Shown here in pieces: positions 1 through 41,587 of a stretch of DNA of 41,587 nucleotides. The DNA comes from Candidatus Eiseniibacteriota bacterium. GTDB lineage: Bacteria > Eisenbacteria > RBG-16-71-46. The stretch is from positions 1-41,587 of the forward strand of contig JACRPT010000131.1 in the NCBI GenBank assembly GCA_016223045.1, read 5' to 3'. How positions within the stretch are numbered: the stretch's first letter is position 1; every line of letters begins with the position of its first letter. The notes under the pieces are model-generated. The model was not told where the DNA came from, did no database searches, and saw only the letters and a program-made list of their open reading frames with translations. A program made the translations under genes and the position numbers.

Positions 1-1449
1 AGCGCCATCGTCACCTGGTTCGACTACCGTAGCGGCACGAACCACGACATCTACGCCCAGCACGTGCTGGCGAGCGGTGCGGTGGACCCGGCGTGGCCCG
101 CGGACGGCCGCGCGCTCTGCACCGCGGCGAACGATCAGCTGGCTCCCACGATCGTCCCGGACGGCTCGGGCGGCGCCATCGTTACCTGGTACGACCTTCG
201 CGACGGCGCGAGCTACGACATCTACGCCCAGCACGTGCTGGCGAGCGGTGCGGTGGATCCGGCGTGGCCCGCGGACGGCCGCGCCCTCTGCACCGCGGCG
301 AGCAGTCAGATGGATCCCACGATCGTCTCGGACGGCTCGGGCGGCACCATCGTCACCTGGTCTGACAATCGCAGCGGCAACTGGGACATCTACGCTCAGC
401 GCCTGGCGCGCTTCGGCTACCTCGGCACGCCCGAGGCCCCCATATCGGGCGTGCGTGACGTGCCCAACGATCAGGGCGGGAAGGTGAAGGTCTCCTGGAG
501 CGCCAGCTACCTCGACCTCCAGGCCGATCCGAACCTAGCGGCCTACGACGTCTACCGTTCGGTGCCGCCCAACGTCGCGCTGGCGGCGATCGCACGGGGG
601 GCGCTGCGACTGTCTCGTCTCGGTGAGACTCCGGCGCCGCACGTGCGCGCGTTCTACATAGGGCCTGCGGGGACGACCGGATACGCCTGGGAGTACGTGG
701 CCACGCAGGTCGCCGCGCACGCGTTCGCCAACTACAGCTACGTCGCGTCCACCACCAGCGACTCGTTGCCCGGATCGAACCCGAAGACTGCGTTCGTGAT
801 CCTGGCCCGCAACTCGAGCGGCAGCATGTTCTGGCTGTCTGCCGCGGACAGCGGCTACTCGGTGGACAACCTTGCGCCCGTCGCTCCGTCGCCGTTCACC
901 GGCCAGTACGCCGCGGGCTCCACCACGCTCCGCTGGAGCCGGAACACCGAGGCGGATCTCGCGGGCTATCGCGTTTATCGCGGACAGTCGCCGTCGTTCG
1001 TGCCGGGGCCGGGGAACTTGGTCGCCGCGCTCAGGAGCACCGGTTACGTGGACGCCGCGGGCGGGCCCGCCTACTACAAGCTCTCGGCGGTGGACACGCA
1101 CGGCAACGAGAGCCCCTACGCGTTCCTGCTGCCCGGTGGCACGGTGGGGGTGGACGACGCCGCGCTCGCGATCCAGATCTCCTTCGCCCGTCCCGCGCCG
1201 AACCCGGCACGCGACGAGGTCGCGTTCCGCTTCGCGCTGCCGCGGGAGGCGCGCGTGGAGCTGGCGATCTTCGACGCCGCGGGCCGGCGGGTGCGGACGC
1301 TGGTGGCGGGGGTGCGCGCGGGGGGCGAGCACGCGCCGCGCTGGGACCTGAGCGACGAGGCGGGGCGGTCGGTCGGTGCCGGGCTCTACTTCGCGCGCCT
1401 CGAGGCCGAAGGCCAGCGCCTCGTGCGGCGGCTGGCGGTGACGCGCTAG
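1..1449 (+). CDS. Secreted repeat protein with C-terminal sorting domain (5' end missing)
   Basis: The reading frame is open from the first base, so the start lies outside the window and 482 residues are visible. The N-terminal part is made of near-identical repeats of about 57 residues (DNA period 171, then 168 nt). Each carries the motifs ASGAVDPAWPADGRALC, DGSGG and IVTW, ending in DIYAQ. Two fibronectin-III-like segments follow (DVYRSVP and ... AGYRVYRG ... YYKLSAVDTHGNES). The last ~85 residues form a FlgD/Por-like sorting module (PAPNPARDEVAFRF, FDAAGRRVRTL, GLYFARL) ending LAVTR. This indicates export and attachment or release by a type-IX-like route; that is known for such modules in Bacteroidota and inferred here. 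The function of the repeats is unknown. Confidence 0.85.
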   Translation, partial: SAIVTWFDYRSGTNHDIYAQHVLASGAVDPAWPADGRALCTAANDQLAPTIVPDGSGGAIVTWYDLRDGASYDIYAQHVLASGAVDPAWPADGRALCTAASSQMDPTIVSDGSGGTIVTWSDNRSGNWDIYAQRLARFGYLGTPEAPISGVRDVPNDQGGKVKVSWSASYLDLQADPNLAAYDVYRSVPPNVALAAIARGALRLSRLGETPAPHVRAFYIGPAGTTGYAWEYVATQVAAHAFANYSYVASTTSDSLPGSNPKTAFVILARNSSGSMFWLSAADSGYSVDNLAPVAPSPFTGQYAAGSTTLRWSRNTEADLAGYRVYRGQSPSFVPGPGNLVAALRSTGYVDAAGGPAYYKLSAVDTHGNESPYAFLLPGGTVGVDDAALAIQISFARPAPNPARDEVAFRFALPREARVELAIFDAAGRRVRTLVAGVRAGGEHAPRWDLSDEAGRSVGAGLYFARLEAEGQRLVRRLAVTR

Positions 1450-1466
1450 CCGCGGGCGCGCCGCTC

Positions 1467-1492
1467 GGCGCGCCGGTTCAAGCCGGCGCGCC
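1467..1492. terminator. Bidirectional hairpin terminator
   Basis: A perfect 10-bp inverted repeat, GGCGCGCCGG / CCGGCGCGCC, encloses a 6-nt loop (TTCAAG). It lies between two converging genes, 17 nt past the stop of the repeat protein. There is no clear U tract, so the call rests on stem strength and position. Confidence 0.5.
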
Positions 1493-1512
1493 AGGCCGCG
1501 CCGCTCGGGCTG

Positions 1513-1695
1513 CTAGAAGCTCTGCGTCCAGGTGTGAACCTGGCCGGTGACGGTGAGGCTCAGGCGCCGGCAGGTCTCGAGGAAGACGCCCGAGTTCGGC
1601 CACGAGTGCTTCCCGCAGGCGCACAGGAGTCGCCCGTTCGGCTTCTCCGTGACCGTGCAGGGCTTGCCGTCGTGCTCTTTGCAGTAGGGGCACAT
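1513..1695 (-). CDS. Small CPYC zinc-ribbon-like protein, 60 aa
   Basis: A 60-residue protein starts MCPYCKEHDGKPC and continues GRLLCACGKHSW. It has a CxxC pair, an isolated Cys and a CxC pair followed by His, which resembles a small zinc ribbon. The ATG at 1695 is chosen over an upstream in-frame start because GAAAGGA sits about 9 nt before it. No family was recognised. It lies between two converging or co-directional genes with no evident operon partner. Possible roles (nucleic-acid or metal binding) are inferred only from the cysteine pattern. Confidence 0.55.
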   Translation of the reverse strand: MCPYCKEHDGKPCTVTEKPNGRLLCACGKHSWPNSGVFLETCRRLSLTVTGQVHTWTQSF

Positions 1696-1832
1696 GTCCG
1701 ATTCCTTTCTTCGTCCCTTCCTTCGAGTGGGCATCGGAGACTAGCGCGGCATCCCGCGCCAGTCCATGCGCTGGCGTCCGGGCTGACGCCTGCGCGCCCG
1801 CGCCGGCGCCCGCACCGCGCTCGCCACCACGC

Positions 1833-3161
1833 TCACACCCGCGCGCCGACCTCCGCGGCGAGTGTGCGCTCGACCGCGTTCGCCCGGGCGATGCGCGCGA
1901 GCACGCCCGCGCTCGCGCGCGGCGTGCGCGGGCGCGCGGGGTCGTCGAAGTCCACGCGCTCGAGGCCGAAGCGTGCGCGGGTGCCGTCGGCCCACTCGAA
2001 GTTGTCCATGAGCGACCAGTGGAGGTAGCCGAGGACGGGCGTGCCGCGTTCGATCGCGCGTCCCAGGTGGACGAGTGATTCGACCACCGCGCGCGGCCGG
2101 AACTTGTCGGCGGCGTCGGCGAAACCGTGCTCGGTGACCAGCACCGGCGCGCCGCACGCGGCGGCGCGCTGGGCGGCGGCGGCGAGCCCGCGCGGCCACA
2201 CCTCCCAGCCCAGGTCGTTCAGCGGCACGCCGCGCCGCGTGACGTGCGGATCGGGAGCGAACATGCGCACGCGCCAGCGCGTGTAGTAGTTGAGGCCGAA
2301 GAAGTCGAGGCTCCGCTCGAGCTCGGGCACGCGGCGCCGGACGCCCTTCACCCCCGGGATGCCGAGGCGGATCTCGCCGGAGACGACGGCCCGCATGACA
2401 GCCTGGTTGAACACCGCGTCCTCGGCGCGCGCGCGCAGGGCGTCGAGCGGCATCCACCAGCGGTCGGGGACGAGCTGCACCAGGTGCTTGGCGAATCCGG
2501 CGCGCACCGCCTGCCCGTCGCCGTCGGCATCCACCCGGTCCTCCTCGTGGAGGATGCGATAGGCGCGCCCGTGGGCCTCGAGCAGGTTCGCCATCACGGC
2601 GAGCGCCGCGCCGTCGTCGCGCTTCGCCGGCGGCCACACGCCCTCGGAGTACGCGCGGAACGCGTAGACCTCGGGCTCGTTCACCGTGCACCACCAGTCC
2701 ACCTCGCCGCCGTACTCGCGCGCGCAGAAGCGCACGAAGTCGCAGAAGCGGTCCACGGTCGCGCGCTCCTCCCAGCCGCCGGCATCGGCGATCCACAGCG
2801 GGTTGGTGAAGTGGTGGAGCGTGACGAGCGGCACGAGCCCGTGGCGCCGCAGCGAGGCCAGAACCTCGTGGTAGTGCGCGATCGCCGCGCCGTCACGCCG
2901 CCCGCGCGCGGGCTCGATGCGGCTCCATTCCAGCGAGAGCCGGTGCATGGTGTGGCCGTAGCCGCGCGCCCGCGCGAAGTCCTGGTCGAAGCGTTCCCAG
3001 TGGCGGCACGCGTCGCCGCTCGCCGTGCCGTCGCGGATCGCGCCGGGCCGCTGCTCGAAGCGCCACCAGTCGTTCCAGCGATTGCCGCCCTCGACCTGGT
3101 GTGCGGAAGTCGCGGCGCCCCAGAAGAAGCCCGCGGGGAACCGGCACACGGATTGGCTCAT
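1833..3161 (-). CDS. GH1 family beta-glucosidase-like glycosidase
   Basis: 442 residues, the normal length for a single-domain GH1 enzyme, which hydrolyses beta-linked glucosides or galactosides by a retaining mechanism. The N-terminus FPAGFFWGAATSAHQVEGG is the GH1 N-terminal signature. The acid/base glutamate is E162 in TVNEP and the nucleophile is E344 in LVTEHG (usually TENG). LHHFTNPLW (residues 115-123) and the late SLMDNFEW motif line the sugar site. There is no signal peptide, so it is probably cytoplasmic. The ATG at 3161 is chosen because the GH1 fold begins at once; the frame is open far upstream but that stretch encodes no family sequence. It is transcribed divergently from the MFS gene. 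Substrate specificity cannot be read from the sequence. Confidence 0.93.
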   Translation of the reverse strand: MSQSVCRFPAGFFWGAATSAHQVEGGNRWNDWWRFEQRPGAIRDGTASGDACRHWERFDQDFARARGYGHTMHRLSLEWSRIEPARGRRDGAAIAHYHEVLASLRRHGLVPLVTLHHFTNPLWIADAGGWEERATVDRFCDFVRFCAREYGGEVDWWCTVNEPEVYAFRAYSEGVWPPAKRDDGAALAVMANLLEAHGRAYRILHEEDRVDADGDGQAVRAGFAKHLVQLVPDRWWMPLDALRARAEDAVFNQAVMRAVVSGEIRLGIPGVKGVRRRVPELERSLDFFGLNYYTRWRVRMFAPDPHVTRRGVPLNDLGWEVWPRGLAAAAQRAAACGAPVLVTEHGFADAADKFRPRAVVESLVHLGRAIERGTPVLGYLHWSLMDNFEWADGTRARFGLERVDFDDPARPRTPRASAGVLARIARANAVERTLAAEVGARV

Positions 3162-3332
3162 GGCCGGGCGACCGTAGCAGGGCGCGCGCGGTCCCGCCAG
3201 CGCGCGCCCGTCACGCGCATGCGGCGCGCGGCGTCGCCTGCGGTGCCGTGACGCGGCCGCGCGGTGTCCCGCGCGACGCAGGGCACGCATGCCGTGACGC
3301 CGCCGCGAGCGCCGTGATAGCGTGCGGCTCTC

Positions 3333-4613
3333 ATGTCCGCCGTCCCTGTTCGCCCCTCGCTGTCCTCGCGATTCTCCGCGCTCCGGCACCGCAACTTCCG
3401 CCTCTACTGGTCGGGCCAGCTGATCTCGCTGGTCGGCACCTGGATGCAGAGCGTGGCGCAGGGCTGGCTCATGCACCGGCTCACCCACTCCGCGTTCTGG
3501 CTCGGGCTGCTGGGGTTCTCGCAGTTCCTGCCGGTGATGCTGTTCTCGCTGTGGGCGGGCGTGATCGTGGACCACATGGACAAGCGCAGGCTGCTCGTCG
3601 TCACCCAGAGCGCGGCCCTGCTCCAGGCGGTGGCGCTGGCCACGCTGGTGAGCACGCGGGCGGTGGAGCCGTGGATGGTGCTGGCGCTGGCCGGCGTGTT
3701 CGGCACCATCAACGCCTTCGACCTTCCCGCGCGGCAGTCGTTCATCATCGAGCTGGTGGGGAAGGAGGACCTGGGCAACGCCATCGCGCTGAACTCCGCG
3801 GCCTTCAACATCGCGCGCATGGTGGGGCCGGCGATCGCGGGCGTGCTGGTGGCGACCGTCGGCGAGGGCGGATGCTTCTGGACCAACGCGGCGTCGTACC
3901 TGGCGGTGCTCGCCTGCCTCGCGCTCATGGACCTGGCCAGGCGCGAGCCGCAGGCCGGGCGCCTCACCGGCACCACGCTGGCCGAGGGCGTCCGCTACGC
4001 CTGGGACACGCTTCCCATCCGCAACCTGCTCCTGTTGCTCGGGCTCACCGCGGGGCTCGGCTTCCAGTACCTGCTGCTGCTCCCGGTCTACGCGCGCGAC
4101 ATCCTCCGGGCGGGACCGAAGGGCTACGGCTTCCTGGTCACCGCGTTCGGGATCGGCGCGCTGGTCGCCGCGGTGCGCCTGACCGGGAAGCTCGACCGCC
4201 GTGCGCTGCGGCGGAACCTCCTCATCGGGCTCGGTACCGCGGGGATCGGGCTCACGGTGTTCGCGTGGTCGCGCACCATGCCGCTCTCGCTCGCGATGGG
4301 CGCGCTCGCCGGCTTCGGCCTCATCGTCTACGTGGCGAGCACGAACACCATGCTGCAGCTCACCACCGAGGACCGCTTCCGCGGGCGCGTGATGAGCCTC
4401 TACACCCTCATGTTCGTGGGGAGCGCGCCGATCGGCGCGCTGTGGTCGGGCTCGGTGGCGCAGCGCTTCGGCGCGCCGGTCGCGACCTCGATCAGCGGCG
4501 CGGTCCTGCTGATGGGCGCGGCATGGGTGCTGTGGCGGCTCACCACCATGGCGCGGCTCCAGGCCGAGCGCCCCACCGAGCCGGTGGTGGCGGAGCGCGT
4601 GGGGGGAGACTAG
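3333..4613 (+). CDS. MFS transporter, EntS-like (MFS_3) family
   Basis: 426 residues with about twelve hydrophobic segments. The N-terminus RHRNFRLYWSGQLISLVGTW and the following GFSQFLPVMLFSLWAG and DHMDKRRLL match the MFS_3 group, whose best-known member EntS exports enterobactin. The loop motif (G..VDHMDKRR) between segments 2 and 3 is present. It is predicted to be an inner-membrane proton-coupled exporter of unknown substrate. No siderophore biosynthesis gene is nearby, so enterobactin-type export should not be assumed. Its stop codon overlaps the stop of the converging next gene by 4 bp (CTAG). The ATG at 3333 has no clear Shine-Dalgarno sequence. Confidence 0.88.
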   Translation: MSAVPVRPSLSSRFSALRHRNFRLYWSGQLISLVGTWMQSVAQGWLMHRLTHSAFWLGLLGFSQFLPVMLFSLWAGVIVDHMDKRRLLVVTQSAALLQAVALATLVSTRAVEPWMVLALAGVFGTINAFDLPARQSFIIELVGKEDLGNAIALNSAAFNIARMVGPAIAGVLVATVGEGGCFWTNAASYLAVLACLALMDLARREPQAGRLTGTTLAEGVRYAWDTLPIRNLLLLLGLTAGLGFQYLLLLPVYARDILRAGPKGYGFLVTAFGIGALVAAVRLTGKLDRRALRRNLLIGLGTAGIGLTVFAWSRTMPLSLAMGALAGFGLIVYVASTNTMLQLTTEDRFRGRVMSLYTLMFVGSAPIGALWSGSVAQRFGAPVATSISGAVLLMGAAWVLWRLTTMARLQAERPTEPVVAERVGGD

Positions 4614-5629
4614 ATCGCCGCCGTCGCGCCGCGCAGCCGGCGCAGCGCGCCGTCGCGATGGGCGAGCAGCGAGGAGAGCGCTGCGGCCCAGAGCCGCGCG
4701 CGCGGCAGCCGCGGGCGGCGCGGCCCCCACGGGAACTCGGGGTCGCGGCGCGCGTGCTCGAGCGAGGCGAGCGCCCAGCGCGCCGGCCACAGGCAGAAGA
4801 GGCGGATGCGCAGCGCTCCCGCGGGCAGTGTCTCCACGTAGTCGGGGACCCGGGCGAGCGCCGTGCGCGCCAGCGACTCGAGACGCCGGGCCAGGTCGCG
4901 CACCCCGGGACGGTCCGCGCCCACCAGGTCGGCGGGGGAGAGCCCGCGCTCCGCGAGCCACGTGGCGGGCACGTAGCAGCGTCCGCGGCGGACGTCGGCG
5001 GGCCAGTCCAGCAGGATGTTCGTGAGCTGGAGCGACTCGCCGACCGCCGGCGCGAGCTCCAGCCGCCGCGCTGCGCGCGCGGGGTCGGTCTCGGCCAGCC
5101 GCGCGGCGAAGAGCCGGGTGAGCATGACACCGACGCAGCCCGCCACCACCCAGCAGTAGTCGTGGAGCTCGGCCTCGCTGTCGAGGTAGGGGGCGCCGGC
5201 GGGACGCGCCGCGGCGCGCGCGGCGTAACGGCTCATGCCAGCGGCGAGCGTGCACACGCACTCGGCGAGCGCCGTGCGGTCGTGTTGCGGCAGAGCCCGC
5301 CAGACGCGCCACACGCGCGGGAAGCTCGCCACCAGCTCGAGGTCGTCACGGCCGGCGGCGAGCGCTGCCGCGCCGCGCGCCAGCTCCTCCGCGGCCGCGG
5401 CGTCGCCGGCCATGGCCGCGAGCGCCAGGTCGAAGCGCGCCGAGATCTCGGCGGGACTGCCGGGCCACGAGTCCTCGAGCGCGTCCGCCGCGCGGCACAG
5501 CAGGTAGCCCGTGCGCACCGCTTCGCCGAGCCCGCCAGGGAGCAGGCGGATGTTGAGGGCGAAGGTGCGCGAGACGCGGGGCAGCACGGCCCGGCAGTAG
5601 GCGCGGTCGTCAGCGAGCGGGGCGGTCAT
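4610..5629 (-). CDS. Squalene/phytoene synthase family protein
   Basis: 339 residues, usual for the trans-isoprenyl head-to-head synthases that join two C15 or C20 prenyl diphosphates. Family landmarks: SRTFALNIRLLP (residues 20-31), the first Asp-rich site ADALED (48-53, D49 and D53), LHDYCWVVAGCVGVMLT (155-171), and the second Asp site NILLDWPADVRRGRCYVP (204-221; D208 and D212). All Mg-diphosphate acidic residues are present, so the enzyme is probably active. The DALED and YCWVVAG wording looks closer to squalene synthase than phytoene synthase, but this is uncertain. No hopanoid, carotenoid or squalene cyclase gene is visible nearby. It converges on the MFS gene with overlapping stops. 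Confidence 0.88.
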   Translation of the reverse strand: MTAPLADDRAYCRAVLPRVSRTFALNIRLLPGGLGEAVRTGYLLCRAADALEDSWPGSPAEISARFDLALAAMAGDAAAAEELARGAAALAAGRDDLELVASFPRVWRVWRALPQHDRTALAECVCTLAAGMSRYAARAAARPAGAPYLDSEAELHDYCWVVAGCVGVMLTRLFAARLAETDPARAARRLELAPAVGESLQLTNILLDWPADVRRGRCYVPATWLAERGLSPADLVGADRPGVRDLARRLESLARTALARVPDYVETLPAGALRIRLFCLWPARWALASLEHARRDPEFPWGPRRPRLPRARLWAAALSSLLAHRDGALRRLRGATAAI

Positions 5630-5695
5630 GGGACGCCGCAGGGTAGCATCGCCCGGGCGGATGCTCTACGCTGCGCGCGGTCCTCACCGGCCACC

Positions 5696-5771
5696 GGGCC
5701 GCGCCGGCGTTCAGCTCGATCGCCACGGCCCGCTGGTCCGGCAGACCAGCGGGGCCGCGCCGGCGTTCAGC
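5696..5771. repeat. 20-bp direct repeat pair around a 10-bp hairpin
   Basis: GGGCCGCGCCGGCGTTCAGC occurs at 5696-5715 and exactly again at 5752-5771, a 56-bp spacing. Between them CCCGCTGGTC and GACCAGCGGG (5729-5738 / 5744-5753) form a perfect 10-bp stem with a 5-nt loop. The block sits 39 bp upstream of the secreted glycosidase-like gene. It could be a regulatory site or RNA leader of that gene; no protein-coding explanation is seen. Confidence 0.6.
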
Positions 5772-5809
5772 ATCATCGGGGACGTGCCGATAACCCCACG
5801 GGCCACCGC

Positions 5810-7663
5810 ATGACATCTCCCGCCTCGCTCCTCCGCCCCGCCTTCGTGACGCTCCTCGCGCTCTCCCTGTCGGGCGTCCCCGTCCCCTGCGCAGCGCAGG
5901 ACTACCCGCGGCTCGGGCTCTACGGCTCGATCAGCGGGACCGCATCTCCATACGTGACGGCGGGCGGGCAGGTGGACCCGGCGACGGCCGACCAGGTCGC
6001 GCGCTACCACGAGGTGATCCTCGACGCGAGCCCCTGCTCCGAGTACCGGCCCGACGTGCTCTCGGCCCTGCGCGCCCGCCGCCCTGGGTTCCGCCTGCTC
6101 GCCTACGTGCTCGGCCACCTGATCTGGGACGTCAACGCCGCCGATTCGCTGGTCCACTTCCCGACCCGCTACAACCACCTGGTCCGCGACCTGGGCGGCT
6201 ACCTGTACAACAAGTTCGGCGGCTGGTACTCGATCGCCAACGTCAACCTGGCGAAGCAGGACGGGTACGGCCACTACGTGGTGGCCGAGTCGCTGGCCGT
6301 GCTCTTCGACCGGGCGATCCTCAGGACCGGCCTGTGGGACGGGCTGTTCCTCGACGTGTACTGCGACGACCTCGGGTGGAGCCAGTCCCCGTCCGAGAGC
6401 ATCGACGTGGTGCGCGCGGGCTACCCGGACGTCGCCACGTTCGACGCGGCGTGGCGGGCGGCGAGCGACACGCTGGCGATCCGGCTGCGCCGCTTCGCCG
6501 GTCCGGGCGCGATCCTGGTGGGGAACTGCGGGTTCGGCACCAAGTACGCGTGGTTCAACGGCTGGATGCGCGAGAACTTCCCGTACCAGGACGGCGGCAC
6601 GTGGTACGAGAACATGTTCCGCACGCCGGGCGGCTACTTCACCGACGACGCGAACTTCCGGCCGCCGCCGCACAACTACATCTTCACCGCGCAGGGGAGC
6701 GCGAGCCCCTACGACGCGAACAACACCCGCAAGGTGCGCTACGGGCTCGGCAGCGCAGCGCTCGGCGACGGCTACGGAGTGTTCGGCGCGAGCGACCGCT
6801 CATGGCAGACCACGCCCTACCACACCTACTGGTACGACGAGTACGCGGTGGACCTCTCGAACGGGCACGCCACGCCGGACCTCGCCGGCACCGGCTGGCT
6901 GGGGCAGCCGCTCGGCCCCGCCTGGCAGATGATCTGGGCGGGGACCGCACCGGACGCGGTCTCCAACCCGGACTTCGAGAGCGACGTGACGAGCGGCTGG
7001 CGGCTGTTCGTGAATCCTCCCGCGAGCGCCACGCTCGCGCGGGATGGCACGACCGCGGCGAAGGGCGCGGCCTCGGCGCGCATCGACATCGCGGCGGCGG
7101 CCGGCACCTCCTGGTACGTGACCCTCTCGACGCTGGGCTCGATCCCGGTGACGGTGGGGGGCACCTACTCGGCGACCTTCTGGGCCAGGGCCTCGACCCC
7201 GCGCACCATCACGGTGGTGGCGGGGCTGCTGGGCCAGGCCGGGCTCGCCTACCGCCCGCTGGCGATCGGCACCGCCTGGAAGCAGTACCAGGTGGCGCTG
7301 CTGCCGGCCGCCTCGGGGAGCGCGGGGCTCCAGTTCTACCTGGGGCTCGACGCGGGCAGCGTGTGGCTCGACGACGCCCACTTCCAGCCCGGCGCCACCA
7401 ACCTGTACCGCCGCGACTTCACCAACGGGTTCGTGCTCGTGAACCCGTCGGACGCCGCGCTCACCGTGCCGCTCGGCGTCACGGCGCAGAAGATCCTCGG
7501 CACGGCGGACCCGGCCACGAACGACGGCTCGCTGGTCACGCAGGTCACAGTGCCCGCCGCGGACGCGCTCTTCCTGCTCTCGCAGGACCGCGTGCCGCCG
7601 GCCGCGATCCGGGACCTGCGGCTCAACCCGCTGGCCTCGCCGGGGGCGGTCCCGCCGCGCTAG
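5810..7663 (+). CDS. Secreted putative glycoside hydrolase with carbohydrate-binding module
   Basis: 617 residues. Residues 1-29 form a signal peptide with likely cleavage after PCAA, leaving mature QDYPRLG. Residues about 30-380 resemble the putative TIM-barrel glycosidase group often labelled GHL15: an ordered series of strands, acidic motif GLFLDVYCDD near residue 180, and late YDEYAVDLSNG then WLGQPLGPAWQ. A beta-sandwich of CBM4/9 type follows (NPDFESDVTSGW to about residue 535), then a short beta domain. The C-terminus VPPAAIRDLRLNP looks like the beginning of a linker or FN3 unit that stops early. It probably acts on exopolysaccharide outside the cell. The start has no good Shine-Dalgarno; it was chosen for the signal peptide. 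Catalytic residues were not proven. Confidence 0.7.
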   Translation: MTSPASLLRPAFVTLLALSLSGVPVPCAAQDYPRLGLYGSISGTASPYVTAGGQVDPATADQVARYHEVILDASPCSEYRPDVLSALRARRPGFRLLAYVLGHLIWDVNAADSLVHFPTRYNHLVRDLGGYLYNKFGGWYSIANVNLAKQDGYGHYVVAESLAVLFDRAILRTGLWDGLFLDVYCDDLGWSQSPSESIDVVRAGYPDVATFDAAWRAASDTLAIRLRRFAGPGAILVGNCGFGTKYAWFNGWMRENFPYQDGGTWYENMFRTPGGYFTDDANFRPPPHNYIFTAQGSASPYDANNTRKVRYGLGSAALGDGYGVFGASDRSWQTTPYHTYWYDEYAVDLSNGHATPDLAGTGWLGQPLGPAWQMIWAGTAPDAVSNPDFESDVTSGWRLFVNPPASATLARDGTTAAKGAASARIDIAAAAGTSWYVTLSTLGSIPVTVGGTYSATFWARASTPRTITVVAGLLGQAGLAYRPLAIGTAWKQYQVALLPAASGSAGLQFYLGLDAGSVWLDDAHFQPGATNLYRRDFTNGFVLVNPSDAALTVPLGVTAQKILGTADPATNDGSLVTQVTVPAADALFLLSQDRVPPAAIRDLRLNPLASPGAVPPR

Positions 7664-7827
7664 CCGTCGTCTTGTGCCAGCTTCCCCCGCCATCCGCTTC
7701 CTGGCTCATCGACCTCCCCCACAGGCCCGTGTCGAGCCGCACATGGGCATTCCCGGAATCTGAGCCGTCGAATCGTCATCTGATTGTGCCGGCGGGTGCA
7801 TGTCAGGCCCGGCCGCACAGGAGGAGC

Positions 7828-8760
7828 ATGACCTACGCCCGCGCGTTCCGCGGGGCCTCGCGGCTGGGCCTCGCGACCACGGTCCTGATGTTCGGGTTGA
7901 TCGTGATCGGCTCGGTGGTGCGCACCACCGGGTCGGGCCTGGCCTGCCCGGACTGGCCGCTGTGCGAGGGCCGGCTCGTCCCGCCCCTCGAGCCCCATGT
8001 CCTGATCGAGTGGTTCCACCGCCTGGTGGCGCTGGTGCTGGGAGTGCTGCTCGCCGGCACCGCGGGCCTGACCTTCGCGCGCCGCGAGCTGCGCGTGCGC
8101 CTCGGGGCGCTGGCGGCGCTCGCGCTCGGCCTCTACCTCGCGCAGGCGCTGCTCGGCGCGCTCACGGTGTGGAAGCTGCTGAGCCCCGCCGTGGTGAGCA
8201 GCCACCTGGCGGTGGCGCTGTTGCTGTTCTCGACCCTGCTCACCTACACGCTGGTCGCCCAGCGCGAGTCCGACCCGGCCGCCGTGGACGCGCCGCAGCG
8301 CCCGGCCGGGCTGCTGCCGACCTTCGCGATCGCCACCGGGCTCGCCTACGGGCAGATCCTGCTCGGCGGGCTGGTGAGCACGAACCACGCGGGGCTCGCC
8401 TGCCCCGACTGGCCGACCTGCGGCGGCAGCTGGTTCCCGCCGCTCGAAGGCCTGATCGGCCTGCAGATGCTCCACCGCTGGGGCGCCTACCTGCTCGCCG
8501 GGTTCCTGCTCTACGCGGCGGCCCGCGCCCGCACCGCGCCCGACGCCGGCATTCGCGCCGGCGCGACGATGGCGCTGGGGCTCACGCTCGCGCAGGTGGC
8601 GCTCGGCATCACCAGCGTGTTCCTCGGCACGCCGGTGTGGCTGTCCGCCGCGCACCTCGCGACCGCTGCCGCCATCCTGGCGATGCTGGTCGCCACCACC
8701 TTCCGCGTGGCGGGCCTGGGCGCCGGCGCTGCGCGGCTCGCGACGGCGGCCGCCCGATGA
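7828..8760 (+). CDS. ctaA: Heme A synthase (COX15/CtaA family)
   Basis: 310 residues, about eight membrane segments in two related halves. Each half carries the family signature: residues near 30 read GSVVRTTGSGLACPDWPLC and the second half reads GGLVSTNHAGLACPDWPTC. EWFHRLVALVLG and LQMLHRWGAYLL supply the heme-binding histidines. The enzyme oxidises the C8 methyl of heme O to the formyl of heme A in the inner membrane. It starts with ATG after a strong ACAGGAGGAGC ribosome-binding site and overlaps the next gene by ATGA. It leads the cytochrome oxidase locus and supplies the cofactor for the oxidase encoded downstream. Confidence 0.95.
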   Translation: MTYARAFRGASRLGLATTVLMFGLIVIGSVVRTTGSGLACPDWPLCEGRLVPPLEPHVLIEWFHRLVALVLGVLLAGTAGLTFARRELRVRLGALAALALGLYLAQALLGALTVWKLLSPAVVSSHLAVALLLFSTLLTYTLVAQRESDPAAVDAPQRPAGLLPTFAIATGLAYGQILLGGLVSTNHAGLACPDWPTCGGSWFPPLEGLIGLQMLHRWGAYLLAGFLLYAAARARTAPDAGIRAGATMALGLTLAQVALGITSVFLGTPVWLSAAHLATAAAILAMLVATTFRVAGLGAGAARLATAAAR

Positions 8761-9671
8761 GTCTCGCGGTCGCGCGTCCCACGGTGAAGCGGCTGGCGCT
8801 CGGCTACCTCGAGCTGACCAAGCCGCGCATCACGTTCCTGGTGATCCTCACCGGCGTGCCGGCGCTGCTGCTCGCCGCGCGCGGGTTTCCGCCGCCCGCG
8901 CTGTTCTGGGGCACGCTGCTCGGCACCGCTCTGGCCGCGGCTTCGGCCTCGAGCTTCAACCACTACTGCGACCGCGACCTCGACGCGCTCATGCGCCGCA
9001 CCGCGGGGCGCCCTCTGCCCTCCGGCCTGCTGCCGCCGGCGCACGCGCTGGGTCTGGGCTTCCTGCTCGCCGGGCTCTCGTGGGCGGTGCTCGCCGCCAG
9101 CGCGAACCTGCTGGCCGCGGCGCTCGGGATGATCTCGATCCTCTACTACGCGGTGGTCTACACGGTCTGGCTCAAGCGGCGCACCCCGCAGAACATCGTG
9201 ATCGGCGGCGGAGCGGGCGCCGCGGCGCCGCTAATCGCGTGGGCCGCGGTCACCGGGTCGCTCGACCTCCCGGCCGTACTGATGGCGGCGATCGTGTTCC
9301 TGTGGACGCCGCCGCACTTCTGGGCGCTCGCGCTCTACCGCCACGAGGACTACGCCCACGCCGGCATCCCGATGCTGCCGGTGACGCACGGCGGACCCGA
9401 GACGCGCCGGCAGATCCTGCTCTACACCCTGGCCCTGGTGCCGGCGTCGCTCGCGCTCGCGGCGGTGGGCGTGTCGGGGCCCGTGTACTGGATCCCGGCG
9501 GCGCTGCTCGGCGGCGCGTTCATCCTCCAGGCCGCGCGGCTCCACCGCAGCGCGAGCATCGCGCACGCGATCCAGCTGTTCCGTTTCTCGATCCTCTACC
9601 TGTTCTGCCTGTTCGTGCTGCTCACCCTGGACGCGGTCGTGCGCATCGCGGGCCGCGGCGCCGGGCCGTGA
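8757..9671 (+). CDS. ctaB: Protoheme IX farnesyltransferase (heme O synthase)
   Basis: 304 residues of the UbiA prenyltransferase superfamily. The N-terminus YLELTKPRITFLVILTG is diagnostic of CtaB/COX10. The prenyl-diphosphate motif NxxxDxxxD reads NHYCDRDLDALMRRT. The second conserved loop includes YTVWLKRRTPQNIVIGG, and FLWTPPHFWALAL and HEDYAHAGIPMLPV follow. It farnesylates heme B to heme O, the substrate of CtaA. The ATGA overlap with ctaA indicates translational coupling. It has about nine membrane segments in the inner membrane. Confidence 0.96.
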   Translation: MSLAVARPTVKRLALGYLELTKPRITFLVILTGVPALLLAARGFPPPALFWGTLLGTALAAASASSFNHYCDRDLDALMRRTAGRPLPSGLLPPAHALGLGFLLAGLSWAVLAASANLLAAALGMISILYYAVVYTVWLKRRTPQNIVIGGGAGAAAPLIAWAAVTGSLDLPAVLMAAIVFLWTPPHFWALALYRHEDYAHAGIPMLPVTHGGPETRRQILLYTLALVPASLALAAVGVSGPVYWIPAALLGGAFILQAARLHRSASIAHAIQLFRFSILYLFCLFVLLTLDAVVRIAGRGAGP

Positions 9672-9793
9672 GGCCGGCGGGGGGGACCGGGCGCCCGGAC
9701 CGGGCGCGCGCAGTGGCGCCCGCGACCCGCGCGGGCCGCCGGTTCACGCGGCCGCAGGCCGCATCGAGGCACAGACCCGTCCGAGGGGAGTCC

Positions 9794-10891
9794 ATGGTGG
9801 CTCGCAGGCCCACGCGTACCGTCATGCGGCTCGTCGCCGCGCTGGCGCCGGCAGCGCTGCTGGCGGCCGCGCTCGCCGGCTGCGCGCCGAACGATTTCCC
9901 GCAGAGCACGTTCAACCCGCGCTCGGAATTCGCGGGGATGATCCAGAGCCTCAACCTGCAGCTCATCTTCTGGGTCGTGCTCATCTTCATCGTGGTCCAG
10001 ACGCTGCTCATCGTCGCGATCGTGAAGTTCCGCGCCCGGCCGGACTCGCCCGAGCCGAAGCCGGTCCACGGCAACACCGCCCTCGAGATCGCCTGGACCA
10101 TCGCGCCGGCGATCATCCTCGCCTTCGTCGCGGTGCCCACTGTGCTCACCATCTTCAAGACCCAGGCGAAGCCGGTGCGGACCGACCTCGTGGTCAAGGT
10201 GATCGGCCACCAGTGGTGGTGGGAGTTCCAGTACCCGGACCTCGGCGTCGTCACCGCGAACGAGATGCACGTGCCGGTGGGCCGGACGATCGTGGTGGAC
10301 ATCGAGACCGCGGACGTCATCCACAGCTTCTGGTTCCCGGCGATGGGCGGCAAGCGCGACGCGATTCCGGGCCGCCCCAACCGCATCTGGTTCACGCCCG
10401 ACACGGTGGGCGTGTTCCCCGGCCAGTGCGCCGAGTTCTGCGGGCTGTCGCACGCGAACATGCGGATGAAGCTGATGGTGGAGACGCCCGCGGCGTTCGC
10501 GGCGTGGGTGGAGCTGCAGCGGCGCCCGCCCGCGGGCGGCGGCGCGGCCCCCGATTCCACCGCCGCCGTGTCCGCCGCGATGGCCCTCGCGCCGGCGCCG
10601 GCGCCGCCCGCCGGCTCGCCGGCCGCGCGCGGCAGGGAGATCTTCGGGCAAAGCGCCTGCATCGGCTGCCACACCGTCGCCGGCCTGTCGGCCGGCGTGC
10701 TCGGGCCCGACCTCACGCACTTCGCGAGCCGCACGACGTTCGCGGGCTCGCTGTTCGAGAACACTCCCGACAACGTCGCCCGGTGGCTGACCGACCCGCC
10801 CGGCCGCAAGCCGGGGGCCCTCATGCCGAACCTCGGCCTCACGCCGGAACAGGTGAACGCGCTGGTCGCCTACCTGGAAAGCCTCAAGTAA
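9794..10891 (+). CDS. ctaC: Cytochrome c oxidase subunit II with fused cytochrome c domain (caa3 type)
   Basis: 365 residues. The leader carries a lipobox ending LAGC30, so the mature protein is probably a lipoprotein. Two membrane helices (about 55-78 and 100-120) precede the cupredoxin domain. All CuA ligands are visible: H177, C212, E214, C216, H220 and M223 (IHSFWFP; PGQCAEFCGLSH). An Ala/Pro-rich linker (about 246-276) leads to a class I cytochrome c domain with C289-IG-C292-H293 and a likely distal M344. This fusion defines caa3 oxidases, which take electrons internally from the tethered heme. ATG at 9794 follows GAGGGGAG. A later in-frame ATG at 9824 would shorten the leader but keep the lipobox. 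Confidence 0.95.
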   Translation: MVARRPTRTVMRLVAALAPAALLAAALAGCAPNDFPQSTFNPRSEFAGMIQSLNLQLIFWVVLIFIVVQTLLIVAIVKFRARPDSPEPKPVHGNTALEIAWTIAPAIILAFVAVPTVLTIFKTQAKPVRTDLVVKVIGHQWWWEFQYPDLGVVTANEMHVPVGRTIVVDIETADVIHSFWFPAMGGKRDAIPGRPNRIWFTPDTVGVFPGQCAEFCGLSHANMRMKLMVETPAAFAAWVELQRRPPAGGGAAPDSTAAVSAAMALAPAPAPPAGSPAARGREIFGQSACIGCHTVAGLSAGVLGPDLTHFASRTTFAGSLFENTPDNVARWLTDPPGRKPGALMPNLGLTPEQVNALVAYLESLK

Positions 10892-10915
10892 CCGACGGAA
10901 AGGAAGACACGGCAC

Positions 10916-12730
10916 ATGGCCTCCACCATCGCCACCGCCGCCGCCGTCCACGCGGTTCCCCGGTCCGAGTCGGGACTGTGGAGCTGGATCACCACCGTGG
11001 ACCACAAGCGCATCGGCGCGCTCTACGGGGTCACCGCGTTCATCCTGTTCCTGGTGGGAGGGATCGAAGCGCTGGTGATCCGCCTCCAGCTGGCGCAGCC
11101 CGGGAACCACTTCATCAGTCCCGACGTGTACAACCAGATGTTCACGATGCACGGAACCACCATGGTCTTCCTCGCCGTGATGCCGCTGTCGGCGAGCTTC
11201 TTCAACTTCCTGGTCCCGCTCATGATCGGCGCGCGCGACGTGGCGTTCCCGCGCCTGAACGCGTTCAGCTACTGGGTGTTCCTGTTCGGCGCGATCTTCC
11301 TGCACGTGAGCTTCCTGCACGGCGGCGCGCCGAACGTCGGCTGGTTCGGCTACGCGAATCTGACGGCGAAGGGTTTCTCGCCCGGGTCGGGCGTGGACTT
11401 CTGGGCGATCGGCCTGCAGATCCTCGGCATCGCGTCGCTCGCGGCGGCCTTCAACTTCATCGTCACGATCATCAACATGCGCGCGCCGGGCATGGGCTTC
11501 ATGCGCATGCCGCCGTTCGTGTGGATGACGCTCGTCACCTCGTTCCTGATCATCCTCGCCTTCCCGGTCATCACGGTTGCGCTGGTGTTCCTGCTGTTCG
11601 ACCGCTTCACCGGCACGAACTTCTTCGTCCCGGCCGCGGGCGCCGACCCGCTGCTGTGGCAGCACCTGTTCTGGCTGTTCGGCCATCCCGAGGTCTACAT
11701 CCTCATCCTGCCGGCGATGGGCATCATCTCCGAGGTGCTGCCGGCGTTCTCGCGCAAGCCGCTGTTCGGCTACCCGGTGGTGGTGTACTCGGGCATCTTC
11801 ATCGGTTTCATGGGCTGGGGGGTGTGGAGCCACCACATGTTCGCGGTGGGGCTGGGGCCACTCGCCGACTCGTTCTTCGCGCTCACCACCATGCTCATCG
11901 CCATCCCCACGGGCGTGAAGATCTTCAACTGGCTGGCGACCATCTGGGGCGGGAAGCTGCGCTTCACCACGGCGATGCACTTCGCGCTCGGGTTCATCGC
12001 GCTGTTCACCATGGGCGGCCTCTCCGGCTTCATGCACGCCTCGCCGCCCGCCGACCTGCAGCAGACCGACACCTACTTCGTGGTGGCGCACATCCACTAC
12101 GTGCTGTTCGGCGGCGCGCTCATGGGGATCTTCGCGGGGATCTACTACTGGTTCCCCAAGATGACGGGCCGGCTCATGAACGAGCGGCTGGGCAAGCTCC
12201 ACTTCTGGCTCATGGTGACCGCGATGAACGTCACGTTCTTCCCGATGCACTTCGTGGGCCTGCTCGGCATGCCGCGCCGCGTCTACACCTACGCGCCGCA
12301 CATGGGCTTCGACTGGATGAACCTGACGTCCACCGTCGGCGCCTTCGGCATCGCCGTGGGGCTGCTGGTGTTCATGTGGAACTGGTGGACCAGCCGGCGC
12401 CACGGGGAACCCGCGGGGAACGACCCGTGGGGCGGCGCGTCGCTGGAGTGGGCGCTGCCCTCGCCGCCGCCGCCCTGGAACTTCGCCACCATCCCGGTGG
12501 TCAGGAGCATCGATCCGCTCTGGCACAGGGAGTCGCGCGCGGCCGCGCTCGCGGCGAACGAGCCGAGCGGCCCGATCCACATGCCGCCGAGCTCGCACTG
12601 GCCGATCGTCAGCGCGCTCGGCGCCACGCTGCTGATGTCCGGGATGATCTTCGGCTGGGCCATCGGCATCCCGGGCCTGGTCGTCACGCTGGCGGGCATC
12701 TACGCGTGGGCCTTCGAGCCCTGCACCTGA
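10916..12730 (+). CDS. ctaD: Cytochrome c oxidase subunit I (heme-copper oxidase, A type)
   Basis: 604 residues. This is the catalytic subunit that reduces O2 to water and pumps protons. Ligands seen: H79 (heme a, TMHGTTM), H257 with cross-linked Y261 in GHPEVYILILP (CuB), H306-H307 (CuB), H392 (heme a3) and H394 (heme a) in AHIHYVLFGG. The E259 of HPEVY is present, as expected for A-family enzymes. The C-terminal extension (about 500-604) has two further membrane segments, common in caa3 enzymes. AAGGAAG precedes the ATG. The gene follows ctaC by 24 nt and belongs to the same operon. Confidence 0.97.
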   Translation: MASTIATAAAVHAVPRSESGLWSWITTVDHKRIGALYGVTAFILFLVGGIEALVIRLQLAQPGNHFISPDVYNQMFTMHGTTMVFLAVMPLSASFFNFLVPLMIGARDVAFPRLNAFSYWVFLFGAIFLHVSFLHGGAPNVGWFGYANLTAKGFSPGSGVDFWAIGLQILGIASLAAAFNFIVTIINMRAPGMGFMRMPPFVWMTLVTSFLIILAFPVITVALVFLLFDRFTGTNFFVPAAGADPLLWQHLFWLFGHPEVYILILPAMGIISEVLPAFSRKPLFGYPVVVYSGIFIGFMGWGVWSHHMFAVGLGPLADSFFALTTMLIAIPTGVKIFNWLATIWGGKLRFTTAMHFALGFIALFTMGGLSGFMHASPPADLQQTDTYFVVAHIHYVLFGGALMGIFAGIYYWFPKMTGRLMNERLGKLHFWLMVTAMNVTFFPMHFVGLLGMPRRVYTYAPHMGFDWMNLTSTVGAFGIAVGLLVFMWNWWTSRRHGEPAGNDPWGGASLEWALPSPPPPWNFATIPVVRSIDPLWHRESRAAALAANEPSGPIHMPPSSHWPIVSALGATLLMSGMIFGWAIGIPGLVVTLAGIYAWAFEPCT

Positions 12731-12752
12731 GCTGAACCGAGGAGGAACGAAC

Positions 12753-13358
12753 GTGTCCGTCGCCGTCGCCGTCCACGCCCACGCGCCCGGGGCGCACCGC
12801 ACCAGCACCGGGCTCAACAGCCGGAAGATGCTGTTCTGGGCCTTCCTCGGCTCCGAGTGCATGTTCTTCGGGTCGCTCATCGCGACCTACCTGGTCTACC
12901 GCGGGCGCGACCAGGTGGGCCCGCACCCGCACGAGATCCTCAACATCCCGTTCACGTCGGTGAGCGCCTTCGTGCTGCTCATGAGCTCGCTCACCATGGT
13001 GCTGGCGCTCGCCGCAGTGCAGCGCGGCGACCGGCGCGGCTCCGGGATCTGGCTGGCCGCCACCGCGCTGCTGGGGATGACGTTCGTCGGCGGGCAGTTC
13101 TACGAGTTCACGCACTTCGTGCACGAGGGGCTCACGCTCCAGACCAACCTGTTCGGCTCGACGTTCTACGTGCTCACCGGCTTCCACGGCACCCACGTGA
13201 CCGTGGGCGTCATCTGGCTGTGGAGCCTGTTCGCGATGGCGGTCCGCGGGAAGCTGCCGCAGTCGCGCGCACTCGACGTCGAGATCGCGGGGCTGTACTG
13301 GCACTTCGTGGACGTGGTCTGGATCGCGATCTTCACCCTGGTGTACCTGATCCAGTAG
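12753..13358 (+). CDS. ctaE: Cytochrome c oxidase subunit III
   Basis: 201 residues, the five-helix short form usual in caa3 oxidases. Recognisable segments: KMLFWAFLGSECMFFGSL near residue 28, YEFTHFVHEGLTL, STFYVLTGFHGTHVTVG and YWHFVDVVWIAIFTLVYL at the C-terminus. It stabilises subunit I and its proton path. It starts with GTG at 12753 behind GAGGAGGAACGAAC, the only convincing start. It lies between ctaD and the small subunit IV gene with short spacings. Confidence 0.95.
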   Translation: MSVAVAVHAHAPGAHRTSTGLNSRKMLFWAFLGSECMFFGSLIATYLVYRGRDQVGPHPHEILNIPFTSVSAFVLLMSSLTMVLALAAVQRGDRRGSGIWLAATALLGMTFVGGQFYEFTHFVHEGLTLQTNLFGSTFYVLTGFHGTHVTVGVIWLWSLFAMAVRGKLPQSRALDVEIAGLYWHFVDVVWIAIFTLVYLIQ

Positions 13359-13367
13359 GAGGGCCTG

Positions 13368-13688
13368 ATGGCGGACACCCACGCGCACGAGGAGCAGGAC
13401 GCGCAGGCGCCGGAGCACGCGCACCCGGGCGCCCGGGAGTACCTGGCGATCGCCACCATCCTCACCGTGATCACCGCGGTCGAGGTGGCGGCGTTCTACA
13501 TCCCGGCGATGAAGTCCGTGCTGGTGCCGGTGCTGTTGACGCTCTCGGCGCTCAAGTTCTCGCTGGTGGCGATGTTCTACATGCACCTCAAGTTCGACCA
13601 CCGGCTGTTCTCGTGGCTGTTCGTGACACCGATGATCGTGGCCGCGCTCGTGATCGTCGCGCTGCTCAAGCTGTTCGGGCACTGGTAG
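13368..13688 (+). CDS. ctaF: Cytochrome c oxidase subunit IV-like small subunit
   Basis: 106 residues with a His/Glu-rich N-terminus (HAHEEQDAQAPEHAH) and three membrane helices. EYLAIATILTVITAVEV and LKFSLVAMFYMHLKFD match the prokaryotic COX4-like family of caa3 and bo3 oxidases. TAGGAGG lies directly upstream of the ATG. As the last gene of the locus it completes a four-subunit enzyme. Its role is assembly or stability, known for the family and not visible here. Confidence 0.9.
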   Translation: MADTHAHEEQDAQAPEHAHPGAREYLAIATILTVITAVEVAAFYIPAMKSVLVPVLLTLSALKFSLVAMFYMHLKFDHRLFSWLFVTPMIVAALVIVALLKLFGHW

Positions 13689-13782
13689 GCGCGCGGCGGG
13701 ACGCCCGGGCCCCCGGGGACGCGGGTTCCGGGGAACGGCGTGCCGTGCCGGTCGTGAGGGCGCCGGCAGGGGAAAGAGGGTC

Positions 13783-13813
13783 GGGCCCCGGGGTCTTGCG
13801 GACCCCGGGGCCC
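13783..13813 (-). terminator. Hairpin terminator copy behind the tRNA remnant
   Basis: Perfect 13-bp stem GGGCCCCGGGGTC / GACCCCGGGGCCC with a 5-nt loop. On the minus strand it follows the tRNA 3' end by 3 nt and is trailed by CTCTTTCC. It may also end plus-strand transcription of the oxidase operon. Confidence 0.55.
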
Positions 13814-13816
13814 TGT

Positions 13817-13867
13817 TGGTAGCGGGGGCTGGATTTGAACCAGCGACCTTCGGGTTATGAGCCCGAC
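13817..13867 (-). pseudogene. Truncated tRNA-fMet (3' 51 nt)
   Basis: The 51 bases are identical to nucleotides 27-77 of the intact initiator tRNA at 19025-19101: part of the anticodon stem, CAT anticodon, variable loop, T arm, acceptor 3' strand and CCA. The 5' half is replaced by unrelated sequence. It cannot fold as a tRNA and marks the left boundary of the island. Confidence 0.9.
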
Positions 13868-14170
13868 CGGCACCGCAGCGTCCGGGCGGGCCCCCGGCAC
13901 GGAGGCTCGGATGCCCCACCGCACGGCATCCATGCTTGCGTGCCCCCCGCGCCATGCGGGCACGAGGCCGAGAGCGATGGGCTGTCAGCCTACACCATGG
14001 TGAAGGCCGGGTGACATGCCACAAGCGCCGACAGACTACTTGACATGGCAATTCGTGCCGCTCCATCTTGTGGCTTAGCTGAGCCGACATCCACACGAAA
14101 CGACCACCATATCCCATCCAAGATGGCTCCCATCGGGCAGAGCCAGCTTGGAGTGTGAGGAATTCATAAG

Positions 14171-15166
14171 GTGAGCGTCGGAGTCGCCGTCGTGCTCGTG
14201 GTCGTTGCGGCCGGGTTCGCTAGGCCGCACGCGGCCGCGGCCGTCGCGCAGTTCTACGAACAGCCGATCGCGACCATCGCCTACGGCACCCGGCCCGAGC
14301 AGATGGCCGTAGCGGAGTGTGGGGACTGCGGGGACGAATCGTGCTCCGGGTTCGCCTTCCTCGACGAGCGGGACGACATCTACGTCTATGACGTCCCTGC
14401 CAATGCGCTGAAGGTCCTGCGCTTCAAGAACGGGAAGGCGCTGTCCATCCAGGTCGTCCGTGGCCCGGTGCTCGAAGCGCAGAACGAGCACCCCTACGAC
14501 GGCTGCGTGTCCCCGGATGGGACCGTCTACCTGCTGGCCGATCGCGCGACTCTCCGCGGGCGCTACCTCGTCTTCGCACGGGGCGCGCGAGACTCAGCCT
14601 GGTCGCGCGCCGAGCCGCTCGATGACGAGACCCTGGGGTGGGCGGCGCTGAACGGTCACCGCCAGCAGGTGGTCCAGGCCGCCCGCATCGACGTCGAACC
14701 GGACGGCACCGTCGCGGTCTACGACCTGGACCGGCGCAGCAGCGGCGCCGTGGTGGTGGCGCGGGGAGACAGGTTCGTCCCGACATCGGCCCGCGTGCGG
14801 CTTCCCGCCGGGCTGCGCGGCCGCAGCGGACTCATCGCGCGCGCGCGCGCGCGCGGGCTGGCCACCGAGCTCCACGTTGGGGAGGACCCGGTCGCGACCG
14901 CCCGGGTGGCGATCCCGGGCGCGTTCCTCGGAATGGACGACGCGGGCAACACGTACCAGGCCACGTACGGGACCGGCAACGTCTACGAGTTCCAGCGCTA
15001 CGATCGCGCCGGAACGCTCACCGCCTCGTCGCCGGTTCCGCGGCGGCGGATCACCAAGCTCGTGCTCGGGAAGGGCCACCTCCTTATGGGCAGACTGGGT
15101 GACGTGTTTCAGTTCCGCTTCACCGATGCCGGGCTCGTGATCACGCGCTGGACCGCGCCGGAGTGA
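14171..15166 (+). CDS. Exported beta-propeller-like protein of unknown function
   Basis: 331 residues starting with GTG behind GTGAGGAATTC. Residues 1-26 form a signal peptide (VGVAVVLVVVAAGFARPHAAAAVA). The mature part contains repeated blade-like strands such as DDIYVYDVPANALKVLRF, SPDGTVYLLAD, DGTVAVYDLD and DDAGNTYQAT, which resemble NHL or WD-type propeller units. An early CGDCGDESC cluster (residues about 50-58) could form disulfides. No enzyme motif was recognised. It is the first gene of the island operon, 3 nt before the next start. The CG dinucleotide run at about 14838-14855 lies within it. Confidence 0.7.
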   Translation: MSVGVAVVLVVVAAGFARPHAAAAVAQFYEQPIATIAYGTRPEQMAVAECGDCGDESCSGFAFLDERDDIYVYDVPANALKVLRFKNGKALSIQVVRGPVLEAQNEHPYDGCVSPDGTVYLLADRATLRGRYLVFARGARDSAWSRAEPLDDETLGWAALNGHRQQVVQAARIDVEPDGTVAVYDLDRRSSGAVVVARGDRFVPTSARVRLPAGLRGRSGLIARARARGLATELHVGEDPVATARVAIPGAFLGMDDAGNTYQATYGTGNVYEFQRYDRAGTLTASSPVPRRRITKLVLGKGHLLMGRLGDVFQFRFTDAGLVITRWTAPE

Positions 15167-15169
15167 GCG

Positions 15170-16195
15170 ATGAAGACCGATCGGCGATCGTCGTGCGGCT
15201 GTACAGCCACTCTCTTGCTCGTTGCGGTTCTCGCGTCACCAGTGCCCTCCTGGGCGCTCAGTCGCACCCAGGCCCTGCAGACTGCAGAGTCCTACATGCT
15301 GGTGGTCTACGAGGTGACCTCGGCCAACGTGTATCCGGCGGTGTCCTGCTACCGGCCGGACCTGGGTCCGGACGGACTGTCGAAGCTCGTTCCTGGCACG
15401 TACACCGGCCTGCCGTATTCCTATCGTGGCGGTGAGCCGTACGACCCCGGCACCATCGTCAACCATCTCTACGGCGAGGGACGAGGCGCCGGAAACGCGA
15501 GCCTGCTGGCGGAGGTGGCCACGCAGTGCGTCTCGCTGCACACGACCGGCATTGACTGTTCGCAGTTCGCGTCCGCCGCGTGGGCCGTCTTGCCCCGCTT
15601 CACCGTGTACTCGCTCACGCACAATGAAGGCTCGATCGCGCTCGGAGTGAGCGCTCGCAAATACGTGCGGAAGGCCGATGCCTTCGCCATCGACGTGCCC
15701 GGCGCGCACCACGTCATCCTGTTCTCCGATGCGGTTGGCGCCGACGGGAACTTCTACTCCTACGAGGCCAGCTCGAGAGACCCGGCCCAATGCACTTCGA
15801 AGCTCCGCAACTACTTCGTTCTGGAGAACATGGGCTACCACCCCTGGGTGTCCGTGAAGCTCAAGGACGACCCGGCCTCGCAGATCGTTCGATTCGACGT
15901 GGACCCGGCCGGGGAGTCTCCCGTGATCCGCTGGGCGACGTTGATCGAAGATCGAACCTCGTCGTTCTCGATCTGGCGTGCCGATGCTCCTCAGGGGCCA
16001 TTCGTCCAGATCTCGCCCGAGGTCGCGGCCAAGGGCAGCATTTCGAGCGGCGCGGACTACCAGTTCGTCGACGTTACCCACGGTCTGGGCTCGGCCTACT
16101 ACCGCCTGGTCGAGATGGAAACCACGGGGCGGATCATCCAGCACGGAACGCGCTCCCTCGCAGAGGCGCGGGCGTGGTCGCGCCAGGAGCATTGA
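15170..16195 (+). CDS. Exported NlpC/P60-like (papain-fold) protein with C-terminal beta domain
   Basis: 341 residues. The signal peptide ends near VPSWA-LS. Residues 80-185 have the NlpC/P60 layout: GLPYSYRGG (cf. PYVWGG), then GIDCSQFASAAW with candidate nucleophile C130 (family DCSGFV), and H180/H181 in GAHHVILF as the catalytic His position (family GHVGIY). A second Cys pair (C60, C120) may form a disulfide. From about residue 230 a fibronectin-like domain follows (FSIWRADAPQGPFVQI, YYRLVEMET). Family members cleave peptidoglycan stem peptides or other amides; the substrate here is unknown. Its TGA shares its A with the ATG of the next gene, showing tight coupling. Confidence 0.7.
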   Translation: MKTDRRSSCGCTATLLLVAVLASPVPSWALSRTQALQTAESYMLVVYEVTSANVYPAVSCYRPDLGPDGLSKLVPGTYTGLPYSYRGGEPYDPGTIVNHLYGEGRGAGNASLLAEVATQCVSLHTTGIDCSQFASAAWAVLPRFTVYSLTHNEGSIALGVSARKYVRKADAFAIDVPGAHHVILFSDAVGADGNFYSYEASSRDPAQCTSKLRNYFVLENMGYHPWVSVKLKDDPASQIVRFDVDPAGESPVIRWATLIEDRTSSFSIWRADAPQGPFVQISPEVAAKGSISSGADYQFVDVTHGLGSAYYRLVEMETTGRIIQHGTRSLAEARAWSRQEH

Positions 16196-17721
16196 TGATG
16201 CGCCGGCTGGTCCCGGCCGCGATCCTGACGGCCATGATGGCCGCGGTGCTTCCTTCTTCTTCGCCTCGGGCCGGTGTGATCCAGACGGACCCGACGAAGC
16301 GGAACAGGGAGTGGATCGCGATCGTCCCCGCGTACTGGGCCCCCCGGGTGACGCCGCTGCGCGACTACCGCCTGAGCCAGGGCCGCCCGGCGTGCATCTG
16401 GACCTTCGACGATCTGCTGGACTCGTATGGCGACTTCGGCCCGTCGGGCATCCGCATGGCGCTTCAGGAAGCGTGGAACACCTGGACGGTCAAGCCTCGC
16501 TGGGTCTGCATCTTCGCGGACCACCGGATCGGAGAGTCCTCGAACTACCTGGCGAGCCGGATCGGTGACCTCGGCATCCCGAACCAGGAGCTCGGTCTCT
16601 GGGAACCCTACATCCGTGGCCTGCTGCCGCTGATGGACGTCACCGGAGACAGCCTGCCCGACATCGCCGTCGGGCGCGTGCCCGCATCGAGCGATTGGAT
16701 GGTGGCGAACTACGTCTCCAAGGTGATCCAGCATGACAGCGACGTGAATGGGCGGATCAAGTACCGCAACTCGGTCATGCTGGTCGAGGACCAGAATGTC
16801 GCGGGCAACGACTCGCTCTGGGTCCGGCACCTCGGCGACTCGCTGTACGCGAACTGGGACGTGTCTCCCAACCGGCAGCTCCTCCACTACTCCGACTTTC
16901 CCTGTTGCCTCGCGCCCCAGCGCCAGGCGGCCATCGCTGCTTGGGACGCCGGGCCCGGGATGGTCGTGGCGATGGGGAATGGCAGCAACTGGTTCGAGCT
17001 GGTCGGCTTCTGGGAGACCTGCGCGACCGTCAACTCGTTCAACGTCTCGGCGTTGAGTGCGAACGGCTCCTATCCGGCGCTGCTCGCCCTGTCGTGTGCG
17101 GTGAATGCCACGGACCAGCCGGTGGTCAGCTCGTGCGATCAGCAGGGGATCCTGCCGCTGAGCGAGCAGCTTCTCTGCCAGGCCAACGACAAGGGAGCGT
17201 CCGTCGTGATTGCCCCGATGCGGAACTCGATCCAGTACTGGGACTTCTTCATCGGGAAGCACCTGCTGCTGCGCAAGGCGGCGAATGACTACACCTGGGG
17301 GGAGTTGCTCGCCCACGCGATGCGCGATGCGCTCGAGGAGGATCCGACCTCGTACGACCACGTCTACCAGTACACGCTCGAAGGTGACCCGGCGGCCCAG
17401 GCGAACCCAGGAGACGTGGTCGCGGTCGGTCCGCCAACCCTGCCGCCGGCCGATCTTCGGGCTCCGTATCCGAGTCCGGCCGCTCTCGGGGCGCAGATTC
17501 AGTATGACCTCGATCGGCGCGCCCACGTCGAGCTGGCCGTCTGTGATGTTGCAGGTCGCCGTGTTCGTGTGCTCCAGGCCGGCGAGGCTTCGCTTGGGCA
17601 CTACACGCAGTCGTGGGACCTCGCCACCGACGGCGGTGAGCGGGTGCGACCCGGCATCTACTTCATCCGGCTCCGGGTCGGGGACGCGGCGTACAGGCGA
17701 CGGCTGGTTGTCGTGCGGTGA
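16195..17721 (+). CDS. Gingipain-like (C25) exported protein with C-terminal sorting domain
   Basis: 508 residues. A signal peptide (1-26) is followed by a caspase-like domain of peptidase C25 layout: VTGDSLPDIAVGRVPA (149-164), VVAMGNGSNWF (257-267), LLALSC301 (296-301) and YTLEGDPA (393-400). In gingipains the catalytic His sits in a GHGS motif; here the same place reads GNGS (N262), while the catalytic Cys is kept. Residues 425-508 form a FlgD/Por-like sorting module (YPSPAALGAQI, CDVAGRRVRVL, GIYFIRLRVG) ending LVVVR. AGGAG precedes the ATG, which overlaps the upstream stop (TGATG). The protein may be catalytically altered or inactive. Confidence 0.72.
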   Translation: MMRRLVPAAILTAMMAAVLPSSSPRAGVIQTDPTKRNREWIAIVPAYWAPRVTPLRDYRLSQGRPACIWTFDDLLDSYGDFGPSGIRMALQEAWNTWTVKPRWVCIFADHRIGESSNYLASRIGDLGIPNQELGLWEPYIRGLLPLMDVTGDSLPDIAVGRVPASSDWMVANYVSKVIQHDSDVNGRIKYRNSVMLVEDQNVAGNDSLWVRHLGDSLYANWDVSPNRQLLHYSDFPCCLAPQRQAAIAAWDAGPGMVVAMGNGSNWFELVGFWETCATVNSFNVSALSANGSYPALLALSCAVNATDQPVVSSCDQQGILPLSEQLLCQANDKGASVVIAPMRNSIQYWDFFIGKHLLLRKAANDYTWGELLAHAMRDALEEDPTSYDHVYQYTLEGDPAAQANPGDVVAVGPPTLPPADLRAPYPSPAALGAQIQYDLDRRAHVELAVCDVAGRRVRVLQAGEASLGHYTQSWDLATDGGERVRPGIYFIRLRVGDAAYRRRLVVVR

Positions 17722-17805
17722 CGTTCACGCTCCCGGAAGATCCCGCTGTATCGACGCCCGGTGGGCGAGAGGAGCCCGGCCCGGGAGGAGAAAGGAGGAG
17801 GGATC

Positions 17806-18324
17806 ATGTGGAAGAGGTTCACGGCCGCCCTCGCAGGCGTCACGGTCGTCGTGAGCGTCCTGGTGTTGGGTTGCTCGCGAAGCGCCCCCACCCAGCCGGC
17901 CGAATCGCTCATCGCAGGTCGGGGTGAAGCCATCTGGGGGGCTCGCGGAATCGCCGTCTACCGCGTGCCGGGCCAGCCGGATGAACTGCTGGTTCAGTAC
18001 GGACGGATTGTCGTTGACGGTGCGGCGTCGGGCGAGCGACGGCTGATCACGGTTCAGGAAGCTCTGCAGTTCGCCAACATGATGCCGGCAGACCAGATCG
18101 TCCGGTGGTCATCGTCCTGGCGAGTCATCCCGGCGAGCGCATTCCGCGCCGACTCCCCAGATCTGAGTGCGTACCCCGCTCCCTCGGGCCGACAGGCTGG
18201 CCGGTTCGACACCGAGGGCGAGGATCCGCCGCCGGTCATACCGGGCAAGCCGCCTGAGAAATGCGGTGGCTGCTGTCACGGGGGCGACGTGACCTGGGGC
18301 TGCCTGCACTGTTGCTACGGGTGA
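17806..18324 (+). CDS. Lipoprotein with six-cysteine C-terminal tail
   Basis: 172 residues. ATG at 17806 lies behind AAAGGAGGAGGGATC. The lipobox VLVLGC places the lipidated Cys at residue 23. The middle holds no recognised domain (GIAVYRVPGQPDELLVQYG, RLITVQEALQFANMM). A Pro/Asp/Glu linker leads to the final 20 residues, with six Cys, two His and several Gly (CGGCC ... WGC ... HCC, ending CCYG). Such a tail could bind metal, form disulfides or be a processing target. It sits directly behind the NlpC/P60-like and C25-like genes, which makes processing by them conceivable but unproven. Confidence 0.72.
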   Translation: MWKRFTAALAGVTVVVSVLVLGCSRSAPTQPAESLIAGRGEAIWGARGIAVYRVPGQPDELLVQYGRIVVDGAASGERRLITVQEALQFANMMPADQIVRWSSSWRVIPASAFRADSPDLSAYPAPSGRQAGRFDTEGEDPPPVIPGKPPEKCGGCCHGGDVTWGCLHCCYG

Positions 18325-18854
18325 TGCGGGGCGCCCGCTGGCACAGCGCGGTCACGATGACCGCGCTGCTCGCGGTGCTCACGGGGCGACCTGCCCTGTG
18401 GGCGCAAGGTCCGCCGGCCTCCGCGGCCGACCCGACCGAAGCCAGTGCCTTCTGCGCCCGCCCGACAATCGTCGGGCGCACGCCTCGCGGCGCCGTGCTC
18501 GACACGGTCTGGTACAAGTTCGGTCCGGCGTTCAGCGGCTGCAGGGTAGTCAACAAGAAGCGGCTCTGGATCGTCGACGATCCCTGGTTCGGCATCCCGG
18601 GCGGGCCTCAAGGGGCGTTCAAGATGCCGGAGCTCGACAGCCTTCATGAGATTGGCGTCCTCACCGATTCGTCGCGGTTCGACGTCGTGACGTACCGCTA
18701 TACCGTGAAGGCAGGTTCGCCCAGCGAAGCGCGGCGGATGGCCCGGTTGAAACGCACCACCATCGTTCCGCCAGCCGTGTCGAAGGCGCTTCGCAGGGCG
18801 GCTCGGGCGGCGACGGACGGCGTGACGACGCGGTCTGCTGGAGTGCGGTACTGA
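18324..18854 (+). CDS. Exported protein of unknown function
   Basis: 176 residues. The ATG at 18324 overlaps the preceding TGA by one base, so translation is probably coupled. An N-terminal signal peptide ends near ALWAQG (residues 1-31). The mature protein has two cysteines (SAFCARP and FSGCRVV), a central WIVDDPWFGIPGGP segment and a basic C-terminal tail. No family was recognised. It is the last gene of the island operon; a 6-bp hairpin at 18879-18894 (GGTAGC-CGCC-GCTACC) 25 nt later may end the transcript. Confidence 0.6.
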   Translation: MRGARWHSAVTMTALLAVLTGRPALWAQGPPASAADPTEASAFCARPTIVGRTPRGAVLDTVWYKFGPAFSGCRVVNKKRLWIVDDPWFGIPGGPQGAFKMPELDSLHEIGVLTDSSRFDVVTYRYTVKAGSPSEARRMARLKRTTIVPPAVSKALRRAARAATDGVTTRSAGVRY

Positions 18855-18915
18855 CCGGCGACACTGATTCGGCGCTTCGGTAGCCGCCGCTACCCGCTGC
18901 CGAGCCCCAGTTGCA

Positions 18916-19101
<186 letters not shown>

Positions 19102-19113
19102 TCAGCGGCAAGA

Positions 19114-19142
19114 ACCCTAGTCGCGGCCCCCGCGGAAGTCAA
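19114..19142 (-). promoter_or_regulatory. Sigma-70-type promoter of tRNA-fMet
   Basis: On the minus strand TTGACT, a 17-bp spacer, then TAGGGT, ending 12 bp before the first tRNA base. Spacing and position are ideal for a tRNA promoter. Confidence 0.65.
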
Positions 19143-19280
19143 GTCGGCGAACCCCGGCCGGGCTAGACGCGCACGCCGTCTGGCGTATTGCGCGCGGGGC
19201 ACCCGGTGGCTAGTATCTGCGGCTCTGACCGGGGCTTGCGACGTCCGTACGGGCTTGGTTCCTTTCCTGGGAGGTTCGCG

Positions 19281-20051
19281 TTGAATCGTCTTCGCCTCGG
19301 GGCGCTCCTGGCGCTGGCCGTGGCCATCGGCGTCGCCTGCCACGCGCCCGAGGCCTCGGCGGCCGCCGAGGTGCACCGCCTCAACCTGGTGCTTTCCGCC
19401 GTTCCCGGCTCGGTGGACGGCGGCGACTTCAACGGCCTGCTCGAACGCTACAGCCAGTACCCGCTCGGCGCCCGCGGCCTCGAAGCGCTGAAGAACGTCA
19501 CCATGGGCTGGTACTACCAGGCCGAGCTGCGCTACTTCGTCCGGCCCAACCTCACGGTGAACGCGGGGGTCGGACAGATCAAGAGCCAGACCAAGCAGGA
19601 GTTCCTGCCCGGCATCGGCAAGGACATCCAGCTGCGCGGCCAGGTGCTCTCGGTCCCGGTGCACGCGGGCGGCACCTATTACTTCACGCCGTACAACCAG
19701 GGCGACTTCCAGGCCCGCGCGTTCCTGGGCGGCGGTTTCCTGAGCCTGGTGGACAACAAGGCGATCTTCGAGCAGGTCGAGATCGCGACCGACAACGCCA
19801 GCACGCTGGGCGGCAGCCAGCGGCTGGAGGCGCGCGGCGACGGTCCCGGCTACTACACCGAGTTCGGCGTGCACATGTTCTTCGCTGCGCGCTACTCGGT
19901 GCTGCTCGGCGCGACCTACCGCAGCGCGGTGATCCGCAACATGTCGAACAAGGGGCGGATCATGGTGCCGAAGGACACCCCGCCGGCGCGGGTGAACACG
20001 CTCGACGTCAGCGGCCTGGGCGTGCGCATGGCGCTGGGAATCGGGTTCTAG
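19281..20051 (+). CDS. Outer-membrane beta-barrel-like protein
   Basis: 256 residues from a TTG start at 19281, preferred because GGGAGG lies 6 nt before it and a signal peptide follows at once (LRLGALLALAVAIG ... EASAAA). The mature part alternates hydrophobic and polar residues in strands: YYQAELRYFVRPNLTVNAGVG, VHAGGTYYFTP, FQARAFLGGGFLSL, YYTEFGVHMFFAARYSVLLGATY. It ends in the aromatic residue F (MALGIGF), as outer-membrane barrels do. Probably an eight- to ten-stranded barrel; a specific function is not recognised. It is divergent from tRNA-fMet. Confidence 0.7.
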   Translation: MNRLRLGALLALAVAIGVACHAPEASAAAEVHRLNLVLSAVPGSVDGGDFNGLLERYSQYPLGARGLEALKNVTMGWYYQAELRYFVRPNLTVNAGVGQIKSQTKQEFLPGIGKDIQLRGQVLSVPVHAGGTYYFTPYNQGDFQARAFLGGGFLSLVDNKAIFEQVEIATDNASTLGGSQRLEARGDGPGYYTEFGVHMFFAARYSVLLGATYRSAVIRNMSNKGRIMVPKDTPPARVNTLDVSGLGVRMALGIGF

Positions 20052-20072
20052 CCGGGCCAGCCCACGGAAGCG

Positions 20073-20107
20073 TCGCGGCGCGGAGGGGCTCTCCCTCCGC
20101 GCCGCGA
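20073..20107. terminator. Bidirectional terminator hairpin
   Basis: Perfect 14-bp stem CGCGGCGCGGAGGG / CCCTCCGCGCCGCG plus an outer T-A pair and a 5-nt loop, between two converging genes. Confidence 0.65.
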
Positions 20108-20132
20108 TCGTGTCGGACAGGTCCGCGGCGTC

Positions 20133-20489
20133 TCAGCGGCTCGCGGTGCCGTCCGTGTGGATGCGGTAGATGATCTCCCCCTTGCGCGCCATCCCGTGGT
20201 CCTCGCGCAGGGTGTGCTCGGCCAGGTCGAGCCGCGCGGCCGGATCGTGCAACGCGGGCTCGAGCCGCGCGTCCTCCTCGTTCATGCGCTTGAGGTCGGA
20301 CTGCGAGCGCCGGTGCTGGTTCGAGAGCTGCCCGATGCGGTGGAAGCTGTGCTCGCTCAGGAAGCCGACGTACGCGAGCCACACCGCCGCGGCCAGCAAC
20401 GCCCACCGCCAGCGGCGGCGCACGCGCACTTCGGGGGCGGCGTAGCGGGAGAGGCGGTAGCGCTGGATCCGTGCGCCGATGTCGCGCAT
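20133..20489 (-). CDS. ftsB: FtsB/DivIC-like septum formation protein
   Basis: 118 residues: a basic cytoplasmic tail (about 1-33), one membrane helix (RWALLAAAVWLAYVGFLS) and a periplasmic coiled coil with polar heptads (IGQLSNQHRRSQSDLKRMNEE). The closing motif HTLREDHGMARKGEIIYRI corresponds to the family pattern in which a Leu-rich helix precedes ARxxLGxxxPGExxY. FtsB acts with FtsL and FtsQ to activate septal peptidoglycan synthesis. The ATG at 20489 follows AGGACAGGG; the longer frame upstream is low-complexity and unlikely to be protein. It lies downstream of eno, as ftsB does in many proteobacteria. Confidence 0.8.
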   Translation of the reverse strand: MRDIGARIQRYRLSRYAAPEVRVRRRWRWALLAAAVWLAYVGFLSEHSFHRIGQLSNQHRRSQSDLKRMNEEDARLEPALHDPAARLDLAEHTLREDHGMARKGEIIYRIHTDGTASR

Positions 20490-20667
20490 GACGTCCCTGT
20501 CCTCCGGTGTTCCCGGCGGCGCGGACCGCGTCCACGTCCCGCGGGCCCGCGTCCGTGCGGGTCGGTCTTCGGCGAGCGCCGGAAGCGGCTCACGGCGCCG
20601 GGCGCGAGGAGCGCGGGCGGGCCGTGCCCCCTCACGCGCCGCAGTCTGCGCCGGCCGGCCGGCCCCG

Positions 20668-22114
<1,447 letters not shown>

Positions 22115-22122
22115 GCGGCGCC

Positions 22123-22161
22123 ATGAAACTTTCGCCCTCGACCGCGCGTAGGCGGGATTGA
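22123..22161 (+). CDS. 12-residue upstream ORF overlapping the sigma factor start
   Basis: The frame reads MKLSPSTARRRD and stops at TGA (22159-22161), overlapping the TTG start of the sigma factor (TTGA). The ATG lies about 2 nt after the expected transcription start, so it would be nearly leaderless. This could couple or throttle sigma-factor translation. It is too short for coding statistics and may be chance. Confidence 0.3.
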   Translation: MKLSPSTARRRD

Positions 22162-22742
22162 AGGTCGGTGTGGTCGAAAGCGACGACGCCGAGCTGACCC
22201 GGCGGTGTCTGGCCGGGGACGAGCGGGCGTACCGCGAGCTGGTGGAACGCCACCAGCGCCAGGTCTACTCGGTCGCGATGCGGGTGGTCCGGGTCCCCGA
22301 GGACGCCGAGGACATCGCACAGGAGACGTTCGTCCGCATGTTCAGGGCGCTCGATCGCTACGACCCCGGCCGGCCCTTCGCGGCCTGGCTGTACACCATC
22401 GCCACCCGGCTGGCGATCGACCACGTGCGCCGCCGGCGGCTCAAGGCGGTCTCGCTCTTCCGGCGCGAGCCGGGGAGCGAGGACGAGCGCATGATGGACG
22501 TCGAGGACTCCGGTCCGGGGCCCGAGGAAGTGACCGTGCGGCTGGAGGAGGAGGCGAGCACCCGCGACCTCATCGCCTCGCTGCCGCAGCACTACCGGGT
22601 GGTCGTGATGCTGCGCCACCAGCAGGACCTGTCGTACGAGGAGATCGCCGAGGCGCTGCACCTGCCCCTCGGCACCGTGAAGGCCCGGATCCACCGGGCG
22701 CGCGCGCTGCTCAAGCAGCGCCTGGGAGGCGGGACCTCATGA
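22158..22742 (+). CDS. ECF-type RNA polymerase sigma factor
   Basis: 194 residues. Region 2 (about 27-93) includes EDAEDIAQETFVRMFRAL and a DHVRRRRL end. Region 4 (about 135-190) includes LPQHYRVVVMLRHQQDLSYEEIAEAL and the recognition helix GTVKARIHRARALLKQRL. There is no region 1 or 3, so it is an extracytoplasmic-function sigma of RpoE type. The linker is acidic (EDERMMDVEDSGPGPEE). TTG at 22158 is the likely start; GTG at 22170 is an alternative. It overlaps its anti-sigma gene by ATGA, as is normal for sigma/anti-sigma pairs. Confidence 0.93.
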   Translation: MKVGVVESDDAELTRRCLAGDERAYRELVERHQRQVYSVAMRVVRVPEDAEDIAQETFVRMFRALDRYDPGRPFAAWLYTIATRLAIDHVRRRRLKAVSLFRREPGSEDERMMDVEDSGPGPEEVTVRLEEEASTRDLIASLPQHYRVVVMLRHQQDLSYEEIAEALHLPLGTVKARIHRARALLKQRLGGGTS

Positions 22743-23365
22743 CGCGCTGTCCCGAGAGCGAACGGGCCCAGGACTACCTGGACGGCGAGCTGGCCGCGGA
22801 GGAGCAACGCCGCTTCGAGGCGCACCTCGCCGGCTGCGGCGAGTGTGCCGCGGAGCTGGCGCTCTACCGCCGCGTGTTCGACGCGCTCGAGGGCATCCCG
22901 CTCCTCGAGCCGCGCCCCGCCCTGGCGGGGCGCATCCTCGCCCGCGTGCTGCCCTCGCAGCTGCGCCGGCGCCGCCGGCTGGCGGTGCTGGGCTGGAGCT
23001 ACGCGGCGGCCGTGGCCGCGAGCGTGGCCGGGCTCTCGCTGGCGCTGGTGATGCCCGCCCCGCGCGCGGTGCTGGAGCGACTCTCCGGCGCGGCATCCCA
23101 CCGGCTGGTGGAGGCCGGGCTCTTCGTGCTCAACGCCCTCGGCTACTCGGTGCTGCGCCTGGCCGACGGCTGGGGCTGGCTGCATACCACCGCCACGCAC
23201 CTGGCGCCGCTCGCGCACGCGCTCGGGTCGCTGCTGGCGCAGCCCGCCATCGCCGCGACGTTGTGGGCGGCCGCCGCGGCATGCGGCGTGCTGCTCTGGT
23301 GGATGCGGCCGCGTGCGCGCTTCGCGAACAGGGGGGTCCGCCATGTCGGCGTCCTGGGGTTCTGA
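22739..23365 (+). CDS. Membrane anti-sigma factor with zinc-binding (zf-HC2) domain
   Basis: 208 residues. The N-terminal 40 residues carry C4, then H29-LAG-C33-GE-C36, the HxxxCxxC zinc motif of anti-sigma domains, with DYLDGEL before it. A membrane helix follows at about 80-105, and a second near 170-192 (ATLWAAAAACGVLLWWM), giving two passes. The partner is the sigma factor whose TGA overlaps this ATG. It probably holds the sigma at the membrane until an envelope signal. The 3' end overlaps the next gene by 23 nt. Confidence 0.88.
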   Translation: MTRCPESERAQDYLDGELAAEEQRRFEAHLAGCGECAAELALYRRVFDALEGIPLLEPRPALAGRILARVLPSQLRRRRRLAVLGWSYAAAVAASVAGLSLALVMPAPRAVLERLSGAASHRLVEAGLFVLNALGYSVLRLADGWGWLHTTATHLAPLAHALGSLLAQPAIAATLWAAAAACGVLLWWMRPRARFANRGVRHVGVLGF

Positions 23366-24575
23366 GTCGGGGTGGAAGGCCGCGCGCCGCGCTGCGGGCC
23401 TGGCGGTGGCCGCCGCGCTGCTGCTGAGCGCCGCGCCCGGGCTGGCCGCGCGCCAGCCCGGCGACAGCGGGCAGGTGGTGCGCCGCGTTCGCATCGGCCC
23501 GGCCGGGATCCGCATCGAGGAGACGGCCGGGGGCGAGAGCGCCGCGACCGGGAGACCACGCCACCACGTGAAGGGGGTCATCAAAGTCGGCCCGCGCGGC
23601 GTGAGGATCGAGCGGCTCGATGGCGACAGCGCGGAGAGCGGGGGGGACGTCGAGATCGAGTCGCCCGGCCTGGTGGTGAACGCCGGGAATGCCGGCCTGG
23701 TCCGCCTGTTCGCCGACGCCGAGGTGCCGGCCGGGCGCCGCATCGAGGGCGACGTGGTCGCGGTGTTCGGCTCGGTGGACGTGGCGGGCGTGGTCTCGGG
23801 CAACGTGGTGGCGGTGTTCGGCTCGGTGCGGCTGAGGCCCGGCGCCTCGGTGGACGGCGACGTGGTGGCGATCGGCGGCGTGCTCGATCACCCGGCCGGC
23901 GCCACCGTGAACGGCCAGAGCGTCCAGCTCGGCTTCTTCCCGATCGCCTGGGGCCTGCCGACCCTGCCGGTGCTCCTGTTCACGGTGCTGGTGGGCTGGC
24001 TGCTCACGCTGTTCATGGGCTGGCTGCTCGCCCTGGTGTTCCCCGAGCGCACGCTCCGCATCGCGGTCACCGCCTCGCGGCATACCGCCGGCTCGTTCTT
24101 CCTCGGGGTCCTGTCGGCGCCCATGTTCGTGATCGCGCTGGTCCTGCTGTTCATCACCGTGATCGGCATCCCGCTGGCCTTCCTGCTCCCGCTGCTCTAC
24201 GCGCTGGTGGTGTGGACGGGCCAGATCGCGGCGAGCTACGTGCTCGGCTGCAAGCTGACGCGCCGGCGTCTGGGGCAGGGCGGGCTCATCGGGCCGGTGG
24301 TGGCCGGGACGCTGTTCGTGGCGCTGTTCTTCGTGGCCGGCGCGGCACTCGCGGCACCGCCTGGTTTCACCCGCACGCTCTCGCTGTTCTTCACCCTGCT
24401 CGGGCTGCTGCTCGTGGTCGGGCTCTCGACCATCGGCACCGGAGCGCTGCTGCTCTCGCGCTTCGGCGGCCGGCCCGACGACGTGATCTTCGAGTCGGGG
24501 AAGCCCGGATCGCCCGTGGCCGCCGTCCCGCCGGCCGCCGCCGCCGGCGGCGCGGGCCCCTCGCAGCCCGGCTGA
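23343..24575 (+). CDS. Bactofilin-like repeat / polytopic membrane protein
   Basis: 410 residues: a signal or anchor (about 20-44), a charged segment, then short beta-helix repeats (GDVVAVFGSVDVAG, GNVVAVFGSVRLRPG, GDVVAIGGVLDHPAG) like bactofilin/polymer-forming units at about 140-195. A domain of about six membrane helices follows (WLLTLFMGWLLALVF, MFVIALVLLFITVIGIPLAFLLPLLYALV) and an Ala/Pro/Gly tail. No catalytic motif was seen. It overlaps the anti-sigma gene and is probably a member or target of the same stress regulon. The ATG at 23343 lies behind a GGGGGG run. Confidence 0.7.
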   Translation: MSASWGSESGWKAARRAAGLAVAAALLLSAAPGLAARQPGDSGQVVRRVRIGPAGIRIEETAGGESAATGRPRHHVKGVIKVGPRGVRIERLDGDSAESGGDVEIESPGLVVNAGNAGLVRLFADAEVPAGRRIEGDVVAVFGSVDVAGVVSGNVVAVFGSVRLRPGASVDGDVVAIGGVLDHPAGATVNGQSVQLGFFPIAWGLPTLPVLLFTVLVGWLLTLFMGWLLALVFPERTLRIAVTASRHTAGSFFLGVLSAPMFVIALVLLFITVIGIPLAFLLPLLYALVVWTGQIAASYVLGCKLTRRRLGQGGLIGPVVAGTLFVALFFVAGAALAAPPGFTRTLSLFFTLLGLLLVVGLSTIGTGALLLSRFGGRPDDVIFESGKPGSPVAAVPPAAAAGGAGPSQPG

Positions 24576-24786
24576 TCGCGCCGGCGCTCCCGGCGGCCGG
24601 CCGCGGGTTTCCGCCCACGGCCGGTTTTCGCGCCGGGTCGAACCACCCGAACCAGACCCACGGACGCTGCAGCTTGCGCTTCGCCGGGCCGCTCGCGTTC
24701 CGCCACGCCGTGGCCAACGCGTTGAGCCCCGCGGGATTCGGCCGGATTCGCGGAGCGTTGGGAGTTGCATCGCGGAGCGTGCGGTC

Positions 24787-24801
24787 TGGCACGTTGCTGG
24801 C
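24787..24801 (+). promoter_or_regulatory. Possible sigma-54 (-24/-12) promoter
   Basis: CTGGCAC-GTTGC-TGGC keeps the GG-N10-GC spacing of sigma-54 promoters (GG at 24788-24789, GC at 24800-24801). Transcription would begin near 24813, inside the annotated start region of the next gene, so the transcript would be leaderless or the gene would start later. The gap 24576-24809 otherwise shows no gene. Confidence 0.3.
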
Positions 24802-24809
24802 GATGACGG

Positions 24810-25922
24810 ATGGGCATGGAGCCCAACGCCATCTTCCGCCGCTGGCTCATCGGTTTCTCCTGCACCGTCCTCGGCGCCGCGGCCCTGGCGGGCGCCTCCC
24901 ACTTCGCCGAGCTCTGCGCCCTGCTCCGCCGCACCCTCCACGGCCTGACCGGCGTGGCGCTCGCGGTCCTGCTGTTCACGTCCGCGGCGCGCGCCAACGA
25001 GCTGGCGGGTGTGCCGGGCGCGGCGGACCCGGGCTTCGTCATCCACGGTGCCGCCGAGACGCTGCGCGACTACTGCGCCACCGACGGGAACGGCGTGACC
25101 TGGCTCGCGCTGCCGGGCGGCGCCCGCTACGAGCTGGTCACCTCGACCAGCGATCCGGCCATCGCGAATCCCGGCGACGGCGCGTTCCACGCCTACGACG
25201 TGGCCGAGATCCAGGCCGCCCTCGCCGCGGTGCGCTTCCCGCTTCAGGGCGTCACGGCCGAGATCTTCGTGCTCCCGTACCCGCGGCGCTCCGGCCTCGA
25301 GTCCGCGGCCGGGCCCGGGCTGGTCCTGCTCTCGCCCGGCGTGCGGCCGCTGAGCCCCGAGCACCAGCACGCCGAGTTCACGCACGAGCTGGGGCACGTG
25401 GTCCAGTACCGGCGCCTGCCCGACCGTGATGTCCGGGGCTGGGAGTCCTACCGCAGCCTCCGCGGCATCGGCGACGCCACCGTCTACAACGCCGCCGCGC
25501 CGCACGCCGACCGTCCGCACGAGATCTTCGCCGAGGACTTCCGCGCGCTGTTCGGCGACGGGCTCGCCAACACCACGGGCACCATCGAGAACCCCGACCT
25601 GCCGCCACCCGCGCAGGTCCGCGGCCTCGCCGAGTTCATGCGCGGGCTCGCGGAGGCGCCGCTGGCGCCGGCGCTGGCGGCCACCCCGAACCCCGCGCGC
25701 GGCCCGCTCACCTTCTCGCGTCCCGGCGCGGTCGCGGTGCCGCTCGACCTCTTCGACGCGGCCGGCCGCCGCATCGTCTCGCTCGCGCCGCAACGGGTGC
25801 CGGGCGGCGTGCAGTGGAGCTGGGACCGGCGCGACGCCAGGGGCGCGCGGGCCGGCGCGGGCGTGGTGTTCGCGCGGGCGCGCGACGGCGGGGCGCCGCT
25901 GCGGGTGACGCTGCTGCCGTAG
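24810..25922 (+). CDS. Secreted HELGH zinc metalloprotease-like protein with sorting domain
   Basis: 370 residues. Two hydrophobic stretches occur at 11-30 and 45-61; the second, ending SAARANE, looks like the true signal peptide, so the real start may be later than the ATG at 24810. The motif H192ELGH196 with a nearby HEIFAEDFRALFG (236-249) fits a zincin with a downstream Glu or Asp ligand. Residues about 285-370 form a FlgD-like sorting module (TPNPARGPLTF, FDAAGRRIVSL, GVVFARARDGG). Probably a surface or secreted peptidase; no specific family was assigned. Confidence 0.7.
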   Translation: MGMEPNAIFRRWLIGFSCTVLGAAALAGASHFAELCALLRRTLHGLTGVALAVLLFTSAARANELAGVPGAADPGFVIHGAAETLRDYCATDGNGVTWLALPGGARYELVTSTSDPAIANPGDGAFHAYDVAEIQAALAAVRFPLQGVTAEIFVLPYPRRSGLESAAGPGLVLLSPGVRPLSPEHQHAEFTHELGHVVQYRRLPDRDVRGWESYRSLRGIGDATVYNAAAPHADRPHEIFAEDFRALFGDGLANTTGTIENPDLPPPAQVRGLAEFMRGLAEAPLAPALAATPNPARGPLTFSRPGAVAVPLDLFDAAGRRIVSLAPQRVPGGVQWSWDRRDARGARAGAGVVFARARDGGAPLRVTLLP

Positions 25923-25973
25923 CGCCGGCGCCGGCCGTTCCCCGCGCCGCCCGGCAGGGACTCCGCGGAGCCG

Positions 25974-26678
25974 CTACGGCTGCGGGAACAGCGTGACGAG
26001 GTCGAAGTCGGGCGAGATGGCGCGCGCGCGCTGATCGCCCAGCCCGGCGAAGTTGCGCACCGCATCGAACACCGAGCGGGGCAGCCCGGTGACGATGCCG
26101 AAGCCCGAGCGGCCCTTCTCGCGCACCTCGCCCGAGAGCCAGCCCTCGACCTCCGCGACGTCCTCCACCGAGAGCGGTTTCAGCGCGGCCGACACCACCA
26201 CGTAGTAGCGCTGCCCGGGCCGCAGCCGCCCCACCCGCTCGACCGGCAGCGCCAGCGGCCGCTCGAGCACGGCGCGCACCGAGTCGAGGCTCGAGATGAC
26301 GACCGGCGGCGAGCCGGCGCGCTCGATGCGGTAGCTCTCGCCCCACACCTCGTAGCGGATGCGGATCGCGGCGTCGAAGCTGCCTTCGAGGCGGTCGAAC
26401 CAGCCGGCGCGCCGACGCCAGGTCTCGGCGTGGAGCGCGAGCGTCGCCGGCATGCCGCGGGCGAGGCTCTCCGCCACGCGCGGCGCGAGCAGGTCGGAGA
26501 GCCGCACGTCCATCCAGACGTAGCCGGCGCGCTCGCGCGGGGGATCCAGCGCCATCTCGAGCGCGCTCGCGCCGCCCGCCGCGGCCAGCGCGCCCAGCAC
26601 GAGCAGCACCGACAGACCCCGGCGGGCAGGGCACGGGCGCGGGGCCTGCGGGGGGCGGTCGGGGAGCGCCGGGGGCAC
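25974..26678 (-). CDS. DUF4390-like exported protein
   Basis: About 234 residues from GTG at 26678, 13 nt after the upstream stop; a later start is possible. A signal-like helix (LSVLLVLGALAAAGGASA) precedes a beta-rich domain: VRLSDLLAPRVAESLARGMPATL, RIRYEVWGESYRI, then LRPGQRYYVVVSAALKPLSVEDV. This layout matches DUF4390 proteins, which in many beta-proteobacteria sit next to an NtrYX-type two-component pair. Here the pair lies upstream on the same strand, separated by the barrel gene. Function unknown; probably periplasmic. Confidence 0.7.
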   Translation of the reverse strand: MPPALPDRPPQAPRPCPARRGLSVLLVLGALAAAGGASALEMALDPPRERAGYVWMDVRLSDLLAPRVAESLARGMPATLALHAETWRRRAGWFDRLEGSFDAAIRIRYEVWGESYRIERAGSPPVVISSLDSVRAVLERPLALPVERVGRLRPGQRYYVVVSAALKPLSVEDVAEVEGWLSGEVREKGRSGFGIVTGLPRSVFDAVRNFAGLGDQRARAISPDFDLVTLFPQP

Positions 26679-26691
26679 GAGGGGTCCGGGG

Positions 26692-27978
26692 TCAGAAGGG
26701 GCGCTGGATCCTGACGCTGATGACGAAGTCCGAGCGCGGCTGCTGCAGGTTCTTCGCGAAGTACACGCGCAGGTCGTCCTCCGAGGTGCCGAGGCCGAAG
26801 CCGCCGTCGGCCTGCAGGCGCTGCCTGCGCACGTCCCACTGGTGTTCCGGGTTGGTCCACGCGCGGCCCGCGTCCACGAAGGCGATGGCGTGGAGCCCGC
26901 CCTCGAGCGCGCCGGTGCGCAGGCGCCACAGCCCGATCGAGTACTCGGCCTGGCCCAGCAGCAGCTGGTCGCCGCGGTACTGGGCGAAGGCGTGCGCCCG
27001 CAGGCCGTCCACCCCGCCCGCCGTGAACTGCTTCTGCGCCGGCAGCGCGCCGGCCGCGGTGGTGCCGCCCACCGCGCGCAGCGCCAGCGTGGTGGCGGGC
27101 GAGAGCCGCACCACGCTGCGCACGTCGGCGAGCGCGCGGTCGTAGCGGAAGTCGCCCCCCAGCCGGTCGCCGGCGTGCTCCAGCTCGATCCAGTGGTAGA
27201 GGCCCGCGCGCGTGCGGTGCGTGCGGTGGGCGAGGCGCTCGAGCCGCAGCAGCACGGCGTGGACCTGGCCTTCGGCGACCTGCGGATTGTCGCGCAGCTC
27301 GCGGTCGCGGAGGAAGAAGGAGCGCGTGCCGCGCCACAGCGGCAGCGAGCGGTAGTCGTCGTTGCGCGCGTGGATGCTGACCGTGGAGAAGTCGGGCACG
27401 CGCCAGGCCACGTAGGCGCCGAAGCCCTCGCGCTCGAAGTAGTCGCGGTAGTCCTGGCGGCCGAACAGCAGCGCCAGGCTGTTCTCGACGTCGTCCACCT
27501 GCTGCAGCTCGCTGTGGTCGGTGCGTCGCACCATCGAGACCCCGAGCGCGACACGCCCGCGGGGCAGCAGCGGCTGCTCGAGCTGGGCGCCGTAGAGCCA
27601 GCGCTCCCGGCCGGTCGCGTACTCGACGCGCGCGCCGAGCCGCGGGAACATCGAGTTCGGGACCTGGGCCTCGTAGGCGAGCCCCGGCCGCGCCGGGTCC
27701 ACGCGGTTGTAGTCGAACAGCAGGGTCAGCTTCTGGTGGTCACGGTTGTCGTCACGCCACTGCTCGGACTCGGTGAGCAGCCGCTCGCCGAACGGGGCGC
27801 GCAGCCACTCGCCCTCGTCCGCGAAGTCCGAGTCGGGCGCGGCCGCCGGTGCGGTCGGGACCTGCGGGCTGAACGCCAGCGTGTCGGCCGGCGCGCCTAG
27901 CTCGTCCGCCCGCGCCGGCACGCCGGCTGCGGCGGCGCAGAGCGCCAGAACGGTCAGTGTGAGAAGGCGGGGTTTCAC
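26692..27978 (-). CDS. Omp85/TamA-like outer-membrane beta-barrel protein
   Basis: 428 residues from a GTG start behind GGAGGTGCC. A signal peptide ends near VPARADE. The remainder alternates like barrel strands; the segment FTAGGVDGLRAHAFAQYRGD followed by LLLGQAEYSIGL resembles the conserved 'GG...LRGY...GD' and following strand of BamA/TamA-type barrels. It ends in VRIQRPF with a terminal aromatic. No POTRA domains are evident, so it would be a barrel-only member. Possibly involved in envelope biogenesis together with the DUF4390-like protein. Classification as Omp85-like is moderately certain. Confidence 0.68.
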   Translation of the reverse strand: MKPRLLTLTVLALCAAAAGVPARADELGAPADTLAFSPQVPTAPAAAPDSDFADEGEWLRAPFGERLLTESEQWRDDNRDHQKLTLLFDYNRVDPARPGLAYEAQVPNSMFPRLGARVEYATGRERWLYGAQLEQPLLPRGRVALGVSMVRRTDHSELQQVDDVENSLALLFGRQDYRDYFEREGFGAYVAWRVPDFSTVSIHARNDDYRSLPLWRGTRSFFLRDRELRDNPQVAEGQVHAVLLRLERLAHRTHRTRAGLYHWIELEHAGDRLGGDFRYDRALADVRSVVRLSPATTLALRAVGGTTAAGALPAQKQFTAGGVDGLRAHAFAQYRGDQLLLGQAEYSIGLWRLRTGALEGGLHAIAFVDAGRAWTNPEHQWDVRRQRLQADGGFGLGTSEDDLRVYFAKNLQQPRSDFVISVRIQRPF

Positions 27979-28173
27979 GGCACCTCCAGGATGGGGTCAG
28001 GAGCGCGGGGATGGTAACGCAAGCCGCGTACCCGCGTGCGGGCCCGAGCGCGTCGTGGCGCTCGAAGGGGATGCGGCCCGCGGCCGCCGGGTTTCGGCGC
28101 GGCCTGTGGCGCGGTCGCCACGCCCGCGCCGCACGGCGGCCGCGCCGACGGCGCCACGCGACCGGTCCGGAGC

Positions 28174-28298
28174 GCGCGACTCTGCGTCCTGGCGGACCGC
28201 CCGACTCTGCGTCGGTCCGGATTGCCCGACTCCGCTTCGGTCCGGAGCGCGCGACTCTGCGTCCTGGCGGACCGCCCGACTCTGCGTCGGTCCGGACC
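28174..28298. repeat. Tandem array of five 25-bp units
   Basis: Units begin at 28174, 28199, 28224, 28249 and 28274, each of the form GC(G/C)CGACTCTGCGTC followed by CTGGCGGACC or GGTCCGGANN. Units 1 and 4 are identical, so a 75-bp higher-order period exists; a sixth, degenerate unit overlaps the stop of the sigma-54 activator. The surrounding 27979-28305 gap has no gene. Confidence 0.85.
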
Positions 28299-28305
28299 GC
28301 CCGGC

Positions 28306-29648
<1,343 letters not shown>

Positions 29649-29652
<4 letters not shown>

Positions 29653-31172
29653 CCGGTCCCGGCCTCGCGGCCGTCCTCCAGGTCGAGGGGCAGCGTGAGG
29701 CGGGCGCACGCCCCGCCGCCCTCGCGGTTCTCGAGCGTCACGCCACCGCCGTGCTGGCGCGCCACGTCGCGGACCAGCGAGAGCCCCAGTCCGCTGCCGC
29801 GGTCCTTGGTGCTCACGTACGGGTCGAAGGCGCGCTCCGCCAGCCCGGGCGGCAGCCCCGGCCCGCGGTCCAGCACTTCCAGCACCGCCAGGGCGCCCTC
29901 GGCGCGCGTGCGGATCTCGACCGGCGCCTCCGGGCCCGCCTCGCAGGCGTTGATCACCAGGTTGTGCACCGCACGCGAGAGCAGCAGGCGGTCGCCCCGC
30001 ACCCGCAGCGGCTCTCCGCCGAGCGCGAGCCGCACCGCGCCGGGCTCGTGGAGCGCCGCCGCCGCGCGCGCCACCTCGCCGAGGTCGAGCGGCACGATCC
30101 GCGGCTCGGGCAGGCGCGCGTACTGCGAGAACTGCTCCGCCATGGTGGCGAGATTCTCGAGCTCCAGCAGGATCGCGTCGAGGCTCTGCTGCACCGCCTG
30201 CCGCTCGGGTTCCGGCACCAGCGCGGCGCGGCGCTGCACCCGGTGCAGGGCGTAGCGCAGCGTGGTCAGAGGATTCTTGATCTCGTGCGCGACGCGACGC
30301 GCGACCTCGCGCCAGGCCGCCTCGCGCTCGGCCTGCTTGAGCGCCTCGCGCGCCGCCGCGAGCCGCCCGGTCATGGCGTTGAAGGCGAGCGCGAGGGTGC
30401 GCAGCTCGCGCGCCCCGTGCGCCCGCAGGCGCACGGTGAGGTCGCCGCCCGCGACCCGCTCGAGCGCCGCCGCCAGCTCGCTCAGCGGGCGGGTGAGCGG
30501 ACGCGCGAGGACCGCGGACAGCAGCACCGCGAGCGCGGCGAGCGCCACCATGAGACCGGATACCAGCAGCCAGGTGTAGGGGCGCTGCACGTCCACCATG
30601 ACACCGAGCCGGCTGTAGTGGCTGCGGCCCTCGCTCACGCGGGCCACGTCGGCGAAGAAGTCGGGCGGCACCCACATGCCGGCCACCAGCACGTGCGCCG
30701 AATCGAGCGGCGTGGCCGCCGCCAGCGCCCCGCGCGGCGAGTGGAGCACGCGGCCCGCGGCCAGCGCGGCGTCGATCTCGGGTCCGAGATCCACGCCGCG
30801 CGCTTCGATCACACCGGGCGGCACGACCTGGTCGATGCGTTCCCAGCGACCGCCGTGGCGGCGGTAGAGCTGCATGAAGTCGAGGCCCGAAGCGCGCAGC
30901 CCCTCGCGCACCGCCGCGCGCCGTTCGGGCGCGAGGACCGCCGGCGGCAGCGCCGCGACCCAGTCTTCGGCCCGCGCGGTGACCGTGGCCTCCATGCGCA
31001 CGAGCGCGGTCTTGCTCGTCTGCAGCGCCGATTCGAGCGCGCGGTCCACACCCGGGCGGAACCAGTGCGCGGTGGCGCGGTCGAGCTGCACCAGCGTGAA
31101 GGCGGTGAAGACGGCGGTGGGGAGCAGCGCCAGCGCCAGCAGCGCGAGGACCAGCCGGGCGCGGAGGGTCAC
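29649..31172 (-). CDS. NtrY-like membrane sensor histidine kinase
   Basis: About 507 residues from GTG at 31172. Two membrane helices (about 5-28 and 200-222) enclose an extracytoplasmic sensor of about 170 residues. HAMP (about 222-275), a dimerisation domain with phospho-acceptor H296 (RRVAHEIKNPL), then ATPase motifs: N box LVINACEAG, G1 DRGPGLP, F box AFDPYVSTK, G2 GSGLGLSLV. It is the cognate kinase of the overlapping response regulator. The start has a weak ribosome-binding site, 25 nt after rlmN, so the exact N-terminus is uncertain. Confidence 0.9.
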
Positions 31173-31197
31173 GGCAACGGCGCGACCGGGGTGCCGG

Positions 31198-32271
31198 TCA
31201 AGGCTCGGTGCCCAGACCGCCGAGCTGCCCGCACGCCGCCCAGATCTCATCGCCCATGGTCTGGCGCACCGTCACCGCCGGGGCTCGCGGATAGAGCCGC
31301 GCGGCGAACGCCTCGACCGCGTCGGGGCCGGGGCGCCGCCACGACAGGCCGGGCACCGGGTTGTAGGGGATGAGGTTGATCTTGCTGGGCAGCTCGCGCG
31401 CGAAGGCGGCGAGGCGGTCGGCGTCGTCGGGGCCGTCGTTGACGCCGGCGATGAGCGTGTACTCGATGGTGACGCGCCGGCCCGTGCGCTGGCCGTAGGC
31501 CTTCGCCGCCGCCAGCAGCCCGGCCAGCGGCCAGCGCCGGTTGACCGGAACCAGCTGGTCGCGCAACGCGTCGGTGGTGGCGTGGAGCGACACCGCGAGG
31601 CCCAGTTGCAGGCCCTCCTCGGCGAGCTGTGCGATCTGCGGCACCAGCCCGCTGGTCGAGACGGTGATGCGGCGCGCACCGAGGTTCAGGCCCTGCGGAT
31701 CGTGCAGGATGCGGATGGCCTCCAGCACCGCGTGGTAGTTCGCCAGCGGCTCGCCCATCCCCATGAACACGATGTTGAAACGCTCGTCCTGCCAGCCGTG
31801 GAGGTCGCCCATGGCGATCACCTGCGCCACGATCTCCTCGGGCCTGAGGTTGCGCTTCAGCCCCATCAGCCCGGTGGCGCAGAACGAGCACCGCAGCGCG
31901 CAGCCGATCTGGCTCGACAGGCAGAAGGTCAGCCGGCGCGCGGTGCGCATCGAAACGCACTCGACGCGCGCGCCATCCTCGAGCTCGAGCACCAGCTTGT
32001 GCGTCTCCTGCTGCCGGCTGGCCCGGACCGAGAGGGTGCGCGGCAGGCGCAGGTCGCACACCCGGACGAGGTCGCGGCGCAGCGCCCGGGGCAGGTCGGT
32101 CATGCCTTCGGCATCGCGCAGGCGCTTGTGGTACACCCACGAGAACAACTGGCCGGCGCGGTAGGCGGGGAGGCCGCGTTCGGCGAGACGTTCGGCCAGC
32201 CGGGCGCGCGTCAGCCCGTAGAAGCTGGGCGCCTCGTGCGGGACGAAGGAAGGGCTGGGCAGGCTGGACAT
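31198..32271 (-). CDS. rlmN: 23S rRNA (A2503-C2)/tRNA (A37-C2) methyltransferase RlmN
   Basis: 357 residues, normal length. The radical-SAM cluster is C124-ALR-C128-SF-C131 (CALRCSFC). The N-terminal part shows the accessory domain (FYGLTRARLAERLAERGLPAYRAGQLFSWVY in the ordered family pattern). The second catalytic Cys is C347 in MGDEIWAACGQL. FNIVFMGMGEPLANY and STSGLVPQI complete the signature. It methylates A2503 of 23S rRNA and A37 of some tRNAs. The ATG at 32271 is chosen to match the family; an upstream ATG at 32319 would add 16 residues. It heads the minus-strand NtrYX cluster. Confidence 0.95.
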   Translation of the reverse strand: MSSLPSPSFVPHEAPSFYGLTRARLAERLAERGLPAYRAGQLFSWVYHKRLRDAEGMTDLPRALRRDLVRVCDLRLPRTLSVRASRQQETHKLVLELEDGARVECVSMRTARRLTFCLSSQIGCALRCSFCATGLMGLKRNLRPEEIVAQVIAMGDLHGWQDERFNIVFMGMGEPLANYHAVLEAIRILHDPQGLNLGARRITVSTSGLVPQIAQLAEEGLQLGLAVSLHATTDALRDQLVPVNRRWPLAGLLAAAKAYGQRTGRRVTIEYTLIAGVNDGPDDADRLAAFARELPSKINLIPYNPVPGLSWRRPGPDAVEAFAARLYPRAPAVTVRQTMGDEIWAACGQLGGLGTEP

Positions 32272-32323
32272 GGGAGCTTTCCGGGCGCGGGAAGGTGCCG
32301 CGAAAACTAGCAGAGCCAAATCA

Positions 32324-32355
32324 TTGCGGTCAATCCGTCGGAGTGGTATGCATAC
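32324..32355 (+). promoter_or_regulatory. Promoter with overlapping palindromic operator
   Basis: TTGCGG (32324-32329), 17-bp spacer, TATGCA (32347-32352). The -10 box is embedded in the perfect palindrome GTATGCATAC (32346-32355). A transcription start near 32358 would make the ArsR-type gene leaderless. The site is a natural candidate for autoregulation. Confidence 0.45.
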
Positions 32356-32357
32356 TC

Positions 32358-32921
32358 ATGCACATGGATGATCAGGACGAACATCAGACTCGCGCGCGGC
32401 GGCTGCTGGCGTGCCTGGGCGTGGCCTCGAGGTTCCGGCTGATGCGCTCGCTCACCGGCTGCGAGCGGTGCGTGACCGAGCTGGCGGTCGAGGTCGGGCT
32501 CTCCCAGTCCTGCACCACGCGGCACCTGCAGTCGCTCCAGCGTGAGGGACTGGTGCACGGCGTCCGCCAGGGCAAGCGGGTGGTATTCCGCGCCCTGCTC
32601 GACGACGCGCACGTGGGGGTCCTGCTCGCCTGGGTGCTGGCTTCGCCCGGCGCATCCGCCGGGCCGGTTGCCGGCTCAGCCACCCATGGGGATCTCGAGG
32701 GACGCGCGCCGGCCAGCCGCGCGCCGCGGCCGCGGCGCCCGAAGCGCGCTGCGGCGAGGCCGCACCCTCACGGCCCGTCGCCCGCCGGGGCGGGCGCCCC
32801 CGGGGCGGCCACGGAGCCGGCTGCTGACGACCCGTCCAGGGCGGGTGGTGGGGCCGCGCGCGAGGACGCCAGGCCGCCCGCGCTGCTTCGGCGCGGCGAT
32901 CTGGAGGACTACCTGCTTTGA
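32358..32921 (+). CDS. ArsR-family winged-helix regulator with low-complexity tail
   Basis: 187 residues. Residues about 8-90 form the ArsR helix-turn-helix: LLACLGVASRFRLMRSL, CERCVTELAVEVGLSQSCTTRHLQSLQREGLV and the wing GVRQGKRVVFRALL. CERC (CxxC) near residue 33 could bind a metal or thiol, as in some ArsR members. Residues 95-187 are Ala/Pro/Arg/Gly-rich and unlike the family, which normally ends near residue 110; the end LLRRGDLEDYLL looks structured. The stop overlaps a possible TTG start of the next gene (TTGA). The ligand is unknown. Confidence 0.85.
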   Translation: MHMDDQDEHQTRARRLLACLGVASRFRLMRSLTGCERCVTELAVEVGLSQSCTTRHLQSLQREGLVHGVRQGKRVVFRALLDDAHVGVLLAWVLASPGASAGPVAGSATHGDLEGRAPASRAPRPRRPKRAAARPHPHGPSPAGAGAPGAATEPAADDPSRAGGGAAREDARPPALLRRGDLEDYLL

Positions 32922-32935
32922 GCACCACGGGACGC

Positions 32936-33898
32936 ATGCGTGTCGGTGCAATTGATATCGGCTCGAACTCAATCCGCCTGCTGGTGGCGGACGTGGAAGG
33001 CCGCGGCGAGGGTCCCGGCGGCGTCGAGACGGTGGCACGGGCAGGGGAGGTCTGCCGGCTGGGCCGTGGCGTTGGCCGGTCCGGCGCCATCGCCGAGGAC
33101 CTGGCGCAGCGGGCCGGCGCACTGGCCGGCGAGTTCGCGCGCCGAGCGCGGGCGCTGGGGGCGCGGCACATCGTCCTGGGCGCCACGGCCGCCATCCGCA
33201 ACGCGACCAACGGCACGGAGGTGGCGGACATCATCGGGCGCCAGGTCGGGCTGCCGGTCCGCGTCCTGAGCGGCGACCAGGAGGCGCAGCTGGTCTACCG
33301 CTCGGTGGTGCTCGGTCTCGGTGCGAGAGCCTCGCGCAACGCCTGCATCGTCTTCGACATCGGCGGGGGCAGCACGGAAGTGGTGAGCGGTGTCGGCGCC
33401 GGAGCCGGACGCTGGACCAGCCTCCCGTTCGGGGCGGTAAGCCTGACCGAGGCGTTCCTGCATTCGAATCCTCCGGCGGATCACGAAGTCCGGGCCCTGC
33501 GTGGCGAGGTCCGTCGCGAAGTCATGCATGGCTGTGCATCAATGCCGGAGCGGGTGCCCCTGCTGGCCGGGGTGGGCGGCACGGTCACGGTCCTGGCAGC
33601 GCTCGACCGCGGCATCGAGGCCTACGACCCGTCGCTGCTCGAGGGCTGGTCGGTGCGCCGCGAGCGGCTGGCCGAGCTGGTGGCACGCATCGTCGGCGCG
33701 CGCCACGAGGAGCGCATGGACTGGCCGATCATCGGCGAGGGCCGCGCCGACATCGTGGCGGCCGGGGCTCTGGCGGTCGAGATCCTGGTCGAGCGCTTCC
33801 CCTCGGCGGGGCTGGTGTGCTCGACCCAGGGCCTGCGCTACGGACTGGTCCGCATCGCCGCCGAGGAATCCCGCGCCGATGTCAGGCCGCGGGACTGA
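32936..33898 (+). CDS. Exopolyphosphatase / pppGpp phosphatase (Ppx/GppA family)
   Basis: 320 residues from ATG at 32936; a TTG at 32918 that overlaps the regulator stop is an alternative. Actin-like ATPase-fold signatures: VGAIDIGSNSIRLLV (phosphate-1), GATAAIRNATNG, LSGDQEAQLVYRSV, FDIGGGSTEVV (phosphate-2) and LAGVGGTVTVLAAL. The length is that of the short, single-module members. It removes terminal phosphate from polyphosphate or pppGpp; which one cannot be told. It probably forms an operon with the ArsR-type gene, which suggests regulated phosphate or alarmone turnover. Confidence 0.92.
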   Translation: MRVGAIDIGSNSIRLLVADVEGRGEGPGGVETVARAGEVCRLGRGVGRSGAIAEDLAQRAGALAGEFARRARALGARHIVLGATAAIRNATNGTEVADIIGRQVGLPVRVLSGDQEAQLVYRSVVLGLGARASRNACIVFDIGGGSTEVVSGVGAGAGRWTSLPFGAVSLTEAFLHSNPPADHEVRALRGEVRREVMHGCASMPERVPLLAGVGGTVTVLAALDRGIEAYDPSLLEGWSVRRERLAELVARIVGARHEERMDWPIIGEGRADIVAAGALAVEILVERFPSAGLVCSTQGLRYGLVRIAAEESRADVRPRD

Positions 33899-34027
33899 GC
33901 GCCGCGCCGCCACCACTCCGGGGGGATCGGGCCCCGACGAGACGCCGGTTCGCTGCCCGGAGCCGCCAGCATGAGACCGCGCCCCCAGGCCGAGCCTGGA
34001 TTCCGCCTCCCCGGCGGCCCGCGGGGC

Positions 34028-34094
34028 AGGTCTGCCTTCACCCGCCCGCAACCCGCCTTCCGGATCTGCCGTCCGCCGGGGGGGCGGCAGACCT
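34028..34094. terminator. Possible terminator hairpin after ppx/gppA-like gene
   Basis: AGGTCTGCC (34028-34036) and GGCAGACCT (34086-34094) form a perfect 9-bp stem around a 49-nt loop. It has no U tract. The rest of 33899-34157 contains no gene. Confidence 0.3.
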
Positions 34095-34157
34095 CGACCC
34101 TCGGGGCCTCCAGTTGCATCTAGAGGGGTGCCAGCACGTGTCTGCGAAACTTCCGCG

Positions 34158-34187
34158 TTGACTGCGGAGCGGGAAGGGGCGGATACT
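34158..34187 (+). promoter_or_regulatory. Putative promoter of the small exported protein gene
   Basis: TTGACT, 18-bp spacer, GATACT (4 of 6 to the -10 consensus), about 118 bp before the ATG at 34306. Confidence 0.4.
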
Positions 34188-34305
34188 CCGTTTGGCGCTG
34201 GAAAAGGTCCCCTCAAGTCTTTCTCTTGGCCCTCCCTGGCGATCTCCGGCCGGAAGGGTGGTCTGGCATTTCTTTACCACCAGTCGTGGAGGGAGCGGGC
34301 GGCGC

Positions 34306-34626
34306 ATGAGGAAAGCGAACAGCAGAGCCCTACTCCTGCTGGTCCTCGTTCCGGTGGTCGCGGTCGCCGTCTGGACGACCGCCCATGCCGCTGCGCCGAC
34401 GGGTCGTTCGACCGCCGACCAGTCGTCCATGGGCGTTCACAAGCCAGGCGCGGCCCCGACTTCCGGCGAACCCGACATTGGTCAGACCTCACACCCTGTC
34501 ACTACCCACGGGCTCCTGAACAGGAATCCGTCGGGGTGGGACGTGTGGGTGTTGGGGCATCCGATCAGGGAGTGGTTCCGGTGGACTGGCAGGGTGGAGG
34601 CAGTGAGGTATCTGGGGCACCGGTAG
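34306..34626 (+). CDS. Small exported protein, 106 aa
   Basis: An N-terminal signal peptide (RKANSRALLLLVLVPVVAVAVWTTAHAAAP) starts at ATG 34306 with GGAGGGA upstream. The mature part is hydrophilic, with a C-terminal WDVWVLGHPIREWFRW segment rich in Trp. No family was recognised and no cysteines are present. It stands alone, with its own promoter candidate, in a stretch of lower GC than its neighbours. The gap 34627-34734 after it holds no gene. Confidence 0.55.
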   Translation: MRKANSRALLLLVLVPVVAVAVWTTAHAAAPTGRSTADQSSMGVHKPGAAPTSGEPDIGQTSHPVTTHGLLNRNPSGWDVWVLGHPIREWFRWTGRVEAVRYLGHR

Positions 34627-34734
34627 CCTCACCTCAGGGTGCGGGGAGGGTGGTCCCAGATTGATGATGAGCGGCGTCCCGGAGTCGAACCGCCGAGGCG
34701 CCTAACCGGGTGTATGTAACCGAGGGTTCGGACA

Positions 34735-37700
34735 GTGCAGCGAGCGATCCCCCCCGATCTGTCTCACGCGCACACCCCCGACAGGGACGGCGCGCAGCAG
34801 CATGAGGCGATCGGCGATCTCCATCTGGCAGCGGACAACTTCCCCGGGGCCGTCGAGGAGTACGCGGCGGCGCTGAGGTCGGTGGGTACCGATGCTCCTC
34901 AGGAACGCTGCCGGCTGCTGACCAGACTGGCCGAGGCGCACACCGGCCGGGGTGACTTCGACGCCGCGCTGGAGGCTCTGCATGCGGCGCGCGCGACCGC
35001 CCGCCTGCTGCACGAGCCTCACGTCGACGCTCGCATCGCCGCCCGGCTCGCCAACGCCCTCATCCAGCAGGGCGACTACCGCCGCAGCCGCCGCTACGCG
35101 CTCTACGCCTACCGCGTGCTGCGCGATTCCGATGACCACCGCACCGTGGGCCAGGTGGGTGTGACGAGCGGCCTGTGCTGCGCACGCCTCGGGCGGACCA
35201 CGGAGGCGATCGAGTGGCTGCAGAACGCGGCCGCCACCTTCCGTCGTATCGAAGACGTCGACGGGCTGGTGACCGCGCTCAACAACCTCGGGCTGGTCTA
35301 CAAGAACCTGCGCGAGTGGCGCGAAGCCACGCGCTTCCTCGAGCAGGCGCTGCGGCTCGACGAGCGTGCCGGGCTCTACGCGCGCATGCGGGGCCACAAC
35401 CAGAACCTCGGCCTCATCCGCTACCGCCTCGGGCAGTGGGATCTCGCCGAGGAGAACTTCCGCCAGTCGCTCAGGATCTCGCGCGAGACCGGCCATCTGC
35501 AGGGCGAGTCGGCCGCGCTGCTGGCGCTCGGCATGCTGGCGCGCCGCCGGCGCCAGCTCGAGCGCGCCGAGCAGGACTACCGCCGTGGGCTCGAACTGGC
35601 GACGCAGGTGAAGGCGCAGCGCGAGGCCGTGCTGGCGCGCGAGTTCCTGGGCGAGCTCGCGGTGGACCGCGAGGACTACGACGGCGCGATCGCGCTGTTC
35701 GAGCCCGCGCTCGAGGAGGCGCTGCACCTGGCGCCGCAGGGCGACCTGGTGGCGGAGATCGAGAGCCGCTACGGGCTCGCGCTGCTGGGTGCCGGGCGCA
35801 CCGACGAGGCGCAGGCGCACCTGTTGCGCGGCGCGACGCTCGCGGCGCAACTGGGTGACCGCATCGAGGAGGCGCTCGCCGAGCGCTGGCTCGCGCGGGT
35901 GGACGCGGTGCACGGCGACGCCGCGGCGATGGAGGCCAAGCTCCGGGCCGCGGCCCAGTGCTTCGAGGAGCTGAACGAGACCTACGAGCTGGCTGCCACC
36001 CTCGCGGCGTGGGGCGAGTACCTGCTCCAGCTGCCGGCGAGCGCGCGGCTGCGCGTGGTGCTCGAGCCGGTGGCCGACGCCGCCAAGCGCGCGGCCACGC
36101 TGTTCCGCCAGCTCGGCGTGATGCCGCTCGCGGCCGAAGCGCTGCTCACGCTGGCGCGCATCGAGGCCGAGCGCGAGCACTACGACCAGGCGCTGGCGCT
36201 GCTCGAGCAGGCCGAGCTGTGGCTGCTCGAGTCGGGCGCGACCGACGCCGAGGACCGCGTGGGCGCGCAGCGCCGCGAGATCGAGCGCCAGTACGTGGCC
36301 GTGTCGCTCTCGACCTGCAACGAGTTCCGCGCGCTCGAGGACGCCAACCGCCTGTTCCGCGAGACCTCGGACATGGACGGGCTGCTGGCCCAGACCGTGA
36401 AGCTCGCGGTCGAGAACGCCGGCGGCGACCGCGGCTTCGTCGCGTTCAGCAACGGCGGGATGCGGCTCGACGTGGTGGCCCAGCACGGACTGGGCCGCGA
36501 CCGCGCGCGCCGCATCCTGCGCGTCATCGAGGACGTGGTCGGCGCGCGCATCGCCGAGAGCGGGCCGGTGTTCTCGAGCCGGGTTGCCGCCGACCCGCGC
36601 TTCGGCCCGGCGGTGATGGACGCGCTCGAGGGCATCGGCTCGCTGGTGTGCGTGCCGCTCAACTTCCCGTCGCAGTCGGTGGGCCTGGTCTACGTGGACC
36701 GCCTGAACGACAACCTGCTCGGACCGTTCAAGCAGCGCGAGCTCAATCTGCTCGCCGTGCTCGCGAACAGCGCCGCGGTCGCGATCGTCGAGGCGCAGCG
36801 CTCGCTGTTGCTCGCCGAGAATCGCCAGCTGCGCGACAAGCTCAAGCCCAGCCCGGGTTCCGAGCGCGTGGTGACGCAATCGCGCGAGATGAAGGGCATC
36901 CTCAACCTGCTCAGCAAGGTGGGGGACAGCTCGGCGACCGTGCTGTTCATGGGCGAGACCGGGACCGGCAAGGGCCTGCTCGCCCAGGTCGTGCACGAGA
37001 TCTCCAACCGGCGCGACCGCCCGTTCGTCCATGTCAACTGCGCGGCGCTGCCCGAGCCGCTGCTCGAGAGCGAGCTGTTCGGCTACGTGCATGGCGCGTT
37101 CACCGGCGCGATCCGCGACAAGCAGGGCCTGTTCGAGGAGGCCGAGGGCGGCACCAACTTCCTCGACGAGATCGAGAAGGTGCCAGAGTCCGTGCAGGCC
37201 AAGCTGCTCCACGTGCTCGATCGCAGCGAGATCCGCCCGGTCGGAGCGACGCGGAGCAAGAAGGTGGACGCGCGCGTCATCTGCGCCACCGGCGTGGACC
37301 TGCGCGAGCGCATCAAGGAAGGCCGCTTCCTCGAGGACCTCTACTACCGGCTCAACGACATCACGGTGCGCGTGCCCACGCTGCGCGAGCGGCCCGAGGA
37401 CATCCCGGTGCTGGCCCAGCATTTCCTGAACTTCTATTCGCGCCAGATGGAGAAGAACGTCCGCGGGCTGGGCCCCGACGTGATGCAGGTGTTCCTCAAG
37501 CACGAGTGGCGCGGCAACGTGCGTGAGCTGGAGAAGACGGTGAAACGCATGGTGGTGCTGGCCGAGGAGGGCGACGCCCTCGGCCTCGACCTGCTGCCTC
37601 CCGACATGCATGAGACGGCGAAGGTGGTCGAGCGCGTGAACGGCGGGAGCGCCGGCGGCGGCAACGGCGGTCGCAGCCTGCGCAGCAGCATCTCCGAGCT

Positions 37701-37842
37701 GGAGCGGCGCATGATTGCGGAGGCGCTCGAGCGCAATCGCTGGAACAAGGCGCGCGCCGCGCGCGAGCTGGGGCTGAGCTACCCGACGCTGCTCACCAAG
37801 ATCCGCACGCTCGAGATCGAGCGTCGGCGCCACAATCCATAG
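34735..37842 (+). CDS. TPR-GAF-AAA+(sigma-54)-Fis transcriptional activator
   Basis: 1035 residues from GTG at 34735 behind GAGGG. Residues 20-530 are tetratricopeptide repeats (e.g. LTRLAEAHTGRGDFDAALEAL, ALNNLGLVYKNLREWREA). A GAF domain spans about 545-695 (SDMDGLLAQTVKLAVENAGG ... LVCVPLNFPSQSVGLVYVDR). AAA+ domain: Walker A GETGTGKG (740-747), sigma-54 loop GAFTGA (787-792), Walker B FLDEIE (D811, E812), and FLEDLYYRLNDITVRVPTLRER. A Fis helix-turn-helix closes the protein (about 986-1028, NKARAARELGLSYPTLLTKI). There is no receiver domain, so activation is probably through protein or ligand contact with TPR/GAF. Confidence 0.92.
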   Translation: MQRAIPPDLSHAHTPDRDGAQQHEAIGDLHLAADNFPGAVEEYAAALRSVGTDAPQERCRLLTRLAEAHTGRGDFDAALEALHAARATARLLHEPHVDARIAARLANALIQQGDYRRSRRYALYAYRVLRDSDDHRTVGQVGVTSGLCCARLGRTTEAIEWLQNAAATFRRIEDVDGLVTALNNLGLVYKNLREWREATRFLEQALRLDERAGLYARMRGHNQNLGLIRYRLGQWDLAEENFRQSLRISRETGHLQGESAALLALGMLARRRRQLERAEQDYRRGLELATQVKAQREAVLAREFLGELAVDREDYDGAIALFEPALEEALHLAPQGDLVAEIESRYGLALLGAGRTDEAQAHLLRGATLAAQLGDRIEEALAERWLARVDAVHGDAAAMEAKLRAAAQCFEELNETYELAATLAAWGEYLLQLPASARLRVVLEPVADAAKRAATLFRQLGVMPLAAEALLTLARIEAEREHYDQALALLEQAELWLLESGATDAEDRVGAQRREIERQYVAVSLSTCNEFRALEDANRLFRETSDMDGLLAQTVKLAVENAGGDRGFVAFSNGGMRLDVVAQHGLGRDRARRILRVIEDVVGARIAESGPVFSSRVAADPRFGPAVMDALEGIGSLVCVPLNFPSQSVGLVYVDRLNDNLLGPFKQRELNLLAVLANSAAVAIVEAQRSLLLAENRQLRDKLKPSPGSERVVTQSREMKGILNLLSKVGDSSATVLFMGETGTGKGLLAQVVHEISNRRDRPFVHVNCAALPEPLLESELFGYVHGAFTGAIRDKQGLFEEAEGGTNFLDEIEKVPESVQAKLLHVLDRSEIRPVGATRSKKVDARVICATGVDLRERIKEGRFLEDLYYRLNDITVRVPTLRERPEDIPVLAQHFLNFYSRQMEKNVRGLGPDVMQVFLKHEWRGNVRELEKTVKRMVVLAEEGDALGLDLLPPDMHETAKVVERVNGGSAGGGNGGRSLRSSISELERRMIAEALERNRWNKARAARELGLSYPTLLTKIRTLEIERRRHNP

Positions 37843-37861
37843 GTTTCGTTTCCACTTCGAC

Positions 37862-37878
37862 TATCAAGAGTCTTGATA
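37862..37878. promoter_or_regulatory. 17-bp palindrome, operator-like
   Basis: TATCAAGA-G-TCTTGATA is a perfect odd palindrome 20 bp after the activator's stop. Unusually AT-rich for this region; candidate protein-binding site or small hairpin. Confidence 0.4.
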
Positions 37879-37880
37879 AT

Positions 37881-37925
37881 GAAGCCCGTGCTGTTTCGGC
37901 ACTTAGCCGAGCCGGCGCGGGCTTC
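37881..37925 (+). terminator. Branched hairpin, possible terminator
   Basis: GAAGCCCG (37881-37888) pairs with CGGGCTTC (37918-37925), with an inner GTGC/GCAC stem. Followed by GCAATTCTATTG. It probably ends the activator transcript. Confidence 0.4.
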
Positions 37926-38051
37926 GCAATTCTATTGAGAATCAGCCCCCGCGACGGCCCCGGCGAGCGCGTCCGTCCACGCACCCATGTCGCGCTCCAG
38001 TCCCTTGGCGCGCAGACGCTTGGAAGAATGATGGGGCGCTTCACACGGACT

Positions 38052-38067
38052 TGGCACATGCCGTGCT
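38052..38067 (+). promoter_or_regulatory. Sigma-54-type (-24/-12) promoter
   Basis: TTGGCAC-ATGCC-GTGCT has a full TGGCAC -24 box and the invariant GG-N10-GC spacing (GG 38053-38054, GC 38065-38066). The expected transcription start is near 38078, four bases before the first of a series of hairpins and 210 bp downstream of a sigma-54 activator gene. The -12 box is GTGC rather than TTGC. Confidence 0.45.
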
Positions 38068-38081
38068 GAGGTTCCGTGCTC

Positions 38082-38405
38082 GGAGGGGGGGGACCTCCAA
38101 ACAAAGTCCGGCGAAGCTGCCGGACCAGACTCTGGGCTAGCCGGTACCGTGGAGGGTCCGGTCGAGGGTACGAGCCCCAGTCACAGGACAACGCACCGTC
38201 CTCTACGACCGGCTAGCTTGGACTGAACGCGATCATCCTGAAGCAGGGTGGGTCCCGAGCGGCGAGTGGCAAGCGCACCCGGTTCCTGCATCCTCGACGA
38301 AGCGGGCTCACCCGCTCCAGGATTTGAGGACACCGGTCCATCACGACATAGGCCAACACTGGGGGATGTCTAGGCTGTTGTCGTGGTATTCAGGCCGGTG
38401 TCCTC
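38082..38405 (+). ncRNA. Candidate structured RNA (nested hairpins)
   Basis: No plausible protein is encoded. Successive perfect stems: GGAGG/CCTCC (38082/38094); GTCCGGC/GCCGGAC (38106/38119); GCTAGCCGGT/ACCGGCTAGC (38136/38208); GGGTG/CACCC (38246/38276); ATCCT/AGGAT enclosing AGCGGG-CTCA-CCCGCT (38290-38323); GAGGACACCGG/CCGGTGTCCTC (38326/38395) enclosing CACGACA/TGTCGTG (38342/38379). The density exceeds what is seen in other gaps of this window. It could be a small or mid-size ncRNA, a leader of the lipoprotein operon at 38621, or an eroded mobile-element RNA. No known RNA family was recognised. The rest of the 37843-38620 gap holds only the sites listed. Confidence 0.35.
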
Positions 38406-38620
38406 ATCTTCTTCCGGTGTAGCAGACTCCTCACACCTGCGACGCCGGCGCACGATCGAGCCGCCCACGGGTCGCCACCCGCGGGCGGCTCCCGCATTGG
38501 GGCGCATCGGGTTAGCGCTGCGGGCGAGTGCTGCGGCCGGTCCCGGTGAGTGGCATGGCGGTTGCCGGTGTAGACTGCCGCTGACGCAGCGACGCACGCC
38601 CGATCACCGGAGGACTCCCC

Positions 38621-39460
38621 ATGTACCGGCTCCTGCTACCCCTCGTCCTGGTGGCCGCCCTGCTCGGGGGATGCAACGACAGCACCGCTCCGCGGGATGT
38701 CACCGCCCCGGCCGCTCCGCGCGGCCTCTACAGCGTCACGGGCGACCACCGTGTCGCGCTCTACTGGCTCGCCAACACCGAGTCCGATCTGGCCGGCTAC
38801 CGCATCTACGAGGCGCCCTGCGCGAGCGGACCCGACTGTCCGTTCGCCCGCATCGGTACCACTACCGGGCCCAGCTTCGAGGCGACCGGCCTGGCCAACG
38901 GCGTGACCCGCTACTTCGCGGTCGCGGCGGTGGACTATGCCGGGAACGAGGGTGCGCTGACCCGCAACGACGTGCCCGACACGCCGCGGCCGGCCGGCAG
39001 CGGCCTCCCGCTCGACAACTTCTACCCCAGCGGCGCCACGAACTTCGGCTACGACTTCTCGACCTACCTGCTGACCAGCACCACCGCCGCCCCGACCGAC
39101 ATCTTCTACGGCTACTACGTTGACGGTCTCGGGGGCGTCCACCAGCAGGTGTTCGTCCCCGACTATGGCACCGACATCCAGGACGCCGGCTACGGCGGGA
39201 GCCTCGACGATGTGGACTTCGCCCCGAACGGCGGCTGGTCGCCGAGCGGGACCGTGGAGGCCATCCCCGGGCACAATTACGTGGTGTGGACGCGGGACGA
39301 CCACTACGCGAAGTTCCGCGTCGTGAGCGCGGGCCCGAACGACATGCTGCTGGACTGGGCCTACCAGGTGGACCCGGGCAACCGCGAACTGCGCGCCCGC
39401 CCGGTGCGTCCGGAAGGCACGGGGCGGCGGCCGATCGTCTGGCTGCCCGCCTCGAGGTGA
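38621..39460 (+). CDS. Fibronectin-III lipoprotein
   Basis: 279 residues with an ATG behind CCGGAGG. The lipobox is LLGGC (lipidated Cys at about residue 18). An FN3 domain spans about 27-115 (APAAPRGLYSV, VALYWLANTESDLAGYRIY, YFAVAAVDYAGNEG). The C-terminal half is a beta-rich region with DNFYPSGATNFGYDFSTY and GHNYVVWTRDDHYAKFRV; no family was recognised. It is the first of three closely spaced envelope genes (3-nt gap to the next). Likely outer-membrane or periplasmic anchor protein. Confidence 0.8.
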   Translation: MYRLLLPLVLVAALLGGCNDSTAPRDVTAPAAPRGLYSVTGDHRVALYWLANTESDLAGYRIYEAPCASGPDCPFARIGTTTGPSFEATGLANGVTRYFAVAAVDYAGNEGALTRNDVPDTPRPAGSGLPLDNFYPSGATNFGYDFSTYLLTSTTAAPTDIFYGYYVDGLGGVHQQVFVPDYGTDIQDAGYGGSLDDVDFAPNGGWSPSGTVEAIPGHNYVVWTRDDHYAKFRVVSAGPNDMLLDWAYQVDPGNRELRARPVRPEGTGRRPIVWLPASR

Positions 39461-39463
39461 GCG

Positions 39464-40000
39464 ATGCGCTGGACCCGTGCGGTCGGGCTCGCCGCGGGGA
39501 TCGCGGCGCTCGGGGGCTGCGGCTACCTCTACGAGGTGCGCGGCACGGTGGCGAGCTACGACGTTTCCGGCCGTCCGGTCGCCGGGTACTACTGCTATGA
39601 TTGTCACGGGTACCGCTACTTCGACCCCTACTACGACTGGTGCCCGGATCACGGCTTCCGCTACGGCTGGAGCCGGCACCCCGAAGCGGTGGGCGTCTAC
39701 CGGGCGCGCTACGTCCGGATCAAGCAGGAGAACCCCGGCTACGGCAGCTACCGCTACCAGTCCGGATACCGTGATTCGCGGCGCTACAAGGAACCGCGTG
39801 ACTACGAATCCTGGCGCAGCGGCCAGGTGAAGCTCGACCGCCCCGGAACCCGCGGGCCCAAGGTTCGGGAGAAGGACGCCCGCGAGCCGGGTAGCAAGGA
39901 GAAGAAGAAGGAGGGCAGGAAGGGGAGCGAGAGCCGCGAACCCGAGGATCGTTCGCGCGGCTCCAACGGCCTGCGTCCCGTCCCGCCGGGAGGAAAGTGA
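39464..40000 (+). CDS. Lipoprotein with CYDCH motif and charged tail
   Basis: 178 residues. The lipobox is ALGGC (Cys at about 19). A Tyr-rich core contains YYCYDCHGYRYFDPYYDWC followed by PDHGF; CYDCH fits CXXCH, the c-type heme attachment pattern, but could equally be a zinc or disulfide site. From about residue 100 the sequence becomes Arg/Tyr-rich, then a strongly charged Lys/Glu/Arg tail (EKKKEGRKG) without structure. No family was recognised. It follows the FN3 lipoprotein by 3 nt and precedes the DUF4384-like gene by 2 nt. Confidence 0.7.
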   Translation: MRWTRAVGLAAGIAALGGCGYLYEVRGTVASYDVSGRPVAGYYCYDCHGYRYFDPYYDWCPDHGFRYGWSRHPEAVGVYRARYVRIKQENPGYGSYRYQSGYRDSRRYKEPRDYESWRSGQVKLDRPGTRGPKVREKDAREPGSKEKKKEGRKGSESREPEDRSRGSNGLRPVPPGGK

Positions 40001-40002
40001 CC

Positions 40003-41436
40003 ATGTACCGAGCGCGTTGGTGGACAGCCGTCCTGGTGATGGGTCTGGCGCTCGCTCCGAGCGCCGCGCACGCGCGCGGTCTCGGCGTGGACGTCTGGAC
40101 CGACCGCGGCAGCGACGCGGTCTATGCGCCGGGCGAGGAGATGCTGGTCAAGCTGCGGACCTCGCAGGACGCCTACCTGCTGGTCTACGAGATCGATTCC
40201 GAAGGCTACGTGCGCGTGCTGTTCCCGCACCGCGGGCGCAGCGGCTTCGTCGAGGGCCGGCGGACCTACCACGTGCCCCCCGACGATGCCCGCCTGAGCC
40301 TCGTGGTGCAGGGGGAGCTGGGCGAGGGCTACATCGTGGCGATCGCCGCTCGTGAGCCGTTCGGGGACCTGCCCTGGTACCTGCGTCCATACGACCCGCA
40401 GGCGGAGGGCGTGGGCTACACGGGCAGCGAGGAGCCCGAGCAGGGCATCACCTCCGACGGCCGCATCGTCGGAGATCCGTTCGTGGCGATGGAGCGCATC
40501 CGCCGCCGCGTGGTGGCGCGCTGGGAGGACCGGGACGGCTTCGGCACCGCCTACGTGACCTACTACGTGCACCAGCGCGTGCGCTACCCGCGCTACATCT
40601 GCTACGACTGCCACCGCCCCGGCCGCTACGCGTGGTGGACCGGGTGGGATCCGTACTACTCGACCTGTACGTACTTCGACTTCCGGGTGAACTGGGGCTG
40701 GTACTGGGGCCCGGGTTACTGGTTCGGCTACGTCCCGTACTACTGCTACGTGCCGCTCCCGGCCTGCGTACCCTGCTACCCCAGCGCAGGCTGGTATTCG
40801 GGATGGGACGGCTGGAGGACCTGGAACGGCCTGTGGGGCGGGCATCTCACGCGCTACAAGTCGCCGCCGCCGCCGGGCTACACGCCGCCCGGCAAGTGGG
40901 ACTGGACGCGTGTCAGGCAGGGCGCGCGCCCGGCGCCTCCGGGATTCCTGGTGGCCGACTACGGCCGCGGGACCGGTGTGCGCACGCAGTTCCCGATCGG
41001 CGCGAACCGTCCGGATCGCGAGGAGCAGGGCGCGCCGCGGCCGACCCAGCGCGGCGGCGATGACCTGCGCCGGCCCACCATCACGCGCGAGCCCATCGGG
41101 CGCAGCCCGCAGGACGAGGGACGCCCGGGCACCACGGTGCCGCCGCGCACCTACGACCGCCCGCGCGGCTCCGAGCGCCCGATGCCGGGCGCGCAGCCGC
41201 CGCGCGAGGAGCGGCCGGCGCCGCGCTACGAGCGTCCGCGGGAGAGCCCGGCGCCGCGCCACGAGCCGGCACGCGAGAGCCCGCCGCCGCGCATCGACCG
41301 TCCGCGTGAGGAGCGGCCGGCGCCGCGAAGCGAGCCGCCGCGCGAGGAGCGGCGTTCGCAGCCCCAGCCGTCTTCCCCGTCGCGCTGGGAGCCGCCGAGC
41401 CGCTCCGACGGCGGCAGCCGTCCGCACGGACGCTGA
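40003..41436 (+). CDS. DUF4384-like exported protein with CYDCH motif and proline-rich tail
   Basis: 477 residues from ATG at 40003 behind GGGAGGAAAG. The signal peptide ends near AAHARG. Residues about 25-125 match the DUF4384 pattern (YAPGEEMLVKLRTSQDAYLL, YEIDSEGYVRVLFP). A Trp/Tyr-rich central region holds YICYDCHRPGRY (CXXCH) and many aromatic-Gly steps. The last ~150 residues are a repetitive Pro/Arg/Glu-rich tail (REERPAPR and related units), probably disordered. DUF4384 domains occur in envelope proteins of varied role. It shares the CYDCH motif with the preceding lipoprotein, which suggests a joint function. Confidence 0.75.
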   Translation: MYRARWWTAVLVMGLALAPSAAHARGLGVDVWTDRGSDAVYAPGEEMLVKLRTSQDAYLLVYEIDSEGYVRVLFPHRGRSGFVEGRRTYHVPPDDARLSLVVQGELGEGYIVAIAAREPFGDLPWYLRPYDPQAEGVGYTGSEEPEQGITSDGRIVGDPFVAMERIRRRVVARWEDRDGFGTAYVTYYVHQRVRYPRYICYDCHRPGRYAWWTGWDPYYSTCTYFDFRVNWGWYWGPGYWFGYVPYYCYVPLPACVPCYPSAGWYSGWDGWRTWNGLWGGHLTRYKSPPPPGYTPPGKWDWTRVRQGARPAPPGFLVADYGRGTGVRTQFPIGANRPDREEQGAPRPTQRGGDDLRRPTITREPIGRSPQDEGRPGTTVPPRTYDRPRGSERPMPGAQPPREERPAPRYERPRESPAPRHEPARESPPPRIDRPREERPAPRSEPPREERRSQPQPSSPSRWEPPSRSDGGSRPHGR

Positions 41437-41457
41437 GCGCGCGGCGTGCTAAATCGT

Positions 41458-41475
41458 TTCGCCTGAATCGGCGAA
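41458..41475 (+). terminator. Small hairpin after the envelope operon
   Basis: TTCGCC / GGCGAA stem with a 6-nt loop, 22 bp past the stop codon. Weak, with no U tract. Confidence 0.3.
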
Positions 41476-41488
41476 GGGCTTGAAAAAC

Positions 41489-41552
41489 GTGAGACCTGCC
41501 TTTATCTCTGAGGTTGTCGAAGTCCAGCAGCCCAGAGACAAGGAGGTCTCAC
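41489..41552 (+). repeat. Long inverted repeat burying a ribosome-binding site
   Basis: GTGAGACCT and following bases (41489-41510, through TCTCTG) pair imperfectly with CAGAGACAAGGAGGTCTCAC (41533-41552). The right arm contains the AAGGAGG ribosome-binding site of the gene starting at 41554. The fold would block translation of read-through transcripts. Confidence 0.7.
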
Positions 41553-41553
41553 G

Positions 41554-41587
41554 ATGGTGCAGCCGTTGCGGCTGCGTCGAGCCACAC
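41554..41587 (+). CDS. Start of a gene cut by the window end (possible transposase)
   Basis: Only 11 codons are visible (MVQPLRLRRAT). The ATG is preceded by AAGGAGG held in a hairpin. The position after an intergenic inverted repeat, and the AT-richer flank, suggest the beginning of an insertion sequence, but the family cannot be named from so little sequence. Confidence 0.45.
   Translation, partial: MVQPLRLRRAT

Follow-up and report, generated by a model that had tools for sequence, protein, structure and literature searches.

A candidate regulatory RNA gene with a sigma-54 promoter, kept behind a TPR-GAF activator gene across Candidatus Eisenbacteria

In three described systems, a small RNA gene and the gene of a sigma-54 activator are found side by side. 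The sigma-54-dependent sRNA gene qrr1 of Vibrio adjoins luxO, the gene of its own activator (PMC8043402). In enterobacteria, glmY encodes a sigma-54-driven sRNA and is adjoined, in conserved synteny, by the gene of its activator (qseF of qseEGF; PMC6075780). In Myxococcus, pxr lies 262 nt downstream of the sigma-54 activator gene nla19 (PMC5568312). The initial annotation of the locus studied here proposed that a regulator next to its own RNA target would be a new arrangement; given qrr1-luxO, glmY-qseEGF and nla19-pxr, the arrangement as such is already known.

The locus lies in a genome of Candidatus Eisenbacteria, in a window of 41,587 nt (by which we mean the whole stretch of DNA that was analysed). 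Its features are as follows.

34735..37842, + strand: gene of a sigma-54 activator (bEBP) of 1035 aa, with TPR repeats, a GAF domain, a sigma-54 AAA+ domain with GAFTGA, and a Fis-type HTH_8
38013..38022, + strand: putative activator site, a diverged copy (CAGACGCTTG) of what is CAAC-N2-GTTG-like in relatives; weak in the window
38052..38066, + strand: -24/-12 sigma-54 promoter, TGGCAC-ATGCCG-TGC (GG-N10-GC)
38078..38418, + strand: predicted ncRNA gene, starting at 38078 +/-2 and ending within the terminator tail, delimited by fold, homologs, promoter and terminal hairpin
38082..38098, + strand: hairpin P1, GGAGG-GGGGGGA-CCTCC, at the 5' end of the RNA
38106..38125, + strand: hairpin P2, GTCCGGCG-AAGC-TGCCGGAC, from the fold and the alignment
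38131..38222, + strand: domain P3, a 14-bp stem TCTGGGCTAGCCGG / CCGGCTAGCTTGGA with a conserved interior CGAGGGTACGAGCCCC, from alignments and a cross-family model
38328..38403, + strand: terminator-like hairpin P5, with a G-rich loop TGGGGGATGTC at 38360-38370, from covariation and a cross-family model

We read this locus as an independent gene for a noncoding RNA of ~330-340 nt, which would be transcribed by sigma-54 RNA polymerase whenever the upstream activator is on, and whose transcript would end at P5. From the comparative evidence described below, we place the probability of this reading at roughly 0.85.

The upstream gene had been annotated as a TPR-GAF-AAA+ sigma-54 activator, and its Pfam matches agree (Sigma54_activat, 1.8e-62; TPR_12; GAF, 1.2e-10; HTH_8, 1.6e-12). 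We assessed its association with the RNA in both directions. Starting from the RNA, 32 of the 33 loci whose flanks were fetched have the activator on the same strand, ending 234-405 nt upstream; the remaining locus starts too near a contig end to show an activator. At one locus the contig end is rearranged, so that the last part of the activator gene is visible and nothing more. Starting from the activator, we traced the best activator matches downstream in 13 genomes without a known copy of the RNA. Ten of these carry the promoter and the RNA directly behind the activator gene (at up to ~480 nt), three of the ten belonging to family f8; one match stops at a contig edge (G042), and two genomes (G040 and G043) yielded no full activator ortholog and no P1. 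P1-like strings lacking a promoter in G040 and G045 look like coding DNA or chance, and were rejected. Altogether, every readable junction outside the window (42/42) has a TPR-GAF-AAA+ activator on the same strand, ~230-480 nt upstream of the RNA, while activator identity across the syntenic loci falls to as little as ~36%. Conserved adjacency gives good support to the prediction that the activator drives the RNA, and we consider this very likely. The window also contains, at 28306-31250 on the - strand, ORFs resembling a second NtrC-type activator beside a histidine kinase; over 325 aa they share 40% identity with the TPR-GAF activator. Several relatives have a similar match 8-10 kb upstream of the RNA.

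The promoter, a GG-N10-GC element with a perfect TGGCAC box, is present as initially annotated, and its position predicts a start near 38078. The strict form occurs in 42 of 44 homologous loci; in G028 the -12 element is poor, and in G045 it is atypical. The DNA-binding domain of RpoN was detected in 44 of 46 genomes, including the genome of the window. Ahead of the promoter, palindromes like CAAC-N2-GTTG (at most one mismatch) occur in 17 of 44 upstream regions, mostly those of close relatives, compared with 1.6 in shuffles. Searching the whole genome for more of these sites ahead of TGGCAC gave no excess over the reversed control.

We next consider how widely the RNA is distributed. The RNA region has a blastn match in each of the other 19 genomes belonging to the same family, and their reoriented alignment shows a common promoter, P1, the P3 domain with its 14-bp stem, and P5 with the TGGGGGATGTC loop. 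For a wider scan, we defined a pattern consisting of the promoter, a spacer of 8-20 nt, and GGAGGGG..CCTCC. This pattern was found in 31 of 47 Candidatus Eisenbacteria genomes and never more than once in any of them, with no match in the reversed control. It follows from this limit of one copy that paralogous activators lack the pattern. Adding the loci found beside an activator ortholog brings the number of P1-bearing loci to 41. Among 84,980 species, the pattern has 31 matches. Records bearing the name Candidatus Eisenbacteria account for 22 of them; the remaining nine occur singly and scattered, a number close to what one would roughly estimate for chance.

The RNA region is single copy, no second copy being found in its own genome. 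It has no match in Rfam 15 at gathering score, and a permissive search gave only matches far under the cut-off, none of them credible. An identity with 6S RNA was rejected, as the window has no 6S match; a 6S-like candidate lies elsewhere in the genome (G000:C115:3614-3846; 39.8 bits, against a family cut-off of 46.4). A low-scoring tRNA match (33.2 bits) at 13820-13879 on the - strand of the window is not called by ARAGORN. Among the open papers searched, none treated Eisenbacteria in connection with sigma-54 or with structured RNA. The RNA family appears to be new; absence from Rfam and from open papers does not prove a family undescribed.

On the + strand, 38075-38415 has a folding energy of -172 kcal/mol, compared with -139.8 +/- 5.5 in shuffles (z -5.8, 0/100). 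The - strand of the same region folds strongly as well (z -4.5), and so folding alone does not fix the strand; we assign the RNA to the + strand because of the promoter, the terminal hairpin and the synteny. The initial annotation stated that there is no ORF here and that a conserved protein in homologous DNA would speak against an RNA. ORFs do overlap the RNA, mechanically (for example, 37793-38191 on the - strand), but there is no conserved frame. No reading frame is open in all of 20 relatives, and the length of the RNA in these relatives is frequently not divisible by three; a protein-coding stretch was rejected on these grounds. Conservation is poor in the interior of the RNA (38223-38325). 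At one locus (L109, in G012), an insert of ~600 nt lies within the RNA gene, between P3 and P5, and contains a Shine-Dalgarno-like AAGGAGG with a lipoprotein-like ORF of ~125 aa.

The series of stems proposed to begin at 38082 does begin there, with P1 as the first stem, and P1 is near-invariant, occurring in 41 of 44 loci. Compensating changes, which had been named as the appropriate check, are found in two of the hairpins. In P2, CCGGC/GCCGG is replaced by CCAGC/GCTGG in relatives. P5 covaries strongly: among 19 sequences of family f1, 13 of 28 pairs differ on both sides, pairing is retained in 90.6% of cells (compared with 30-39% in slid controls), and the covariation score is reached by 0 of 500 shuffles. 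Many relatives have a T run at the terminal hairpin. P3 is nearly invariant within f1. Since P1 and P3 are too invariant for much covariation, their pairing in f1 rests on energy and on changes across families. Models trained on f1 alone find matches at the syntenic place in other families: P3 is recovered in f2 (E 2e-5) as well as in f8 (E 0.009-0.03), while P5 is recovered in f4 (E 3e-6), in f3 (E 0.001) and, weakly, in f10 (E 0.04). A pseudoknot between the G-run of P1 and a CCCC in P3 is plausible in f1 and f8; we do not claim it, because f5 has CACC at that place. Conservation, covariation and synteny thus lend strong support to the original proposal of a structured, sigma-54-driven RNA behind an activator gene.

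Not all of the hairpins are retained in every family. In f5, P1 is the only one of the two G-loop hairpins to be kept, the P5 motif being absent; in f2, the P5 loop is altered and reads GGGCAA; and in f8 (G026, G029 and G032), P1 is replaced and the G-loop hairpins of P1 and P5 are missing, while the promoter, the P3 domain and the activator are kept.

How might such an RNA act? In the mechanism we propose, the TPR/GAF part of the activator would sense a signal, and the activator would bind just upstream of the RNA promoter. Sigma-54 RNA polymerase, once activated, would transcribe the RNA, with P5 ending the transcript. The RNA may then act in trans through its G-rich hairpin loops, that is, through P1 and, in several families, P5; these would either bind a protein or pair with C-rich RNA.

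The pairing form of this proposal, which concerns the mode of action, is that the P1 and P5 loops pair with mRNAs, at C-rich segments or at ribosome-binding sites, as Qrr RNAs do. It is a tentative possibility. In other phyla, sigma-54-driven RNAs beside activators are regulatory RNAs, and the P1 and P5 loops are near-invariant in sequence, over and above their pairing. However, this is a long RNA with a strong fold, and Hfq (PF17209) was detected in 0 of 46 genomes of the phylum, with control genomes positive.

The protein-binding form, compatible with our preferred reading, is that the RNA is a decoy for CsrA: once the activator induces the RNA, the GGA loops of P1 and P5 would bind a CsrA dimer. 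CsrA has the consensus RUACARGGAUGU, in which GGA sits in a hairpin loop (PMC7652899), and the tip of P5, ACA-CTGGGGGA-TGT, resembles it with a longer loop; the loop of P1 likewise ends in GGA. CsrA is detected in 34 of 47 genomes, including the genome of the window, and in 33 of 41 carriers of P1 as opposed to none of the five genomes without P1 (Fisher p 0.0009), a p-value that overstates the association because the five genomes represent few events (three are from one family and one is incomplete). In f8, CsrA and the P1 and P5 G-loop hairpins are all missing. Taken over the phylum, the joint absence of CsrA and these hairpins is suggestive but weak. On the other side, eight carriers of P1 have no detected CsrA, compared with 4.3 expected from incompleteness, and three of the eight are 94-96% complete. 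Moreover, a second site is not kept in f5 (P1 alone) or in f2 (CsrA kept, altered P5 loop), and the affinity of RsmE falls with extra loop nucleotides. We therefore regard a CsrA decoy as unlikely in this specific form, and CsrA titration as a lead only. Similarly speculative is the broader suggestion of a phylum-wide, Hfq-independent RNA family in which a TPR-GAF sensor would induce a decoy whose paired G-rich hairpin loops titrate CsrA, or some other protein with affinity for GGA or G-rich loops; the RNA would then be a sigma-54-wired counterpart of CsrB/RsmZ.

A different kind of explanation involves the gene that follows the RNA.

38551..38565, + strand: sigma-54 promoter of the lipoprotein gene, TGGCAT-N5-TTGC, present throughout f1 and in several other genomes
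38621..39460, + strand: lipoprotein gene, 279 aa, which often, though not always, adjoins the RNA (tblastn of neighbours)

The RNA could be the 5' leader of a lipoprotein operon, a riboswitch or attenuator in which P5 is a conditional terminator. The two lie on the same strand, and the lipoprotein gene is downstream in most genomes. Yet its separate sigma-54 promoter lies between them in every f1 genome and in several other genomes, and the RNA persists in L120, where the lipoprotein gene was not detected beside it. A leader function is thus very unlikely, and the lipoprotein gene is probably outside the RNA transcript. Between the RNA and the lipoprotein promoter, at 38422-38455 and at the equivalent positions in f1, there are conserved GTGT-GCG ... 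CACACCTG ... GCACAC blocks; these are unlike those ahead of the RNA promoter, and are perhaps sites of a different activator.

We give almost no credence to the idea that the stretch acts as DNA, through protein-binding inverted repeats and with no functional RNA transcribed, for although the inverted repeats of P1 and P3 hardly vary, the compensating changes in P5 and P2, the T run in many relatives and the cross-family model matches all argue against it.

We return, then, to an independent noncoding RNA gene. Because the protein-RNA pair is kept in almost every sequenced member of Candidatus Eisenbacteria, the RNA is very probably a real regulatory RNA. It would give a phylum that is largely uncultivated, and in which Hfq went undetected, a family of regulatory RNA. 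Its regulator and promoter can be read from the sequence, and the pair has held across the phylum even as other parts of the RNA were remodelled; it therefore offers a clean comparative system for studying long folded RNAs without Hfq and the partners of G-rich loops.

By its predicted properties, the locus belongs with the Qrr1, GlmY and Pxr kind: it has a -24/-12 promoter (42/44 loci), an adjacent activator (42/42 junctions), and an RNA that appears noncoding and structured. It differs from qrr1-luxO in that the latter pair is divergently oriented and LuxO is a quorum-sensing response regulator. Furthermore, Qrr RNAs are short and Hfq-dependent, whereas Hfq went undetected in the phylum studied here. 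The glmY gene lies ahead of the regulator genes, receives its input through a histidine kinase and response regulator, and encodes a shorter RNA. As here, a lipoprotein gene is also found in the neighbourhood of glmY (PMC6075780). Pxr resembles our RNA in having its own sigma-54 promoter, a multi-hairpin fold, and conserved synteny behind a sigma-54 activator gene (PMC5568312); it differs in its length of ~108 nt and in its activator, which is described as a response regulator. The likeness to Pxr is one of description rather than of direct sequence comparison. The scan for promoter and P1 had no match in a record named as a myxobacterium. Decoys of the CsrB/RsmZ type share GGA motifs in hairpin loops, whereas the Eisenbacteria RNA has one or two GGA loops, as candidate CsrA sites, and a predicted sigma-54 promoter. 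What appears to be new, compared with all of these systems, is this family of RNA, together with its length, the TPR-GAF type of its regulator, and its fixation throughout the phylum.
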